This document shows positions 1-64,000 of a stretch of DNA of 64,000 nt, in pieces. The DNA lies in contig CACWTU010000002.1 of the NCBI GenBank assembly GCA_902763885.1, positions 300,842 to 364,841 of the forward strand. The letters are read 5' to 3'. Each line of letters opens with the position of its first letter. Within the stretch, counting starts at the first letter, position 1. A model generated the notes under the pieces. It saw only the letters and a program-made list of their open reading frames with translations, was not told the DNA's origin and searched no databases. Position numbers and translations under genes: made by a program. The DNA is from an uncultured Bacteroidales bacterium. Lineage in GTDB: Bacteria; Bacteroidota; Bacteroidia; Bacteroidales; Bacteroidaceae.

Positions 1-592
1 ATCCGTTCTTATACTTTTCTTTGTATTTCCTGATTGGCTCTTTATGATAACTGCCGTCGCGGTATTCTTTTTTGCTCTCTATCCTTATTCTTTTACCTCT
101 ACCGATATATTTATATGTATCTGTAATGAATGTAGGATGATCATCATCAGTCTCATCGGGGTCATATAATTCCCTGCTAAGGATTCTTCCTTTTTTATCA
201 TATACATGAACGGCATTTTCTGTTATATCCATTCCTATATCATCTTTTTTCAGGAATGATGTCTCTTTCCATTCATCACCTATAAGGCGATATGACCTTA
301 CAGAACCGTCACTGCTCTTTATCTTCCTTTTGATGCTGTTGATTGTTTCAATGGTATCGATAGTCTGACCGTTGCGCCTGATTTCATACTCTGTCCAAGA
401 GGAATCAGGAGTATTGTTGAAATAAATGACACGGGTAACCAGAGCAAGTTCACCATCGGATGAATAATGATACTCTTCACGCTCAAACACACTATCATCA
501 TGATACTCAACCTTGCTCAGCAAATTGCCGCGGGTGCTGCCGCAAGCCGCAACCACCAAAGCAGATGATAATAAAGCAAATATCTTCTTCAT
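1..592 (-). CDS. Hypothetical SPII lipoprotein, 3' end cut by window edge
   Basis: An open frame runs from an ATG at 590-592 to base 1 with no stop, so about 197 codons are visible and the C-terminus is missing. The N-terminus MKKIFALLSSALVVAACGS is a lipoprotein signal with a lipobox ending at Cys17, so the mature protein should be lipid-anchored in the envelope. The rest is hydrophilic and rich in Tyr, Lys, Arg and Asp, with turns such as YHYSSDGE and VYDKKGRIL that resemble the short beta-hairpin repeats of YD/MORN-like secreted proteins. I do not recognise a family. Its leader and upstream bases resemble those of the next gene (665-1435). Confidence 0.7.
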   Translation of the reverse strand, partial: MKKIFALLSSALVVAACGSTRGNLLSKVEYHDDSVFEREEYHYSSDGELALVTRVIYFNNTPDSSWTEYEIRRNGQTIDTIETINSIKRKIKSSDGSVRSYRLIGDEWKETSFLKKDDIGMDITENAVHVYDKKGRILSRELYDPDETDDDHPTFITDTYKYIGRGKRIRIESKKEYRDGSYHKEPIRKYKEKYKNG

Positions 593-609
593 AATTCTGT
601 CTTATTTGT

Positions 610-666
610 GAGAATGTGGAAATGTGGAAAAGGGGACAGTCCCCTTTTCCACATTTCCACATTCTC
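610..666. repeat. Family B palindrome B1, perfect 27-bp inverted repeat
   Basis: The arms 610-636 and 640-666 are exact reverse complements around a 3-base loop, with the core GGGGACAGTCCCC at the centre. The right arm overlaps the stop codon (665-667) of the minus-strand gene at 665-1435. It can act as its terminator and belongs to the GGGGnCnGnCCCC family seen at seven other loci here. Confidence 0.9.
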
Positions 667-1435
667 AATAAAAGAATTCATAATTTGTAAAAATATAGGA
701 TATTCCAAAATTCAATGACCAGATGGACCCGACATTATCGTAATGATGGTTCGAAGTGAATAATTGGAATCTCAAGGCTTGGTCAGTATCAAAGAAGGGA
801 AATAGGACTTTTTTTAGATGCCAGTCTGTTTCAATCCCCAAATAATACCCTCCGACTAATGATGTACTGCTAATTATCTTTTTGTTTTTTATGTCTTTCT
901 CAGTTGTATCTTGTAACATTCTGGAGAATGATACTCCGGCAACAGGAGTCAGGTTGATATTATGGTTTGCAAAGAACGTATATCCAATTCCTAATCTTAT
1001 TTGCACTTTATTGACAAATCGATCAGTATTCCAGTTGTAGTTGTTGTCCGAATCGTAGTAAAAGTCAGAAGAAAGCAATCGTCCCCATAAAGCTGATCCA
1101 TTGAGTGCAAACCTAAATGATTGTTTTTGTAACTCAATTAAAAGGTTTAAGCCATTGAACAGATTAAATACATCATGAAATTCCCCGATGATAATTGAAT
1201 TCTCATATCCGATGAAAGATACGGATAGTGATTTGTCCGGGTTGTAATAGGAATAACCTCCAAAATGTACTTCCGGGAACAAGTATTGTTTAAGCTCGTA
1301 AGCATACTCATCATGATTGCCTTTACCCATAAACCGATCATCGGGCTCCAGAAAATCCTGAGCTTTTACATCAATACTTATAGCGGAAGCTGCAACGAGC
1401 AAAGCAGATGATAATACAGCAAATAAATACTTCAT
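665..1435 (-). CDS. Secreted outer-membrane-like protein of unknown function
   Basis: This is a 256-residue protein with a type I signal peptide (MKYLFAVLSSALLVAASA, then a likely cut after VKAQ). The mature part has alternating hydrophobic and aromatic stretches (for example IRLGIGYTFFA and LNFGISYIFTNYEFFY at the very C-terminus). A terminal aromatic residue after a beta strand is typical of outer-membrane beta-barrels. No enzyme motif is visible. The first 16 residues and about 20 bases upstream match those of the neighbouring lipoprotein gene, so the two genes may share a duplicated leader. Function is unassigned. Confidence 0.7.
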   Translation of the reverse strand: MKYLFAVLSSALLVAASAISIDVKAQDFLEPDDRFMGKGNHDEYAYELKQYLFPEVHFGGYSYYNPDKSLSVSFIGYENSIIIGEFHDVFNLFNGLNLLIELQKQSFRFALNGSALWGRLLSSDFYYDSDNNYNWNTDRFVNKVQIRLGIGYTFFANHNINLTPVAGVSFSRMLQDTTEKDIKNKKIISSTSLVGGYYLGIETDWHLKKVLFPFFDTDQALRFQLFTSNHHYDNVGSIWSLNFGISYIFTNYEFFY

Positions 1436-1574
1436 AATTCAGCCTTATTTGCTGCAAAACAATCTGTATATATGAGGTCCTGCAAGGATTAAGCGTTGCA
1501 AAACCGTTGCAATTTGCGTTTCCCGGTGACTAAATGAGAAAAAGAGGATGAATTGAAAGCCATCCTCCTAAAAA

Positions 1575-1628
1575 AGTACCAAGCAGTGCTCAGATTGAAG
1601 GGGATAGTAAACTGTCCCCTTCGGTACT
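1575..1628. repeat. Family B palindrome B2 (degenerate)
   Basis: The outer arms AGTACC (1575-1580) and GGTACT (1623-1628) enclose inner arms GAAGGGGA (1597-1604) and TCCCCTTC (1615-1622). The element overlaps the stop codon of the PIN-domain gene (1627-1629). Confidence 0.7.
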
Positions 1629-2049
1629 ATTTCTCGTTAAAGATAAGGTTGAGTCCTTGTCGGGTATAGTAGGGAAAGCGTGTATCACTTGATATGAGAG
1701 GGATCCCTAACGTCATGGCGTGTGATATTATCACATGGTCCGATGGGTCCTTGTGGTTCATAGTTTTGTTTACGCTTAAACGTGAGTACGTCTGCATCAC
1801 ATCTTTTGCGATGGGCAGAATCTCTACAAAGTGTGTCTCCTCTATGGAGCGCACCATATCTTCAGCAGTTTTCCATTTCTTGTTTCCCCATCCCTTGTTG
1901 TTATATGCTACAATAAGTTCACGGACACTCTCAGCACTTATGTACATAAGAGTCTCTGGCTCACTTAAAATAGAATAAACATTTGGGTCAAGTTTATCAT
2001 GGTCAGTGCTCAGGTATATAAAGATATTGGTATCAAGTAAATATCTCAT
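1627..2049 (-). CDS. PIN-domain ribonuclease toxin (VapC-like)
   Basis: This 140-residue PIN domain is probably the toxin of a type II toxin-antitoxin module that cleaves RNA. The acidic metal-binding residues are present: Asp6 in LLDTN, Glu44 in SVREL, Asp101 and Asp104 in HKDPSDH, and Asp122 in SSDTRF. The length is normal for a single-domain VapC. The ATG at 2047-2049 overlaps the stop of the upstream 54-residue ORF (2046-2210) by ATGA, the usual sign of translational coupling with an antitoxin. The RNA target cannot be read from sequence. Family assignment is firm; a toxin role is inferred from family and context. Confidence 0.88.
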   Translation of the reverse strand: MRYLLDTNIFIYLSTDHDKLDPNVYSILSEPETLMYISAESVRELIVAYNNKGWGNKKWKTAEDMVRSIEETHFVEILPIAKDVMQTYSRLSVNKTMNHKDPSDHVIISHAMTLGIPLISSDTRFPYYTRQGLNLIFNEK

Positions 2050-2210
2050 AACAACAGCATTGGATCTTTAACCCATACTTCTCCAAGATGTTCAACAAAT
2101 GATTTCATACTCCTGTTTTGTGGTACAATAGTAGCCTTGATGGCTCTCCTCTCTTCAGGGGTCATCTTCTTCCTCTTTTTTGAGGTGTTTTTAGTGGTTT
2201 TGGTTTCCAT
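2046..2210 (-). CDS. Small putative antitoxin of the PIN toxin
   Basis: An ORF of 54 residues starts at the ATG at 2208-2210 and its TGA overlaps the toxin start (ATGA). The N-terminal half is very basic (TKNTSKKRKK, then TPEERRAIKA) and could bind DNA or RNA. The C-terminal half (SFVEHLGEVW) is amphipathic and could wrap the PIN domain. I do not recognise it as AbrB, PHD or RHH, so it may be a little-described antitoxin type. The call rests on position, coupling and size. Confidence 0.6.
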   Translation of the reverse strand: METKTTKNTSKKRKKMTPEERRAIKATIVPQNRSMKSFVEHLGEVWVKDPMLLL

Positions 2211-2268
2211 AATATTATAGTTTTATAACTGTTTGTGGCAAAGATAATGAAAAATCTGAAACTTGTTC

Positions 2269-2298
2269 ATGACACAGGGAAACGATACTATTGTGTCT
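2269..2298. repeat. Family A REP half-element A1
   Basis: A single right arm (ATGACACAGGGAAACGATAC and on to TTGTGTCT) matches the RAYT-linked palindromes at 36268-36330 and 38644-38706 apart from small changes near its end. It overlaps the stop codon (2297-2299) of the zinc-ribbon gene. Confidence 0.8.
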
Positions 2299-2569
2299 AG
2301 CCTACGAAATAGTTTACTCTGGTCTTACTTTGACAGCCGGGGCATTCAAATTCCAGGAAAGATTGAAACCTCTTAATTGTAGCATCTTTGAAAACATCGC
2401 CATATTTACTGGTCGTATTGCCGGCGTGATCCAGAAAGTTATTCTTGTTGAAAGAAACCTCACCACCGCATTTGGGGCAAGAATAAAGGGTTCGATAATA
2501 GACTCGGGGGTCTTCTTCTCCGCCCATTTTAGTATCAGTAAAAACTTCTGAAGCGTTATACTCTTTCAT
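2297..2569 (-). CDS. Small zinc-ribbon protein
   Basis: The protein carries two Cys pairs, CPKCGG and CPGC, about 45 residues apart, which suggests one zinc ribbon. I chose the ATG at 2569 (MKEYNASEVF, 90 residues). An in-frame ATG at 2602 would give 101 residues but overlap the upstream gene by 17 bases. The segment between the Cys pairs (FKDATIKRFQSFLEFE) is mixed charged and aromatic. It follows an immunity-like gene and may be co-transcribed with it. No function can be given. Confidence 0.55.
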   Translation of the reverse strand: MKEYNASEVFTDTKMGGEEDPRVYYRTLYSCPKCGGEVSFNKNNFLDHAGNTTSKYGDVFKDATIKRFQSFLEFECPGCQSKTRVNYFVG

Positions 2570-2585
2570 AGTGTTGAACTTTATT

Positions 2586-3227
2586 CTAAGACTGAAGGAC
2601 ATTTTTTGCGTGAGAACGCCAATTCATCAAGAAATCATATGCTACGATGCATGCCTCAGGTACACTGTCCAATATGGCAAGACCACTGATGAACTTGTTA
2701 AAGTTGTTGACTACATACAATTTGCCGTTCTGTTCATGAATGACAATGGTCTGGACTCCCAGTGTAATAGAGATATACGTACTGCCTTCGGTGCTTTGTG
2801 AAACGGCGGCTTGTGGTTCTTTCCTTGTGACGTATGCCAGAAATCGGTCAAAACTATTTGTTACGGGATACAGCTTACCTTTTACCATTAAACGTCCTGT
2901 CCATCGGAAAATGACATTTATTATATTATGATAAGCCGATATCAGATCATCAATATCTTGATTCCGACTCCACAAATGTTTGCCCTCATCCCAATACGCA
3001 GATACTTTTAAAAAGAAATACTCACATGCGTCAGCTTCATTCTCAAACAGTTGAATATCTTTTTTTGACCCTCTCTCATTTATCAGATAAGACTCCCATT
3101 GATTTGATGTGTTACTCAACACATAACCCTCAAGAAAACCATATGGAAAATCAAAATCTTTCAGGCAATAGTAGTTCCGCGGAACTCCTATCGAATCAAG
3201 TCTCTTCTGTAATTCAATTCTATTCAT
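2586..3227 (-). CDS. Immunity-protein-like hypothetical protein
   Basis: The frame is open further upstream, but the extension is Cys/Pro-rich and atypical. I start at the ATG at 3227 (MNRIELQKRLDSIGVPRNYY), giving 213 residues. The first 85 residues have the pattern 'short helix, GVP, YxL, then WESYLINERG, then FENEADACEYF', which recalls immunity proteins of polymorphic toxins (Imm families built around an ERG turn and a FxSExEA helix). The rest (SFDRFLAYVTRKEP; VVNNFNKFIS) is not recognised. No toxin gene is adjacent, so it would be an orphan immunity gene. Confidence in coding is fair, in function low. Confidence 0.45.
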   Translation of the reverse strand: MNRIELQKRLDSIGVPRNYYCLKDFDFPYGFLEGYVLSNTSNQWESYLINERGSKKDIQLFENEADACEYFFLKVSAYWDEGKHLWSRNQDIDDLISAYHNIINVIFRWTGRLMVKGKLYPVTNSFDRFLAYVTRKEPQAAVSQSTEGSTYISITLGVQTIVIHEQNGKLYVVNNFNKFISGLAILDSVPEACIVAYDFLMNWRSHAKNVLQS

Positions 3228-3472
3228 GACAATTGCAAATCTAATTAAAAAATCACACAAAAAGTTTAGTGGCCATACATTGGAATAGAATGGTTGTGGG
3301 GGCGATTTTTTGCAAGTATGGCCGGAAGAATGGGGAAAAAGGGGCTTTTTGATGCCATACTTGCAGGAAATGTGGATTATATGGCTTGTGGTGAGAGGTA
3401 TGGCCATAAAAAAGAATTGAGAACCGCCCGGATGGCAATTCTCAATTCTCAATTTTCAATTTTCAATTGGAA
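3228..3472. other. Non-coding spacer with nested inverted repeats and an AATTGAAAATTG tail
   Basis: No convincing gene. Inner arms TGCAAGTATGGC (3311-3322) and GCCATACTTGCA (3354-3365) are exact complements, enclosed by outer arms TGGCCATAC (3270-3278) and GTATGGCCA (3398-3406). Next to the mutB stop, 3437-3470 is a run of AATTCTC and AATTTTC units (minus strand AATTGAAAATTG) that recurs at 24489-24521. Confidence 0.6.
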
Positions 3473-5617
3473 TTACTCCGCCAGGAGCAATTCCATAACT
3501 TGGACAGCGGCTTTGGCGACGCTGGTGCCGGGGCCGAATATGGCGGCGGCGCCTGCCTTGTAGAGGAAATCGTAGTCCTGGGCGGGGATTACACCGCCTA
3601 CTACTACCATGATATCCTCGCGGCCCAGTTTCTTGAGTTCCTCGATAACCTGCGGAACCAGGGTCTTATGGCCGGCGGCAAGTGATGAGACGCCCAGTAC
3701 GTGGACATCGTTCTCAACTGCCTCGCGGGCCGACTCGGCCGGAGTCTGGAAGAGCGGACCCATATCCACGTCAAAACCGCAGTCAGCGTAACCGGTGGCT
3801 ACAACCTTGGCGCCGCGGTCGTGACCGTCCTGACCCATCTTGGCAATCATGATACGGGGCTGACGGCCCTCCTTCTTTGCGAACTCTGCTGTAAGCTGGC
3901 AGGCTTTCTCAAAGTCTGCGTCTTTCTTGCTTTCTGATGAATACACGCCTGATATTGTTCTGATTACTGCTTTGTATCGGCCTACAACCTTCTCGCAGGC
4001 GTAGGAAATCTCACCCAGTGATGCGCGTACCTTGGCGGCCTCAACGGCAAGTGCAAGCAGGTTGCCCTTACCGGTCTCGACGCACTTGGTGATGGCATCA
4101 AGAGCCTTTTGTACATCGGCCTCGTTGCGGTTGGCACGGAGTTGTTTCAAGCGCTCAATCTGCTGGTTGCGTACGGCGGTGTTGTCGATCTCAAGGATAT
4201 CGATGGGATCCTCGTGATCCAGACGGTACTTGTTGGTACCTACTATGGTCTGGGTGCCGCAGTCTATGCGGGCCTGGGTGCGGGCAGCTGCCTCCTCGAT
4301 ACGCATCTTGGGCAGACCGGTCTCGATGGCCTTTGCCATACCTCCCAGCTTCTCAATCTCCTGGATGTGCTCCCAAGCCTTGTGGGCAATCTCGTTGGTC
4401 AGAGACTCAATGTAGTATGAGCCTGCCCACGGGTCAACCTCGCGGCATACGTTGGTCTCCTCCTGGATGTAGATCTGGGTGTTACGGGCAATACGGGCAC
4501 TGAAATCGGTAGGCAGTGCTATGGCCTCGTCCAGAGCGTTGGTGTGCAGAGACTGGGTGTGACCTAAGGCTGCTGCCATAGCCTCGATGCAGGTACGGCC
4601 TACGTTGTTGAACGGATCCTGCTCGGTGAGTGACCAACCTGATGTCTGGCAGTGTGTACGCAGAGCCATTGACTTGGGGTTCTTGGCACCGAAGCTCTTG
4701 GTTATCTTGGCCCAGAGCAGACGGGCTGCACGCATCTTGGCAATCTCCATGAGGTGGTTGGTACCGATGGCCCAGAAGAATGACAGACGCGGTGCGAATG
4801 TATCTATGTTCATGCCGGCGTTGATACCTGCACGCAGATACTCCATACCATCGGCCAGAGTGTAAGCCAGCTCAATATCGGCGGTAGCACCTGCCTCCTG
4901 CATGTGGTAACCGGAGATTGATATTGAGTTGAACTTGGGCATATTCTGTGATGTATATTCGAATATGTCGGCAATTATCTTCATGGAGAACTTGGGCGGA
5001 TAGATATAGGTGTTACGCACCATGAACTCCTTGAGGATATCGTTCTGGATGGTTCCCTGAAGCTCCTCAAGTGTGGCACCCTGCTCCAGACCTGATACTA
5101 TGTAGAAGGCCAGGATAGGCAGAACGGCACCGTTCATTGTCATTGATACTGACATCTTGTTAAGAGGTATGCCGTCAAACAGTACCTTCATATCCTCGAC
5201 CGAGCAGATGGATACACCGGCCTTACCTACGTCACCTACCACACGCTCGTGGTCGGCATCGTAGCCGCGGTGGGTGGCAAGGTCAAACGCAACAGACAGA
5301 CCTTTCTGACCGGCGGCCAGGTTACGGCGGTAGAATGCGTTACTCTCCTCAGCAGTGGAGAATCCGGCATACTGACGGATGGTCCAGGGACGCATCACAT
5401 ACATGGTCGAGTAGGGTCCGCGAAGGTTAGGGGCGATACCTGCGGCATAGTTCAGATGCTCCATGCCCTCCAGGTCCTCCTTGGTATATACAGGCTTTAC
5501 TTCAATGTGCTCCGGAGTCTTCCAGATCTCATCGGCACCGGCCTTTGTCTTGCATCCGCAAAGAGCCTCCTTGGGGGCTGCGGACTTGATGTCTATATTC
5601 TTGAAATCGGGTTTCAT
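3473..5617 (-). CDS. mutB: Methylmalonyl-CoA mutase, large (catalytic) subunit
   Basis: This 714-residue subunit interconverts succinyl-CoA and (R)-methylmalonyl-CoA using adenosylcobalamin, on the cytosolic succinate-propionate route. The N-terminal two-thirds is the substrate-binding TIM barrel ([35 protein letters not shown]). The C-terminal cobalamin domain carries the lower-ligand motif DGHDRGAKV near residue 595, followed by GPLFQTP. Length and motifs are normal. The N-terminus has an unusual CGCK near residue 20. It lies 9 bases downstream of mutA, so the two form one operon. The catalytic assignment is secure. Confidence 0.97.
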
Positions 5618-5626
5618 AACTACGGA

Positions 5627-7504
5627 TTATTTGATGTTAAGCTTGCTGTTGAAATCACGGAGAGTCTCAAGTACGTTGCAGCGTACATGGACGTAATTCT
5701 CTATACCGGCGGCCTTGAGGTCCTCGATGCAGGCGGGGTTACCGGCAATGACGAATATTGCGCTGTCACCTACAGCCTTGAATGCGGCGGGACCGTACTC
5801 GGCGTACTCATCGTCGCTTGAGCAGAGCACCACGATATCGGCACCTGCCTTGCGGGCAGCCTCGGCTCCCTCCTGGACGGTCTTGAAACCAAGGTTGTCT
5901 ATAATCTCGTAGCCTGCGCAGCCAAAGAAGTTACCCGAGAACTGGGCGCGGGCCTGACGCATGGCCAGATTTCCGATGGTGAGCATGAACACCTTGGGAC
6001 GGCGGCCGCTGGCCTCGGTCTGAAGGCGCAATGCCTCAAACTCTGATGCTATGCGAGAGCTGTCAAGGGTTGCGATGGTTGCCTCACCCTCTGCCTTGCA
6101 GCAGCAACAGCAGGTCTTGGGGGCACGGCCCTCGGACATCTCCTTGATGTTGGGGAACTGGTTGGTTCCCAGAAGTGACTCCTTACGCTTGGCGGCGTTC
6201 TCATGACGGGTGGCGTTGGTGGCGTTTACAGCCTCCTGAACCTTGCCGGCCTTTACCATTGCCAGCATACCGCCCTCATCCTCAACCTGGAGGAACAGTT
6301 TCCATGCCTGCTCTGCCAGAGCCTCGGTCAGGTTCTCCACGTAGTATGAACCGCCGGCGGGATCTACAACCTTGTCAAAGTGTGACTCCTCCTTAAGCAG
6401 CAGCTGCTGGTTACGTGCCAGACGCTCCGAGAAATCATCGGATTTCTGATATGCTGCATCGAACGGGGTGACTGTGATTGAGTTGACACCTGCCAGAGCG
6501 GCACTCATGGCCTCGGTCTGTGAACGCAGCAGGTTTACGTACGGGTCAAACAGTGTCTGGTTGTACTTGGTGGTGACTGCGTTGATGAACATCTTGCATG
6601 AGCAACGGCAGATGCCGTCCTCGGGGTTCTTGCCGCAGTGGCACTCTGGCTTGTAGGCCTCGACTATCTTGGCCCAAAGCATACGTGCTGCGCGGAACTT
6701 GGCAATCTCCATGAAATAGTTGGAGCCGATGCCCATGTTGAACTGGATCTTCTTGGCTACCTTGTCGGCTGGAACGCCGGCCTCGGTGAGGGAACGCATG
6801 TACTCGTTACCCCAAGCCAGTGCATAACCCAGCTCCTGATAGCAGAATGCGCCGCTGTCGGTAAGCATTGAAGCCTTGACGGTGAGGGCGCGGAACTTCT
6901 TGAGGGGCTCAAGTATCTCAATCAGTTTGGCGGCATCATCAAGACCGCACTCAACGCCGTTCTTGAGCATTGAGCCGATGGGATCATATGCGATTGAACC
7001 CTTCAGCGTGCTCAGGTCATAACCTTTTTTGGTGAAGTAGTCAACCAGAGCCTGGGCCTGTGCGCAAGCCAGCTGGGGCTTGGTGCTGAAATTGAGTTCG
7101 ATGCAATCGGCCAGTATGCCGTCCAGCAGTGCCTCCAGATCGGCACCCTCAATCAGACGGCCGCGGCAGCAGAAACTGAGTGAATCGACACCCTTGTTCA
7201 AGATATCAAGAGCCTTTGCATTGGCCTCCTTGATGTCTTTGGTGCTGATACCCTGGCGTACAAACCAGCTGTTGCATGCCTTGGTGCCGCGCTTGTAAGG
7301 AAATTCTCCGGGTTTGGTCTCTGTGTCAAGGCCTGCCAGATCCTCCTGGCGGTAGAACGGCTGAACCTTGAATCCCTCGTTGGTTCTCCACACGAGTTTC
7401 TTCTCAAAATCGGCGCCCTTAAGGTCCTCAGTTATCTTGGCCATCCACTCCTCGGTGGACACGGGCGGGAACTCTGAGAAGAGTTTTTCTTTGTAGTTTG
7501 ACAT
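5627..7504 (-). CDS. mutA: Methylmalonyl-CoA mutase, small subunit
   Basis: This is the 625-residue partner of MutB. It has the TIM-barrel fold (MGIGSNYFMEIAKFRAARML) and a degenerate C-terminal B12-like domain without DxHxxG, as expected for the non-catalytic beta subunit. Two cysteine-rich insertions stand out: ECHCGKNPEDGICRCSCKM at about residues 288-306 and TCCCCCKAEGEA near residue 463. They could bind a metal or be surface loops, and I know of no role. It is the first gene of the mutA-mutB operon, with a TATATTTG-type -7 box upstream on the minus strand (7564-7571). Confidence 0.95.
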   Translation of the reverse strand: MSNYKEKLFSEFPPVSTEEWMAKITEDLKGADFEKKLVWRTNEGFKVQPFYRQEDLAGLDTETKPGEFPYKRGTKACNSWFVRQGISTKDIKEANAKALDILNKGVDSLSFCCRGRLIEGADLEALLDGILADCIELNFSTKPQLACAQAQALVDYFTKKGYDLSTLKGSIAYDPIGSMLKNGVECGLDDAAKLIEILEPLKKFRALTVKASMLTDSGAFCYQELGYALAWGNEYMRSLTEAGVPADKVAKKIQFNMGIGSNYFMEIAKFRAARMLWAKIVEAYKPECHCGKNPEDGICRCSCKMFINAVTTKYNQTLFDPYVNLLRSQTEAMSAALAGVNSITVTPFDAAYQKSDDFSERLARNQQLLLKEESHFDKVVDPAGGSYYVENLTEALAEQAWKLFLQVEDEGGMLAMVKAGKVQEAVNATNATRHENAAKRKESLLGTNQFPNIKEMSEGRAPKTCCCCCKAEGEATIATLDSSRIASEFEALRLQTEASGRRPKVFMLTIGNLAMRQARAQFSGNFFGCAGYEIIDNLGFKTVQEGAEAARKAGADIVVLCSSDDEYAEYGPAAFKAVGDSAIFVIAGNPACIEDLKAAGIENYVHVRCNVLETLRDFNSKLNIK

Positions 7505-7563
7505 AAATTACTTGTTTGATAGGATAATTCTCAATTGTGTGTTCTGTCATGCACAAAACATGG

Positions 7564-7571
7564 CAAATATA
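7564..7571 (-). promoter_or_regulatory. Candidate -7 box for mutAB
   Basis: Forward CAAATATA reads TATATTTG on the minus strand and matches the Bacteroidota -7 consensus TAnnTTTG. It lies about 60 bases before the mutA start. No clear -33 TTTG at 19-21 bases was found. Confidence 0.4.
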
Positions 7572-7675
7572 ACTAATAAGGTTGACTAATCCTACTTAAA
7601 TCCTGCTGATTTATATTATTTGAATAACTATAAATTTTTAAGGATTTGTTATGAATAACGTGTATAAAATGTGAG

Positions 7676-7683
7676 TAACTTTG
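7676..7683 (+). promoter_or_regulatory. Candidate -7 box for the AspT/YidE-type transporter
   Basis: TAACTTTG matches TAnnTTTG 53 bases before the start codon at 7736. The nearest TTTG (7645-7648) is 27 bases upstream, longer than the usual 19-21, so the -33 element is uncertain. Confidence 0.4.
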
Positions 7684-7735
7684 CGGTCGAAAAAATCGGA
7701 CAAGCCTTAATGGCTGCTCAAAACGCTGAAACATA

Positions 7736-9427
7736 ATGGATTGGATAAAAACACTGCTGTTTGATACAGAATCTATAGCTCATCTTCTCTTGCTTTACTC
7801 TTTCGTGATAGCGGTAGGCGTACTGCTTGGAAAGCTCAAGTTCCGTGGGGTATCGTTCGGCGTGGCATTCATTCTGTTTACAGGAATCGTAGTAGGCCAT
7901 TTCGGCTTTACGGGTAATCTCAAGACAATAGGCTTTGTCCAGGATTTCGGACTTATATTGTTTGTATATAGTCTGGGCCTTCAGGTAGGTCCTTCTTTCT
8001 TTACATCATTCCGTCAGGGAGGTATGAGGATGAACCGTCTGGCCGTGTATATGGTACTGCTTAATCTTGCGGTGGCGATAGGTGTTTATTACCTGATGTT
8101 TGACCGTAGCAATCCGGACAGTTTCCCCATGCTTGTGGGTGTACTGAGCGGTGCCGTTACCAATACTCCCGGGCTTGGTGCTGCAGAGGAGGCTCTGCGT
8201 CAGATGGGCAATACCAGCGTTGAGATAGCATCGGGCTATGCCTGTGCCTATCCGCTGGCTGTGTTAGGCGTTATAATGGTGCCGATGATTGTCAAGTTCA
8301 TCTGCAGGATCAAGGATCAGACTGAAAACGAACAGCTGGCCAATCTGGAGCAGGCCGATACCAGCCAGAAACCCAAACGCCAGTATATTGAGATGCAGAA
8401 TGACCGCCTGGCAGGACGCACGGTGGTTGAGTTGAGGCGTATCATGAACCGTGAGTTCATCTGCTCACGCCTGATGCATGACGGCAAGGTGGAGACCCCT
8501 CACAGGGATACCGTGGTGAATCTCGGTGACCAGCTTTGCATTGTAAGTTCAGAGGATGATGCCGATGCCATTCTGGCTATATTGGGTTCACACGTGGATG
8601 TGGAGTGGGATAATGTAAAGGGTTCGGAGCCTCTGGTGTCACGCCGCATAGCCGTGACCAAGGAGAAGCTCAACGGCAAGACACTGGGTGAACTTCATCT
8701 GGGCAGCATATACGATGTCACCATAACCCGCGTGGTACGTTCCGGTACTGAGCTGTTTGCCTCGGCAAGCCTTATCCTGCAGGTGGGTGACCGCCTTACG
8801 GTAGTGGGCAAGGAGAGCAGTGTGACGGCTGTGGCACAGCGTGTGGGCAATGAGATAAAACGCCTTGATGCTCCTAACATAGCTACCATATTCATCGGTA
8901 TTATGGTGGGTGTACTCTTTGGCAGCATTCCTTTCTCTATTCCGGGTATTCCTACGCCTATGAAGCTTGGCCTGGCCGGCGGTCCGCTTATCATCGCAAT
9001 CCTGATAAGCAGGTTCGGTTATAAGTTAGGATTGGTTACATATACCAAGGCAAGTGCCAATATGATGCTGCGTGAAGTGGGTATCGCACTGTTCCTGGCA
9101 AGTGTAGGCATCAAGTCTGGTGCCAGTTTCTTTGAGACGGTTACATCGGGTGACGGACTCATATATATGCTGGGCGGACTGCTCATCACCGTAATACCCG
9201 TATTCATTGTGGCTCTCATAGCCCGCAAGCGTTACAAGATGAACTACTACAGCATATTGGGTCTTGTGGCAGGCGCCAGCACCAATCCTCCCGCCCTGGC
9301 ATTCGCCAACAGCCAGACTGAGCACGATGCTCCCGCCGTAGCATACTCTACGGTCTATCCTCTGACCATGTTCCTGCGTATTCTCACGGCACAACTGATG
9401 GTGCTGATAGGCTGCAGCCTCTTCTAA
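7736..9427 (+). CDS. AspT/YidE-family inner-membrane transporter with two TrkA-C domains
   Basis: A 563-residue protein of the aspartate:alanine exchanger (AAEx) superfamily. About six hydrophobic segments lie in residues 15-190 (with the GAVTNTPGLGAAEEAL loop), two cytosolic RCK_C/TrkA-C domains occupy about 200-375, and a second membrane bundle runs to the C-terminus (GASTNPPALAFANSQ). The paired TNTPG and TNPPA loops are the inverted-repeat re-entrant motifs of the family. Substrate is unknown; a dicarboxylate or amino acid is plausible. It is transcribed divergently from mutAB, and a family B palindrome overlaps its stop codon. Confidence 0.9.
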   Translation: MDWIKTLLFDTESIAHLLLLYSFVIAVGVLLGKLKFRGVSFGVAFILFTGIVVGHFGFTGNLKTIGFVQDFGLILFVYSLGLQVGPSFFTSFRQGGMRMNRLAVYMVLLNLAVAIGVYYLMFDRSNPDSFPMLVGVLSGAVTNTPGLGAAEEALRQMGNTSVEIASGYACAYPLAVLGVIMVPMIVKFICRIKDQTENEQLANLEQADTSQKPKRQYIEMQNDRLAGRTVVELRRIMNREFICSRLMHDGKVETPHRDTVVNLGDQLCIVSSEDDADAILAILGSHVDVEWDNVKGSEPLVSRRIAVTKEKLNGKTLGELHLGSIYDVTITRVVRSGTELFASASLILQVGDRLTVVGKESSVTAVAQRVGNEIKRLDAPNIATIFIGIMVGVLFGSIPFSIPGIPTPMKLGLAGGPLIIAILISRFGYKLGLVTYTKASANMMLREVGIALFLASVGIKSGASFFETVTSGDGLIYMLGGLLITVIPVFIVALIARKRYKMNYYSILGLVAGASTNPPALAFANSQTEHDAPAVAYSTVYPLTMFLRILTAQLMVLIGCSLF

Positions 9428-9464
9428 AATGTACCAAAGGGGTCTGTCCCCAATGGTACATTTT
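9426..9464. repeat. Family B palindrome B3, shared by two convergent stop codons
   Basis: The arms AAAATGTACCA (9426-9436) and TGGTACATTTT (9454-9464) enclose GGGG TCTGT CCCC. The element overlaps the stop codon of the plus-strand transporter (9425-9427) and touches that of the minus-strand MG2 gene (9464-9466). It can act as a bidirectional terminator. Confidence 0.9.
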
Positions 9465-12046
9465 TACCAGTCTTGATTTAGGATGTAGGGGGTACCGGAG
9501 GCGGTAATGCCGGCACCGCTGATGGTGTAGTGCTTTGAGAAGCTGTTGTTGTAGAACTCCACGCGGGCGTTGCCTTCCTTGTCAGTGATTACATTAGGAT
9601 TCCAATAAACGGTTCTGCGGATATCGGTCTGACCCGGAACGGCTCCTTCAGGATATTGTGGGGCGTAGAACTCAACAGGGACAGAGAAGCCTTCAATGGT
9701 TGTGGTCCTGCGGCTCAGGTTACGGATATCCTTGTATGAGAGCAGGTCACGGTCGTTCTTGATGAGGATGTCAACCAGACGGTATCTCTGCCATGAGGTT
9801 TCAACCTCCTGGAACCATTCAATATCAAGATGCTTGCGGTGGTAATCCACAAGCAGGGGGGTGAACTCTGTGAGATGTCTGAGATACATTCCGTCATCAA
9901 ACACTATGATACTCTTGACGTCAATCATATCAATGTTCATGGGTTCATCAAAAGGCTTCTTGTCAAGCACTTTCTCGGTATTGTGTACATAGAAGTATGG
10001 CGGATACTCCTCAAAACGGATACCTTTCTCAAGGAAATACCCCATGACATCAGTGGTGTATTCGCCCAGATCCAGCTCCATCTCTGATTCCTTCTCAGCA
10101 TCCCATGACGTAAAGGTGTCATAATCCACAAACTGGCGTTGCTCCGTGATATCCACATCCTGGAGTACGATACCCAGGTCTTCACGTATTATCAGCGGCA
10201 TTCCGTCATCCTCTTTTTTCTTCTCGGCCGATGGGTCAACCACCTTGCGGTCATTATTGCTAAGGTCAATCTCCTGCTTGAGGAATGACCTGGATTCAGG
10301 CTTATCGGACCGTTCAAACTTGATACGGGTGCTGGTCTCAAACTTGGTCTTGCCGTTACGCTTGTGCGTATAGAGGCTGATGGTCATCTTGGCCTTTCCG
10401 TAGAAATCACTCAGGTCAAATCCGAAATAACCGGTAGTGTCAGTATGATATTGGAATGACTGGAAACGTGACTTGTCATCTGTGGGTATGACCGATGCAT
10501 ATACGTCAATGCCTGATGCAGGCTTGCGTTTGGAGTAGGTGAGCACCCAACCGTTCATGGTGAGGCTGTCCTCAACCCTGTGCTTCTCAGAGAAGAACTT
10601 CTGTCCGGTCATGAATTTCCACTCATAACGCTCCCAACCCTGTACCAGGGTGAGCAGGTTGAGGGCTTCGCGGTGTAGCGAATCATTGCTTTCAAGATAC
10701 CATGCAGGGTCATGGATGAAACCCTTCAGGTCCGATGAGAGCAGCAGGTTGGTCTGCAGGTTCTCGGTTTGTCCGTTTCCGTAATCAGCCACGTCACGTA
10801 CTGACAGGCAGAAACGGTCACGTATGGGATTGCCGTCCTTGTCAGTCAGTTTCAAGGATAAGATCTCCTTGCTGAAAGGTTCGCGTGACATGCTGTCAGT
10901 GGCGAGTGATATGGTAGGACTGCGGAATTTGTCATTGTTGTGGAACAGACTGCGTGATGACAGAATCTTGGCATTCTTGTCATAGAGTGTCATGCGGCAT
11001 ACGCCTATAGGCCAGCCTGCACAGTCTAAGGTAAGTGTAGTATCGGCAATGCTCTGTATCTCCTTAAAATGAATCAAATCACCGCGGCAGGTCACGGCCA
11101 ATCCTACAATCTGGCCTTCCAGATCAGGGGTTCGGTGGATATCAACCTCCATTACTGAGTCATTAAGGGTGTTGATGACCATTGAAAAACCGCTCTTGAG
11201 AGGCTTGGGCAGGGTGAATCCTTTGCTCTTGCCATCTGTGGTGATGAAATGTACGGTCTCAGAGCCTTTAGGGGTAATCATGAACGATCCCATGCCTTCA
11301 TGCACCGTATAGGCAGAATCTTTGCTTTCTCTTACCACTATGGTGCCGTCTATGGGCATGCCGTCTTTACCGGTAGCCTTGAAAGCTACATTGCAGGGCA
11401 GGCCGTCAATCAGGTCGCCACCCTCGGGAAAGAAGTCCAGATTAATCTTACGGTCTTTTTCATCAGATTCCTCACGGATGGTTCTTATAAGCGGGTTGTC
11501 CTGTTCAAGTATAACATATGAATCGTCATATTCACCATCATGTTTGGGCTTGATATAGACAGGTATTACGCGTGAGAATATGGCTTCTTCACTGAAGTCA
11601 AGCATATTCTGTGTGTAGGCCCTTATCTCATAGAATCCGCTGGGGTAATCAACCAAGCCGCGCTTCTCACGTGCCTGTGCGGTTGCTGCGTCAACAAGCT
11701 GGATGGCTCCGTCACACTGTCCAGCCACTACCTTTAGTTTCTGCTGGCTGATAAGATGCCCTGTGGGAGCGATGAAATCTACATACAGAACCTTGCTTGG
11801 AGCACGTTTCAATGTGGTGGCATGTGTCACGAATGCCTTGAACCAGATTGTCTCACCTTGAAAATATGCGGTATTGTCAAACTCCAGATAGACTTTCTCC
11901 TGTGGAAATATGCTGTTGAACTGATGTATGTTACCTGAAAAACGCATCAGTTCCTTTGTGAATTTGTCAGGATCGTCCTGTGCTTGCGCCTTGATGAACG
12001 GCAGGAGCAGGCTTACTGTCAGTATTAAAGTAATCAGGCGTTTCAT
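9464..12046 (-). CDS. Large secreted MG2-domain (alpha-2-macroglobulin-like) protein
   Basis: This 860-residue protein has a signal peptide (MKRLITLILTVSLLLPF, cut near AQAQ). Residues 50-180 form an MG2-like domain (EKVYLEFDNTAYFQGETIWF, YPSGFYEIRAYTQN). Further beta-sandwich modules follow, and the end (RRTVYWNPNVITD, VEFYNNS) is the standard closing module of this Bacteroidota family. It is probably an outer-membrane or periplasmic protein, often near TonB systems, but no thioester or receptor partner is visible here. Biological role unknown. Confidence 0.8.
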   Translation of the reverse strand: MKRLITLILTVSLLLPFIKAQAQDDPDKFTKELMRFSGNIHQFNSIFPQEKVYLEFDNTAYFQGETIWFKAFVTHATTLKRAPSKVLYVDFIAPTGHLISQQKLKVVAGQCDGAIQLVDAATAQAREKRGLVDYPSGFYEIRAYTQNMLDFSEEAIFSRVIPVYIKPKHDGEYDDSYVILEQDNPLIRTIREESDEKDRKINLDFFPEGGDLIDGLPCNVAFKATGKDGMPIDGTIVVRESKDSAYTVHEGMGSFMITPKGSETVHFITTDGKSKGFTLPKPLKSGFSMVINTLNDSVMEVDIHRTPDLEGQIVGLAVTCRGDLIHFKEIQSIADTTLTLDCAGWPIGVCRMTLYDKNAKILSSRSLFHNNDKFRSPTISLATDSMSREPFSKEILSLKLTDKDGNPIRDRFCLSVRDVADYGNGQTENLQTNLLLSSDLKGFIHDPAWYLESNDSLHREALNLLTLVQGWERYEWKFMTGQKFFSEKHRVEDSLTMNGWVLTYSKRKPASGIDVYASVIPTDDKSRFQSFQYHTDTTGYFGFDLSDFYGKAKMTISLYTHKRNGKTKFETSTRIKFERSDKPESRSFLKQEIDLSNNDRKVVDPSAEKKKEDDGMPLIIREDLGIVLQDVDITEQRQFVDYDTFTSWDAEKESEMELDLGEYTTDVMGYFLEKGIRFEEYPPYFYVHNTEKVLDKKPFDEPMNIDMIDVKSIIVFDDGMYLRHLTEFTPLLVDYHRKHLDIEWFQEVETSWQRYRLVDILIKNDRDLLSYKDIRNLSRRTTTIEGFSVPVEFYAPQYPEGAVPGQTDIRRTVYWNPNVITDKEGNARVEFYNNSFSKHYTISGAGITASGTPYILNQDW

Positions 12047-12066
12047 GGCGGCGAATTTATAAAAAA

Positions 12067-12095
12067 AACAGGTGAGCCGGATTGGTTCACCTGTT
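12067..12095 (-). terminator. Rho-independent terminator of the Gly/Gln-rich secreted protein
   Basis: The arms AACAGGTGA (12067-12075) and TCACCTGTT (12087-12095) are complementary. On the minus strand the hairpin is followed by a run of eight or so T, just after the stop of 12115-12660. Confidence 0.85.
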
Positions 12096-12114
12096 TTATT
12101 TGGTTTGAGGCTAA

Positions 12115-12660
12115 TCAGAAACCGAAGCCCTGAGGTGCTGCGCCACCCTGGCCGCCCTGAGGACGACCACCCTGGGGACGTCCGCCGCCTTGAGGACCGC
12201 CCTGAGGCATACCGCCACCAAAGCCGCCCATGCCACCGCCGAATCCGCCTTGGCCACCCTGCTGGCGCTGCTGACGACGCTGCTCCTGGATCTCATCATA
12301 CTTCTTCTTCTGGTCATCGTTCAGGAAAGACTTGATCTTCTTCTCCTGAGCCTCACGCTGCTTCTGCATCTGCTCCATCATAGCCTGCATATCGCCCTGG
12401 CCCTGCTGGCCGCCACCGTTCTGCATCTGCTCACGGCGAGCAGCCTGCTCCTTGCTGCTTGCAAGATAGTAATTGTAGATGGAATCATACTGAACCTGTG
12501 AGAGTTCAAGCTGCTCCTTGAGACGGTCAGCCTGACGCTTGGCCATATCCTCAGGATTCATATTCATACCCTGGCCGCCGCCGAAACCGCCGCCAAATCC
12601 CTGTGCAAAGCTCATTGTTGAAACTAAGAGAGCTGCAACTGCGAACAAAATCTTTTTCAT
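12115..12660 (-). CDS. Gly/Gln-rich secreted protein, Spy/LTXXQ-like helical core
   Basis: This 181-residue protein has a signal peptide (MKKILFAVAALLVSTMSFAQ). After a short FGGGFGGG segment comes a helical core (about residues 34-130) rich in Gln, Lys and Met (LKEQLELSQVQYDSIYNYYL, FLNDDQKKKYDEIQ), the pattern of Spy/CpxP-like periplasmic proteins with LTxxQ-type helices. The last 50 residues are a low-complexity tail of FGGGMGG and GGRPQGG units. The same composition appears as inserts in the xylan cluster at 19-24 kb. Function is a guess (periplasmic chaperone or metal/stress sensor). Confidence 0.65.
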   Translation of the reverse strand: MKKILFAVAALLVSTMSFAQGFGGGFGGGQGMNMNPEDMAKRQADRLKEQLELSQVQYDSIYNYYLASSKEQAARREQMQNGGGQQGQGDMQAMMEQMQKQREAQEKKIKSFLNDDQKKKYDEIQEQRRQQRQQGGQGGFGGGMGGFGGGMPQGGPQGGGRPQGGRPQGGQGGAAPQGFGF

Positions 12661-12968
12661 TGTTTTTTGTTATTAAATTGGTTAGACATTTTTTTTCTGC
12701 TTGCGTTAATAAGATATTCGGATTTTGCAAAAGTTTAATCTTGGGGGAAAAAATTGTTGTTTCTCGCGGCTTCGCCGCTCGGTTGTTTTTGGCTTTAAGC
12801 GCCTTCGGCTTAAAGCCTCGGGATGGGATCCTATCTGCGTATTAGAAACAACCTTTTTTTAGTTTCCTTCTGGAAACGCGCTTCGTTTCACTTCGCTTGC
12901 CGGCCTTCCAGGCCGGGTAAAACAAAACCCTGACGGGCTTCGCTGTCAGGGTTTTGTTTTACTGGGTG
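12661..12968. other. 308-base intergenic region made mostly of hairpins
   Basis: No gene. Left arm 12748-12764 pairs with 12844-12860 (two mismatches) around a perfect inner stem-loop GGCTTTAAGC/GCTTAAAGCC (12791-12817). A GCGGCTTCGCCGC-type hairpin lies near 12766-12778 and a GGCCTTCCAGGCC hairpin near 12902-12914. The M48 terminator follows at 12919-12960. Confidence 0.6.
12919..12960 (-). terminator. Strong terminator hairpin after the M48 peptidase gene
   Basis: The 16-base arms (12919-12934 and 12945-12960, AAAACAAAACCCTGAC and its complement) are exact, with a GGGCTTCGCT loop. The hairpin lies directly 3' of the minus-strand gene ending at 12969. The A/T-rich outer stem makes it usable in both directions. 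Confidence 0.85.
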
Positions 12969-13775
12969 CTAGTTTGATTTAGAATATTTGCGTGCCTTTT
13001 CTATCAGTTGCTGCAGGTTTTTCATTCTCTTGGCATCACTGGGATGAGTGCTCAGGACCTCAGGGACATCGGTAGTCTTGGCCTGGGCCATCTTTTCCCA
13101 CAGCAAGGGCGCCTGAGTTATGTCATAGCCCGCAATAGCCATGATGTAAAGCCCTATTTCATCGGCCTCCAGTTCATGCTTACGCGAGAAAGGAAGCAAA
13201 TAACCGTACTGGCTGCCTATAGCATACGCAGTTTCAAAAACGGCACGTCCGGTCTCTGATGTCTTTTGCCCTATTATCATTCCAGTCACCGCACCCACCA
13301 TATTTGACAGGGCCTGTTGCGTCATACGTTCATTGCCGTGACGCGCTATGGCATGCCCCATCTCATGTGACATGACTACGGCAATCAGATCCGGCGTGGT
13401 AAGCACCGGCATGATACCCTCATAGAATACCACCTTGCCGTCCGGCAGGCAGAAGGCGTTGGCCTGATTACTGCTGACCAGATAGAACTCCCAGTTGATA
13501 TCATCAAGCAGATCTGACTCCCCTTTAGCAGCCAGATATCTGTCCAAAGCCTTAGCCAGACGGTTGCCTACTTCCCGTATCATTGATGTTTTGACCACAT
13601 TGGTCGATGGGGCCGATGTGGACATGAACTCATAATAAGACTGGGTTGACAATGAAGCTATCTCACTGTTTGAATAGAGCAACATCCTCTTGCGTCCTGT
13701 AAATGCCACCGTGCTGCATGAAATAAGGATAGCAACACACAGCAGGCACAACAACCATTCAGTAATCCTTTTCAT
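12969..13775 (-). CDS. M48-family metalloprotease lipoprotein
   Basis: This is a 268-residue zinc protease of the M48B (LoiP/YcaL-like) type. I start at the ATG at 13775; the frame also has a TTG three codons upstream. The signal ends in a lipobox LISC (Cys20), so it is lipid-anchored in the envelope. The zinc motif HEMGH lies at residues 137-141 and the third ligand region HELEADEIG near 200-208. The role is probably envelope protein quality control. It is followed by a strong terminator and lies downstream of xseBA, possibly in the same transcript. Confidence 0.9.
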   Translation of the reverse strand: MKRITEWLLCLLCVAILISCSTVAFTGRKRMLLYSNSEIASLSTQSYYEFMSTSAPSTNVVKTSMIREVGNRLAKALDRYLAAKGESDLLDDINWEFYLVSSNQANAFCLPDGKVVFYEGIMPVLTTPDLIAVVMSHEMGHAIARHGNERMTQQALSNMVGAVTGMIIGQKTSETGRAVFETAYAIGSQYGYLLPFSRKHELEADEIGLYIMAIAGYDITQAPLLWEKMAQAKTTDVPEVLSTHPSDAKRMKNLQQLIEKARKYSKSN

Positions 13776-13792
13776 AAACAGCAAATCAAAAA

Positions 13793-13975
13793 TCAGTCAT
13801 CTGTTTCAAGTATCTTCTTGATCTCCTCATCAGTTTCATATAGTTTATCCTTGCATAACTTTATGAGTTCACGCGCCTCCTTGAGGCTTTCACCTATCTT
13901 GTCCATATTGAGCTTGCCGCCTTCTATCTCTGAGACGATCTCCTCAAGACGTTTAATAGCTTCCTCGTATTTCAT
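13793..13975 (-). CDS. xseB: Exodeoxyribonuclease VII small subunit
   Basis: This 60-residue helical protein contains MKYEEAIKRLEEIVSEIEGG and the GESLKEARELIKLCKDKL helix typical of XseB. Several small subunits bind each XseA to form the ssDNA exonuclease used in repair. It lies 17 bases downstream of xseA, the usual pairing in Bacteroidota. Confidence 0.93.
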   Translation of the reverse strand: MKYEEAIKRLEEIVSEIEGGKLNMDKIGESLKEARELIKLCKDKLYETDEEIKKILETDD

Positions 13976-13992
13976 TGTATTTGCTTTTATGT

Positions 13993-15225
13993 TTATCCAA
14001 CAATTTCACTCTCCACAGTACCGTCAGCAAGAACTGTTGTAAGGCGGTCACCTGGTTTAAGGTCCGATGCACGGTTCACCACATGTCCGTTACAACGGGT
14101 TAGAGAGAAACCGCGCTTTAGGATCAGCACCGGATCTGCGGCTGCAATGCTTTTTTCAAGCAGTTCCAGCCTATGGTTCTTTACGGTAAGCAGGTTACGC
14201 ACCCCGTTTACCGATCTGTTCCAGATATTCTCAAGCATTTGTTCATTACGCACCTTGAGTACAGCGAACAGCGACGGCATTTTTTGCGCCAGGCGCTCCA
14301 ATCGCACGGTCTCGGCATTCATTCGCCCGGTAACGGCATCGCCCATCCTGCGGGCCAAGCCCTCCAGCACCTGGGCGGTATCAAACACCTTGCTTATGAT
14401 GAACTCTGCAGCCGCGGTAGGCGTCTTAACCTTGGTGTGCGCCACCACATCGGCCACCGTATCATCACGTTCATGCCCTATTCCCGTTATTACAGGCAGC
14501 GGGAAATTGGCTATGTTGTAAGCCAGATTGTATGAGTCAAAGCAACTCAGTTCACTTACAGCACCGCCACCTCTTATTATTATCACCACGTCAAAATCAT
14601 CCATACGCGCAGCCACGGCATCAAGAGCGGCTATCACGCTGCGCTCCACATCATCACCCTGCATTGCGGCCTGAAACAGCTTTACATAGAAGCGGAATCC
14701 ATACACGTTGCTTGCCAACTGATTACAGAAATCACCGTAACCGGCAGCCGTGGCCGATGAGATGACAGCAATCCGTTGCGGCAGCATAGGAATCTCCAAC
14801 TCCCTGTTAAGCCCTATCACACCATCCTTGGCAAGCTGATCCAGTATCTCCTTGCGGCGGCGGGCCATATCGCCCATGGTGTATGTGGGATCTATGTCCC
14901 ATACCACTAATGAATAACCGTAAACCTCATGGAATGTTACCGTTACCTGAAGCAGCACTTTCATACCCACCTTGAGTGATTCACCCGTCTCTGCTTCAAA
15001 ATAGGGTTTCAGCTTAAGCCATGTGTTACGCCAGACATTGGCCTTTGCCTTGGCAAGAAATGTTCTTCCGGTAGTGTCTTTCTGTACCAGTTCCAGATAG
15101 CAATGCCCCTGGCCGGACGGACTGATGCCGCTTATCTCAGCCTGCACCCAGTATGCATCGGGCATTTCAAACTGAAGCGTGCTCTTGACACGCCCGTTTA
15201 ACTCTTGTAGTGTTATCGTTTCCAC
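13993..15225 (-). CDS. xseA: Exodeoxyribonuclease VII large subunit
   Basis: About 410 residues. The N-terminal OB-fold domain (LQELNGRVKSTLQ, YWVQAEISGIS) is followed by the catalytic domain (RIAVISSATAAGYGDF, VVIIIRGGGAVSELSCFDS, PVITGIGHERDDTVADVVA) and a coiled coil. Start choice: the frame begins with TTG at 15234, but a GTG at 15223-15225 gives the family-like start (M)ETITLQELN. With XseB it degrades single-stranded DNA from both ends in the cytosol. Confidence 0.93.
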   Translation of the reverse strand: METITLQELNGRVKSTLQFEMPDAYWVQAEISGISPSGQGHCYLELVQKDTTGRTFLAKAKANVWRNTWLKLKPYFEAETGESLKVGMKVLLQVTVTFHEVYGYSLVVWDIDPTYTMGDMARRRKEILDQLAKDGVIGLNRELEIPMLPQRIAVISSATAAGYGDFCNQLASNVYGFRFYVKLFQAAMQGDDVERSVIAALDAVAARMDDFDVVIIIRGGGAVSELSCFDSYNLAYNIANFPLPVITGIGHERDDTVADVVAHTKVKTPTAAAEFIISKVFDTAQVLEGLARRMGDAVTGRMNAETVRLERLAQKMPSLFAVLKVRNEQMLENIWNRSVNGVRNLLTVKNHRLELLEKSIAAADPVLILKRGFSLTRCNGHVVNRASDLKPGDRLTTVLADGTVESEIVG

Positions 15226-15270
15226 AATCCGCAAATTTAATAAAAATTAGGCCTCATACAACATTACGGC

Positions 15271-15301
15271 TTTCAAGTAGCGCACAAAATGAGTAATTTT
15301 G
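15271..15301 (+). promoter_or_regulatory. Candidate promoter of the MATE operon
   Basis: A -7 box TAATTTTG (15294-15301) is preceded at 19 bases by TTTC (15271-15274), a three-of-four match to -33 TTTG. The start codon is 21 bases downstream at 15322. Confidence 0.45.
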
Positions 15302-15321
15302 CAGCAAATTTGAAATAATAG

Positions 15322-16671
15322 ATGAGTGAATTGAAAACACCCCAGGAACTGGGAACGGAAAAGATTGGAAAACTGCTTATAAGGTATGCCGTTCCAGCCA
15401 TGATAGCCATGCTGGCGTCATCGCTATACAACATTGTGGACCGCGCATTCATAGGTCATGGCGTAGGTTCCATGGCACTGTCAGGACTGGCCGTCACATT
15501 CCCCCTTATGAACCTCTCAGCCGCATTAGGCTCTATGGTAGGCGTCGGTTCCGGAACCATGATATCACTGAAACTGGGCCAGAAAGACCACAAGAGCGCA
15601 CAGATGCTGTTAGGTAACTCCGTAACTATGAACATACTGATAGGCGTACTGTTCGGAGTGTCCTCGCTCATATTCATCGACCCCATACTGAGAGTGTTCG
15701 GTGCTACCGATGTCACCATAGGATACGCCCGTGAATATATGGTGATAATTCTGGCCGGCAACGCATTCACACACCTCTATTTAGGTATCAACTGCATACT
15801 GCGTGCCGCCGGACACCCCAACAAGGCAATGGTAGCCACCATAGGAACTGTATTGCTCAACACCCTCCTCGACTACCTTTTCATTATGGTATTCCATTGG
15901 GGTATCAAAGGTGCCGCCATAGCAACTGTAATCTCACAGGTATTGGCTTTCACATGGCAGTGCTTCCAGCTCTCTGACAAGAGTGAGCTCATACACCTGC
16001 AGCGCGGCACTTACCGCCTGCGCGGAGATCTGGTCAAGAACATCGTCACCATCGGATTGTCACCCTGTCTTATGAACGCAGCCGCCTGTTTTGTGGTGCT
16101 GCTCATAAACCGCGGTCTGCTCAAGTACGGCAGTGACGTGGCCATAGGCGCATACAGCATCGTAAACAGCTTTGGATTCCTCATAGTCATGATGGTAATG
16201 GGATTCAACCAGGCCATGCAGCCCATTGCAGGCTACAACTACGGCGCACGTCAGTTTGACCGTGTGCTCAGAGTACTCTACCTGACCATGTTCTTTGGTA
16301 CAATCGTGACCACTCTGGGATTTGCCGTTACCGAATTTCTGCCGGGCATGTGCATACGCATTTTCACTGATGACCCTGAACTGACCGCCATAGCCATGAC
16401 AGGTATGAAACTCACATTCCTGGTGTTCCCGCTGGTAGGTTCCCAGATGGTGACAGGAAACTTTTTCCAAAGCATAGGCATGCCCGGAAAGTCAATCCTC
16501 ATGTCTCTCTCACGCCAGCTGTTGCTGCTTATACCGTTCCTGCTTATATTGCCGCGCTACTACGGCATAAACGGAATATGGTACAGCATGCCGGCATCTG
16601 ATTTCCTCTCAGTGATTCTGGGAGTATCACTGCTCATCCCTCAAGTAAGAAAACTCAAAAAAATGGCATAA
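15322..16671 (+). CDS. MATE-family multidrug/cation antiporter
   Basis: This is a 449-residue inner-membrane protein with about 12 hydrophobic segments in two six-helix bundles. Family features include PAMIAMLASSLYNIVDRAFIG in the first helices, GVGSGTMISLKLGQ, and the second-half equivalent GFNQAMQPIAGYNYGA. It should export drugs or metabolites in exchange for Na+ or H+. It is followed within one base by a cytidylate-kinase-like gene and then a phosphodiesterase gene, forming a tight three-gene operon. Substrate unknown. Confidence 0.93.
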   Translation: MSELKTPQELGTEKIGKLLIRYAVPAMIAMLASSLYNIVDRAFIGHGVGSMALSGLAVTFPLMNLSAALGSMVGVGSGTMISLKLGQKDHKSAQMLLGNSVTMNILIGVLFGVSSLIFIDPILRVFGATDVTIGYAREYMVIILAGNAFTHLYLGINCILRAAGHPNKAMVATIGTVLLNTLLDYLFIMVFHWGIKGAAIATVISQVLAFTWQCFQLSDKSELIHLQRGTYRLRGDLVKNIVTIGLSPCLMNAAACFVVLLINRGLLKYGSDVAIGAYSIVNSFGFLIVMMVMGFNQAMQPIAGYNYGARQFDRVLRVLYLTMFFGTIVTTLGFAVTEFLPGMCIRIFTDDPELTAIAMTGMKLTFLVFPLVGSQMVTGNFFQSIGMPGKSILMSLSRQLLLLIPFLLILPRYYGINGIWYSMPASDFLSVILGVSLLIPQVRKLKKMA

Positions 16672-16672
16672 C

Positions 16673-17305
16673 ATGGAAAAGGACAAGCACTACTGTATAT
16701 GCATAGGCCGCAAGTTCTGCAGCGGAGGCCGTAACGTGGCAGCAATGGTTGCTGAGCAACTAGGCGTAAAGGTGTATGATAGGGATTTGCTTAAGAAAGC
16801 ATCCCAGAACACCGGCTTCAGTGAAAAGTTCTTTGATGAGGCCGATGAGGAGAAGACCCGCCGTGGACTGCGCTCCCTGTTCATGAGCCATTTCAATGGC
16901 AGCAACGGTTTTTCAGGCAATTACCTTAGCAACGAGTCCCTGTTCAAGATGCAGAGCGATGCCATTCACCGCATTCATGAGCAGGAGGATTGCGTGTTCA
17001 TAGGCCGATGCGCCGACTATGTGCTGCGTGACAGTGACCGCCTTCTCAACGTGTTCATCGCTGCCGATACCGATGACCGCGTAGCCCGCGTGCTGCGTCA
17101 TGCCGATGAAGGTATGACTGAGTCAAAAGCCCTGTCACTGATAGAGGATATAGACCGCAAGCGTTCATCATACTACAACTATTTTACAGGCCGCACATGG
17201 GGTGACCCGGCTGTCTATGACATTTGTCTCAACAGCAGCACTCTGGGCTATGACAAGTGCGCCCAACTGATAGTTGAACTGGCCAAGGAGCGTCTCGGAA
17301 TATGA
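16673..17305 (+). CDS. Cytidylate-kinase-like protein (Cytidylate_kin2 family)
   Basis: A 210-residue P-loop protein. The N-terminal CICIGRKFCSGGRNVA is the family's modified phosphate-binding loop, and the middle has FIGRCADYVLRD and RIHEQEDCVF. True Cmk lies in another family; this group is common in Bacteroidota and Firmicutes and its nucleotide substrate is not settled. Its ATG lies two bases after the MATE stop and its 3' end overlaps the next gene by four bases (ATGA). Confidence 0.85.
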   Translation: MEKDKHYCICIGRKFCSGGRNVAAMVAEQLGVKVYDRDLLKKASQNTGFSEKFFDEADEEKTRRGLRSLFMSHFNGSNGFSGNYLSNESLFKMQSDAIHRIHEQEDCVFIGRCADYVLRDSDRLLNVFIAADTDDRVARVLRHADEGMTESKALSLIEDIDRKRSSYYNYFTGRTWGDPAVYDICLNSSTLGYDKCAQLIVELAKERLGI

Positions 17306-17793
17306 AAAAGATAGGCATTCTGTCTGATACCCACGCCTACTGGGATGACCGCTACGCCACATTCCTGCAGGGATGTGACGAAATCTGGCATGCCGGTGAC
17401 ATTGGCTCGTATGAGATAATGGAACGGCTCTCACAGATTGCCACCCTTCGTGCCGTATGGGGCAATTGTGACGGACAGGATGTACGACGCTGCACCACTG
17501 AGCTATACCGTTTCAAGGTAGAGGATGCCAATATCATGATGAAGCACATAGGTGGCTCCCCTGACCATTATGACCACTCAGTACGTGAACAGCTCCTTAT
17601 TGAAACTCCCGACCTGTTTGTCTGCGGCCATTCACACATCCTGAAGGTGATGCATGACAAGAAATTCAACATGCTATTCATCAATCCTGGTGCCGCCGGC
17701 CTGCAAGGGTGGCAGAAGGTGCGCACCCTTGTCCGCCTGGACATAGAAGGTAAAACCTTCAAGAACCTTGAGGTTTTGGAAATCAAACGCTAA
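17302..17793 (+). CDS. YfcE/MJ0936-type metallophosphoesterase
   Basis: This 163-residue calcineurin-like phosphoesterase has metal-binding motifs in order: GILSDTHAYW (D-x-H), WHAGDIGS (G-D), VWGNCDG (GNCD), and CGHSHILK (GHSH). It probably hydrolyses phosphodiesters in the cytosol. The start overlaps the upstream kinase-like gene by ATGA, so the two are translationally coupled. The physiological substrate is unknown. Confidence 0.92.
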   Translation: MKKIGILSDTHAYWDDRYATFLQGCDEIWHAGDIGSYEIMERLSQIATLRAVWGNCDGQDVRRCTTELYRFKVEDANIMMKHIGGSPDHYDHSVREQLLIETPDLFVCGHSHILKVMHDKKFNMLFINPGAAGLQGWQKVRTLVRLDIEGKTFKNLEVLEIKR

Positions 17794-17821
17794 CTTTCCA
17801 TCTGCACTTGAACGTGTTTCG

Positions 17822-17853
17822 TTTCTCCAAGTGCATTTTATTTCGTATATTTG
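17822..17853 (+). promoter_or_regulatory. Candidate promoter of the GH10 xylanase
   Basis: A -7 box TATATTTG (17846-17853) is preceded at 20 bases by TTTC (17822-17825), a near match to TTTG. It leaves a leader of about 60 bases before the ATG at 17919. Confidence 0.45.
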
Positions 17854-17918
17854 CCAATACTATAGGACTGACATTTATCGGCAGTTCAAGTCATTTACTA
17901 ACTAAATTCAATACACAA

Positions 17919-19070
17919 ATGAGATTTTTCAAGACAACATTTTGCGCTATGGCTCTTGCCCTTTGCGCTGGAGTACAGGCTCAAGGCCTTAAGGATGCTT
18001 ACAAGGATTATTTCTCTGTCGGCGTTGCCGTCAACATGAGGAATTTGAGTAATGATAAGCATGTAGAGATAATAAAAACAAATTACAATAGCATTACAGC
18101 TGAGAATGATTTCAAGCCTCAGTCAGTGCAACCTCAAGAAGGCCAGTGGAATTTCCGTAATGCTGATGCCATTGCTGATTTCTGCCGCCAGAACGGTATC
18201 AAGTTGCGTGGTCACTGTCTTGCATGGCATAGCCAGGTAGGTCGCTGGATGTTTGAAGGCGCCAACGGTGGTCAGGCTACCAAAGAGGAGCTCTATGCAA
18301 GAATGAAGACTCACATAACAACCGTAATGCAGCGTTACGGCGATATCATCTACTGCTGGGACGTAGTGAACGAGGCTGTTTCAGATGGCGGTGCAGATCC
18401 TCTGCGCAATTCACAATGGAAACAGATTGCAGGTGGTGATGAATTCATCCGTAAGGCATTTGAGTTTGCCCGTGAGGCTGATCCCAACGCACTGTTGTTC
18501 TACAATGACTACAATGCTGCAGTACCTGAGAAACGTGACAAGATCTATAACATGGTCAAGGAAATGAAGGCTGCCGGTGTTCCGATTGACGGTATAGGCA
18601 TGCAAGGTCATTTCAACGTTTATGAGCCTTCATTGGAGGATATTGAAACAGCTATTGAGAAATATTCGGAGATTGTTGATCATATCCAGTTTACAGAACT
18701 GGACATACGTCTGAACCGTGAGATGGGCGGTCAATTGAATATGAACCGTCAGGGTGAGGAACTGACCCCGGAGAAAAAGAAGATGTTTGATGATAAATAT
18801 ACCGGTTTCTTTGAAGTATTGCGCCGTCATGCCGACGTCATTGACGTGGTTACTTTCTGGAACGTATGTGATGCGGATTCATGGGTAGGCGTTTCAAACT
18901 ATCCGTTGTTGTTTGACAAGAATTCGGACCCCAAGGATACGTACTATAAAGTTCGTGACTTTACTCCGACAAATGCGGAGAAGGCGGCAGCTGAGAAGTC
19001 TAAAAAGAAGGCTGCCAACAAGGCTGCTGATGAAAAGGCTGCTCTTGCAAAGAAAAATTTCAAAAAGTGA
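17919..19070 (+). CDS. GH10 endo-1,4-beta-xylanase, secreted, with a Lys/Ala-rich tail
   Basis: I start at 17919, where a signal peptide begins (MRFFKTTFCAMALALCAGVQ, cut near AQ); an upstream in-frame ATG at 17808 would give a poor leader across the promoter. The GH10 barrel is intact: TAENDFKPQSVQP, LRGHCLAWHSQ, acid/base Glu152 in WDVVNEAV, nucleophile Glu260 in FTELDIRLN, and TFWNVCDADSW. It cleaves xylan internally. The last 30 residues, after the barrel, are almost only Lys, Ala, Glu and Asp, an unusual extension. It opens the xylan/arabinan cluster and ends at its own terminator. Confidence 0.93.
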   Translation: MRFFKTTFCAMALALCAGVQAQGLKDAYKDYFSVGVAVNMRNLSNDKHVEIIKTNYNSITAENDFKPQSVQPQEGQWNFRNADAIADFCRQNGIKLRGHCLAWHSQVGRWMFEGANGGQATKEELYARMKTHITTVMQRYGDIIYCWDVVNEAVSDGGADPLRNSQWKQIAGGDEFIRKAFEFAREADPNALLFYNDYNAAVPEKRDKIYNMVKEMKAAGVPIDGIGMQGHFNVYEPSLEDIETAIEKYSEIVDHIQFTELDIRLNREMGGQLNMNRQGEELTPEKKKMFDDKYTGFFEVLRRHADVIDVVTFWNVCDADSWVGVSNYPLLFDKNSDPKDTYYKVRDFTPTNAEKAAAEKSKKKAANKAADEKAALAKKNFKK

Positions 19071-19090
19071 TTTCGTATATTTTTTGTATA

Positions 19091-19124
19091 AAAAGCGGGC
19101 CAGATTGATGCTGACCCGCTTTTT
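19091..19124 (+). terminator. Terminator after the xylanase gene
   Basis: AAAAGCGGGCCA (19091-19102) pairs with TGACCCGCTTTT (19112-19124, one wobble pair) and is followed by a T run. Confidence 0.8.
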
Positions 19125-19135
19125 TTGGGGTCTGT

Positions 19136-19168
19136 TTTGCCTAAAATGGATTTTTATTATTAAGTTTG
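19136..19168 (+). promoter_or_regulatory. Promoter of the esterase genes
   Basis: TTTG (19136-19139), 21 bases, TAAGTTTG (19161-19168) is a full match to the Bacteroidota promoter consensus. The start codon is at 19211. Confidence 0.65.
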
Positions 19169-19210
19169 CAATCCTGCAAAGAATTCAATAACCAATTCAA
19201 TTGATAAAAA

Positions 19211-20473
19211 ATGAAAAAAATTATCCTTTCACTTATGGCGCTGGCAACACTGTCAGCGTATGCACAGTTTGGCGGTCGCGGTGGTAATCCCACTGTACCT
19301 TCAGTAACCGAGAATGTAACTGAGGATTTCAAGCCCGCATCAAACAATCAGAGTGGTCATCAGTATCCTATGGTAAATTCACAGCGTATGGTACGTGCTC
19401 AGATTTCAGCACCTAACGCTACATCTGTAGGACTTGACATAGACGGCAAGATCTATTCCATGACCAAGAATGAGAACGGTGTATGGACCGGTACATCAGC
19501 TCCTCAGGATGAGGGCTTCCATTACTATCAGCTCAACATTGACGGTGCAAGTGTACCTGATCCGGGAAGTCTTTACTACTATGGCGCAAGCCGTTGGGGT
19601 AGCGGAATCGAGGTTCCGTCAGGTGACCAGGAAATCTGGCAGGTAAAGAATGTTCCGCAGGGTTCAGTAAACGAGGTTTTCTATTGGTCAACCGTAACTG
19701 AGTCAATGCGTCACTGCTACATCTATTTCCCTAATGAGTATTATACCAACACAACCAAGAAGTTCCCGGTTCTGTACCTGATGCATGGTATGGGTGAGAA
19801 CGAGCACGGTTGGGCAGAGCAGGGCCATACCGGTCAGATCATGGATAACCTGATCGCTGAGAAGAAGGCTGTTCCGTTCATCATCGTTATTGACTGCCTC
19901 GATGCACGTGCTGCAGGTCAGCAGGGTGGTCAGGGCGGCTTCGGCGGCTTTGGCGGTTTTGGCGGATTCGGTGGTCCCAGCGCTGAGGCTCAGGCTCCTC
20001 AGGGTCAGGCTCCCCAGGGCGGTCAGCGTCGTATGGGTGGCGGCGGCTTTGGCATGGCAATGACAGGCGGCGCATTCCAGGATGTTCTGCTCAAGGATAT
20101 CATCCCGATGGTTGAGAAGAATTACCGTGTTATTGCTGATCCTCAGCATCGTGCTATGGCCGGCCTTTCAATGGGTGGTATGACTACTCACGGAATCACT
20201 CTTGCCAATCCTACCACATTCGCTTACGTAGGCATGTTCAGCGGTGGTACATTCAGTGTATCAGAGCTTGAGGACAATGCTGATTTCAAGAAGACCAACA
20301 AGGTCCTGTTCATGAGCTGCGGAAGCAAGGAGAATATGGGTGTAATGGAAGCTGCTGAGAACCTCAAGAAGATAGGCATCAACGCTACCGGTTACATCTC
20401 AGAGGGTACCGCTCACGAGTGGCACACATGGCGTCGCAGCCTGTATCAGTTCGTACAGCTCTGCTTCAAATGA
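19211..20473 (+). CDS. CE1-type secreted esterase with Gly/Phe-rich insert (first copy)
   Basis: A 420-residue protein with a signal peptide (MKKIILSLMALATLSAYAQ). An N-terminal beta-sandwich (about residues 40-140, E-set/CBM48-like: MVRAQISAPNATSVGLDI, DEGFHYYQLNIDG) precedes an alpha/beta-hydrolase domain of the feruloyl/acetylxylan esterase group. The nucleophile is Ser320 in GLSMGG and the catalytic His is His402 in EGTAHEWHTW. Residues about 233-287 are a low-complexity insert of GGFGGFGG and APQGQAPQGG units before the nucleophile strand. It probably removes ferulate or acetate from arabinoxylan. The second copy starts 29 bases downstream. Confidence 0.9.
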   Translation: MKKIILSLMALATLSAYAQFGGRGGNPTVPSVTENVTEDFKPASNNQSGHQYPMVNSQRMVRAQISAPNATSVGLDIDGKIYSMTKNENGVWTGTSAPQDEGFHYYQLNIDGASVPDPGSLYYYGASRWGSGIEVPSGDQEIWQVKNVPQGSVNEVFYWSTVTESMRHCYIYFPNEYYTNTTKKFPVLYLMHGMGENEHGWAEQGHTGQIMDNLIAEKKAVPFIIVIDCLDARAAGQQGGQGGFGGFGGFGGFGGPSAEAQAPQGQAPQGGQRRMGGGGFGMAMTGGAFQDVLLKDIIPMVEKNYRVIADPQHRAMAGLSMGGMTTHGITLANPTTFAYVGMFSGGTFSVSELEDNADFKKTNKVLFMSCGSKENMGVMEAAENLKKIGINATGYISEGTAHEWHTWRRSLYQFVQLCFK

Positions 20474-20489
20474 TCAAAACCTATTTTAA

Positions 20490-21758
<1,269 letters not shown>

Positions 21759-21785
21759 TTACTGAATAGAGCTTAAATGTTTATG

Positions 21786-21820
21786 CAACCGGCTCCTTCG
21801 TGGGGCCGGTTGTTTTGTTT
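21786..21820 (+). terminator. Terminator after the esterase pair
   Basis: CAACCGGC (21786-21793) pairs with GCCGGTTG (21805-21812), followed by TTTTGTTT. Confidence 0.8.
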
Positions 21821-21838
21821 ATTGTGCCAAATACTTAA

Positions 21839-21856
21839 AAAAATGTGCACATTTTT
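21839..21856. promoter_or_regulatory. 18-bp perfect palindrome, possible operator
   Basis: AAAAATGTGCACATTTTT is self-complementary around GTGCAC and lies 81 bases before the lipoprotein gene at 21937, between two copies of GCCAAATAC (21826-21834 and 21881-21889). It looks like a dimeric regulator site; the regulator is unknown. Confidence 0.4.
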
Positions 21857-21936
21857 CACTTATTTGTTGTAAATTAGCACGCCAAATACGCAGACAATCA
21901 TTTTTATTATAAACCTAATTTTATCCAAAGTTCACT

Positions 21937-23001
21937 ATGAACAAAAAATTCAAACTTATTCTGGCGGTAGGAATGGCAGCAGTTTTGGTTGGTTGCGGTT
22001 CCAACGGTTCAAAGATTGATCCGCAGCGTATTGCCAACAGAAATGTTGAGTACGACCAGTATTTTACAGAGATTAAGGCCGATGCCGCACCGGCTAAACC
22101 TGATGAAAAAGGCTTTATCCGTCGTTGGACTATCATTGAGCCCATCAACAAGCCTAACAGCGGCAATACAGTGTTTACTGACAGCTACATTTTGGCTGAG
22201 TTGACCAAGGAGTATTTCAAGGGTCAGTTTACAAATGATATCAAGTCTCTTCCCAAGACCGGTGATGAGGTTATCGTTGAGACCGAGGCTCCTCGTGCAG
22301 GTGGCCGTGGCGGTTTCGGCGGTTTTGGCGGTGGTGCTCCTCAGGGTGCAGGTGCTGGCCAGGCTCGTCCTCAGGGTGCCGGTGCTGGCGCTCCTGGTGC
22401 AGGTCAGGCTCGTCCGCAGGGTGCTCCTCAGGGTGCTGGCGCAGGTCAGGCTCGTCCACAGGGCGCTCCTCAGGGTGCTGGCGCAGGTCAGGCTCGTCCG
22501 CAGGGCGCTCCTCAGGGTGGTGCTCCTCAGGGTATGGGCGGCTTCGGCGGCTTTGGTGGTGGCATGATGGGTGGCGGTGCTCCCGCTGCTGCAGCTCCCC
22601 AGATGATAAAGGATACCCTTACCTGGCATTCAGTTGACAGCAAGCTGTTCAACATCAAGCTCATCCGTTTTGCTCTGGGGTCATCAAACGGTCAGAAGCG
22701 TTATGGTCTTATCTTCAATGCTTTCACAGTAATCAACTGCGAGCAGGATGTGGTTGTACGTCTGGCTGCCGGTTCAAACGCATCATCAATTTGGTGGGTT
22801 AATGGTGAGAAGGTCCTGACACTGCAGGCTGACCGCCGTATGGTTGCCGATGACGGTATGTCAAAGCGTATCACCCTCAAGAAGGGTAAGAACCTGGTAC
22901 GTGCCGCTGTTATCAACGGCCCCGGTATGAGCGATATGTGCGCACGTTTCTACAATGAGGACGGCACAATCTTTAAGAACTACACCATCACTAACAATTA
23001 A
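21937..23001 (+). CDS. Lipoprotein with QARPQGA repeats, xylan cluster
   Basis: A 354-residue protein with lipobox VLVGCGS (Cys20). Residues 22-115 form a folded N-terminal part (RWTIIEPINKPNSGNTVFTD). Residues about 118-222 are a low-complexity region of FGGFGGG, near-identical GAGAGQARPQGAPQ units and GMGGFGGFGGG. The C-terminal 120 residues (WWVNGEKVLTLQADRRM, GKNLVRAAVINGPGMSDMC) resemble the beta-sandwich accessory domain found in some Bacteroidota carbohydrate esterases. No catalytic triad is visible, so it may be a cell-surface binding or anchoring protein for the neighbouring enzymes. It is 16 bases from the GH43 gene. Confidence 0.7.
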   Translation: MNKKFKLILAVGMAAVLVGCGSNGSKIDPQRIANRNVEYDQYFTEIKADAAPAKPDEKGFIRRWTIIEPINKPNSGNTVFTDSYILAELTKEYFKGQFTNDIKSLPKTGDEVIVETEAPRAGGRGGFGGFGGGAPQGAGAGQARPQGAGAGAPGAGQARPQGAPQGAGAGQARPQGAPQGAGAGQARPQGAPQGGAPQGMGGFGGFGGGMMGGGAPAAAAPQMIKDTLTWHSVDSKLFNIKLIRFALGSSNGQKRYGLIFNAFTVINCEQDVVVRLAAGSNASSIWWVNGEKVLTLQADRRMVADDGMSKRITLKKGKNLVRAAVINGPGMSDMCARFYNEDGTIFKNYTITNN

Positions 23002-23017
23002 TTAATAGGATCAGAAT

Positions 23018-24460
23018 ATGAAAAAGATATTTCAGATGGGCTTGGTAGCCCTCGTTTCAGTCTCAATGTCTGAAACCGTAATGGCTCAGATCGGTGCTCC
23101 GTTCATTCACGATCCTGCCACAATAATGGAGTGTGACGGTAAATACTATACATGGGGTACAGGCGGTTCACCGCTGGTATCAAGTGATGGTTGGGTTTGG
23201 TCAAGCGAGGGTGGTGCCCGTATTCAGGTAGGTGCTGCTCCTGATATGATCAAGATCGGCGACCGTTATCTCTGCGCTCACAGCTCAACAGGCGGTGGCC
23301 TGGGTGGTGGTCATGCAGGTACTATCCGCACTATGTGGAACAAGACTCTGGATCCTCAGTCACCTGACTATGAGTGGACAGAGCAGATTCAGGTAGCCGA
23401 GTCATATGTTGATGAGGATTGCGATGCTATTGATGCAGGTCTTATCCTTACTCCCGAGGGCCGTCTGTTTGTAACTTACGGAACATACTTCGGTTTCATC
23501 CGTGTGGTTGAGCTGGATCCTGCTACAGGTGATCGCGCAGCCGGTGCACAGGATGTAAACGTTGCCGTTGACTGCGAGGCTACAACAATGATCTATCAGG
23601 ATGGTTATTACTATCTGCTGGGTACTCACGGAACTTGCTGCGATGGTGTAAACTCAACTTACAACATTGTTTGCGGACGTTCAAAGAGCCCCACAGGTCC
23701 ATTCATCGATAACGTAGGCCGTGATATGATTGAGGGTGGCGGTAAGATGGTTCTTGGCTGCCGCGACGGTTATACCGGTGCCGGTCATTTTGGCCGTTAC
23801 ATCGTAGAAGAGGGTGTTCAGAAGATGTCATTCCACTGGGAGGCTGACTACTCAATGAGTGGCCGCAGCACCTTGGCTATCCTGCCTATCGTATGGCGTA
23901 ACGGTTGGCCTGAGGCTGGTTACAACGTAAAGAACGGTGTATATGAGATTGAGTCAGAGCGTCGTGGCTATGCTCTTGAAATTGCTACTGAGTACGTTCG
24001 CCTGGGTGGCGGTCGTGGTATGTTCGGTGGCGGCGGTAATCAGCCTAACACTCAGGTTGCTTTCCAGAAGCTTGAGGATGTTATCGGCAACTGGCCCAAG
24101 GGTAACATTGACGTTCGCGTTATTGACTATCAGTTCCGTCCCAACCAGAAGTGGGAGTTTGTAGCTCAGGAAGAGGGTACCCTCGGCACTCCGTACTACA
24201 AGATCGTCATTGCCGGTACCAACCGCGCTCTGGCTGCTACCGCTGGTAAGGAGCTCACCACTGTTCCCGAGTTCACAGGTGCACCTGAGCAGCTCTGGAG
24301 CGTTGATCAGCTCGTTGACGGTACATATCGTATCTGCCCCAAGGCTGTTCCCGGCACTGATGAGAAGGTTTGCCTGATCTCAGTTGGTGACTCTAACGCT
24401 TCACTCGGCAAGTTCGATATCAACGACGTTAACTGCAAGTGGAACCTGCGTCAGTACTAA
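23018..24460 (+). CDS. GH43 arabinanase-like glycosidase with C-terminal beta-trefoil-like domain
   Basis: A 480-residue protein with a signal peptide ending near VMAQ. The GH43 propeller shows catalytic base Asp32 (FIHDPATIM), Asp139 (AIDAGLIL) and general acid Glu187 (VDCEATTMI), with the arabinanase-type signature GTCCDGVNSTYNIVCGRS. After about residue 310 comes a domain with a GGGRGMFGGGGNQ loop (330-342) and QKWEFV / EQLWSV repeats, the pattern of a ricin-type beta-trefoil. It likely cleaves alpha-arabinosyl links. It closes the cluster and is followed by two terminators. Confidence 0.88.
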   Translation: MKKIFQMGLVALVSVSMSETVMAQIGAPFIHDPATIMECDGKYYTWGTGGSPLVSSDGWVWSSEGGARIQVGAAPDMIKIGDRYLCAHSSTGGGLGGGHAGTIRTMWNKTLDPQSPDYEWTEQIQVAESYVDEDCDAIDAGLILTPEGRLFVTYGTYFGFIRVVELDPATGDRAAGAQDVNVAVDCEATTMIYQDGYYYLLGTHGTCCDGVNSTYNIVCGRSKSPTGPFIDNVGRDMIEGGGKMVLGCRDGYTGAGHFGRYIVEEGVQKMSFHWEADYSMSGRSTLAILPIVWRNGWPEAGYNVKNGVYEIESERRGYALEIATEYVRLGGGRGMFGGGGNQPNTQVAFQKLEDVIGNWPKGNIDVRVIDYQFRPNQKWEFVAQEEGTLGTPYYKIVIAGTNRALAATAGKELTTVPEFTGAPEQLWSVDQLVDGTYRICPKAVPGTDEKVCLISVGDSNASLGKFDINDVNCKWNLRQY

Positions 24461-24462
24461 GA

Positions 24463-24488
24463 AAAAAGAGGCCTGCGGGCCTCTTTTT
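24463..24488 (+). terminator. Terminator after GH43
   Basis: AAAAAGAGGCC (24463-24473) pairs exactly with GGCCTCTTTTT (24478-24488), three bases past the stop codon. Confidence 0.9.
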
Positions 24489-24521
24489 CAATTGAAAATT
24501 GACAATTGAAAATTGAGAATT
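24489..24521. repeat. AATTGAAAATTG repeat tract
   Basis: Short units of CAATTGAAAATTGA repeated about 2.5 times, similar to 3437-3470 in the opposite orientation. Both tracts sit directly beyond gene 3' ends. Confidence 0.6.
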
Positions 24522-24556
24522 AGAAGGATCTTGCTAGCAAGGTCCTTCTTTTTTTT
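24522..24556 (+). terminator. Second terminator hairpin
   Basis: AGAAGGATC TTGC pairs with GCAA GGTCCTTCT (24522-24549, one wobble), followed by eight T. Confidence 0.85.
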
Positions 24557-24578
24557 ACTCATCTGCGAATCATTTATT

Positions 24579-24609
24579 TTTGTGATTTGGAAATAATGAA
24601 GTAATATTG
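24579..24609 (+). promoter_or_regulatory. Promoter of the fimbrial lipoprotein gene
   Basis: TTTG (24579-24582), 19 bases, TAATATTG (24602-24609), seven of eight in the -7 box. Transcription would start near 24616, just before a terminator-like hairpin. Confidence 0.5.
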
Positions 24610-24621
24610 CAGTCAGAAAGT

Positions 24622-24675
24622 AAACCGGAATCGGTATAACGGGACCACCGTCCTCCCGTTATGCCGGTTTTTTGT
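24622..24675 (+). promoter_or_regulatory. Leader hairpin shaped like an attenuator
   Basis: AAACCGG (24622-24628) pairs with CCGGTTT (24664-24670), and ATAACGGGA (24636-24644) with TCCCGTTAT (24654-24662); six T follow. It lies between the promoter and the ATG at 24711, so it could end transcription before the gene. Confidence 0.6.
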
Positions 24676-24710
24676 TTACGTCTAATATCAAATTTTTAAA
24701 TTTAAAATCT

Positions 24711-25652
24711 ATGAAAAAGAAAAAGGTGGGGCAGTTATTTGCCCAAGTGAAAACAAGAGTTCTTTTACTGAGTTTGCAATCTTTACTGATGTCATTTGTA
24801 ATCAGTTCATGCAGTAACCGCATCCATGTTGTGCCGGAGACTGAAGAACCGGGTGTACCGGTTACTATCAGGGTGGCATCATTGGAACAGGTTCCTTTTA
24901 GCTCTTTTGGCACAAAAGGTTCAGCACATCTTTCTGAAGCTTGTACTTGGATCAATTATGCCATTTATAATGCGGATGGAAGTGAACTGGCCAAGCCTCA
25001 GATAAATCAGAAATCCAATGATGATTCTTTTGGAACACTTAATCTGAAACTTGAGGAGGGAAACTATAGGCTTGTTGTTATGGCGCATAGCAGCAGTTCT
25101 AATCCCAAGCTTGATAATCTGTCCAAGATTGATATACCGTCTAACAGTAAAGGTAGAAGGATAACGGATACTTTCCTGTCAAGTTCAGTCATAACTGTCA
25201 CAAAGGGAATGCAGCCTTTAAGCATCAACCTGGATCGTGTGGTTGCAAGATTTGAGATCAGATTGGTTGGTGATTCTATACCTGGTGCCGTAACCAAATT
25301 GGAATTTGAGATGGGAACAGGCGGTAGTTTCAGTTTGAATGCAAATACAGGCTCAGGTGTCAAGCCTACGCGAGCCTACACTGATAAGGTGAATGTAGAG
25401 CCTGGAGATTCTGTTATAGGTGTTTATACTTTTGTCAGCGAAGGTTTCTCCAGTACTAGAATCAAAGTTGTGGCAAAGGATAGTCTGGAGTGTGAATATG
25501 GAAGTTGGGAATTCGCAGATGTTCCTATTACCAGAAACCGTATTACAGTTTACAGGGGAGCGTTATTTGCTGAAGAGGTTATCAATACTCAGGCTTCAAT
25601 CTGTCTTAATGATGAATGGGCTGGAGCGGATGAGTATGTGATGCCTGAATAA
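24711..25652 (+). CDS. FimB/Mfa2-family fimbrial lipoprotein
   Basis: I start at the ATG at 24711; the lysine-rich leader then leads to lipobox FVISSCS. The mature protein of about 280 residues has the two-domain beta-sandwich pattern of fimbrial anchor or minor subunits (WINYAIYNADGSEL, LKLEEGNYRLVVMAHSS, PLSINLDRVVARFEIRL, near-canonical for the Mfa2/FimB family). Such proteins anchor or cap Bacteroidales type V pili. No major fimbrillin gene is adjacent, so it is either solitary or acts with subunits elsewhere. A leader hairpin suggests regulation by attenuation. Confidence 0.75.
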   Translation: MKKKKVGQLFAQVKTRVLLLSLQSLLMSFVISSCSNRIHVVPETEEPGVPVTIRVASLEQVPFSSFGTKGSAHLSEACTWINYAIYNADGSELAKPQINQKSNDDSFGTLNLKLEEGNYRLVVMAHSSSSNPKLDNLSKIDIPSNSKGRRITDTFLSSSVITVTKGMQPLSINLDRVVARFEIRLVGDSIPGAVTKLEFEMGTGGSFSLNANTGSGVKPTRAYTDKVNVEPGDSVIGVYTFVSEGFSSTRIKVVAKDSLECEYGSWEFADVPITRNRITVYRGALFAEEVINTQASICLNDEWAGADEYVMPE

Positions 25653-25676
25653 TCCGGCTGCGTTGAATGCAGCTTT

Positions 25677-26858
25677 TTATCGGACGGTAATGTGAAGGCA
25701 GGTCTGCTGTTTCTCGTATTTTACGTAGCAGCGGCCCTGTCTCTTCATATCATACGCTACCTGATAGAGTATCTGGCGCATCTTATCTACCGATGCTGTT
25801 TTGCCCACCTCAGGGGTGCTGTAAGTAAAGTATGATATGTCAAAGGTGGTGCCGTAGCAGTGGCATGAGTTCTCCGTTGAGTTTACATTGGTCTTGCGCA
25901 GTTGGCGTACACTCTCCTCGGTGCGGAGTACGCTTGTTACCGTAAAACGGTGACCCCGGTTATATCCGCGGTTAAAGAGTGAGTCTTGGAACGCCTTGCC
26001 CATATCTTCAAGCAGTTTGGCGGCTTTGGGTACAAGATACGGAACGGAGTGGGTAAGCTTTTCTATGTCATAATAGCTGTTGGGCTCAATCTTTACAAGA
26101 CGGCGGTCTGTTCCAGCCTGATCGGCGGTTATGGGCTTGCTTAAGCCGTTTTTGCGAGCAGCCTCAAGCTGGGTGTCGTTCAGGTCATTGAAGAGACGGT
26201 CATACTGGCGCACAGGTTCACGGCGGTCAGTGTTGTGGTTTACTTCACCCTCATCAATATACTGTTGTATATCGGCCCCTTTCTGGGAGAGAGAACCGGA
26301 AAGCTTGTAACCGCCTATGAACAGCATCACAACCAGTGCTATGGGGATAATCATAAACAGCAGGAATACTATGCTGTTTATTGTCTCAAGCTTGAATATG
26401 CGTTTAATAAGGTTGCCGTACCAGCGCAGGAATGATGTGAATGTGGCCTCTATGAGGAATCCCCAAATAGGCATGATTGTCACAGATAGCCGGTAGCCTA
26501 TAAGTGTAGAGCCTCCATATTGATAGAATCCTCTCCAGCGCAAGAGTAGGGCCATCAGGATAATATAGACAATTGCTGCACCCCATTTTAGCCATTTAAG
26601 GCTGATGCGGCGCCAGAAATAGAACTGGACGGCGCCAGTGATGAAACAGAGTATCCAGATGAGTATGGAGAACAGGCTCGGAACCGAGTCTTGGGCGGGA
26701 ACGAACCATCGGCCTATGGCATCGGTTATAAAATATAGGATGGTGGAGAGCAGAATGAATCTGATAGTCCTTATTTTGCCGTTAATGCGGCTTCCGTCGC
26801 GGGTCTTGTCAGAAAAGTTGACGCTTTCCTGATTGGTTGTAGTCTCCTTGTTATCCAT
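25677..26858 (-). CDS. DUF5715-family membrane protein with peptidase M15-like domain
   Basis: This 393-residue protein has an acidic N-terminal tail, then about five hydrophobic segments between residues 30 and 200. The C-terminal soluble domain has the signature of D-Ala-D-Ala/LD-carboxypeptidase-like M15 folds: FTVTSVLRTEESVRQL, ENSCHCYGTTFDISYF with its His and Asp in the metal positions, and CLHITVR at the end. It likely acts on peptidoglycan peptides from the inner membrane. A minus-strand -7 box (TAAATTTG, 26867-26874) lies just upstream. The substrate is inferred from fold only. Confidence 0.78.
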   Translation of the reverse strand: MDNKETTTNQESVNFSDKTRDGSRINGKIRTIRFILLSTILYFITDAIGRWFVPAQDSVPSLFSILIWILCFITGAVQFYFWRRISLKWLKWGAAIVYIILMALLLRWRGFYQYGGSTLIGYRLSVTIMPIWGFLIEATFTSFLRWYGNLIKRIFKLETINSIVFLLFMIIPIALVVMLFIGGYKLSGSLSQKGADIQQYIDEGEVNHNTDRREPVRQYDRLFNDLNDTQLEAARKNGLSKPITADQAGTDRRLVKIEPNSYYDIEKLTHSVPYLVPKAAKLLEDMGKAFQDSLFNRGYNRGHRFTVTSVLRTEESVRQLRKTNVNSTENSCHCYGTTFDISYFTYSTPEVGKTASVDKMRQILYQVAYDMKRQGRCYVKYEKQQTCLHITVR

Positions 26859-26948
26859 ATTAGTTACAAATTTAGTTTATTTACGCCTGATGCTGAATAA
26901 ACTGACAGCATTTTTTGTAATTTCGCGGGTGATTTAAAATTTACTGAT

Positions 26949-27968
26949 ATGAAAGAACTTGACTGGGCCAATCTTTCCTTTGGTTACATGAAGACCAATT
27001 GGAATCTCAGAATTTGGTTTAAAGACGGAAAATGGGGTGAGATTGAGGAATCTGACTCCGAGTATGTACCTATGCATATCGCCGCCACCTGCCTGCACTA
27101 CGGTCAGGAGGCTTTTGAGGGCCTGAAGGCTTTCCGCGGCAAGGATGGCAAGGTACGAGTGTTCCGTATGGAGGCCAATGCCGAGCGTTTGCAGAGCACC
27201 TGCCGTGCTACCATGATGCCCGAGCTTCCTACCGAGACATTCTGCAAGATGGTAAAGCGTGTGATCGAGCTCAACAAGGAGTTCATTCCTCCTTATGAGA
27301 GCGGTGCTTCGCTGTACATCCGTCCGCTGCTGGTGGGTACCGGTGCAGAGATTGGTGTTAAGCCAGCCAAAGAGTATATGTTCCTGATATTCGTTATGCC
27401 TGTAGGCCCCTACTTCAAGGGCGGTTTTGCAGCTAACGCATATGCATTGGTTCGTTCTTATGACCGTTCAGCTCCTCTGGGCATGGGTAAGTACAAGGTA
27501 GGCGGTAACTATGCTGCCAGCCTGTTTGCCCACAACATTGCTCATGAGAAGGGTTACGGAAGTGAGTTCTATCTGGATGCCAAGGAGAAGAAGTACATCG
27601 ATGAGTGCGGTGCCGCCAACTTTATCGGCATTAAGGGTAACAGCTACATCACTCCCAAGTCAGAGTCAATCCTGCCCTCAATCACAAACAAGAGCCTGCA
27701 GCAGCTTGCCAAGGACAACGGTATGACTGTTGAGTGCCGTCCTGTACCTCTGGAGGAACTGAACGAGATGAGTGAGGCCGGTGCCTGCGGTACTGCAGCC
27801 GTAATCTCACCTATCTCACGCATTGACGATATCGAGCTTGGCAAGTCATATGTAATAGGTGACGGCAAGCCGGGTCCTGTACTTACAGGTCTTTACCATC
27901 AGCTGCGCGCCATCCAGTATGGTGACGCTCCTGATACTCACGGCTGGGTAACCGTTCTGGATATCTGA
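26949..27968 (+). CDS. ilvE: Branched-chain amino acid aminotransferase
   Basis: A 339-residue fold-type IV PLP enzyme that interconverts Leu, Ile and Val with their 2-oxo acids. Key features are [17 protein letters not shown], the PLP lysine region [34 protein letters not shown]-like substrate loop ([17 protein letters not shown]) and [13 protein letters not shown]. Length is standard. TAATTTCG (26918-26925), a near -7 box, lies upstream. It is followed one base later by trmB. Confidence 0.96.
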
Positions 27969-27969
27969 T

Positions 27970-28728
27970 ATGGGAAAAGGTAAACTGGCCAAGTTTGCCG
28001 ATATGCGGACCTATCCGCACGTGTTCGAGCCGGCTGGTTCGTTCCGTGAGGATGTCCCGTTTGAAATGAGGGGCTGTTGGAACAGCTCCTTCTTTCATAA
28101 TGACGGTCCTGTTGTACTTGAGCTGGGCTGCGGTCATGGTGAATACACTGTGGGGCTTGCGGGGCTGTTTCCTGACAAGAACTTCATCGGTGTTGACATT
28201 AAGGGTGCCCGTATGTGGACCGGTGCAAAGATGTCATTTGAGGCCGGCATGAAGAATGTGGCGTTCCTGCGCACTGTGATAGAGCTTATTGATCGGTTCT
28301 TTGCGCCGGGTGAGGTGAGTGAGATATGGCTTACGTTCCCTGATCCGCAGATGAAGAAGGCCACCAAGCGCTTGACCTCGACATGGTTTTTGGAGCGGTA
28401 TCGCCGAATTCTTAAGCCCGGTGGCAAGATTCATCTTAAGACCGACAGCAACTTCATGTACACCTATACCTGTGCAATGGTTGACCACAACCGCCTGCCG
28501 GTGGAGTTCCGTACCGATGACCTCTATGCCAGCGGTGATGCGGATCATATCCTCTCCATCAAGACACATTATGAGGAGCAGTGGCTGGAGCGGGGCAAGA
28601 CCATCAAGTACATCGTCTTCAACCTGCCGGCCGAGGGTGAGTTGTCAGAACCTGACATCGAAATAGAGCTGGACGATTACCGCAGCTACGGCCGTACAAA
28701 GCGCAGTACACTTCAAACAGGAAAATGA
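27970..28728 (+). CDS. trmB: tRNA (guanine-N7-)-methyltransferase
   Basis: A 252-residue SAM-dependent enzyme that makes m7G46 in tRNA. The SAM site is [16 protein letters not shown], followed by [12 protein letters not shown]. The family motif appears as [15 protein letters not shown] and the catalytic region as [12 protein letters not shown]. The ATG lies one base after the ilvE stop. A family B repeat overlaps its stop codon (28726-28728). The C-terminal extension of about 30 residues is acidic then basic and not conserved in E. coli TrmB. Confidence 0.95.
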
Positions 28729-28806
28729 TACCATTGGGGTCTGTCCCCTTTGGTACTCTTTTCAAAAATGATACCAAAGGGGACAGACCCCAATGGTACT
28801 ATTTTT
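28722..28806. repeat. Family B REPIN: two inverted family B units (B4)
   Basis: Unit one (28722-28762) has core CCATTGGGGTCTGTCCCC; unit two (28765-28806) is its reverse complement (GGGGACAGACCCCAATGG), with a CTTTTC spacer between. The pair forms one long inverted repeat between the trmB stop and the mrp start. Confidence 0.9.
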
Positions 28807-28808
28807 AC

Positions 28809-28816
28809 TAATTTTG
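28809..28816 (+). promoter_or_regulatory. Candidate -7 box for mrp
   Basis: TAATTTTG abuts the right end of the family B pair, nine bases before the ATG at 28825, so transcription would start almost at the start codon. No -33 box is visible in the repeat. Confidence 0.35.
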
Positions 28817-28824
28817 CAAACACT

Positions 28825-29925
28825 ATGGCACTATATCCGAATTTGATTAAGGAGGCCTTGCAGACGGTGCGATATCCGGGCACGGGCAAGGACATCATCT
28901 CTATGGAGATGCTAGAGGACGATATCCGTATTGACGGTAACAGCGTATCGTTCTCACTGATATTTGAGAAACCTACCGATCCGTTCATCAAGTCTATTGT
29001 GAAGTCGGCTGAGACGGCTGTAAAGCTTAAGGCCGGGCAAGATGTTCAGGTGGAGGTCAAGGTCAAGAGCCGCCAGGCTCCGCGCCCTGAGGGTCCGGAA
29101 CTGCTGCCGGATGTAAAGAACATCATCGCTGTGGCATCGGGTAAGGGTGGAGTAGGCAAGTCAACTGTGGCTGCCAACCTGGCTGTTGCTCTGGCTGGAC
29201 TGGGTTATAAGGTAGGTTTGCTGGATGCCGATATATTCGGCCCCTCCATGCCTAAGATGTTCCGTACCGAGGATGCACGCCCGTATGCAGAGAGCAAGGA
29301 CGGTCGTGACCTGATTGTGCCGGTTGAGCAGTACGGAATAAAGCTGCTATCAATAGGTTACTTTGTGGATCCTGAGCAGGCTGTGCTGTGGCGTGGAGCT
29401 ATGGCCAGCAATGCACTCAAGCAGCTTATTGCCGATGCTGATTGGGGTGAACTGGATTACTTTGTCATTGACATGCCTCCCGGCACGAGCGATATTCACC
29501 TGACTCTGGTGCAGACTTTGGGTATTACCGGTGCGGTTATAGTAAGCACGCCGCAGGAAGTGGCATTGGCCGATGCACGGAAGGGTATTGACATGTTCCG
29601 TAATGAGAAGGTGAACGTACCTGTTCTGGGTCTGGTTGAGAATATGGCCTGGTTCACACCTGCTGAACTGCCGGAGAACAAGTACTACCTATTTGGTAAG
29701 GAGGGGTGCAAGCGTCTGGCTGAGGAGTTAAAGGTTCCTCTGCTTGGACAGATTCCCATTGTGCAGAGTATCTGCGAGGGTGGTGACAATGGTGAGCCCG
29801 TGGCACTCAATCCGGATACTATGACCGGTATGGCGTTCCGTGAGCTGGCGCAGAGCGTGGCAATAGCTACCGATGCCCGCAATCATCAGCTTCCGCCCAC
29901 TGCCGCGGTCTCAACAGCAAAATGA
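28825..29925 (+). CDS. mrp: Mrp/ApbC iron-sulfur cluster carrier ATPase
   Basis: I start at the ATG at 28825 (MALYPNLIKEAL); the frame extends upstream through the palindromic repeat but that stretch is not protein-like. 366 residues: an N-terminal MIP18/DUF59 domain (about 1-95), then a P-loop deviant Walker A (SGKGGVGKSTVAANLA), DADIFGPSMPKM, and DMPPGTSDIHLTL. It probably loads or carries Fe-S clusters in the cytosol. The usual C-terminal CxxC of Mrp is not visible: the NMAWF region lacks the CPxC often present, as in several Bacteroidota members. Confidence 0.93.
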   Translation: MALYPNLIKEALQTVRYPGTGKDIISMEMLEDDIRIDGNSVSFSLIFEKPTDPFIKSIVKSAETAVKLKAGQDVQVEVKVKSRQAPRPEGPELLPDVKNIIAVASGKGGVGKSTVAANLAVALAGLGYKVGLLDADIFGPSMPKMFRTEDARPYAESKDGRDLIVPVEQYGIKLLSIGYFVDPEQAVLWRGAMASNALKQLIADADWGELDYFVIDMPPGTSDIHLTLVQTLGITGAVIVSTPQEVALADARKGIDMFRNEKVNVPVLGLVENMAWFTPAELPENKYYLFGKEGCKRLAEELKVPLLGQIPIVQSICEGGDNGEPVALNPDTMTGMAFRELAQSVAIATDARNHQLPPTAAVSTAK

Positions 29926-29957
29926 CCCATTGGGGACAGTCCCTTTTGTGCCATCTT
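29921..29957. repeat. Family B palindrome B5 (degenerate)
   Basis: Core TGGGGACAGTCCCTTTTG with outer AATGACCCA and GTGCCATCTT. It overlaps the mrp stop codon (29923-29925). Confidence 0.7.
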
Positions 29958-30017
29958 AGAATGAAACAACTGCTATAATTGTGGTAAATAGAATGATTTT
30001 CCTGTTTTTGTAATTTC

Positions 30018-30049
30018 TTTGTTCGTTGTTTCCGTGTGCCATAACTTTG
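30018..30049 (+). promoter_or_regulatory. Promoter of cysK
   Basis: TTTG (30018-30021), 20 bases, TAACTTTG (30042-30049) is a perfect match to the Bacteroidota sigma-ABfr consensus, 40 bases before the start codon. Confidence 0.75.
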
Positions 30050-30089
30050 CACCGAAAACAGAAACAAACAAAACAAAATACACAAAACT

Positions 30090-31031
30090 ATGGCAATTTA
30101 CAGCACAATTACAGAACTGATCGGTAAGACCCCGACAGTTAAATTAAACAAGTTCGCTGCCAAGCGCGGCATTAAGGGAAACATCGTAGCCAAGGTTGAA
30201 TTCTTTAACCCCGGCGGATCTGTCAAGGACCGTATAGCACTTGCTATGATTGAGGATGCTGAGAAGAAGGGTATCCTTAAGCAGGGTGGTACAATCATAG
30301 AGCCTACATCAGGTAACACAGGCGTTGGTCTGTCATTGGTAGGTGCAGTAAAAGGATATAAGGTAATACTTACCATGCCTGAGACCATGAGCATAGAGCG
30401 CCGCAAGCTGGCTGCTGCTTATGGAACAGAGATTGTACTCACTCCGGGTGCAACAGGCATGAAGGGCGCCATTGCTAAAGCAGAGGAACTGCGTGATTCC
30501 ATTCCAGGAGCAGTTATCCTTCAGCAGTTCAACAACCCCAGCAACCCTGAGATTCATGCTAAGACTACCGGTAAGGAGATTGTGGCCGATGCCAAGGCAT
30601 CTGGTGTACAGGTTGACGCTTTCATTGCAGGCGTAGGTACCGGCGGTACGGTAAGCGGTTCAGCAAAGGCAATCAAGGAGGCTTTTCCCAATGCAAAGGT
30701 CATAGCAGTTGAGCCCGCTTCATCGGCAGTATTGAGCGGTAACCCCAGCGGTCCTCACAAGATCCAGGGTATCGGCGCAGGATTCGTTCCTAACAACTTT
30801 GACCGTTCAATCGTGGATGAGATTCTGCCTGTAGCAAACGAGGATGCTTTTGAGACTGCACGTGCCCTGGCTAAGGAAGAGGGCCTGCTGGTGGGTATCT
30901 CAAGCGGTGCTGCCGCATACGCAGCAAGCGTAGTAGCTTCACGTCCGGAATTTGCCGGCAAGAACGTGTTTGTCCTGCTGCCTGACACGGGTGAGCGTTA
31001 CCTCTCAACCGCTCTCTTCTCAGAGGAGTAA
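30090..31031 (+). CDS. cysK: Cysteine synthase A (O-acetylserine sulfhydrylase)
   Basis: A 313-residue fold-type II PLP enzyme making cysteine from O-acetylserine and sulfide. The PLP lysine is in FFNPGGSVKDRIA. TSGNTG (PTSGNTGVGLSLVGA) binds substrate, and GVGTGGTVSG binds the PLP phosphate. It has its own consensus promoter and a family B palindrome after the stop. Length and motifs are typical. Confidence 0.97.
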   Translation: MAIYSTITELIGKTPTVKLNKFAAKRGIKGNIVAKVEFFNPGGSVKDRIALAMIEDAEKKGILKQGGTIIEPTSGNTGVGLSLVGAVKGYKVILTMPETMSIERRKLAAAYGTEIVLTPGATGMKGAIAKAEELRDSIPGAVILQQFNNPSNPEIHAKTTGKEIVADAKASGVQVDAFIAGVGTGGTVSGSAKAIKEAFPNAKVIAVEPASSAVLSGNPSGPHKIQGIGAGFVPNNFDRSIVDEILPVANEDAFETARALAKEEGLLVGISSGAAAYAASVVASRPEFAGKNVFVLLPDTGERYLSTALFSEE

Positions 31032-31043
31032 CCATTCAGATAT

Positions 31044-31084
31044 AAAAATGGCCCAAAGGGGACTGTCCCCTTTGGGCCATTTTT
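31044..31084. repeat. Family B palindrome B6, perfect 19-bp stem
   Basis: The arms 31044-31062 and 31066-31084 are exact complements around CTG, with AAAAA/TTTTT outer ends. Lying between convergent cysK and the lysR-type gene (2 bases from the latter's stop), it should act as a bidirectional terminator. Confidence 0.9.
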
Positions 31085-31085
31085 T

Positions 31086-31985
31086 TTATTGTAACTTATA
31101 GTTGTGGTTGGAAGTGTTGCGCTGCTTAAGTAGCTCTACGAATTTTTTAGCGGACGTTTTGTGGTAAGAACCCTTGAGGTAGTGGTAACAGCCGTCCATT
31201 CTGCCGTCAGGATGTGCTATCGGGATTGCTTCCAAACCTTTTTCGCCTTGGATTGCCTCCTCAGAGAGCATGGTTGCCAGTGAGCTGTTGGCTACCAAGT
31301 CAAGCAGAGAACGTACGCTGTTTATTTCAAGGCGTATATCAAGATTGACATCTTCAGTATAAAGCATGGAATCCACCGTATCTCTTGATTGCAGGCCTTT
31401 TGACGGCAATGCAAGCGGATAACGGGACAGTTCCTGTACCGTAACCTCTTTTCCAAGCCCTTTGAGCGTTCCTATTCGTCCGATGAGGCAGAGGCGGCTT
31501 TGGAAAAGCTGGTGTGACTCAATGCGTTCATCACCCACAGGTGATTTGTATGTAAGTGCCAGATCCAGCTCACGGTCCAGCATCTTCTGCATGAGCTCCT
31601 CTTTTGACGTGATAATGATATTGAGCTTTATGGTGGGAAACTGACGGTAAAAATCCAGAACCGTCTGTTTTAACAACGGACTGAAGGCATAGGTGGAGCC
31701 CACGCTGAGTGTACCTACATGAAGGTTCATGACATCCCGGATGCGGTCTGTACCGGCTCTTGCATCTTCAAGCACCTGCAATGCGCATGGATAAAACTGT
31801 TCTCCGTAATCACTAAGGGCTACATGGCGTGTATCGCGCGCCAACAGTTCTACGCCCAGTTCCTCTTCAAGTTTGCTAATTTGTTGTGAAATGGTACTTT
31901 GAGTGATAAAAAGTGTCTTTGATGCCAAAGAGTAACTCTTTAATCTGGCCACCTCAACAAAGTATCTCAACTGCCTCAGTTCCAT
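31086..31985 (-). CDS. LysR-family transcriptional regulator
   Basis: 299 residues from the ATG at 31985 (MELRQLRYFVEVARL), which gives the usual LysR start; an in-frame ATG lies seven codons upstream. The winged helix (about 1-65) includes SLASKTLFITQSTISQQISK. The effector domain begins near residue 90 (LSVGSTYAFSPLLKQTVLDF). It faces the M49-like/DASS/porin operon at 32140 across 154 bases that hold a palindrome (32018-32029), so it probably controls that operon and itself. The last residues (KQRNTSNHNYKLQ) are non-conserved. Confidence 0.93.
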   Translation of the reverse strand: MELRQLRYFVEVARLKSYSLASKTLFITQSTISQQISKLEEELGVELLARDTRHVALSDYGEQFYPCALQVLEDARAGTDRIRDVMNLHVGTLSVGSTYAFSPLLKQTVLDFYRQFPTIKLNIIITSKEELMQKMLDRELDLALTYKSPVGDERIESHQLFQSRLCLIGRIGTLKGLGKEVTVQELSRYPLALPSKGLQSRDTVDSMLYTEDVNLDIRLEINSVRSLLDLVANSSLATMLSEEAIQGEKGLEAIPIAHPDGRMDGCYHYLKGSYHKTSAKKFVELLKQRNTSNHNYKLQ

Positions 31986-32017
31986 AAAAAATGATTGTAT
32001 ATGCAAAGATATAATAT

Positions 32018-32050
32018 TTATCGATATAAACGAATAATTTTATCGAAATA
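32018..32050. promoter_or_regulatory. Candidate LysR-type operator
   Basis: TTATCGATATAA (32018-32029) is followed by a partial repeat TTTTATCGAAATA (32038-32050). It lies between the lysR-type -7 box (minus-strand TATCTTTG, 32004-32011) and the operon -7 box (32089-32096). Confidence 0.45.
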
Positions 32051-32088
32051 ATCCATAGTCATCAATAAAAAATAGCGTAAGTTCTGTA

Positions 32089-32096
32089 TAATTTTG
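32089..32096 (+). promoter_or_regulatory. Candidate -7 box of the M49-like/DASS/porin operon
   Basis: TAATTTTG, 44 bases before the start codon. No -33 TTTG at the proper spacing, which would fit an activator-dependent promoter. Confidence 0.4.
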
Positions 32097-32139
32097 CACG
32101 CTAATTAAAAGATCAGTAGGTACTGATACTAAAAATAGT

Positions 32140-33735
32140 ATGAAAAAGACAATATTGATAGCCGTTATTGCAATGATAGCCATGGCCTCATGCAACAAGA
32201 CCGTAAAGTCTCCTTTTGCACGTAAAGTGGCTGATTATGCAGTAGTTGAATTTGAGACACCAGACTTGAGCGGTATCTCTGACAACGGAAAGGAGGTACT
32301 CAATCTCTACCGTTTTATCGCCGATGAGGTGGATGCAATCTATTGGGAACAGTATTTCGGAAGTAAGGACTCCTTGCTGAACGGTATTACTGACCCGTAT
32401 CAGAAAACTTTTGCTGAAATCAACTATGGTCCCTGGGACCGCAGCACCGGCAAATCATTCGTAGATGGTTTTGATGACTGCCTGCCCGGTGCCGGATTCT
32501 ATCCTGCAGATATGACAAAGGCTGAGTTTGACGCCTGGGATAACCCAGACAAGAACAGCCCTTATACGCTTATACGTCGTGCAGCCGATGGTTCTCTTGA
32601 AACCGTTTGGTATCATGATGCCTACAAGCAGCATATAGACAAGATTGCAAACTACCTGACTGCAGCTGCCGATATCACCATCAAGCCCAGCGTAAAGAAG
32701 TATCTTCTGGCCAAGGCTGATGCTCTCCGCTCAGACAACTATTACGAGAGCGCAATGGCATGGCTGGATATGGATGACAGCAAGATGGACCTTGTGGTTG
32801 GCCCCAATGAGGCTGCCGATGACCAGCTGATGGGTAACAAACGTTCATATGAGGCATTTGTGCTGCTCAAGAATGAGGAACGTACTGCTGAGCTGATGCA
32901 GTATGTCTCACGCATAAATGAGTTCCAGCAGGATCTTCCTGGCGATGAGGCTTACAAGACCTTCCTGCCGGGTGCCGGTTCAAACATATTCTCATGCAAT
33001 GCACTTTACTATGCAGGTAAGGCTAATGCCGGAATCAAGGTCATAGCCCTGAACCTTCCTTTTGATGCCGATGTCCAGCGTGACAGGGGTACACGCACCA
33101 TTCTGCTTGAGAACGTAATCAACGCCAAGTACAACCATATAGTTTATCCCACCGGTGATCTCCTTCTTGAATCAGATGCCAAGGAGCATCTCTCAAGGGA
33201 TGCATTCTTCTGGAACGTGGTATTCCGCGAGGTTGCCCATGGACTGGGTGTAAAGGAGACCGTAAACGGAAAGGGTAGTGTTGAGGATGCACTTGGAAGT
33301 GCCGCTCCCACCTTTGAGGAGATAAAGGCCAATGCCGCAGGCGTGCTTCTGGTATGCAAGCTTCAGAACCACTATGATATCCGTCATCTCTTTACAAGGG
33401 AGGATGCTCTGGTTACATTCTTTGCATCACTGGTTCGTTCAGAGAGGTTTGGTGAGGGTTCCTCACTGGGCCGTACAAGCATAATCATATACAACTATCT
33501 TCAGGAGGCCGGCGCTTTCCAGCGTAAGGAATCAGGTCACTATTCTCTGGATCTGGCCAAGATGGAGGCAGCCCTTTCTGATCTCACCGCACTTGTGCTC
33601 AAGACACAGGCCACCGGTGATGCTGAGTTTGCTGCCAACTTTGAGAAACGTTATTCAAAGCGCAGCGCCAACTATGATGCAGACCTTATGAATCTGGGTG
33701 TTGAGAATATCCCAGCCGATATCAGATTTAAATAA
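32140..33735 (+). CDS. M49-like (DPP III-type) lipoprotein with degenerate zinc site
   Basis: A 531-residue protein with lipobox MAMASCNK. The body resembles the M49-related metallopeptidases of Bacteroidota, in which the zinc motif reads HEVAHGLG followed about 30 residues later by EEGKAD. Here the first reads REVAHGLG (Arg363, CGC, one base from His CAC; His367 retained) and the second EEIKAN (393-398). One zinc ligand is thus missing and the region near the distal ligand is altered. It may be a non-catalytic binding protein. It is the first gene of an operon with a DASS symporter and a porin. Confidence 0.75.
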   Translation: MKKTILIAVIAMIAMASCNKTVKSPFARKVADYAVVEFETPDLSGISDNGKEVLNLYRFIADEVDAIYWEQYFGSKDSLLNGITDPYQKTFAEINYGPWDRSTGKSFVDGFDDCLPGAGFYPADMTKAEFDAWDNPDKNSPYTLIRRAADGSLETVWYHDAYKQHIDKIANYLTAAADITIKPSVKKYLLAKADALRSDNYYESAMAWLDMDDSKMDLVVGPNEAADDQLMGNKRSYEAFVLLKNEERTAELMQYVSRINEFQQDLPGDEAYKTFLPGAGSNIFSCNALYYAGKANAGIKVIALNLPFDADVQRDRGTRTILLENVINAKYNHIVYPTGDLLLESDAKEHLSRDAFFWNVVFREVAHGLGVKETVNGKGSVEDALGSAAPTFEEIKANAAGVLLVCKLQNHYDIRHLFTREDALVTFFASLVRSERFGEGSSLGRTSIIIYNYLQEAGAFQRKESGHYSLDLAKMEAALSDLTALVLKTQATGDAEFAANFEKRYSKRSANYDADLMNLGVENIPADIRFK

Positions 33736-33744
33736 TCCGACAAT

Positions 33745-35199
33745 ATGAGCGACAAGAAATTCAATTTCAAGATGTGTGTCCTCCTGCCAATCGTGCTGGC
33801 AGTGACGCTTTTCCTTTGGCTCGTGCCCGTTGATTTCTACGGCATAGAGGCACTTACAGTAGTACAGCAGCGCGTGATAGCGTTGTTTGTGTTTGCGGCA
33901 CTGATGTGGATGTTTGAGATCATTCCCAACTGGACCACTTCACTGTTGCTGATAGTCCTTACATTGCTGACAATTTCTGATAAAGGTATTGGTTTCCTGT
34001 GTGATGCCAAGTACGGCACTCTGGTCAGCTACAAGAGCCTGATGGCATCATTTGCCGATCCAGTCGTGATGCTGTTCATGGGCGGATTCGTGCTGGCTAT
34101 CATGGCTGAGAAATACGGCCTTGACGTTACCTTGGCCAGAATCCTGCTCAAGCCTTTCGGCACCAAGCCCAGCATGGTACTGCTTGGATTCCTTGTAGTC
34201 ATTGCAATATTCTCCATGTTCATGTCCAATACAGCCACCGCCGCTATGATGCTGGCTTTCCTGGCCCCGGTGCTTCAGGTACTTCCCTCCGATGACAAGG
34301 GCCGCATCGGTCTTTCACTGGCCATACCGGTTGCAGCCAACATAGGCGGTATAGGTACCCCCATCGGCACGCCTCCTAACGCTACCGCTGTACGTTTCCT
34401 TGCTGAGTCAGGCTATGAGGTTACGTTCTCCGAATGGTCCATGAGAATGATACCTTTCGTGCTGATCATGATTCTGGTAGCTTGGGTGTTGCTTCAGCTT
34501 CTGTTCCCCTTCAAGACCAAGAAACTGGAACTCAACATTCCGGAGAACAAGCGTCCTGTTGACTGGAAGACATACGTGGTTTGGATAACATTCATCGGTA
34601 CCATATTGCTGTGGGCTACTGAGAGCCTTACCGGAATCAACTCAAACGTTGTTGCACTTATCCCGTTAGGTGTACTTACCATGACAGGTATATTCACCAA
34701 GGATGATATCAAGGAGATTAACTGGACTGTGCTCTGGTTGGTTGCCGGTGGATTCGCCTTAGGTACTGCCCTGCAGGGAAGCGGTCTGGCCAAGACACTT
34801 ATCTCTGCAATACCGTTCGGTTCAATGAGCGTGCTTTCTGTGCTCATCATTGCAGGTCTGGTTTGCTACTTCCTCTCCAACTTTATCAGCAACTCGGCTA
34901 CCGCAGCCCTGCTCATTCCTATCCTGATAGTCGTTGCAGAGGGTATGGCTGATCCTACAGCTTCAAATAACGCATCGTTCCTGGCTTTCGGCGGTACACA
35001 CGCCATGATTTCATTCATTGCCGTATGTGCATCAATAGCCATGCTGTTCCCAATATCTACACCTCCTAACGCTATCGCATCAAGTACCGGCCTGGTTCAG
35101 ACCAAGGATATGGCTAAGGTTGGTATCATCATCGGCGCCATCGGCTTTACGTTGGGCTTCTTCTGGCTCACCAAGATATTCCCGTTCACTATTGCTTAA
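33745..35199 (+). CDS. DASS/SLC13-family sodium:anion symporter
   Basis: A 484-residue inner-membrane protein with about 11-12 hydrophobic segments. The two family signatures are present: SNTATAAMMLAFLAP with GGIGTPIGTPPNATA in the first half, and SNSATAALLIPI with STPPNAIASSTG in the second (paired SNT/SNS motifs binding Na+ and carboxylate). Substrates of the family are C4-dicarboxylates, citrate or sulfate. It starts 9 bases after the M49-like gene, so it is co-transcribed. The neighbouring porin suggests a full outer-to-inner membrane uptake route. Confidence 0.92.
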   Translation: MSDKKFNFKMCVLLPIVLAVTLFLWLVPVDFYGIEALTVVQQRVIALFVFAALMWMFEIIPNWTTSLLLIVLTLLTISDKGIGFLCDAKYGTLVSYKSLMASFADPVVMLFMGGFVLAIMAEKYGLDVTLARILLKPFGTKPSMVLLGFLVVIAIFSMFMSNTATAAMMLAFLAPVLQVLPSDDKGRIGLSLAIPVAANIGGIGTPIGTPPNATAVRFLAESGYEVTFSEWSMRMIPFVLIMILVAWVLLQLLFPFKTKKLELNIPENKRPVDWKTYVVWITFIGTILLWATESLTGINSNVVALIPLGVLTMTGIFTKDDIKEINWTVLWLVAGGFALGTALQGSGLAKTLISAIPFGSMSVLSVLIIAGLVCYFLSNFISNSATAALLIPILIVVAEGMADPTASNNASFLAFGGTHAMISFIAVCASIAMLFPISTPPNAIASSTGLVQTKDMAKVGIIIGAIGFTLGFFWLTKIFPFTIA

Positions 35200-35215
35200 T
35201 TTTGTTTCAACATAT

Positions 35216-36238
35216 ATGAAAAGATTTCTTTTGATTGCTGCTACAGCATTTTTTGCACTTTTTCCTGCCAATGCACAGGAATTACAGTATGGACGTAAGG
35301 TTACAGATTTTACGACTGGCCCCAAGATTGGCGGATATTTTGTAGGAAAATATACATACACCGACCAGGACGGTAAGAACAACGGAGACGGTTTGAGCCA
35401 GCGTATGGCCCGTATTTACGTTGACGGCACCATTCTTACTGATTTCAAGTATCGTGTACAGGTTCAGTTCAACAACGCATCATTCCACATGAAGGACTAC
35501 TTTGTTGAATGGGCACACTGGAAAGAGTTCTCAGTAAAGGTTGGTCAGTACAAGCGTGCTTTCCTGTTTGAGAATCCCTACAATCCCTGGGATGTAGGTT
35601 TTGGCGACTATTCGCAGATTACCAAGATGTTCTCAGGTATGGGTGACTACTGCGGTGAGCCCAGTTCAACCGGCGGCCGTGACCAGGGTATCCAGTTCCA
35701 GGGTGACTTGTTCCCCGCAGCCGATGGACACAAGTATCTGCACTATCAGTTACAGTTCATGAATGGCCAGGGCATCAACACTGCCGATAAGAATTCCACC
35801 AGGGATATTATCGGAACCCTCCAGATCCAGCCTATCCAGGACCTCTACATAGGAGCATTCGGCTGGAAAGGTGATTACGTATTGAATGACAGCGTAACAG
35901 TGGGCCGTGACCGTTGGGCCATTGCCGCCAAATATGAACACAACTCATGGAGCGCACGCGCTGAGTACGCACACTCAAGCGGCAAGAACATAAGCGAGGC
36001 CGATGGTTGGTACGCCGCTGTAGGTGTTCCCGTAAATGACTGGTTCAAGGTATATGCCAAATATGACGTATATCGCAGCAAGGCTTCTGAGGAGTCAATG
36101 AAGACAATCTATTCAATTGCCCCTAACTTCCAGATTCACAAGAACCTGATGCTTCAGTTGCAGTACAACTACGTTGATAACAAGCTCACTTCATCTCACT
36201 GGAATGAGCTCTGGGCTGAAATCTACGTAAGGTTCTAA
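35216..36238 (+). CDS. Outer-membrane porin, phosphate/anion-selective-like
   Basis: 340 residues from the ATG at 35216 (signal peptide MKRFLLIAATAFFALFPANA, then QELQYG). The mature part is a series of amphipathic strands (KIGGYFVGKYTYTDQDGK, FKYRVQVQFNNASFHMKDYF, KVGQYKRAFLFENPYNPW) ending in LWAEIYVRF, an outer-membrane barrel end with terminal Phe. It matches the OprO/OprP-like porin group of Bacteroidota. It is the third gene of the operon and probably admits the anion carried by the DASS symporter. Confidence 0.85.
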   Translation: MKRFLLIAATAFFALFPANAQELQYGRKVTDFTTGPKIGGYFVGKYTYTDQDGKNNGDGLSQRMARIYVDGTILTDFKYRVQVQFNNASFHMKDYFVEWAHWKEFSVKVGQYKRAFLFENPYNPWDVGFGDYSQITKMFSGMGDYCGEPSSTGGRDQGIQFQGDLFPAADGHKYLHYQLQFMNGQGINTADKNSTRDIIGTLQIQPIQDLYIGAFGWKGDYVLNDSVTVGRDRWAIAAKYEHNSWSARAEYAHSSGKNISEADGWYAAVGVPVNDWFKVYAKYDVYRSKASEESMKTIYSIAPNFQIHKNLMLQLQYNYVDNKLTSSHWNELWAEIYVRF

Positions 36239-36245
36239 AATCAAT

Positions 36246-36330
36246 AGCACAAAAGTATCGTTTCCCTAGCACAAAAGTATCGTTTCCCTGTGTCATCGGT
36301 GATGACACAGGGAAACGATACTTTTGTGCT
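36246..36330. repeat. Family A REP A2: extra half-unit plus perfect 30-bp palindrome
   Basis: A partial left arm (36246-36267) is followed by a full palindrome: arms 36268-36297 and 36301-36330, loop GGT, reading AGCACAAAAGTATCGTTTCC onward. It lies between the convergent porin (stop at 36238) and aldehyde dehydrogenase (stop at 36335) genes and may end transcription of both. Confidence 0.95.
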
Positions 36331-36334
36331 GTTT

Positions 36335-37732
36335 TTACATCATGCGCTTGATGAGTGCAAAGAACCTGTAGGGCATGTAGCGGAATGGCAGGTCTATCCA
36401 GGTGGGTGCTTTGATAATTGAACGCTCGTGGGTGAAGGCGTCAAAGCTCAGCTTGCCGTGGTAGTGGCCCATGCCGGAGTTGCCTACGCCGCCAAAGGGT
36501 ACGTTGCCGTTGGCTATGTGCATGATGGTGTCATTGATGCAGCCGCCGCCTGATGATGTGCGGTGTATCAGTTCCCAGCCATCGGACTCAGAGCCAAAAT
36601 AGTAGAATGCGAGCGGCTTTTCCCTGCCGGTAATGAATTCAGCCACCTGATCCTTGAAACTGCCGTTTTGGGGGCTGATGGTAATCATGGGGAATATGGG
36701 GCCGAATATCTCATCGGTCATGACGGGGGCATCGGGTTTGACATTGTCAAGCAGGGTGGGCTCAATGAAGCGTGTGCTGCTGTCAGTGCGGCCGCCATAG
36801 ACTATGTCACCATCCTGCAGATAACTCTTGACACGCTCAAATGCCTTGTCTGTGACCAGGCGTACAAAATGCTGTGACTCCTTGATCTCCTTGCCGTGCA
36901 GTTTCTTTACTTGTGTGGCAAACTCTTTTATGAAGGCCTCTTTTACATCCTCGTGAATAAGGATGTAGTCAGGTGCTATGCAAGTCTGGCCGGCATTGAG
37001 GGTCTTGCCCCAGGCTACGCGGCGGGCTGCCAGCTTGATGTTGGCGGTGCTGTCAATGATGCAGGGGCTCTTGCCTCCCAACTCCAGCACCACAGGAGTG
37101 AGATTACGGGCGGCTGCCTCCATTACCTTACGGCCCAATGCCGGACTGCCGGTAAAGAATATCATCTCAAAGCGGCTGTTGAACAGCACCTTGTTTACTT
37201 CACGGTTGCCTTGAACCACTGCAATGTAGTTCTCAGGGAACGTGTTGCGAATCAGTTCCTCTAATACCGCCGATACGTTGGGTACGTAAGGAGAGGGTTT
37301 GAGTACAGCTGTGCAACCAGCTGAGATTGCCCCTACCAGCGGGTTGAGCAGCAACTGTACGGGGTAGTTCCATGGTGATACTATCAGTGCACACCCTAAC
37401 GGCTCCTTTACTATGAAAGAGCTTGAGGGAAAGAGGGTGAGGGGAGTGTGGACCCGTTTACGGCGTGCCCATCGGCTTACACCTTTAAGGTGTTCGCGTA
37501 TCTCGGCCTTTACAAGCCCAATCTCTGTGAGGTATGCCTCCTGGAATGATTTGTGCAGGTCTGTCCAGAGCGCATCGGCCAGAGGTTTCTCAAACTCCTT
37601 AAGGGCCGATGCCAACTTGCGCAACTGCTCCTTGCGGAATTCCACATCAAGCGTGGCTCCGGTGCTGAAATACTCTTTCTGTGAAGCGATTATTGCCTCA
37701 ATCCTCTCTTGCGGGGTGTTCTCAATTGTCAT
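36335..37732 (-). CDS. Aldehyde dehydrogenase, class 3-like
   Basis: A 465-residue NAD(P)-dependent aldehyde dehydrogenase. Features in order: GCALIVSPWNYPVQLLLNPL (substrate and cofactor entry), FTGSPALGRKVMEAAA (NAD fold), VVLELGGKSPCI with the catalytic Glu, and the catalytic Cys in NAGQTCIAPDYIL. The end has a hydrophobic-basic stretch (PFRYMPYRFFALIKRMM), similar to membrane-associating tails of fatty-aldehyde dehydrogenases. It overlaps the SDR gene upstream by four bases (ATGA), so the two may oxidise alcohol to aldehyde to acid in series. Substrate unknown. Confidence 0.92.
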   Translation of the reverse strand: MTIENTPQERIEAIIASQKEYFSTGATLDVEFRKEQLRKLASALKEFEKPLADALWTDLHKSFQEAYLTEIGLVKAEIREHLKGVSRWARRKRVHTPLTLFPSSSFIVKEPLGCALIVSPWNYPVQLLLNPLVGAISAGCTAVLKPSPYVPNVSAVLEELIRNTFPENYIAVVQGNREVNKVLFNSRFEMIFFTGSPALGRKVMEAAARNLTPVVLELGGKSPCIIDSTANIKLAARRVAWGKTLNAGQTCIAPDYILIHEDVKEAFIKEFATQVKKLHGKEIKESQHFVRLVTDKAFERVKSYLQDGDIVYGGRTDSSTRFIEPTLLDNVKPDAPVMTDEIFGPIFPMITISPQNGSFKDQVAEFITGREKPLAFYYFGSESDGWELIHRTSSGGGCINDTIMHIANGNVPFGGVGNSGMGHYHGKLSFDAFTHERSIIKAPTWIDLPFRYMPYRFFALIKRMM

Positions 37733-38538
37733 TTTCTTCTTCCGGTAAAGTGATCCATTGTGTGATAGATTCCAAAGATAGTGCCAAAAACAAAATCAAA
37801 CAAGCATACGGGCAGAACTGCTTGCCAGAATCTTATGAAATGGAAACCGAAAGGTATGCCGCGGAAATCCTTATTCCTTTCAATGGCGCGGATAATCTTG
37901 CGTGCAGTGTTTTCAGGGTCAAGTATGGGGAAAATGGGCGATGATACGCCGTCAAACATTCCTGTATTGATAAAGTAGGGGGCTACTGTGGTGAAACGCA
38001 CCTTTGACTTCATGTCGTGCAGTTCTATGCGTACTGAATCGGACCATCCTATCACACTCCACTTGCTTGCGGCATAGACGCTCATCTTGGGCATGGAGAG
38101 CATACCTGCGGCCGATGCTATGTTGCATATGTGGCCGTGGTCGCGTGCTATCATATCGGGCAACACCATGTGGGCAACGTTCATGGGTGCCACAGCGTTG
38201 ATTGCCATCGTGCGCTCTATATCGGGGGTGGTCAGCTTATCGAAAGTGGCATTGCTGGTTACTATGCCGGCGCATTGGATCAGTATATCCACCGAACCGC
38301 ACTCCTTTACGGTTGTGGAGTAGACCTCCTTGATAGAGGCCTTATCCGATACATCCACCCTATAGCCGTAGACAGAGCCTTTTGCTGCCAGTTCACTCTT
38401 TACGATTTCTATGTTCTGGGCGTTGATATCCCAGATTATAAGTTTCCTTGCCCCTCTCTCAAGAGCCATGCGGCCCATGAGCCTGCCAATACCGGATGCT
38501 CCGCCGGTAATGACCACATTCGCGTCATTGAATTTCAT
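37729..38538 (-). CDS. Short-chain dehydrogenase/reductase
   Basis: 269 residues from the ATG at 38538 (the frame opens at a TTG two codons earlier). The Rossmann motif is VVITGGASGIGRLMG, and the catalytic SDR residues are in CNIASAAGM and VYAASKW (Ser, Tyr, Lys). The last 30 residues are hydrophobic then basic (LFDFVFGTIFGIYHTMDHF, GRRK), like membrane-bound retinol/lipid SDRs. It is the first gene of a pair with the aldehyde dehydrogenase. A minus-strand -7 box TACTTTTG lies at 38566-38573. Confidence 0.92.
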   Translation of the reverse strand: MKFNDANVVITGGASGIGRLMGRMALERGARKLIIWDINAQNIEIVKSELAAKGSVYGYRVDVSDKASIKEVYSTTVKECGSVDILIQCAGIVTSNATFDKLTTPDIERTMAINAVAPMNVAHMVLPDMIARDHGHICNIASAAGMLSMPKMSVYAASKWSVIGWSDSVRIELHDMKSKVRFTTVAPYFINTGMFDGVSSPIFPILDPENTARKIIRAIERNKDFRGIPFGFHFIRFWQAVLPVCLFDFVFGTIFGIYHTMDHFTGRRK

Positions 38539-38577
38539 TACCAATCATTTCAATTATAAACGGCGCAAAAGTACCCT

Positions 38578-39147
38578 TTACGCGCGTATGCGTGGGTACG
38601 CAAAGAATGATATGTGGTGAATCGTTTGCCCGGTGTGGTGAACAGCACAAAAGTATCGCATCCCTGTGTCATCGGCGATGACACAGGGATGCGATACTTT
38701 TGTGCTCTGGGCATAACCAACCTCGTAATAAGTTTCTGTCTCACCCCAAGCATAGTAGTCACCGTATTCCTCGGGCTTGGTGGCACCTACGTTAAAGGTG
38801 GCCCAATTTACACTAAGACCTAAGTCAACAAACTCATATCCGTTGTGAAAGCCATTATTACCTATAATCACATTTTCAACAGTTACAGAGCATGTTACTG
38901 ATTCATCATCACATGAAGCTGTTATTACTGCAGTTCATGCAGACACGACTATAACCACTCCTGAGGAACTTACTGTTGCAACTAATTCATTATCGGATTT
39001 CCATATTACTATAGCTTTATCAACCTCAACATTTCCACTCCAAGCTGTAGCCTTCAAAGAATACTCCTCGCCCACCGTCAATGAAAGCATCGTAGTGTCT
39101 AGAGTCACAGACGTGATTCTATTAGTTTGTGTAGTATCATTTTGCGC
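38578..39147 (-). pseudogene. Decayed C-terminal extension of the FISUMP/Big2 protein
   Basis: The frame of the intact gene (stop TAA at 39148-39150) continues in phase downstream. It encodes a Big2-like domain (TSVTLDTTMLSLTVGEEYSL, IVIWKSDNELVATVSSSG) interrupted by TGA at 38935-38937, where the domain normally has Gly. The beginning of another FISUMP domain follows (FVDLGLSVNWATFNVGAT, YAWGETETYYEVGYAQ) and is cut off by the family A palindrome A3 at 38706. Two nonsense changes and a REP truncation have therefore removed a third FISUMP module from a once longer protein. Confidence 0.8.
38644..38706. repeat. Family A REP A3, perfect 30-bp palindrome
   Basis: The arms 38644-38673 and 38677-38706 are exact complements around GGC. 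It differs from A2 at two bases in each arm (CGTTTCCC versus CGCATCCC) with matching changes on the other arm, so pairing is kept. It truncates the FISUMP remnant. Confidence 0.95.
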
Positions 39148-41139
39148 TTATTTGGAGCAGACAGGTCGTATAGAGAAACCAAAGTTTCGACCTATATCGC
39201 TATTTATAACGGATTTTTTTTCTGAATCAAATACGAGACAGTCCGGCCAACCCGGATTAAAACTTTTGCCTGTAGTGTTTGATACATAATAACCTTTCTG
39301 ACCAAATCCCACAAAATCATAATAGTGGAAGTATCCATCAGCTGGAAGAAAAATGGAGCGGTCTGTGTATCCTGTCTTATTGCTCGTGACACTATATCCT
39401 TTTATTCCATCCACTGTTGTCCATGTCCATGTACAATTGTCTACCAGTTCTTTCAATTCTTCAGGGGAAGGAATGCGCCAATTATTGCCCCAATTTGCCT
39501 GAACAACATCATCTTCGGGGTCTAGAATCTTTTTGTTGTCAACTGTTCCCCATACTGAAATAGAATTGTATTTAGTAAGTTTAGACCACCAACCATCACA
39601 CCATTTGTAGTTTTCCCATTTGTATTCAATTTTACTTTCCGTTTCTCCCCAAGCATAATAACCGCCATGATCCTCTGGTCTTATTGCTCCGACATTGCAT
39701 GTAGCCCACTTGACCGACAAACCTAAATCCACATATTCATGCGTAACATCATTATGATTCAGTACAGTAACAATACATGTTGCATATTTATCACCACAAG
39801 TTGCTTTAATAGTTGCAGTGCCAACTGTTATTGCTCTAACCAATCCCGTTGAATCTACAGTAGCAACAGGCTCATTATTTGATTGCCAAATAATAGCAGC
39901 AGTATCAACTACTTCGTTTCCATTCAATGCTATGGCCTTCAATGAATCCCAAACGCCAATTATCAATGACAGACTTGTTTTTTCAAGAGAAACTGACGTT
40001 ATTCCATTACCATTTTCATTTTGTGGCTCTATTACTGTTATTGTGCAGGTAGCGGTTTTGCCCATACATATAGCTGTGATGGTTGTAGGACCAACAGCAA
40101 TGGCGGTTACTACGCCTGTTTCACTGACAGATGCAATGGATGGATTATCCGATATCCAAGTAACTTTACGGTCTATTACTTCATTACCTTGTTTTACGGT
40201 AGCAGAAAGAGTAATTGTATTACCCATTACAATCGAATCTAAGTTGCTGTTTAAGGTAATTGAGACAGCATTTAGCCACTCTTCTGACGGGCAAACGGGG
40301 CGAACGGAAAAACCGGTGTTGCGGCTGCTGCCGCCCCCGCCCGTGCCGTGACGGCCGGAACCGAAGCTGAGGTACTGCGCGCGGACCGGGAAGTCTGTGT
40401 TGAGCGAAGAAGACCAATAGTAGCCGCTCTCTCCAGCGTAGCTCAGACTCGTATCGCCGCGATACCCGGCTGCGGGCAGGAAAATAAAGCGGTCTGTGTA
40501 ACCGGACTTGTTACTGGTTACTTTATAACCGGCTACACCATTAAACTCTGTGTTCCCTCTACGATACCATGTCCATGTGCAACTGTTATGTAGTTCACTC
40601 AGCTCTCCAAAGGTTGGCATACGCCAACTTCCGCCCCATTTGACGTGGGCAACATCATCTTCCGGGTCAAGGACGGTCTTGTTATCTATTGTACCATATG
40701 AAGTGCTGGTGTTGTATTTGGTGAGTGTGGAATATGAACCATTACACCATTTGTAATTGGACCAACCGTAGCCAGCAGAATAACCATCTTTCCAATGAGC
40801 CTGAGGACTTTCCTGGGCATAACCAACCTCGTAATAAGGTTCTGTCTCACCCCAAGCGTAGTAGTCACCGTACTCCTCCAGCTTGGTGGCGCCAACATTG
40901 AAGGTGGCCCACTTGACACTAAGTCCCAGGTCAACATATTCATAAGAAGAGATTTCTGGTGATTGAGAGACTTCAAACCAAACACTATCTATGTCTGTTA
41001 CTATATAGCGTACATTCGAACCGTCTGTCTTGCGGATGTTCATGTAATACTGGGCTTGAGTGGCCAAGGTTCCGATAGTCAGCAGGATGATTGCTGAAAG
41101 TGTGCGAAAAAGCGTAGTCTTTAAGGCTGTATGTTTCAT
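39148..41139 (-). CDS. Modular surface protein: FISUMP - Big2 - Big2 - FISUMP
   Basis: 663 residues with a signal peptide (cut near TQAQ). Residues 31-60 are a short N-module (NIRKTDGSNVRYIVTDIDSV). Residues 66-283 form the first FISUMP domain (YVDLGLSVKWATFNVGAT, YYAWGETE, WRMPTFGEL, IFLPAAGYRGD, YWSSSL, GFSVRPVC), a C-type-lectin-like fold. Two Big2 domains follow at about 292-370 and 379-460, then a second FISUMP domain (468-663) ending FSIRPVCSK. Residues 226-278 of the first domain differ from the paralogue at 42125 mostly at NNC codons, as in DGR variable regions. The start overlaps the upstream gene by ATGA. It is probably surface exposed, with a binding role inferred. Confidence 0.85.
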   Translation of the reverse strand: MKHTALKTTLFRTLSAIILLTIGTLATQAQYYMNIRKTDGSNVRYIVTDIDSVWFEVSQSPEISSYEYVDLGLSVKWATFNVGATKLEEYGDYYAWGETEPYYEVGYAQESPQAHWKDGYSAGYGWSNYKWCNGSYSTLTKYNTSTSYGTIDNKTVLDPEDDVAHVKWGGSWRMPTFGELSELHNSCTWTWYRRGNTEFNGVAGYKVTSNKSGYTDRFIFLPAAGYRGDTSLSYAGESGYYWSSSLNTDFPVRAQYLSFGSGRHGTGGGGSSRNTGFSVRPVCPSEEWLNAVSITLNSNLDSIVMGNTITLSATVKQGNEVIDRKVTWISDNPSIASVSETGVVTAIAVGPTTITAICMGKTATCTITVIEPQNENGNGITSVSLEKTSLSLIIGVWDSLKAIALNGNEVVDTAAIIWQSNNEPVATVDSTGLVRAITVGTATIKATCGDKYATCIVTVLNHNDVTHEYVDLGLSVKWATCNVGAIRPEDHGGYYAWGETESKIEYKWENYKWCDGWWSKLTKYNSISVWGTVDNKKILDPEDDVVQANWGNNWRIPSPEELKELVDNCTWTWTTVDGIKGYSVTSNKTGYTDRSIFLPADGYFHYYDFVGFGQKGYYVSNTTGKSFNPGWPDCLVFDSEKKSVINSDIGRNFGFSIRPVCSK
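40306..40464 (-). other. Candidate DGR variable region VR1
   Basis: This segment encodes AGYRGD to TGFSV in the first FISUMP domain. Compared codon by codon with VR2 (42149-42301), variable sites are nearly all NNC pairs (AGC/TAC, TAC/GGC, AAC/TAC, TTC/GGC, GTC/AAC, CGC/GGC, AGC/GGC, ACC/GAC), while codons between them (GGG, CGC, GCT GGA GAG, TGG, TCG CTC, GAC, CCG, GCG, TAC CTC, TTC GGT TCC) are mostly identical. That is the pattern made by adenine mutagenesis of AAC codons. Confidence 0.6.
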
Positions 41140-41603
41140 TTTTTCAGGATTTTTACGGTTAATGACTGGGAACTGATTATGTAAGTACCGTTTGGCAGGT
41201 CAGCAATGCTAAATGTTACATCACCGTCCTCATCGGTCTTGTATGACTGTAATAACTTTCCATCGGATGAGTTTAGCCTGACTTCTATGTCTGCTTTTGC
41301 TCCGGTTATGCTTACGGTATATGAATCAAGGGTTATGACGGCTTTAGCCGCATCATCATTTATGCTGATTACAGCATCTTCTATATCATCAAACGTAAAC
41401 TTGGAGACTGATGAGAGAGCATAGGTTAATTCCGTTTTGGTGGATTTGACTATAAGGTCACTGTCTGTGAATGACACCACCGGTTTGTCTTCAAACCCGA
41501 AACTGAACTGCTGACCATCTTTCTGATGAATTGTAAGGGTGTTCTGGGAGAATAATGGTACTGCCGCGACTACCACAAGCAATAATAGATATAGCCTTTT
41601 CAT
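41136..41603 (-). CDS. Secreted protein with T9SS type A-like C-terminal domain
   Basis: 155 residues with a signal peptide (MKRLYLLLLVVVAAVPLFSQ). The first module (TLTIHQKDGQQFSFGFEDKP, SSVSKFTFDD) is the short domain often found before FISUMP proteins. The last 70 residues (YTVSITGAKADIEVRLNSSD, DLPNGTYIISSQSLTVKILKK region) match the type A sorting domain of the type IX secretion system, including the final Lys-rich strand. It is coupled to the FISUMP/Big2 gene by a 4-base overlap. The minus-strand -7 box TATGTTTG is at 41625-41632. Confidence 0.75.
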   Translation of the reverse strand: MKRLYLLLLVVVAAVPLFSQNTLTIHQKDGQQFSFGFEDKPVVSFTDSDLIVKSTKTELTYALSSVSKFTFDDIEDAVISINDDAAKAVITLDSYTVSITGAKADIEVRLNSSDGKLLQSYKTDEDGDVTFSIADLPNGTYIISSQSLTVKILKK

Positions 41604-41691
41604 AAACTAAAAAATTTGGTCTTACAAACATACATATATTTCTCTGAATAATACATTAAGGATTAAATGAACATTTGATGCCGGCTATATG

Positions 41692-41724
41692 CATGACACA
41701 GGGAAACGATACTTTTGTGTCATG
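41692..41724. repeat. Family A REP half-element A4
   Basis: A single right arm (ATGACACAGGGAAACGATAC onward) identical to A2 up to TTTTGTG, with ends CATGACACA and TGTGTCATG that pair with each other. Confidence 0.85.
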
Positions 41725-42012
41725 GGCTGTGTGCCTTTTGGCGGATGCGGGACTGATTAAGGTTACTCAGTTGATGCGCAGCGGCTGCTCTTCCTGTAGC
41801 TCCGGAAAGCGTGCTGTGTTGTGGTTCCTGATGATGCGATATGTGCTGCCAGAGAGTTCTGTTCCCGACTTGGATGACGGTTGGTTGATGGCGGATGACA
41901 ACGCCCCTGAGTAAGATGAACGGCTGCTGGCCAGCCCACTTCTGCAGGAATGAAAGTCTGTGATAAAAACGGTGTGTCTTGGGGCGATGGCGGGTGTGCA
42001 TTTTGCCGAAAG

Positions 42013-42088
42013 CAGGTGCAGGACTGCCTGATGTTGCTGGGTGGCTTTGGCATTGCCACCCCGCCTACATCAAGCAGTCCTGCACCTG
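42013..42088. repeat. Long hairpin/cruciform downstream of VR2
   Basis: The 22-base arms 42013-42034 (CAGGTGCAGGACTGCCTGAT and GT) and 42067-42088 pair with one mismatch. Inside, GGTGGC (42040-42045) pairs with GCCACC (42055-42060). It lies 37 bases beyond the FISUMP stop codon. Confidence 0.75.
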
Positions 42089-42124
42089 AATGCTTGCCTT
42101 TTGGGCCAGTGGGGAGGACAAATC

Positions 42125-43195
42125 CTACTGACACACTGGCCGGACAGAGTAACCGTCGTTGCGGAAGCCGTAGTACGTGGTGGACACGTAGCTGGAACCG
42201 AAGCCGAGGTACCGCGCGCCGTTCGGGCCGTCAGTGTAGAGCGAACTGGACCAGTAGCCGCCGTACTCTCCAGCGCCGTAAAGACTCGTGTCGTCGCGGA
42301 ACCCGGCAGCGGGCAGGAAAATAAAGCGGTCTGTGTAACCGGACACATTACTGGTTACCTTATAACCGGCCACACCTTTAAACTCTGTGTCGCCACTATT
42401 ATACCAGGTCCATGTGCAACTGTCGCATAGTTCATCCCGCTCTGCCTTGGTGGGCAGACGCCAGCTGCCGCCCCATTTGACATGGGCTACATCATCTTCC
42501 GGGTCAAGGACGGTTTTCTTATCTACTGTACCGTATGAACTGCTGGTGTTGTATTTGGAAAATTTTATATTGTCCCATGAGTCACCACTGGTACGGAACT
42601 TGTAATTTGTCCAGGTGTAACTTGTCTTGGTTTCTGTCTCACCCCAGGCGTAATAGTCACCGTATTCCTCCGGCTTGGTGGCACCGACATTACAGGTGGC
42701 CCACTTGACACTCAGGCCTAAATCCACAAACTCATAACCATTTTCTTTACATTCTCTTGTTGTGAATGATTTTACCGTGCCACCATACACTTTTTCATTA
42801 ATGGTAATATATGCTACATAATAGTATTTGGTTGATTGCTAAAGACCACTGATTTCTTTACTGAATGATTTTGTGTTCTCTGAAATCATATCCACCACAA
42901 CCTTATTACCGTTAACCTTTATATTATCCAAGACATCAAGTGTACCATAATAGAATACAGCAACTCCTTGAACATCCTTGGCATTGGTAATGGAACAGGT
43001 TGCATTTAATGTTGCTGAACAATAGTCAATGTCCGATGCATCAGCAGTTGTCACTTCAACTTTGATGTCCTCGGTTTTTTCACCTGATGATTTATTTTCA
43101 TCACCAACTTTTTCTTCGCCTGTACAGGACACCCCAATCAATGCTACTACAGCCATTATCGGGGCCATTCTTAATAGTGAGAGTTTCATATTCAT
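42125..43195 (-). pseudogene. FISUMP lipoprotein split by an in-frame amber codon
   Basis: One frame runs from the ATG at 43193-43195 to a TAG at 42125-42127 and is broken only by a TAG at 42839-42841. The N-terminal part is a lipoprotein (lipobox IGVSCTG) with a fibronectin-III-like domain. The stop falls inside that domain between KEISGL and QSTKYYYVAYITINEKVYGG, where relatives have a charged residue. The downstream part (IN)EKVYGGTVKSF then FVDLGLSVKWATCNVGAT to YSVRPVCQ is a complete FISUMP domain containing VR2. It is either a recent nonsense mutation, a read-through site, or two separate polypeptides; the frame is otherwise intact. A -7 box TATATTTG lies at 43237-43244 (minus strand). 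Confidence 0.8.
42149..42301 (-). other. Candidate DGR variable region VR2
   Basis: This is the segment equivalent to VR1 (GFRDDT to DGYSV), one codon shorter. Its variable positions are TAC, GGC, AAC, TTC, GAC, AGC and ACC. It ends seven codons before the gene's stop, the usual DGR position, and a long hairpin follows at 42013-42088. Confidence 0.55.
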
Positions 43196-43809
43196 TTATA
43201 TTAGAATGAAAATTGTAAAGTTTGCAATATTATTTGCAAATATAAACATATATTCACATTAACACCCCCCCCTGATTGGTTAACATATATTAATTTCATG
43301 ATGTAATCTACTAGAGACATTGTATTTGGCCAAGGGTTTAAAGAAGAGGTTACTTTTGTTTAAGAATTAACTGCAGCAAATGAAGGAAAACAAACAAATG
43401 TAACTCTTTTTTAAATGGTTGGATGTGGTGCTATGGGGTGATGATTTACAATAGGATTATAAATGACCAAAGAGAGAAATGTGTGAAAAGGTTATAATTA
43501 TGCGCGTAGGGTTGCGGAGCGGTGGTTGGGGTTGTGCGGGAAGTGCAAAGGTGCGGCATGGGTAAGGAAAGGTGTGGGATTGTGTGGAAAATGCGGGAAA
43601 GCGCAGAGGATTTTCGCAAATCCTGCGAAAATTGGGGGCAACATAGATATTTGTTGGCGGGAATGTTGGCTGGAATGGTTTAGGGGGTTATATTTGCAAT
43701 CGACTTGCCGACGGGCGGGTCGTTTAAGATAAACTGATGTCATGATCTTTTGTTTGCTTTAGAGCACAAAGGGATCAGATCCTAATGTGTCATTTAAACT
43801 TTTTTTTAT
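43196..43809. other. 614-base intergenic region
   Basis: No supported gene. It contains a run of eight C (43262-43269 region), an A/T-rich half, then a G-rich half with repeated TGTGCGGGAAGTGC / TGTGTGGAAAATGC units and a small hairpin ATTTTCGCA (43610-43618)/TGCGAAAAT (43624-43632). A family A-like left arm (43763-43793) precedes the RAYT gene. Confidence 0.5.
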
Positions 43810-44632
43810 ATGCCAGGAATAATTAGAAAAACCAGTAGTACGGGCGTGTATCACGTCATGTTGAGAGGTAACAACAAACAGGTGATTTTTGAAGGCCGGA
43901 AGGATTATCTCAAGTTTCAAAATTTTTTGTTCCAAAAATGTCATCCGCAGGATTCGGATAATAATCCTTTACCACCTTGTTGTGTGATTTACGCTTATTG
44001 TCTTATGCCAAATCATGTTCATCTGCTTATACAAGAGAAAGAGGAGAAGATATCGGACGTAATAAAATGGATTACTATATCTTACGCTCAATACTATAAT
44101 ATAAAGTATGGACATTCGGGGCATCTGTTTCAGGGTCGGTTCAGGAGTGAGAATGTTGAAGATTGGGACTATTTTGTCACTCTACTCAGATATATACATC
44201 AGAATCCCGTAGCGGGAGGGTTAGTGGGAAGAGTAAGGGATTACACTTGGAGCAGTTGGTGCGAATATGAAAACAATCCCGCATGTCAGATTTCTTTCTG
44301 CTCCACAGGTTCTGTACTGTCCAGAATTCCAATGGATGCATTGACTGAACTGGTAAATGAGCCATTGCCTAAGACACAACGGATACTTGATATAAATAAC
44401 GAAACACCAATAAGATTGGATGATGAAATAATCAGAGAGTTTATCCGAGTGGATTGTCAGGTGAAAAATCCTAAAGATATTCAATCATATCCTATAGCAG
44501 AACGGCAGGCAATTCTTAAGAGAATCCGTGCTTTTGGAGGCAGTATCAGACAAATTTCACGTATAACTGGTATCAGTGAAAGTATTGTTAGACGAGCTGA
44601 ATAGCACAATAGTATCGTTTCCCTGTGTCATG
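43763..44632 (+). mobile_element. RAYT gene bookended by family A left-arm sequences
   Basis: A diverged left arm (AGCACAAAGGGATC, then TGTGTCAT; 43763-43793) and a close left arm (AGCACAATAGTATCGTTTCC, then CTGTGTCAT; 44603-44632) flank the transposase gene in the same orientation. This is the arrangement of RAYTs and the REPs they process. The downstream arm overlaps the RAYT stop codon. Confidence 0.75.
43810..44604 (+). CDS. REP-associated tyrosine transposase (RAYT, Y1/HUH)
   Basis: 264 residues of the Y1 transposase family (IS200-like HUH nucleases). The N-terminal strand TGVYHVMLRGNNKQVIF is typical of RAYTs. The metal-binding HUH is His69-x-His71 in CLMPNHVHLL, and the nucleophile is Tyr128 in LLRYIHQNPV. 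FQGRFRSE and YTWSSWCEY follow. The last 60 residues hold a helix-turn-helix (GGSIRQISRITGISESIVRR), as in RAYTs with a DNA-binding tail. It acts on single-stranded REP hairpins. It is solitary, with REP arms on both sides, and intact. Confidence 0.93.
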   Translation: MPGIIRKTSSTGVYHVMLRGNNKQVIFEGRKDYLKFQNFLFQKCHPQDSDNNPLPPCCVIYAYCLMPNHVHLLIQEKEEKISDVIKWITISYAQYYNIKYGHSGHLFQGRFRSENVEDWDYFVTLLRYIHQNPVAGGLVGRVRDYTWSSWCEYENNPACQISFCSTGSVLSRIPMDALTELVNEPLPKTQRILDINNETPIRLDDEIIREFIRVDCQVKNPKDIQSYPIAERQAILKRIRAFGGSIRQISRITGISESIVRRAE

Positions 44633-44676
44633 CCATTTTGAAAAAACGGCACAGGGGGACTGTCCCTTTTGGGTCA
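44603..44676. repeat. Chimeric repeat: family A arm A5 joined to family B unit B7
   Basis: The family A left arm (44603-44632) is followed within 10-15 bases by a degenerate family B core (GGGGGACTGTCCC, about 44654-44667) that overlaps the stop of the minus-strand beta-propeller gene (44674-44676). Both repeat families therefore meet right behind the RAYT gene. Confidence 0.8.
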
Positions 44677-45708
44677 CTTAGTCTTGTAAATCACTATCTG
44701 TGCCTGGACAGATTCGTCTTGCTCGTCCGATACAAAAGCAGTGATAAGCTTGTCGCCCACCTGGCATATCGGGAAGAAGGGAACCTCATTTACACCTAAT
44801 CCTTCTTCAATCAGGTTGTAGTTTTTGTCAAACAGAGCATAGCAGGCACCCTTGCCGCAGAAATAGTTTACCAGCGTGTTTCCGTTCAACGAGAAGACCT
44901 GTTTTACATAGACGCCCGGCGTACCTATCAAACTGTCATCTTTCTTAATCTGACATAGTTTTCTGATGGTCTTGCCGTCATATAGGAACAACTCATCGGT
45001 ATTGGGGTTATGACAGACCACATTCCCATGAGAGTCAGGCATGAAATATTTGCCGATGAAAATTGAAAAAAACATTATTTCACCATCATCTTCTTCCTCC
45101 TGGACAGGTTCTTTCTTCAGGAAGGTTCCGGTTTTCCGGCACCGGCTGTCTGTCACCACAAACATACCGATACTGTCAGTCTCAGTGGAATTAAGGATCA
45201 TGAAACCGTCTTTTGTCCTGATGAATGATGAAGGACTTGGTATGTAATCAATATTGAACTTGTCCTGGTGATTAAGGTCATAATCATAAACATGGACACT
45301 CTTGCCGCTCAGATCCAGAAGATACAGATGTTCATCGTCGCCGGTCAGGTTCATTGCATTCAGGTAATCCTTGGGCCCGCGTCCTATCTGACGCAGCTGG
45401 GAAACAATCTGTCCTGTTTTCAGGTTAACCTTTGAAACTGCCTGACGTTGATCCAGTATGAATGCGAAGTCATCAGTAAAGTAAACATCATTTATATCCG
45501 ACAGGAAGTAATCACCATCGGCCTTTACATTCACGTTCCTGTCAATCTGGAAATAATCTTTTATAGGGAACAGCTTGTCGGCCGGGTCGCGGAATCTTAC
45601 TGTCACTTCATTGGCGGCACTGTTTTTCCCGCCGCAACCGGTCATAAACGTTAATATCAATCCGCAAAACGGAACTATCAGATACAAACAACGGGCAATT
45701 CTTCTCAT
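44674..45708 (-). CDS. 6-bladed beta-propeller lipoprotein
   Basis: 344 residues with lipobox FMTGCGG. The mature part contains propeller blades such as DINDVYFTDDFAFILDQRQA, VSKVNLKTGQIVSQLRQIG with RGPKDYLNAMN, and DEHLYLLDLSGKSVHVYDYD. This RGPxEY-type motif defines the Bacteroidota 6-bladed propeller (BF3164-like) lipoproteins. Role unknown, probably envelope or surface binding. It shares its 3' repeat with the RAYT gene. Confidence 0.85.
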   Translation of the reverse strand: MRRIARCLYLIVPFCGLILTFMTGCGGKNSAANEVTVRFRDPADKLFPIKDYFQIDRNVNVKADGDYFLSDINDVYFTDDFAFILDQRQAVSKVNLKTGQIVSQLRQIGRGPKDYLNAMNLTGDDEHLYLLDLSGKSVHVYDYDLNHQDKFNIDYIPSPSSFIRTKDGFMILNSTETDSIGMFVVTDSRCRKTGTFLKKEPVQEEEDDGEIMFFSIFIGKYFMPDSHGNVVCHNPNTDELFLYDGKTIRKLCQIKKDDSLIGTPGVYVKQVFSLNGNTLVNYFCGKGACYALFDKNYNLIEEGLGVNEVPFFPICQVGDKLITAFVSDEQDESVQAQIVIYKTK

Positions 45709-45748
45709 ATTGAAATAGGATACTATTATGGTTAAACGCTATCAATTG

Positions 45749-47323
45749 TCAACGTATCAGGTATTGGGCAGCGGATTCGGCGCAGCGCTCGCCGTCAATG
45801 GCGGAGGAGACTATGCCGCCGGCGTAACCGGCACCCTCACCGCAGGGGAACAGGCCTTCAAGGCCGATGTGCTGGAGGGTCTCGTTGTCGCGGACTATGC
45901 GTACGGGCGATGATGTGCGGGTCTCGACGGCAATCATTACGGCGTCATTGGTCAGGAATCCGTGACTGCTCTTTCCGAACTGGAGGAATCCCTGCTTAAG
46001 GCGCTCCGTCACGAATTTGGGCATCCAGAAATGAAGAGGTGAAGAGATGAGTCCGGGTGAATATGATGATTCAGGCAGGTCATAACTCAGGCGGCCGTTC
46101 ACGAAATCGGCCATTCGCTGTGCGGGTGCGGTCTGGCGCATGTTGCCGGCTTGCCAGCAGTCACGTTCCAGCTGCTCTTGGAACCGCATCATCAGGAGCG
46201 GGTCATGCATATCGGCATCTGTCTTGGCCACATCTTCCAAACGGGTCTCAACCACCATTCCGGAGTTGCTCCAGCGGGAGTTTCGGCCCGATGGGGACAT
46301 GCCGTTGACCACAATCTGCTGGGGGCCCGATGCAGCCGGCACCACGAATCCGCCGGGGCACATGCAGAAACTATATACTCCGCGGCCGTTTACCTGAGTC
46401 ACAAAACTGTATTCTGCGGCGGGCAGATACTTTCCGCGGCCTGCGCGGTTGTGATATTGTATGCTGTCTATGAGTTGCGAAGGATGTTCCAGACGGCATC
46501 CTACGGCCAGAGCCTTGGCTTCAATTCCAAATCCCGACTGCGCAAAGTAGCGATAGACATCGCGGGCGCTGTGGCCTGTTGCCAGTATGACAGGGCCCAT
46601 GAACTGCTGCTTAATGCCTGCATGATCCGCTTCCACGCCGATTACCTTATTACCTTGCAGTATGAAACCGGTCATAAGGGTCTCAAAATGGACCTCGCCG
46701 CCGCAGTTTATGATGGTGTTGCGGATGTTCTCGATTACGCGTGGCAGGCGGTCGGTGCCTATGTGCGGGTGTGCATCGGACAATATCGTGGGGCTGGCGC
46801 CGTGCTGGCAGAATATGTTCAGTATGCGGTCTGTGCTGCCGCGTTTTTTGCTGCGGGTGTAGAGCTTGCCGTCAGAGTATGCACCGGCTCCACCTTCACC
46901 AAAGCTGTAGTTGGACTCAGGGTTGACCTTGTGGGTGCGGCTTATGGCAGCAATATCCACCTTGCGGTCATGCACGTTCTTGCCGCGCTCCAGCACTATG
47001 GGCCGTAAACCGAGTTCTATCAGGCGCAGTGCCGCAAAGAGTCCGCCGGGACCGGCTCCCACCACTACAACCGTGGGTTTGCCGTCAACGGGCTTATAGT
47101 CTATGCGGGTGAATTCATCCTTTGGGGGCTGCTCATTAACGAAAACCCTCAGGGTAAGGTTTATGAATATGGTACGCTGGCGGGCGTCAATGCTCCGCTT
47201 GAGCGTTCTGACTGCCGTGATGGTGCGCACGTCAAGCCCGCACTGCCGCGAAACGGTCTCCTTAAGCACCTGTTCGTTATACGCGAACTGCGGCTCTACC
47301 CTTAACTGAACGTCCTTTACCAT
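45749..47323 (-). CDS. FAD-dependent oxidoreductase (COG2509 type)
   Basis: 524 residues. A small N-terminal domain (about 1-80) precedes the dinucleotide-binding motif VVVVGAGPGGLFAALRLIEL and VLERGKNVHDRKVDI. ESNYSFGEGGAGAYSDGKLY and VILATGHSARDVY follow, and the C-terminal FAD contact is GLFPCGEGAGYAGGIVSSA. This uncharacterised cytosolic dehydrogenase family is widespread in anaerobes. A minus-strand -7 box TATCTTTG lies at 47375-47382. Confidence 0.9.
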   Translation of the reverse strand: MVKDVQLRVEPQFAYNEQVLKETVSRQCGLDVRTITAVRTLKRSIDARQRTIFINLTLRVFVNEQPPKDEFTRIDYKPVDGKPTVVVVGAGPGGLFAALRLIELGLRPIVLERGKNVHDRKVDIAAISRTHKVNPESNYSFGEGGAGAYSDGKLYTRSKKRGSTDRILNIFCQHGASPTILSDAHPHIGTDRLPRVIENIRNTIINCGGEVHFETLMTGFILQGNKVIGVEADHAGIKQQFMGPVILATGHSARDVYRYFAQSGFGIEAKALAVGCRLEHPSQLIDSIQYHNRAGRGKYLPAAEYSFVTQVNGRGVYSFCMCPGGFVVPAASGPQQIVVNGMSPSGRNSRWSNSGMVVETRLEDVAKTDADMHDPLLMMRFQEQLERDCWQAGNMRQTAPAQRMADFVNGRLSYDLPESSYSPGLISSPLHFWMPKFVTERLKQGFLQFGKSSHGFLTNDAVMIAVETRTSSPVRIVRDNETLQHIGLEGLFPCGEGAGYAGGIVSSAIDGERCAESAAQYLIR

Positions 47324-47391
47324 ATGTATTGCGCTGTTGGGATATAGTCTTCCATATCAGGTGATTTCCTGATGCAAAGATAATAAAAACA

Positions 47392-47530
47392 CGGACACTA
47401 CGACACGGAATCGGACCTACAACGTATTCTGGTTGCTGTAGCGTCCGATGAAATGGATTGAACCGCCGTTTTGCGGACACTCTGGCGCAGAAACGGTCTT
47501 ATAGTGTATTCTGGCTGTCAAAGCGTCCGA
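47392..47530. repeat. Two imperfect 57-base direct repeats
   Basis: Copies at 47392-47448 and 47474-47530 (82-base offset) begin CGGACACT and end GTATTCTGG, 8 or so bases, GCGTCCGA. They lie between divergent genes and could be a regulator's double site or a short duplicated element. Confidence 0.55.
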
Positions 47531-47609
47531 ACAAAAAATGTTTTTGGCGGATTGGAAGGAATGGAATTCTTATTTTTATGTATTTTTACAGTCTTATTTG
47601 GGAATACAT

Positions 47610-48293
47610 ATGAAGGAGATACTGAATTTCCTTAAGGAGCTGAGCTGCAACAATGAACGTGAGTGGTTCATGGAGCATAAGGATGAGTACAAGAGGGTAA
47701 AGGAGCGGTTCGATGCTTTCGCGTTGGACCTGCTGTCTCAAATACGCAAGTTTGACTCGTCAATAGGTGACTTGCAGATTAATGACATCACCTACCGCAT
47801 ATACCGCGACGTAAGGTTCTCAGCCGATAAGTCCCCGTACAAGACCCACATGGGTGTGTATATCTGCCCGGGCGGCAAGAAATCGGCCTACAGCGGATAC
47901 TATTTTCAGGTGAGTGCATCGGCCAGTGACAGTTGGGAGGGTACCCACATGCTGGCTGCGGGTGACTACTGGTGTGATCCCAAGGTGCTGGCCATTCTGC
48001 GTGAGGATATTGAGATGAGCGACGGCGGATTCCGCAAGATACTGGCACAGGCTGCTCCCGGCTTTGAACTTGATATGGAGGGCGCACTCAAAAAGGTGCC
48101 GGCCGGATTCCCCACCGATACGCCCGACTCGGACTATTACCGTCTCAAGCGTTTCTGCCTTACCTACCTGCCCGGTGAGGATTTCATCCTTGAACCAAAC
48201 CTTGCGGAGCGTGTAGCTGCCATGTTCAAGACCACAAAACCGTTCCTGGATTTCATAAACCGGGCCGTCACCTGGTCAAAGGAAGAAAAATGA
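47610..48293 (+). CDS. DUF2461 family protein
   Basis: 227 residues from the ATG at 47610 (MKEILNFLKELSCNNEREWF); the frame opens earlier but that region holds the 57-base repeats. Signature features of DUF2461 (TIGR02453) are ELSCNNEREWFMEHKDEYKR, YRIYRDVRFSADKSPYKTHMG and GYYFQVSA. The biochemical role is unknown. A family B palindrome overlaps its stop codon, followed by pnuC. Confidence 0.9.
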   Translation: MKEILNFLKELSCNNEREWFMEHKDEYKRVKERFDAFALDLLSQIRKFDSSIGDLQINDITYRIYRDVRFSADKSPYKTHMGVYICPGGKKSAYSGYYFQVSASASDSWEGTHMLAAGDYWCDPKVLAILREDIEMSDGGFRKILAQAAPGFELDMEGALKKVPAGFPTDTPDSDYYRLKRFCLTYLPGEDFILEPNLAERVAAMFKTTKPFLDFINRAVTWSKEEK

Positions 48294-48328
48294 TACAAAA
48301 GGGGTCAGGCCCCAATTGTACTATTTTT
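48286..48328. repeat. Family B palindrome B8
   Basis: TACAAAAGGGG and CCCCAATTGTA (two mismatches) around TCAGG, with AAAAATGA and ATTTTT ends. It overlaps the DUF2461 stop (48291-48293). Confidence 0.85.
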
Positions 48329-48345
48329 GCTAAATTCGCGACATT

Positions 48346-49038
48346 ATGAGTGGAAAGAATAAGATAGAGATACCGCAGTTCACATGGTGGGACTGGTTCC
48401 TGATAGTTGGATTCATTAGTGTGAGCGTGGCTGTCAGTGTGTTGAGGGGGAATTTCAGCGTGCTGAGTTTCATTGCGGGAACGTGCAGCGTGCTGTGCGT
48501 GATATTCGGCGTCAAGGGCAGCGTCCTGAACTTTCTGTTCGGATTTTTAGGTTCATGCATTCAGGGATATATGGCTCTGCGCAGCGGACTTTACGCCAAT
48601 GCCGTGCTGTTCCTGCTCTATAATGTGCCGATGCAGTTCGTGGGCTGGGCCCAGTGGCGCAAGCGCATGCTGGGCGGCGGCAGCGAGGGCATCAAGACCC
48701 GTTGGATGAGCTGGCCTCAGAGAGCTTTGCTGATAGTTTTAAGTACTGCTGCAGTCTGGGGCATAAGTCGCCTTCTGCTTAAGACCGATGACCCTCAGCC
48801 CGTATCCGATGCGCTGGCCATGACCGTGGCCGTGGGCGCTCAGTTCCTACTTACATTCGCATTCATAGAGCAGTGGTTCATGTGGATAGTGGTGAACGGA
48901 GCCAACCTGGTGATGTGGGCCATTGCAGCCACACGAGGTGTGCAGTTTGCGCCCATCATGGTGGTACAGTATGTGTTCTACATGATGAACTCCATCTATG
49001 GAATAGTGTGGTGGAGCAAAATGTCAAAAAAGGCATAG
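48346..49038 (+). CDS. pnuC: Nicotinamide riboside transporter PnuC
   Basis: A 230-residue inner-membrane protein with about seven hydrophobic segments. Family motifs include FIAGTCSVLCVIFGVKGS, LFLLYNVPMQFVGWAQWRK (the xxWxxW-type substrate region) and QWFMWIVVNGANLVMW. It takes up nicotinamide riboside by facilitated diffusion for NAD synthesis. It is followed three bases later by radA. A near -7 box TAAATTCG lies upstream. Confidence 0.93.
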   Translation: MSGKNKIEIPQFTWWDWFLIVGFISVSVAVSVLRGNFSVLSFIAGTCSVLCVIFGVKGSVLNFLFGFLGSCIQGYMALRSGLYANAVLFLLYNVPMQFVGWAQWRKRMLGGGSEGIKTRWMSWPQRALLIVLSTAAVWGISRLLLKTDDPQPVSDALAMTVAVGAQFLLTFAFIEQWFMWIVVNGANLVMWAIAATRGVQFAPIMVVQYVFYMMNSIYGIVWWSKMSKKA

Positions 49039-49041
49039 CGT

Positions 49042-50448
49042 ATGGCATCGATAAAGGATAAGACCGTTTTTGTATGCTCCGAGTGCGGCTTTGACTCGCC
49101 CAAGTGGAGCGGCAAGTGTCCGTCGTGCGGCATGTGGAACACCATGAAGGAGATGACCGTTAAGGCTCCTACCGCGCAGACCGTGACCGCCGCCGCACGC
49201 AAGAGCGCAACAGGTAAGGCCGATGAGAGCCGCCCGCATACCCTGAGCGAGATTGACAGCACTATGGAGCCCCGCATAGATATGCACGATGAGGAGCTGA
49301 ACCGCGTGCTGGGAGGCGGACTGGTGCAGGGGTCAATCGTACTGTTAGGCGGTGAACCCGGAATTGGCAAATCCACCCTGACGCTGCAGACAGTGATGCG
49401 CCTGCAGGACCTTAAGGTGCTGTACGTATCGGGCGAGGAGAGTGCCCGCCAGATCAAGATGCGCGCCCAGCGCTTAGCTACCGCGAACGGCAGCAACCGG
49501 TTGAACGACAATCTGCTTATTCTGTGCGAGACATCACTCGAAAAGATATATGAACAGATAAAAGCCGTCCAGCCCCAACTGATAGTTATAGACTCCATAC
49601 AGACCATTAGCAGCGAGTATGTGGATTCATCGGCCGGAAGCATCACGCAGGTGCGTGAGTGTGCCGCATCGCTGCTCAAGTTTGCCAAGGAGAGCGGAAC
49701 CCCGGTGCTGCTCATCGGCCATATAACCAAAGACGGATCTATAGCCGGCCCTAAGATTCTGGAGCATATCGTGGATGCGGTGCTGCAGTTTGAGGGTGAC
49801 CAGCATTACCTGTACCGCATACTCAGGCCCATTAAGAACCGTTTTGGAAGCACTGCAGAGTTAGGTATCTATGAGATGCTGGAGACGGGCCTACGGCAGG
49901 TGAGCAACCCCAGTGAGCTGCTGCTTACCGACAGCCATCAGGGCATGAGCGGAGTATCCATTGCCTGCACCATTGAGGGCGTGCGCCCGTTCCTGATTGA
50001 GGTTCAGGCGCTGGCAAGCACCGCAGTCTATGGAACGCCGCAGCGCAGTGCCATAGGATTCGATGTGCGCCGCATGAACATGCTGCTGGCCGTACTTGAA
50101 AAGCGTGTGGGTTTCAAGTTGGGGCAGAAGGATGTGTTTCTGAATATTGCCGGCGGACTAAAGGTTAGCGACCCCGCAATAGACTTGGCTGTAATCAGCG
50201 CCATCCTGTCCAGCAGTCTGGATATAGCCGTTGACCGCACCGTCTGCATGACGGGTGAGGTGGGCCTGTCGGGCGAGATCCGCCCCGTGAGCCGCATAGA
50301 GCAGCGCATATCGGAGGCTGCCAAGTTGGGATTTGAGCGAATCATCATCCCCAAGAGCAATATGCACGGCCTGGAGAACCGCCAGCTGGGCATCGGCCTC
50401 ATTCCTGTTACCAAGGTTGAGGAGGCATTCAAGCACCTCTTCGGATAA
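49042..50448 (+). CDS. radA: DNA repair protein RadA
   Basis: 468 residues. The N-terminal zinc finger is CSECGFDSPKWSGKCPSC, the Walker A is GGEPGIGKSTLTLQ, the RadA motif is KNRFGSTAELGIYEM, and the C-terminal Lon-like domain includes DLAVISAILSS. It is a RecA-like helicase for branch migration in recombination. It has its own hairpin terminator (50454-50508). Confidence 0.96.
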   Translation: MASIKDKTVFVCSECGFDSPKWSGKCPSCGMWNTMKEMTVKAPTAQTVTAAARKSATGKADESRPHTLSEIDSTMEPRIDMHDEELNRVLGGGLVQGSIVLLGGEPGIGKSTLTLQTVMRLQDLKVLYVSGEESARQIKMRAQRLATANGSNRLNDNLLILCETSLEKIYEQIKAVQPQLIVIDSIQTISSEYVDSSAGSITQVRECAASLLKFAKESGTPVLLIGHITKDGSIAGPKILEHIVDAVLQFEGDQHYLYRILRPIKNRFGSTAELGIYEMLETGLRQVSNPSELLLTDSHQGMSGVSIACTIEGVRPFLIEVQALASTAVYGTPQRSAIGFDVRRMNMLLAVLEKRVGFKLGQKDVFLNIAGGLKVSDPAIDLAVISAILSSSLDIAVDRTVCMTGEVGLSGEIRPVSRIEQRISEAAKLGFERIIIPKSNMHGLENRQLGIGLIPVTKVEEAFKHLFG

Positions 50449-50453
50449 AAAAG

Positions 50454-50508
50454 TACAAAAGCGGAGAGATGTGGGCGTTTTGAAATATGATGGCGCTTTT
50501 GTATTTTT
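50454..50508 (+). terminator. Terminator after radA
   Basis: TACAAAAGCG (50454-50463) pairs exactly with CGCTTTTGTA (50494-50503), followed by TTTTTG. Confidence 0.65.
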
Positions 50509-50544
50509 GTATTCTGATGGCGTGTATCCCGTCATCGTTATGAA

Positions 50545-51273
50545 ATGAAGAAGGGCCTGCTTGTAGTATTATGTCTCATATTTGCATCGCTTTCGGGTGT
50601 GTATGCCCAAGAGCGTGGTATGGGTAACCCCAAAGCTGTGTTTATTGAGAAAGGAACACGATCTGCCGGATTATCAATGGGCTGGAATTCGTGGGATGCC
50701 AATGGCGAGGATGGTGTGAACCTGCTTGGAATCATAACGGGAGTAGAAGGTTCTGTAAATCTTTTTGACGTTGGGGCCAGCGGTGCCTGGTTCGTAAAGG
50801 ACAATCTGTCATTGGGATTAAGAGTGGGTTTCTCCGATGCCCGCGTGGATGTGGATTCCATTCGGTTCCTGGGTAATGATGAGCGGGACCGCCATCTCAT
50901 TCGCGAGGTACTCAAGGGCTCGGTCACATGCCGTCAGTACTTACCGCTTTTTGACGGCAGGATAATTGCTCTCTTTTTTGAGGGCCGCCTGACCGGACAG
51001 ACCGGATTCTACAAGAACTACAACCGGACAACTCAGGGGAAAGAGGGTACTTATACCCGCATGGGCAGTGTGTCGCTTGGATTCTATCCCGGTGTGAGCG
51101 TGTTCGCTACAGACCGTATATCGTTTGAGTTCTCCCTGCCTCTGCTTGAGGGTGGCTATGCCTGGAATGACGAGGACTCTTCAGACCGTGCAGATGCCAG
51201 TCTCAATCATGCTTTCGTACGTTTTAAACCTGCACTTACAGGCTTTAACATGGGTCTGGTATTTCACTTTTGA
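50545..51273 (+). CDS. Outer-membrane beta-barrel protein, unknown
   Basis: 242 residues with a signal peptide (cut near VYAQ). The mature part is a series of glycine- and aromatic-rich strands (SAGLSMGWNSWDANGED, LSLGLRVGFSDARVDVDS, MGSVSLGFYPGVSVFATDRI, LTGFNMGLVFHF), ending in Phe, as expected for a small barrel. The stop is five bases before the next gene, a PCMD lipoprotein, suggesting a two-gene operon. Confidence 0.75.
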   Translation: MKKGLLVVLCLIFASLSGVYAQERGMGNPKAVFIEKGTRSAGLSMGWNSWDANGEDGVNLLGIITGVEGSVNLFDVGASGAWFVKDNLSLGLRVGFSDARVDVDSIRFLGNDERDRHLIREVLKGSVTCRQYLPLFDGRIIALFFEGRLTGQTGFYKNYNRTTQGKEGTYTRMGSVSLGFYPGVSVFATDRISFEFSLPLLEGGYAWNDEDSSDRADASLNHAFVRFKPALTGFNMGLVFHF

Positions 51274-51278
51274 GCCTT

Positions 51279-52130
51279 ATGAAAAAGATATTCCTGCTAC
51301 TTGCGGCCGCCGTTCTGCTGCTCTCCTGTGATGAATGGAAAGATGACCTTGTCAGGGCCGATGAAATTGAATCCGGCAAGAACAAGCCTGCCCCTGGTCC
51401 GTCCGTAGTTGAGGAGGGGCAGCTCTACAACATGAGCCTTGACGGGTGGAGCAAGAAAGGTGGCGTAAATGTATGCTACGGGGCCGATGCAAACGATCAG
51501 GACCGCATGGTCTGGGGCTCGGCCAATGAGGCTACTGTCATGCTGAACGTTCAGAACTGCCTCCCGGAAAGTGTAAAGGTGGCTGTGCCGGGCAAAGGCA
51601 AACAAGCGGCTAAGATTCAGTCCAGGTATATCAACGCACTGGTGGTCAAGAAGTTCGCGGCGGGCTCGCTGTTTACCGGACAGATGGATGAGATAAACAT
51701 ATTAAAGGGAAACGCATCACTCAAATGGGGTGTGCCCTTTACCAAAAGACCCAAGTCACTTGAGGGTTATGCCTGCTATCAGCCGGTGGCTATATCACAT
51801 GCCAAGGCTCCCTATGAAGGCAAGGTGGGACAGATGGATACAGGTGTGATTTACGTGGTGCTTGGTGACTGGACTGGGCAGGTGACTGTTGATCCGGCCG
51901 AGTCCATGTTCCTTGACGTGGAGAATGACCCTGCCATAATAGGATACGGAATTGTATCCTATAACAGTCATATGGATGATTATGAGAAGTTTACCATTGA
52001 CATTGATTACCGTAGTGACAGGACTCCTACGCAGGCTATAATCGTAGCCTCGTCAAGTGAACTCGGTGACTATTTCACCGGTGGTGACGGCTCTACTCTC
52101 TATCTTGACGAACTCCGTTTCATATACTGA
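51279..52130 (+). CDS. PCMD-domain lipoprotein
   Basis: 283 residues from the ATG at 51279 (an earlier TTG at 51270 is less likely). Lipobox VLLLSCDE. The mature protein matches the Bacteroidota 'putative carbohydrate metabolism domain' (PCMD): a jelly-roll with DGWSKKGGVNVCYG, KIQSRYINALVVKKFAAGSLFTG and a closing GDYFTGGDGSTLYLDELRFIY-like end (positions 264-283). It probably binds a glycan at the cell surface; ligand unknown. It pairs with the preceding beta-barrel. Confidence 0.82.
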   Translation: MKKIFLLLAAAVLLLSCDEWKDDLVRADEIESGKNKPAPGPSVVEEGQLYNMSLDGWSKKGGVNVCYGADANDQDRMVWGSANEATVMLNVQNCLPESVKVAVPGKGKQAAKIQSRYINALVVKKFAAGSLFTGQMDEINILKGNASLKWGVPFTKRPKSLEGYACYQPVAISHAKAPYEGKVGQMDTGVIYVVLGDWTGQVTVDPAESMFLDVENDPAIIGYGIVSYNSHMDDYEKFTIDIDYRSDRTPTQAIIVASSSELGDYFTGGDGSTLYLDELRFIY

Positions 52131-52149
52131 TACATTATAATAACGAGCA

Positions 52150-52274
52150 GAACTTAAGGTATAGGGTATCAAAAACCATCGACGCCCATGTCGTGCGAAT
52201 GGGAGGGGCCCAACCATAGGTTGGGAGGGGTAGGGCCGAAGGCCCGTAGTTTTGGATACCCTATTCCTTAAGTT
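52150..52274. repeat. 125-base inverted-repeat element upstream of thrA
   Basis: Arms of 26 bases starting AACTTAAGG (52150) and ending CCTTAAGTT (52274) pair at 24 positions. Inside are two smaller hairpins, CCCAACC/GGTTGGG (near 52210-52225) and GGGCC/GGCCC (near 52233-52245). No coding capacity. It may be a MITE-like unit, a terminator, or a thrA leader structure. Confidence 0.65.
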
Positions 52275-52311
52275 CTCCCAAAACAATGCACATAAATTGA
52301 TATAAAAAGAG

Positions 52312-52319
52312 TAATTTTG
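52312..52319 (+). promoter_or_regulatory. Candidate -7 box of the threonine operon
   Basis: TAATTTTG, 22 bases before the GTG start of thrA; no clear -33 box. Confidence 0.4.
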
Positions 52320-52341
52320 CAGTTTGAAAAATAGTATCGCT

Positions 52342-54789
52342 GTGAAAGTACTTAAATTCGGTGGCTCGTCCGTTGGATCCAAGGAGAGCATCACCAACCT
52401 TAAGGAGATTGTTGAGTCACAACAGGATGATGTGATAGTAGTGGTTTCAGCTCTTGGCGGAATTACTGACAAGCTTATTGCTACAGCCCGTATGGCTGCA
52501 GGCGGTGACCGTCAGTATGAGACAGAGATGGAGGCCATGCTCACCCGTCATGAGAATATGATAAGTGACGTAATCATCCCGCAGCGCAGAGCCGCGGCGC
52601 TTGACGGCGTGCACGGTCTGTTTGGTGAACTTAAGGAGATCATGCAGGGGCTCTACCTTTTGCATGACCTGTCAGAGAAGACCATGGATATCATAGTAAG
52701 CTATGGCGAGCGTCTCTCTTCACAGATTGTTGCCCAGCTTATTGATGACATCAGGTTGTTTGATTCACGTGAATTCATAAAGACTGAACATAACACCCAT
52801 AACCACTCCATAGACAGTGACCTTACTTATCGTCTCATTCGTGAGACCTTCCAGCCCCTCTTCAAGAAGTCGGGTAAGGATAAGGTCAAGGCGCTTGCCC
52901 CCGGTTTCATATCCAGTGATGCCCAGACAGGTGAGATAACCAACCTGGGCCGCGGCGGCTCAGACTATACCGCATCACTCATTGCCGCTGCGCTCGATGC
53001 CAGCGTACTTGAGATATGGACCGATGTGGACGGATTCATGACGGCCGATCCCCGCGTGATATCCACTGCCTACACCATTGATGAGTTGAGTTACGTGGAG
53101 GCTATGGAGCTGTGCAACTTCGGAGCCAAGGTGGTCTATCCGCCCACCATTTATCCGGTTTGCCAGAAGAACATACCCATACTGATAAAGAATACATTCA
53201 ACCCCACGGCCCGCGGCACCGAGATCGTGAACGAACTCCCCGCCGGAACCAAGGCCATCAAGGGTATATCAAGCATAAGCGATACCGCTCTGATTACCAT
53301 GCGCGGCTTAGGTATGGTGGGCGTGATAGGTGTGAACTACCGCATATTCAAGACCTTGGCCGAGAACGGAATCAGCGTGTTCCTGGTATCGCAGGCATCG
53401 TCTGAGAACAGCACTTCTATCGGTGTGCGCAATGAGGATGCCGCTCCCGCCTGCGAACTGCTGAACCGTGAGTTCAGCAAGGAGATTGCGCTGGGTGCCA
53501 TATTCCCCATATCGGCCGAGATGGACCTGGCGACCATCGCCATTGTGGGTGAGAACATGAAACGCAGCCCCGGTATAGCCGGCAAGCTGTTCAGCGTGCT
53601 TGGCCGTAATGGCATCAACGTTATTGCATGCGCACAGGGTGCATCCGAGACCAACATATCGTTCGTGGTGCAGAAGAGCTCGCTGCGCAAATCGCTCAAC
53701 GTAATCCATGACTCGTTCTTCCTGTCAGAGTATCAGGTGCTCAACCTGTTCATCTGCGGTGTGGGCACAGTGGGTAACAGCCTGCTGGAGCAGATACGCG
53801 GCCAGCGCGAGAAACTGATGCAGGAACGCGGCCTCAAACTCAACGTGGTAGGTATTGCACGCGGCAGCAAGGCCCTGTTCTGCCGTGAGGGCATTGATTT
53901 GGAGAATTACCGCGAGCAGCTTGACAAGGCGCCGGCCAGCAACATACAGAAACTGCATGACGAGGTCATTGGCATGAACATATTCAATTCGGTATTTGTG
54001 GATTGCACCGCAAGTGCCGATGTGGCTGGTCTGTACAAGGATTTCCTGGATCATAACATATCGGTTGTGGCAGCCAACAAGATTGCCGCATCATCGGAGT
54101 ATGAGAACTACCTTGCCCTTAAGCAGACTGCCCGCCGTCGTGGTGTCAAGTATCTGTTTGAGACCAACGTGGGTGCAGGACTGCCTATCATAAACACCAT
54201 AAATGACCTGATAAACAGCGGTGACCGCATTCTCAAGATTGAGGCTGTGGTGAGCGGTACCCTGAACTTTATATTCAGCACCCTGAGTGCCGACTGCCCG
54301 CTGAGCGAGACCATACGCCTGGCCAAGGAGAAGGGATACAGCGAGCCCGATCCGCGCATTGACCTGTGCGGAAAGGATGTGCTGCGCAAGCTGGTCATTC
54401 TGGCGCGTGAGAGCGGTTACGCCATTGAGCAGAGCGATGTGGAGAGTTCACTCTTTATCCCGCAGGAGTTGTTTGACGGCACTATTGACGAGTTCTGGGC
54501 CAAGCTCCCGCAGTTGGATGCGGAGTTTGAGGCACGACGTGCACGTGTGGAGAAGGAGGGCAAGCGCATGCGTTTTGTTGCCAAGCTTGAGGGCGGCAAG
54601 GCAAGCATATCGCTGGCCGAGGTTGACAAGTACCATCCGTTCTATAACCTGCAGGGCAGCAACAACATAATACTGCTAACAACTGAGCGCTACAAGGAGT
54701 ATCCCATGATGATTCAGGGATACGGCGCAGGCGCCGCAGTAACCGCAGCAGGTGTATTTGCCGACATAATGAGTATTGCTAATATCTGA
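52342..54789 (+). CDS. thrA: Bifunctional aspartokinase / homoserine dehydrogenase I
   Basis: 815 residues from a GTG at 52342 (family-like start MKVLKFGGSSVGS); a TTG at 52324 opens the frame earlier. The aspartokinase domain (1-290: KFGGSSVGS, LGRGGSDYTASL, EIWTDVDGFMTADPR) is followed by paired ACT domains (about 310-455) for feedback by threonine, then homoserine dehydrogenase (about 465-815: FICGVGTVGNSLL, VAANKIA, GTLNFIFSTL, GYSEPDPRIDLCGKDV). It commits aspartate to Thr/Met synthesis. It leads the thrA-apgM-thrC operon. Confidence 0.97.
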   Translation: MKVLKFGGSSVGSKESITNLKEIVESQQDDVIVVVSALGGITDKLIATARMAAGGDRQYETEMEAMLTRHENMISDVIIPQRRAAALDGVHGLFGELKEIMQGLYLLHDLSEKTMDIIVSYGERLSSQIVAQLIDDIRLFDSREFIKTEHNTHNHSIDSDLTYRLIRETFQPLFKKSGKDKVKALAPGFISSDAQTGEITNLGRGGSDYTASLIAAALDASVLEIWTDVDGFMTADPRVISTAYTIDELSYVEAMELCNFGAKVVYPPTIYPVCQKNIPILIKNTFNPTARGTEIVNELPAGTKAIKGISSISDTALITMRGLGMVGVIGVNYRIFKTLAENGISVFLVSQASSENSTSIGVRNEDAAPACELLNREFSKEIALGAIFPISAEMDLATIAIVGENMKRSPGIAGKLFSVLGRNGINVIACAQGASETNISFVVQKSSLRKSLNVIHDSFFLSEYQVLNLFICGVGTVGNSLLEQIRGQREKLMQERGLKLNVVGIARGSKALFCREGIDLENYREQLDKAPASNIQKLHDEVIGMNIFNSVFVDCTASADVAGLYKDFLDHNISVVAANKIAASSEYENYLALKQTARRRGVKYLFETNVGAGLPIINTINDLINSGDRILKIEAVVSGTLNFIFSTLSADCPLSETIRLAKEKGYSEPDPRIDLCGKDVLRKLVILARESGYAIEQSDVESSLFIPQELFDGTIDEFWAKLPQLDAEFEARRARVEKEGKRMRFVAKLEGGKASISLAEVDKYHPFYNLQGSNNIILLTTERYKEYPMMIQGYGAGAAVTAAGVFADIMSIANI

Positions 54790-54799
54790 TTTTACAGCA

Positions 54800-55945
54800 A
54801 TGAAATACATTATCATACTTGGAGACGGAATGGCCGACTGGCCGGTAAAGGAGTTTGGCGGTAAGACCATACTTCAGAATGCCCGCAAGCCCTATATGGA
54901 CATGCTTGCCCGCAAAGGCCGCACAGGTATGCTCAAGACTGTCCCTGACGGATTCCACCCCGGCAGCGAGGTGGCCAACATGACCGTGATGGGCTATGAC
55001 GTAACAAAGTCATTCGAGGGCCGCGGTGTGCTTGAGGCCGCCAACATAGGCGTGGATATCAAGCCCGGCCAGATGGGCATGCGCTGCAACATAATCTGCA
55101 TAGAGAACGGACTTATCAAGAACCACTCGGCAGGTCATATCACCACCCCCATCCAGTACCGCCATCTGTTAGTGGTGGAGGGAGGCCGCAAGGAGCTTAT
55201 CTGCACTCCGCCGCATGATGTGCCGGGACAGCCGTTCAAGGATCTGATGATCAAGGCCACAACCCCAGAGGCACAGCCTACGGCAGATTTGCTCAATGAC
55301 CTGATACTGCGCTCACAGGATATCCTGTCCAAGCATCCGGTAAACCTTAAGCGTGTGGCAGAGGGTAAGGACCCCGCCAACAGCATCTGGCCCTGGTCAC
55401 CCGGTTACCGTCCTTCAATGCAGCCCATCAGTGAGCTCTATCCCAATGTACGCAGGAGTTCGGTGATATCGGCCGTAGATCTTATAAAGGGAATAGGCCA
55501 TTACGCCGGTATGAAAGTTATTGACGTGGAGGGCGCCACAGGTCTGTTTGATACCAATTATGAGGGCAAGGCACAGGCTGCCATTGATGCCCTTAAGACC
55601 GATGATTTTGTATATGTGCATGTTGAGGCCCCCGATGAGGCCGGCCATGAGGGCAACTTTACCCTCAAGAACCGCACCGTTGAGGATCTGGACAGCCGCC
55701 TGATAGGTCCCATCTACGAGGAGGTAAGCCGTTGGAATGAGCCGGTGGCCATTGCCGTACTGCCCGACCATCCTACGCCATGCGCACACCGCACGCACAC
55801 ATCGGACCCTATTCCGTTCCTTATCTATGCCCCGGGACTGGAGGCTGACGGCGTTACTGCTTTTGACGAGGAGAGTTGCAAGCAGGGCGGCTACGGCAAC
55901 ATTGAGGGCACAGAATTCACTAAGATTTTCCTATCACTACGATGA
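54800..55945 (+). CDS. apgM: Cofactor-independent phosphoglycerate mutase, ApgM type
   Basis: 381 residues from the ATG at 54800, which has the family start MKYIIILGDGMADWP (an upstream ATG at 54776 would overlap thrA). Features: HPGSEVANMTVMGYD, YVHVEAPDEAGHEGN and LPDHPTPCAHRTHTSDPIPF, the metal ligands of the alkaline-phosphatase superfamily. The product interconverts 2- and 3-phosphoglycerate, though members beside thr genes have also been considered homoserine kinase-like. No separate thrB is seen here, so that role is possible. Confidence 0.93.
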   Translation: MKYIIILGDGMADWPVKEFGGKTILQNARKPYMDMLARKGRTGMLKTVPDGFHPGSEVANMTVMGYDVTKSFEGRGVLEAANIGVDIKPGQMGMRCNIICIENGLIKNHSAGHITTPIQYRHLLVVEGGRKELICTPPHDVPGQPFKDLMIKATTPEAQPTADLLNDLILRSQDILSKHPVNLKRVAEGKDPANSIWPWSPGYRPSMQPISELYPNVRRSSVISAVDLIKGIGHYAGMKVIDVEGATGLFDTNYEGKAQAAIDALKTDDFVYVHVEAPDEAGHEGNFTLKNRTVEDLDSRLIGPIYEEVSRWNEPVAIAVLPDHPTPCAHRTHTSDPIPFLIYAPGLEADGVTAFDEESCKQGGYGNIEGTEFTKIFLSLR

Positions 55946-57246
55946 AATACTACAGCACAAACCATAAGTCAAGTGACGTGACCCTGCGTGATGCGGTGGT
56001 TCGCGGACTTGCCCCTGACCGCGGTCTTTACATGCCGGAGCGTCTTAACAAACTGAGCAAGGAGTTCTTTGAGGGCATCGATAAGATGACGTTTCAGGAG
56101 ATGTCATTTGAGGTAGCCAAGGCATTTTTCGGTGAGGATATCCCGGCCGATGACCTTAAACGTATTGTCTATGATACTCTGGCTTTTGAGACTCCCGTTG
56201 TCAAGGTTGATGACAACATCTACTCGCTGGAGCTGTTCCACGGTCCCACACTTGCCTTCAAGGATGTAGGCGCCCGATTCATGGCCCGCCTGCTGGGTTA
56301 CTTCAACAAGGAGGAGAAACAGCTGGTCAATGTGCTGGTGGCTACATCTGGCGATACCGGAAGCGCTGTTGCCAACGGATTCCTGGGCGTGGAGGGCGTA
56401 CACGTGTATGTGCTCTATCCCAAAGGCAAGGTAAGCCCCATCCAGGAGTGCCAGTTCACTACACTGGGACAGAATATTACCGCAGTTGAGGTGGATGGCG
56501 TGTTTGATGACTGCCAGGCTCTGGTCAAGAACGCCTTTATGGATGCAGAACTCAACCAGCGCATGAAACTGACATCGGCCAACTCAATCAATGTGGCACG
56601 GTTCCTGCCGCAGGCATTCTACTACTTCAATGCCTACGCACAGATGAAGGCAATGGGTAAGGCCGATAACCTGGTCATCTGCGTGCCCAGCGGTAACTTC
56701 GGCAATATCACGGCCGGTCTGTTCGGCTGGTTCATGGGACTGCCCGTAAAGCGTTTCATTGCCGCCAATAACGCTAACGACATATTCTACAATTATCTTA
56801 AGACCGGAGTATATAGCCCCAAACCGTCGGTCCAGACACTGGCCAATGCGATGGATGTGGGTGATCCCAGCAATTTTGCGCGTGTGCTTGCCCTTTACGG
56901 CGGCTCACACAAGGATATTGCAGGCCACATTAGCGGTGCAACCTACACTGATGACCAGATCAAGGAGACCCTTAAGGAGTGCTTTGAGCGTACCGGTTAC
57001 CTGCTTGACCCGCACGGAACATGCGGCTACCGCGCCCTGCGTGAGCAGTTGCAGCCCGGTGAGTACGGCGTGTTCTTAGAGACCGCGCATCCGGCTAAGT
57101 TCAAGGAGAAGGTCGATGCCATCACCGGCGGTGACGTTGAGATTCCCGCCCGCCTGCAGGCCTTCATGAAGGGCACCAAGCAGAGTGTGGAGATTAGCAA
57201 GGACTACGCTGACTTCCGTCAGTTCCTGTTTAACGAATCAAAGTAA
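55942..57246 (+). CDS. thrC: Threonine synthase
   Basis: 434 residues, fold-type II PLP enzyme. It has LFHGPTLAFKDVGARFM with the PLP Lys, VATSGDTGSAVANGF, and VCVPSGNFGNITAGL-type (CVPSGNFGN) phosphate-binding loop. It converts O-phosphohomoserine to threonine. The start overlaps apgM by ATGA. With thrA and apgM it forms the threonine operon. Confidence 0.97.
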   Translation: MKYYSTNHKSSDVTLRDAVVRGLAPDRGLYMPERLNKLSKEFFEGIDKMTFQEMSFEVAKAFFGEDIPADDLKRIVYDTLAFETPVVKVDDNIYSLELFHGPTLAFKDVGARFMARLLGYFNKEEKQLVNVLVATSGDTGSAVANGFLGVEGVHVYVLYPKGKVSPIQECQFTTLGQNITAVEVDGVFDDCQALVKNAFMDAELNQRMKLTSANSINVARFLPQAFYYFNAYAQMKAMGKADNLVICVPSGNFGNITAGLFGWFMGLPVKRFIAANNANDIFYNYLKTGVYSPKPSVQTLANAMDVGDPSNFARVLALYGGSHKDIAGHISGATYTDDQIKETLKECFERTGYLLDPHGTCGYRALREQLQPGEYGVFLETAHPAKFKEKVDAITGGDVEIPARLQAFMKGTKQSVEISKDYADFRQFLFNESK

Positions 57247-57249
57247 GCA

Positions 57250-57954
57250 ATGGCTTGGCAGCAACTCAACTTGAACAATCTTGATATTCCTTTAAAGGAG
57301 ATCTATTCCTTTATGGGGTACAAGGACAGCGAGCCTGATGAACAGACCCGCACGACTGTTGAGTACCTGCTGCGCGAGAGCGCCCAGTTCCTGCGCCCTC
57401 AGTTCAAGTATGTGCTGGTGGACGGCAGTCTGGACCTGGAAAACAATAAACTTACACTGATAGGGCAGGGAGGCCCCGTGACCTTTGATGCCGGCAGGAT
57501 AATATGCCGCCAGCTGCGCGGAGCACAGCGCTACGCCGTATTTGTGGCAACGGTAGGCAACGGCTATTTCCAGTGGACCGATGCCGTAAAACGCCGTGAT
57601 GACATGTTCCAGACCTACGCTATGGACTGCGTGGGCAGCCAGATCGTTGAGAGCGTGGCCGATTACATGGAGACCGTTCTGCAGGCTGAGATAGATCCCG
57701 CCGGGTTCAAGCGCACCAATCGGTTCAGCCCCGGATACTGCGGCTGGCACGTATCGGCACAGCCGGCACTTTTCAGCCTGTTCGGCGAACCGCGTCCCTG
57801 TGGCATAGAACTCACGGAGTCCTGCCTCATGCTGCCCATGAAATCCGTTAGCGGCATAATAGGAATAGGGCCCGATGTCCGCTACCTGCCATACACATGT
57901 GGTATCTGTGACAAGAAAGACTGCTATAAGAGAAGAATGAAAAATGCAACTTGA
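57250..57954 (+). CDS. MetH activation-domain protein (stand-alone)
   Basis: A 234-residue protein that matches the AdoMet-binding activation domain of cobalamin-dependent methionine synthase: RFSPGYCGWHVSAQPALFSL, CGIELTESCLMLPMKSVSGI and LPYTCGICDKKDC. Stand-alone versions reactivate a MetH that lacks this domain, or act with other corrinoid methyltransferases. It begins three bases after thrC, tying methionine synthesis to the homoserine branch. The final Cys cluster is characteristic. Confidence 0.88.
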   Translation: MAWQQLNLNNLDIPLKEIYSFMGYKDSEPDEQTRTTVEYLLRESAQFLRPQFKYVLVDGSLDLENNKLTLIGQGGPVTFDAGRIICRQLRGAQRYAVFVATVGNGYFQWTDAVKRRDDMFQTYAMDCVGSQIVESVADYMETVLQAEIDPAGFKRTNRFSPGYCGWHVSAQPALFSLFGEPRPCGIELTESCLMLPMKSVSGIIGIGPDVRYLPYTCGICDKKDCYKRRMKNAT

Positions 57955-58000
57955 TTATTTGAAAATATCATACAGAAAACTACTCATCTGAGGACGCAAA

Positions 58001-58024
58001 GTTAAACGACCCCTTTGCGTCGTT
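58001..58024. repeat. Family C repeat, left copy
   Basis: GTTAAACGACCCCTTTGCGTC (58001-58021) is identical to 60220-60240 beyond the BASS gene. It contains the MFS stop codon (58002-58004) and encodes that protein's last residues. Confidence 0.85.
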
Positions 58025-59189
58025 TTCGTTTAATCAGGAGCAGGCAGGTCACCAGGATTACGGGGAATATTGAAGCTGCCAGCAGACCACTCTGGATATC
58101 GTCACCACCGGATTTGGTGCATATTCCTACAAGTGAGGGGCCGAAAGTGCCGCCTACATCGCCAGCAAGTGCAAGCAGTGCAAACAGTGCCGTACCGCCG
58201 CCGGGCATACTGGCCGATGTAAGGCTGATGGAGCCGGGCCACATGATGGCAACAGCCAGACCGCTTATCATACAGCCTGCCAGGCTTACGATGGGATTGC
58301 TTGAAAGTGATGCCACCAGATATGCCGCAAAGCAGAGAACTCCGGCCCATGTCATATAGGCCCTCAGGTCCATGTTCTGCCCTTTCTTGCCGTACCAGAA
58401 CCTTCCTATACCCATAAAAAACGCAAATCCGCAAGGTCCGGCCAGATCTCCTACGGCTTTGTCAACGCCCAGCGATGCCTCGGCAAAGGCCGATGTCCAC
58501 TGAGCCATGGAACTCTCGGAGGCTCCCACAGCCACCATCAGTATCAGGAACAGCCAGAATCCCTTGTTCCTGAGCAGTTGTGACATGCTCATGCCATCGG
58601 ACCCCTGTACTATAGGCTCAATGGGACATGTGGCAAAATTGATTATGTTATAGAGCGGAATAAGTGCCCACAGACATGCCAGAATACGCCAGTTCTCCAG
58701 CCCGAAAAGCGCAAAGAACAGGGTGGAACCTAAAATGACTCCCATCGTTCCCCAGCAATAGAAAGAGTGCAGCAGACTCATCATACCCTCCTTGTTGGGG
58801 AACGGGCAGGCCTCGATTATGGGACTGCACAGCACCTCAATGAGTCCGCTTCCCACCGCATAGACGCATACACTGATGAGAATACCCACCATGGGACTTG
58901 AAAACAACCCGGGCAGGAATGCCAGGCCAACCAGTCCCAGGGCCGATGTCACCTCCGAAACAATGATGCTCCTGCGGTAGTCGATTTTCCTGAATTTGGC
59001 GCACAGGAAATCGGTAACCAGCTGTACGGCATAGAAAACCGTAGGAATGAGCGCCATGGTTGCGATAGGGATGTCATACTCCCTATGGAACACCAGGAAC
59101 AGCAGCGGAGTGAAGTTGGCTACTATGGCCTGAGTTACAAATCCTAAATAACAGGCCAGTTTGGTCTTGCTGTAATCCTTTTGAGTCAT
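58002..59189 (-). CDS. MFS transporter
   Basis: 395 residues with about 12 hydrophobic segments. The N-terminus MTQKDYSKTKLACYLGFVTQ and the loop FLCAKFRKIDYRRSI between helices 2 and 3 (MFS motif A region) support the family. Pfam-level type resembles sugar or fucose permease-like MFS; substrate unknown. The last residues (RRKGVV) are encoded by the family C repeat, so the natural C-terminus may have been replaced. It overlaps the upstream BASS gene by ATGA. Confidence 0.88.
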   Translation of the reverse strand: MTQKDYSKTKLACYLGFVTQAIVANFTPLLFLVFHREYDIPIATMALIPTVFYAVQLVTDFLCAKFRKIDYRRSIIVSEVTSALGLVGLAFLPGLFSSPMVGILISVCVYAVGSGLIEVLCSPIIEACPFPNKEGMMSLLHSFYCWGTMGVILGSTLFFALFGLENWRILACLWALIPLYNIINFATCPIEPIVQGSDGMSMSQLLRNKGFWLFLILMVAVGASESSMAQWTSAFAEASLGVDKAVGDLAGPCGFAFFMGIGRFWYGKKGQNMDLRAYMTWAGVLCFAAYLVASLSSNPIVSLAGCMISGLAVAIMWPGSISLTSASMPGGGTALFALLALAGDVGGTFGPSLVGICTKSGGDDIQSGLLAASIFPVILVTCLLLIKRKRRKGVV

Positions 59190-60088
59190 TTCCTGAAAAT
59201 ATATGCTACGATTGCGCCGCTTATGTTATGCCAGACACTGAAAATGGCGCCGGGTATGGTGGCCAGGGGATAGGCGGCAAAATGCAGGGTGGCAAGTGAT
59301 GACGCAAGACCTGAGTTCTGCATGCCCACCTCAATCGATATGGCACGTTTCTTGGGCTCGGACAGTCTGAGTAACCTGCCTAAAAAGTAGCCCAGGCCCA
59401 GTCCGCATATATTGTGGAGCATCACCACAAGCACTATTATCATTCCTCCTGCCAGCAGTTTATCGGCATTGGCCGCAATTACTATTGCAACTATAAATGC
59501 AATGGTCACCGATGAGAATGCGGGCAGATAATCTACGGTCTTATCGGTAAACTTAGGCCACATACTCTTTATTATGAGGCCGATGACAATAGGCAGAATC
59601 ACCACCCAGAGTATGCTCAGCAGCATGCCAAGCACATTTACCTGGACGCTATGACCTGCAAGCGCCCATGTAAGCACCGGGGTAAGGAACGGGGCCAGTA
59701 TGGTGGATACGCCGGTCATGCCTACCGACAGGGCCAGATCGCCTTTGGCCAGATAGGTGATTACGTTCGATGCCGTACCGCCCGGGCAGCATCCCACCAG
59801 CACAACGCCCAATGCCAGTGCATCATCGAGCCTGACCCATGCCAGCAGGGGCATGATGGTGAATTGGGCAAGACAGCCTATGATGATATCCTTGGGACGG
59901 CTGAACACAACCTTGAAATCCTCCAGGTTGAGCGTGAGCCCCATACCGAACATCACAACGCCCAGCAGGTAGTTGATAACCTTGGGGCGTATCCTTGAAA
60001 GCGCATCGGGAAATATGAACGCCAGCACTGCCGCTGCAAATACCAGCACACCCATGTACTTGGATACAAACTGACAGATTCTTTTCAT
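59186..60088 (-). CDS. BASS-family sodium symporter
   Basis: 300 residues from the ATG at 60088 (a TTG lies two codons upstream). About nine or ten hydrophobic segments. The family signature appears as VLVGCCPGGTASNVITYLAK, with SIEVGMQNSGLASSLA in the second half, the paired Na+-binding crossover motifs. It takes up bile acids, pantoate or keto acids; the substrate is not determinable. It is coupled to the MFS gene, and the pair sits between family C repeats. Confidence 0.92.
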   Translation of the reverse strand: MKRICQFVSKYMGVLVFAAAVLAFIFPDALSRIRPKVINYLLGVVMFGMGLTLNLEDFKVVFSRPKDIIIGCLAQFTIMPLLAWVRLDDALALGVVLVGCCPGGTASNVITYLAKGDLALSVGMTGVSTILAPFLTPVLTWALAGHSVQVNVLGMLLSILWVVILPIVIGLIIKSMWPKFTDKTVDYLPAFSSVTIAFIVAIVIAANADKLLAGGMIIVLVVMLHNICGLGLGYFLGRLLRLSEPKKRAISIEVGMQNSGLASSLATLHFAAYPLATIPGAIFSVWHNISGAIVAYIFRK

Positions 60089-60105
60089 AAACAATTACCG
60101 ACGTG

Positions 60106-60251
60106 CAAAGGTATAAAAAACGACGCAAAGGGGTATTTCTTTTAGTCGCTTCGCTTTGTAAAAGCGTCCCTTCGGGCCGAGCGCGTTTTGCGTCGTTTGA
60201 CGCATTGTTATGACGCATTGTTAAACGACCCCTTTGCGTCACCCCTTTGCG
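60106..60251. repeat. Family C repeat cluster, right side
   Basis: ACGACGCAAAGGGGT (60120-60134) is the inverse of the left copy. Then comes a hairpin-rich stretch, two TGACGCATTGTTA units (about 60208-60222), the direct repeat GTTAAACGACCCCTTTGCGTC (60220-60240), and a further ACCCCTTTGCGTCA. A minus-strand -7 box TACCTTTG (60106-60113) for the BASS gene lies at its left edge. Confidence 0.8.
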
Positions 60252-60413
60252 TCACAACGAGTTGTAGATTTGGTCGGTGACGGGCTCAAATGTCACATTG
60301 TTGATACCGCCCTCCATCGGAGCCAGATAACTGTTGCCCGAAAAATACTGCGCGTATGCGGTATTGGGATCACCCTTGGGCCAAACCGAAAAATCAACTG
60401 TTTTCACTGTCAT
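60252..60413 (-). pseudogene. Cupin-protein remnant with internal deletion
   Basis: A 53-residue frame from the ATG at 60411-60413. It begins like small cupin-domain proteins (FSVWPKGDPNTAYAQYFSG, then YLAP, NVTFEP) and then jumps to VTDQIYNSL, which resembles the C-terminal end of the same family. The His-rich metal-binding core between them is absent, so the gene has lost its centre in frame. Family C repeats begin at its stop codon. It lies next to the alpha/beta hydrolase, a common partner of such cupins. Confidence 0.7.
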
Positions 60414-60449
60414 TGAATACTAAGAGTCCGATATTCAATAATTTGGCTC

Positions 60450-61541
60450 TCATTTCAGATTGGCTTTAAAGAATGATTCAATCTTGTCATAGGGGATTAC
60501 GCCGGCTACATCATCGTAAAGGTCCACGTGCGATGCGCCTGGGATGATCATGAGCTCCTTGTTTCCCTCTACGGCCGATACACCCTCCACGTGCCTGCCG
60601 GTCATGCGCTCAAAGGCATACTCCGAGAAGTAACGTGAGTGGGCCTTCTCACCGTGGATGAGCAGCACCGGATTCTCAATCTCCTGAGCCCATGCCAGCA
60701 GAGGCTGGTTCATGAAACTCTGGCAGCCTATAACGTTCCAGCCGTCGTTGGAGTTGCCGCTGCGCTTGTGGTAACCGCGCGGAGTCTTGTAGTATGCGTG
60801 GTAATCCTTTACAAACCAGGGCGCATCGTTGGGTAGGGGGTCAATAACACCGCCTGCGCGCTTGTAAGTGCCTGACTTGTAATCCTCTGTGCGCTGTGCC
60901 GCAATGGCCTTGCGCTTTTCCATACGCTGTGCGGGGGTGTCCTCGCTGGCAAAATAGCCCTCAACGTTCACCTTGCTCATATCGTACATAGTGGATGCCA
61001 CGGTAGCCTTGATGCGCGGATCAAGTGCTGCTGCATTCACGCCCATACCTCCAAATCCGCATATACCGATTATGCCGATTCGCTCGGGGTCAACGTTATC
61101 CTGAACGGACAGGAAATCAACCGCTGCCAGAAAATCCTCGGTGTTGATATCGGGCGATGCCATACGGCGGGGCTCGCCGCCGCTCTCACCGGTAAACGAG
61201 GGGTCAAAGGCAATAGTCAGGAATCCACGCTCGGCCATGTGCTGTGCGTACAAACCGCTTGACTGCTCCTTAACGGCACCGAACGGGCCGGTTACGGCAA
61301 TCGCTGCCAGCTTGCCCTTGGCATTCTTGGGTGTGTACATATCGGCCGCCAGCTCAATGCCGTAACGGTTGCGGAAAGTAACCTTCCTGTGGTCAACCTT
61401 ATCACTCTTGGGAAACGTCTTGTCCCACTCCTGTGTCAATTGCAGTGTAGTCATATTATTGTCAGTTTTTGTTTGTCCGTTACCAGTGCAGCCCGTGAGC
61501 ATTAAGCCCAATAATGCTGCTGCAAATATAATCTTGTTCAT
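60450..61541 (-). CDS. Alpha/beta-hydrolase lipoprotein with Cys-type nucleophile elbow
   Basis: 363 residues from the ATG at 61541 (an upstream in-frame start at 61580 gives no signal). Lipobox LMLTGCTG. The hydrolase core has LAAIAVTGPFGAVKEQ, FDPSFTGESGGEPR and RIGIIGICGFGGMG, where the elbow carries Cys in place of Ser, as in dienelactone-hydrolase-like families. A late Asp (VLLIHGEKAH region) and His (IPGASHVDLYDD) complete the likely triad. It is probably a periplasmic or surface hydrolase; substrate unknown. Confidence 0.82.
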   Translation of the reverse strand: MNKIIFAAALLGLMLTGCTGNGQTKTDNNMTTLQLTQEWDKTFPKSDKVDHRKVTFRNRYGIELAADMYTPKNAKGKLAAIAVTGPFGAVKEQSSGLYAQHMAERGFLTIAFDPSFTGESGGEPRRMASPDINTEDFLAAVDFLSVQDNVDPERIGIIGICGFGGMGVNAAALDPRIKATVASTMYDMSKVNVEGYFASEDTPAQRMEKRKAIAAQRTEDYKSGTYKRAGGVIDPLPNDAPWFVKDYHAYYKTPRGYHKRSGNSNDGWNVIGCQSFMNQPLLAWAQEIENPVLLIHGEKAHSRYFSEYAFERMTGRHVEGVSAVEGNKELMIIPGASHVDLYDDVAGVIPYDKIESFFKANLK

Positions 61542-61812
61542 AAAGCTTAAATTACCAATGCAAAAGTAGACGGTTTGCACGTATGTATCTTACCGATTTT
61601 GGCTGAATAACTACCAATTTCGCAGATAATTGAATGTTTATATTGAAATTCCTACCTTAACCGGCATTTTGAAGAATATACATTTGTTGATTTGTAGTTA
61701 AAGATTACTGAAAGGCAAATATTTTTGCTTCCATGCTCATATTTTAAGCAAAACATTATGATTTCTGCTAAAAAATTGCTATCTATGTAGTCAGTATATA
61801 ATCGTGTAAAAC
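61542..61812. other. A/T-rich intergenic spacer at the island boundary
   Basis: No gene or strong repeat seen. Composition becomes much more A/T-rich than the preceding core genes, consistent with the start of an acquired segment. Confidence 0.4.
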
Positions 61813-61926
61813 ATGGAGGGTAAAATCAAAACCGCGATACTCCAGAGCGAGGCACGAGTTGCAAAGGGTGTTTGTGGAAATTGGCAGGAAATAAAAAGTA
61901 ATACGAAGATTCAATGGCAAAAATAA
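61813..61926 (+). CDS. Possible 37-residue leader ORF before the KilA-N gene
   Basis: Starts MEGKIKTAILQSEARVAKG, follows an ACATGGAGGG context and overlaps the KilA-N start by 13 bases in another frame. It could be a coupling leader peptide; evidence is only position and lack of stops. Confidence 0.2.
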   Translation: MEGKIKTAILQSEARVAKGVCGNWQEIKSNTKIQWQK

Positions 61927-62726
61927 TAGTACAGAACGTAGAGATAACGGTCTTGTCACACGATGACAAAGACTACATTTCCTTGACGGATATGGCCAAC
62001 GGCAAGCAAAGCGAAAGCCGAGCTGCCGACATCATCAAGAATTGGATACGTACCAGATATACAATCGAGTTTCTGGGCACTTGGGAGATGATTCACAACC
62101 CCAATTTCAAAGTGGTCGAATTTGACCACTTTAGAATGCAGGCCGGCCTTCCCAACTTCGTGATGAGCGTAAGTGAGTGGATCGAGAAGACTAATGCCAT
62201 AGGCATCATCGTAAAGAAGGGACGCTATGGCGGCACGTATGCATTCAAGGATATCGCCTTTGAGTTTGGAACGGCCATCAGCGTGACGTTCAAGTTGTAT
62301 CTCATCGAGGAGTTCCAAAGACTTAAGGACGAAGAGCAGAAACTCTTGGGCTGGACTGCCAAGCGCGAACTGTCTAAGATAAACTACCGCATCCATACTG
62401 ATGCCATCAAACGTCATCTGATACCTGAAGAGGTGACTCCTGCGCAGTCGAGCATTATTTATGCCGAAGAAGCTGACGTATTGAATGTTGCCATGTTTGG
62501 AATGACTGCAAAACAATGGCGTGAAGCCAATCCGGAATTGAAAGGCAACATTCGCGACTATGCCACAATTAACGAACTCATCTGTCTCTCAAATATGGAG
62601 AACATCAACGCCGTGCTCATCAACGACGGTATGCCACAGGGCGAAAGGCTTGTAAAACTCAACAGAATTGCCATCCAGCAGATGCAGGTGCTGGAAGATA
62701 ATGAAGGCAGGCAGTTGCTGAAGTAA
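61914..62726 (+). CDS. KilA-N domain protein
   Basis: 270 residues. The first 115 form a KilA-N (APSES-like) DNA-binding domain: DYISLTDMANGKQSESRAAD, IKNWIRTRYTIEFLG, and the closing GRYGGTYAFKDIAFEF. The C-terminal part (KLLGWTAKRELSKINYRIHT, MFGMTAKQWREANPELKG) is the extension often seen in Bacteroidota homologues beside restriction or defence genes. It may regulate the downstream genes or bind invading DNA. Its A/T-rich codon use and phage-type domain suggest transfer. Confidence 0.9.
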   Translation: MAKIIVQNVEITVLSHDDKDYISLTDMANGKQSESRAADIIKNWIRTRYTIEFLGTWEMIHNPNFKVVEFDHFRMQAGLPNFVMSVSEWIEKTNAIGIIVKKGRYGGTYAFKDIAFEFGTAISVTFKLYLIEEFQRLKDEEQKLLGWTAKRELSKINYRIHTDAIKRHLIPEEVTPAQSSIIYAEEADVLNVAMFGMTAKQWREANPELKGNIRDYATINELICLSNMENINAVLINDGMPQGERLVKLNRIAIQQMQVLEDNEGRQLLK

Positions 62727-62731
62727 AAAAT

Positions 62732-62854
62732 ATGGATTACGACGACAGATATATCTACAAGAACAATACGAACTTAAATCGTAAGAAATTTCAGTTCGAG
62801 TTCGAGAATGGTGATGTGCTGATGTTAAAGCTGTATTTACACTTGATAGTTTGA
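62732..62854 (+). CDS. Possible 40-residue ORF between KilA-N and the coiled-coil gene
   Basis: Starts MDYDDRYIYKNNTNLNRKKF. The opening loosely recalls the N-terminus of Fic-domain proteins (DxYVYxxTNVL), so it may be a remnant. Evidence is weak. Confidence 0.2.
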   Translation: MDYDDRYIYKNNTNLNRKKFQFEFENGDVLMLKLYLHLIV

Positions 62855-62860
62855 TACTTT

Positions 62861-64000
62861 ATGGAGATACTGTCACATTTCAGAACCATAGAAGAGCTAA
62901 CAAAAACACTCTCACGCGAACAAGGATTGCTGAGTGAGATGTTTGAGAAGCGAAAACTGATGAAGTTTCCACAAGGATTGGCTTTGGAATTGGTGGGTGG
63001 TAATGAAGCCCGACTGAGAAAACTGCTGGATTATGGTGTACTAGTGGAAACGGGTAATACAGTAGAGATTGAGAGTGACTATCTCAATTTCTTTGAAGAA
63101 GTATTGAACGTGAACGTGAATGAGGAAATTAGTGTTCTGAGTGTTCAGGAATGTATCAACACCCTAAAAGAATACATAGTCTATTTCTTACAAGAAACGA
63201 ATGCCAACCGTAAGGCTGGATATCAGGATAGTGTACGGCAACTACTGAAGAAAACTGGATTCAGGACTCTGAAGAATGTTGTGGACTTGAAACGAAATAT
63301 GGATAATGCGTATAAGCAAGAGCCAAACTATAATATCAAGAAAAAGAAGCTACAAAATCTGGACGAGAAAAGCCATAGTATCCGTTCAATGATACGTGAA
63401 TGTGAGAAACTGATGGATAATGAACACGCCTTCTTCCTGATGGCCAATGATTCACACATGGCAAAAACATGCAGCGACGTGAAACACGACTTTGTGGAGG
63501 CGTACCATGCGTTGATGGAAATAGACAGGCAGATTATTGTATATATCAACCAGATAGAACAGCAGAACCAACTCTATAAGAAGATACGCAAGCTGAAATA
63601 TCTGCAAGACCAGTTGCTCATCAAGACAGATACCAATCTGGTGCAGGTGCTGGATGAAAGTAATCCGCTATGGATGGAATCTCGCCAATACAGCAAAATT
63701 AGGCTCTCTCTGGAAATGCTTAGGGAGAATGACCAGATAGTAAGCATTCTGAGGCGGATAGCCGATCGCAATGGTCTGCGGAAAACAGCCAGGACAGAGG
63801 CGGAACCGCTGACAGACGAGGACTTGCAAGACCATGTGCAGCGGTTAAAAGATGTTGATCCTGCTGAGGTGTGGAATGCCTTTTCAGCATCGAGCTATAA
63901 CCTATTTGATTTCATCCTGAGATATGATTATAAGACCAAGCGTGATATAGAAGATCACGCTGCTCTCTTTTGCCAACTGGTCATTTTGCATCCCGAAGAA
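62861..64000 (+). CDS. Large coiled-coil protein with N-terminal winged-helix-like domain; kleisin-like (JetA/MksF-type) candidate, 3' end off window
   Basis: An open frame from the ATG at 62861 to the last base: 380 codons, no stop. Residues 1-80 look like a winged helix (EELTKTLSREQGLLSEMFEK, ARLRKLLDYGVLVE, SDYLNFFEEVLN). Residues 95-300 are helical and highly charged with heptad-like spacing (IRECEKLMDNEHAF, FVEAYHALMEIDRQIIVYIN, KKIRKLKYLQDQLL). This plan (winged helix, helical middle, further C-terminal domain) is that of MukF/MksF/JetA subunits of bacterial SMC complexes, including Wadjet defence systems. I cannot confirm homology by motif. If correct, small JetB-like, SMC-like JetC and nuclease JetD genes should follow. 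Confidence 0.5.
   Translation, partial: MEILSHFRTIEELTKTLSREQGLLSEMFEKRKLMKFPQGLALELVGGNEARLRKLLDYGVLVETGNTVEIESDYLNFFEEVLNVNVNEEISVLSVQECINTLKEYIVYFLQETNANRKAGYQDSVRQLLKKTGFRTLKNVVDLKRNMDNAYKQEPNYNIKKKKLQNLDEKSHSIRSMIRECEKLMDNEHAFFLMANDSHMAKTCSDVKHDFVEAYHALMEIDRQIIVYINQIEQQNQLYKKIRKLKYLQDQLLIKTDTNLVQVLDESNPLWMESRQYSKIRLSLEMLRENDQIVSILRRIADRNGLRKTARTEAEPLTDEDLQDHVQRLKDVDPAEVWNAFSASSYNLFDFILRYDYKTKRDIEDHAALFCQLVILHPEE

Follow-up and report, generated by a model that had tools for sequence, protein, structure and literature searches.

The window is the whole stretch of 64,000 nucleotides that was analysed, from an uncultured gut bacterium of the Bacteroidales (family Bacteroidaceae). It carries two surface-protein genes with FISUMP domains, each containing a segment that the original prediction had read as the variable region (VR) of a DGR. 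The coordinates of both segments, VR1 and VR2, and their location on the minus strand were confirmed. The features of the locus are as follows.

38560..39147, minus strand: decayed continuation of gene 1 past its stop
38731-38859, minus strand: truncated FISUMP in this continuation, after the Big_2-like stretch
38938-39147, minus strand: Big_2-like stretch in the continuation, just under the Pfam cut-off and ended by a stop
39148..41139, minus strand: gene 1, encoding a signal peptide (by eye), the FISUMP domain that holds VR1, two Big_2 domains and a second FISUMP
40306..40464, minus strand: VR1, within gene 1
41136..41603, minus strand: small secreted protein of 155 aa, upstream of gene 1
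42013..42088, minus strand: two-part DNA hairpin of 31 bp (outer stem 22 bp, inner stems 2 + 7 bp, 9-nt loop AATGCCAAA)
42116..42127, minus strand: IMH-like TAGGATTTGTCC, starting at the VR2 gene's stop codon and identical behind the G019 VR
42125..42790, minus strand: FISUMP domain ORF with VR2, the C-terminal part of gene 2
42149..42301, minus strand: VR2, at the C-terminus of the gene 2 FISUMP domain
42839..43195, minus strand: N-terminal portion of gene 2, judged lipoprotein-like by eye and terminated by an in-frame TAG (42839-42841)

Gene 1 matched the Lcl_C profile, which we take to be the present Pfam name of DUF1566, above the cut-off; in gene 2 the matches to Lcl_C and to Fib_succ_major each fell below the curated cut-off. 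No relative of solved structure was found at E 0.01. As originally described, VR1 is internal, with in-frame Big_2 domains behind it. The second FISUMP of gene 1 lacks the VR pattern. The N-terminus of gene 1 resembles that of the DGR target in G019, a genome of the same genus (48% over 60 aa), and the 155-aa protein shares 62% identity with the one encoded immediately upstream of that target. Homology to the G019 template extends over 40287-40484 for VR1 and 42112-42321 for VR2.

A putative landing site behind VR2

Three features escaped the original prediction: the putative recognition site that follows VR2, the lack of such a site after VR1 and the stop codon interrupting the VR2 gene. The in-frame TAG lies between the export signal and the FISUMP domain, at a place where the three relatives examined are open. 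We compared the flanking sequences and found that the DNA behind the VR2 stop codon matches the post-VR DNA of G019, with the IMH-like TAGGATTTGTCC and a covarying predicted hairpin; from just before VR2 through the hairpin, 276 of 351 columns are identical (79%). The predicted fold of the hairpin has a z of -8.3 against shuffles. Both sides had changed in 12 of the 31 pairs among 12 genus hairpins, a covariation that none of 500 shuffles equalled and that is valid for this subset, since the sequences were picked by eye for alignability. Ten of them come from the 21 VRs flanked by an IMH and two from the 38 that lack one. The 11 IMH-flanked loci left out are L006, L009, L010, L016, L018, L027, L030, L031, L082, L085 and L090; some of these form stems that are shorter or of another kind, and in L027 and L082 the hairpin core is present by pattern, but the fold chose another stem.

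In the parts of PMC3240598 that concern the target site, that of the Bordetella phage BPP-1 DGR consists of IMH and hairpin, stem structure matters more than sequence, and the phage stems have 7-10 bp and a 4-nt GRNA loop and lie 4-34 bp from the VR. The window resembles BPP-1 in having an inverted repeat just behind the VR and outside the TR/VR homology, whereas its two-part hairpin, with 31 bp and a loop of 9 nt, begins 27 nt behind the IMH-like 12-mer (PMC3240598). Because those phage hairpins are shorter, the role of the long one is one that we infer. Together with the IMH-like sequence it looks like a whole cis landing site, and the intact state of both suggests recent function.

Behind VR1, the IMH-like sequence and the hairpin are both absent, and the reading frame runs on into Big_2. 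VR1 may itself never have been a DGR target, having acquired, when a terminal module was duplicated or converted, a VR that had been diversified before; we give this about even chances, and it is compatible with the explanation that we prefer below. Among the loci examined, none of the 13 VR-like modules in internal position is followed by an IMH-like site, compared with 21 of the 46 terminal ones (p = 0.002), and the FISUMP-Big_2 junction behind VR1 resembles those of internal modules in another genome of the genus (G011:C4). However, no VR1-like terminal module that could have been the donor was found in the genome, where the search returned VR1 and VR2 only.

Codon pattern of VR1 and VR2 and the G019 template

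All twelve codon pairs originally listed, together with CAG/CGG, are present in the comparison of VR1 with VR2. Differences at codon positions 1, 2 and 3 affect 19, 19 and 12 of 51 codons, and 10, 11 and 30 of 119 codons in the parts of the same two domains upstream of the VR. Of the 51 codons, 17 differ at positions 1 and/or 2 only and keep the third base, which is C in 15 of them, in agreement with the original claim; that claim understated the third base, which differs at a rate equal to that upstream (12/51 vs 30/119, p = 1.0). Codons changed only at positions 1/2 and codons changed only at position 3 numbered 17 and 6 in the VR, compared with 12 and 26 upstream (Fisher p = 0.0017). We looked for third-base homogenisation and found no sign of recent rewriting of VR1 and VR2 from one template.

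A template repeat (TR) is available in G019. VR1 differs from it at 32 of 48 template adenines and 42 of 129 other bases (p = 7e-5); the corresponding counts for VR2 are 29 of 47 and 38 of 133 (p = 9e-5). Both thus deviate from this TR preferentially at its adenines, as the adenine-directed origin originally proposed would lead one to expect. At about 30% non-A differences, which fits a diverged template, the G019 TR is a distant stand-in only for the window's template.

A reading without any retroelement, in which FISUMP paralogues diverged by ordinary mutation with strong selection on loop residues and shuffling between copies, could draw on the facts that FISUMP modules are numerous in the genus, that many without IMH are variable too, and that third-base differences occur in VRs also. 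We consider it very improbable: the changes are enriched at adenine positions of a relative's actual template, the third-position C is kept as described above, and the post-VR DNA and hairpin are the same as in a complete cassette.

We also compared a third-base measure between IMH-flanked and other VRs, which had medians of 0.85 and 0.50 (p 2e-5) in a non-independent sample of relatives and paralogues together. The VR set comprised 60 distinct rows including the G019 TR, from a limited set of collected loci; insertions displace the final columns of a few rows in the column statistics. VR1 (14/17) and VR2 (13/16) do not differ in the same measure, which therefore gives no support for greater decay of VR1.

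A cassette in a relative and the search for machinery

In G019, one 8-kb contig (G019:C52, apparently record JAKSIV010000056.1, a Bacteroidaceae MAG from horse faeces) contains a FISUMP target, a hairpin, a 178-aa accessory gene, an AAC-rich TR and a DGR reverse transcriptase (RT). The order is VR target, accessory gene, TR and RT, and the VR changes are A-directed: of the template adenines, 24 of 51 differ between VR and TR, and of the other bases 1 of 138. With the G019 RT, 13 further loci were found, 11 of them with paired VR/TR repeats; summed over these and the G019 pair, 250 of 612 template adenines differ, compared with 13 of 1601 other bases. Outside these 12 pairs, the 14 cassette loci include L140, in which no A-biased repeat and hence no TR was found, and L113, which lacks a VR, its contig starting behind it. 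The features of the FISUMP-type cassette of G019 were also found in L141-L149 and L151; L150 lacks an accessory match.

Between the window and G019:C52, homology covers the target, the small protein upstream of it, the IMH-like sequence and the hairpin. In G019:C52 the hairpin is followed by the accessory gene, TR and RT, none of which turned up in the window or elsewhere in its genome. The window's locus is the target part only and no member of the FISUMP-type cassettes. The DGR reading gains support from an AAC-rich template and an RT beside a homologous FISUMP target in the same genus, and from the DNA and hairpin that VR2 shares with this cassette.

With the G019 parts as queries, VR1 and VR2 were the only matches in the window, which shows no RT, accessory gene or TR, in line with the original prediction. 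The genome-wide check for a DGR RT and a template that it proposed found neither in the window's own assembly (G000; about 91% complete, 27 contigs). Nothing there matched the G019 RT at E 1e-20, the G019 accessory protein found no counterpart (among 37 genus genomes it occurs in one, G019 itself), and a TR pattern open at template adenines retrieved VR1 and VR2 only. The two RTs that the genome does encode were ruled out as DGR RTs, as AbiP2 and UG39 profiles fit them best. A TR-like 15-mer (G000:C2:263779) was likewise rejected; it lies inside an ORF, in a stretch 90% identical to G003, with no TR similarity. This genome search is lossy, since the G019 TR as query reported VR1 and missed VR2. 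A cassette could also be missed: completeness is about 91%, the same-genus records identified are MAGs, and the G019 cassette is alone on its contig.

A viral origin of the locus was also rejected, as viral contigs had no close relative of the VR2 protein and no IMH-hairpin pattern; the neighbours of the locus look chromosomal (Pfam for five proteins, the remainder by eye from ORF lists). Related RTs, with 35-49% identity, are present on three viral contigs.

We conclude that VR1 and VR2 are, with high probability, orphaned targets written in the past by a FISUMP-type DGR like that of G019. In such a system, the RT would copy template-repeat RNA with random bases inserted opposite template adenines, and the cDNA would replace the VR adjoining IMH and hairpin. 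VR2 would have kept its landing site, but in a gene broken by the in-frame stop and with neither template nor RT in the assembly. VR1 would have lost its landing site, or never had one, when its FISUMP became an internal module, and would have been frozen from then on. The machinery has probably been lost from the window's genome; that it is present but unassembled has a lower, still appreciable, probability. The original prediction had rightly raised the choice between action in trans and relics, and VR2 is best read as a relic with a landing site or as a target on which a cassette missing from the assembly acts in trans.

Similar situations have been described. The portions of PMC4159848 on human-microbiome DGRs report DUF1566 or Fib_succ_major targets with a C-terminal VR, some of them lipoproteins, with adenine-directed substitutions and with Big_2 among the targets. 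The window shares these traits and differs in that its VRs have no RT and TR in the assembly and that VR1 is internal. In Treponema denticola isolates, target genes without RT or TR are discussed in part of PMC4891356 as leftovers of core-cassette loss; our targets appear comparable, although in another phylum, and the account given there leaves aside the IMH and hairpin of such leftovers.

Possible rewriting in trans across the genus

VR2 could instead be a live remote target, rewritten in trans by an unassembled or unbinned cassette in the same cell, in other strains or on mobile elements. The intact IMH-like sequence and hairpin would agree with this, as would the finding that IMH-flanked VRs occur in ten genomes, with a matching RT in G019 only. 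A further argument comes from G011, where two VRs on different contigs (L027 and L008) differ at 18, 20 and 1 of 63 codons (positions 1, 2 and 3), compared with 5, 6 and 19 of 99 codons in their upstream parts (third base, VR vs upstream, p = 5e-4). This pattern is the one expected from one-template rewriting, and the two distant VRs look freshly rewritten; the G011 assembly, too, yielded no RT matching that of G019. Of the 43 within-genome pairs compared, this one is the clearest, most others having many third-base differences; the next-clearest, L026/L087 in G014, differs at 18, 9 and 4 of 62 codons. However, VR1 and VR2 are not homogenised at the third base, the stop in gene 2 separates export signal from FISUMP, and no DGR RT, TR or accessory gene turned up in the 27 contigs. 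Present activity of VR2 in trans is thus possible but, in our judgement, the less probable state of affairs.

Other RTs in the genus were rejected as matching RTs: at E 1e-20, only those of G019 and, distantly, G025 (31% identity) match the G019 RT. The match in G017 is group-II-intron-like (QGGPLSP, YADD; TIGR04416 176 bits), and that in G015 is a short fragment. The match in G018 scored 47 bits to the group II model and 205 bits to phrog_1423; no DGR motif was found on either strand of its contig, and no A-biased repeat pair on the contig. In G025 and at a second G019 locus, A-biased repeats lie near the RTs, so that these look like separate DGRs.

For the genus as a whole, we tentatively suggest, as a rather unlikely reading, that VR, IMH and long hairpin form a portable landing pad found on numerous FISUMP genes, on which an uncommon and perhaps mobile RT cassette acts in trans. 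Module duplication would leave the pad on the terminal module only, so that internal modules such as VR1 would be frozen records of earlier variants while the end still diversifies.

A large metagenome survey of DGRs sought RT and VR side by side and, by its own statement in the part concerned, is blind to remote targets (PMC8144416). The locus described here yields a signature by which targets can be sought without an RT, namely the VR pattern, TAGGATTTGTCC and the covarying long hairpin. In the genus assemblies examined, genomes with such targets far outnumber those with the matching cassette. Should the trans-rewriting signature of G011 hold in reads, the reach of such mutators in rumen and hindgut bacteria would have been underestimated.

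Codon pattern of the two FISUMP segments

The original prediction placed two variable regions (VRs) resembling those of a diversity-generating retroelement (DGR) in FISUMP domains, the first of them internal and followed by Big2 domains, and the latter arrangement is seen in gene 1. The features at this locus are as follows:

within 38560–39147 (–): Big_2-like stretch and truncated FISUMP domain, 3′ of the gene 1 stop
39148–41139 (–): gene 1, with a signal peptide (by eye), a FISUMP/Lcl_C domain carrying VR1 (40306–40464), two Big_2 domains and a second FISUMP domain
41136–41603: small secreted protein, 62% identical to its counterpart on the cassette contig of the same-genus genome G019
42013–42088 (–): hairpin of 31 pairs, z –8.3
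42125–42790 (–): FISUMP part of gene 2, with VR2 (42149–42301) at its end
42839–43195 (–): lipoprotein-like part of gene 2, split off by an in-frame TAG (42839–42841)

The frame is open at the position of this TAG in the three relatives inspected. The Big_2-like stretch behind gene 1 scores 21.4 bits (Pfam Big_2 cut-off, 22.8), and this decayed stretch and the truncated FISUMP domain give the locus the look of a module array that is shrinking. The surroundings of VR1 and VR2 look chromosomal in character, judging from the encoded proteins (five by Pfam, others by eye). An IS200-like Y1 transposase (PF01797; 43810–44604) adjoins the VR2 gene; transposases of the IS200/IS605 type have been reported close to DGR targets in a cyanobacterial study (PMC7517822).

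Across 51 aligned codons, VR1 and VR2 differ at 19, 19 and 12 first, second and third positions, respectively, compared with 10, 11 and 30 across 119 aligned codons upstream. Codons changed only at positions 1 and 2 outnumber those changed only at position 3 within the VRs (17 versus 6), and this balance is reversed upstream (12 versus 26; P = 0.0017). The third-position C, predicted to be kept, is retained in 15 of the 17 VR codons altered only at positions 1 and 2. The codon pattern thus exceeds chance.

A matching cassette in the genus

VR2 was used as a DNA query against the genus, and 22 of 37 genomes (its own included) were matched. An 8-kb contig of G019 carries the small secreted protein, a FISUMP target with an N-terminus similar to that of gene 1, the sequence TAGGATTTGTCC, a long hairpin, an accessory protein, a template repeat (TR) rich in AAC, and a reverse transcriptase (RT) that contains LPIGNLTSQ and YVDDF, motifs that mark DGR RTs. 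The accessory protein (178 aa; 4134–4670 of the fetched locus L034) matches nothing in Pfam or PHROG at E 0.01, and its relatives occur at 11 of the 13 other cassette loci. Between the VR and TR of G019, 24 of 51 template adenines and 1 of 138 other bases differ within the VR codons (24/53 and 3/154 with the IMH counted).

The G019 RT matched 25 of 399 family genomes at E 1e-20. We inspected 14 cassette loci (G019, 10 others of the family and 3 viral) and found VR/TR pairs at 12, with summed differences at 250 of 612 adenines and 13 of 1601 other bases. Folding gives inverted repeats of 10–30 bp, varying in length, at most 150 nt behind the VRs; because stems of 7–20 bp are also obtained behind the TRs, only the long ones behind VRs stand out. 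Two further A-biased repeat pairs near other RTs (L098, G025:C26, 5394–6195; L099, G019:C1, 7178–7552) apparently represent separate DGRs.

Compared with the G019 TR, VR1 differs at 32 of 48 adenines and 42 of 129 other bases (P = 7e-5), and VR2 at 29 of 47 and 38 of 133 (P = 9e-5); restricting the comparison to the first two codon positions gives P = 6e-4 for each. These counts indicate an excess at template adenines over approximately 30% divergence at other bases. The DGR reading of VR1 and VR2 as two former variable regions is sound, with the matching cassette found in G019.

The proposed search for an RT and a template beyond the window, in an assembly of 2.71 Mb (27 contigs, 90.9% complete), yielded only two RTs, which are of the defence types AbiP2 and UG39 (L001 883–2391 and L002 1042–2733, contigs C4 and C10). 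A pattern open at template adenines found VR1 and VR2 only in this assembly, and neither a TR nor the G019 accessory protein was found there. The genome-wide sequence search is itself lossy: with the G019 TR as query it picked up VR1 and missed VR2, despite a good local alignment of the latter. In the fetched VR set, ten genus genomes contain IMH-flanked VRs, and other searches would add G018 as an eleventh; among all of these only G019 has a matching RT and accessory protein. An RT-like protein of G018 (538 aa; contig C46, L036 1108–2721) gives a poor fit to the group II model and no match to the G019 RT at E 1e-20. The scarcity of cassettes in the genus may reflect either their loss or the difficulty of assembling them in MAGs; the data fit either reading.

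A candidate site behind VR2 and possible rewriting in trans

Alignment of the window with G019, starting shortly before VR2 and extending across the hairpin, gives 79% identity (276/351 columns). In an alignment of 12 genus hairpins, selected by eye, 91.9% of cells are paired and 12 of 31 pairs show two-sided changes, a level of covariation matched by 0 of 500 shuffles; sliding the partners lowers the paired share to 31–50%. The exact IMH-hairpin pattern occurs at eight sites in 4 of 399 family genomes, all of this genus (one in the window's genome, one in G019, four in G014 and two in G011). The hairpin core has 12 matches in GTDB r220, five in unrelated bacteria and seven in Bacteroidaceae MAGs; the latter appear to be G011, G014 and G019 contigs, with the core behind a VR. 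No site of this kind lies behind VR1. Of the VR-like modules that were fetched, 21 of 46 terminal ones have an IMH-like sequence behind them, compared with 0 of 13 that are internal (P = 0.002). In the BPP-1 system, a hairpin and IMH were reported to be enough to target a foreign gene (PMC3240598).

Two VRs on different contigs of G011 (loci L027 and L008), the clearest of 43 within-genome pairs compared, differ at 18, 20 and 1 first, second and third positions over 63 codons, versus 5, 6 and 19 over 99 codons upstream. Within the VR, third bases agree better than they do outside it (P = 5e-4), as expected if both had been rewritten from one template. No RT matching that of G019 was found in the G011 assembly. 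We regard this pattern as a sign that both VRs may have been rewritten recently, in trans, from one template. VR1 and VR2 show no such homogenization (third-base differences at 12/51 codons versus 30/119 upstream; P = 1.0), and hence are old or come from different templates, in agreement with the original prediction.

Relation to known systems

Orphaned or remote DGR targets are already known as a kind of system. DUF1566, Fib_succ_major and Big_2 domains are reported among DGR targets in human microbiomes (PMC4159848), Treponema denticola retains target genes in the absence of RT and TR (PMC4891356), and remote targets go undetected in a metagenome survey by its own account (PMC8144416). A 2025 review, citing a preprint, describes Bacteroides tip pilins diversified by DGRs (PMC12632263). 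Our literature search found no paper combining DGR with FISUMP, and among the matches listed for DGRs with rumen or with tandem or internal VRs (titles and abstract openings), none concerned this arrangement, which is no proof that no such paper exists. The present analysis adds a matching cassette from the same genus, a putative cis site present behind VR2 and absent behind VR1, and, from a relative, an indication of rewriting in trans.
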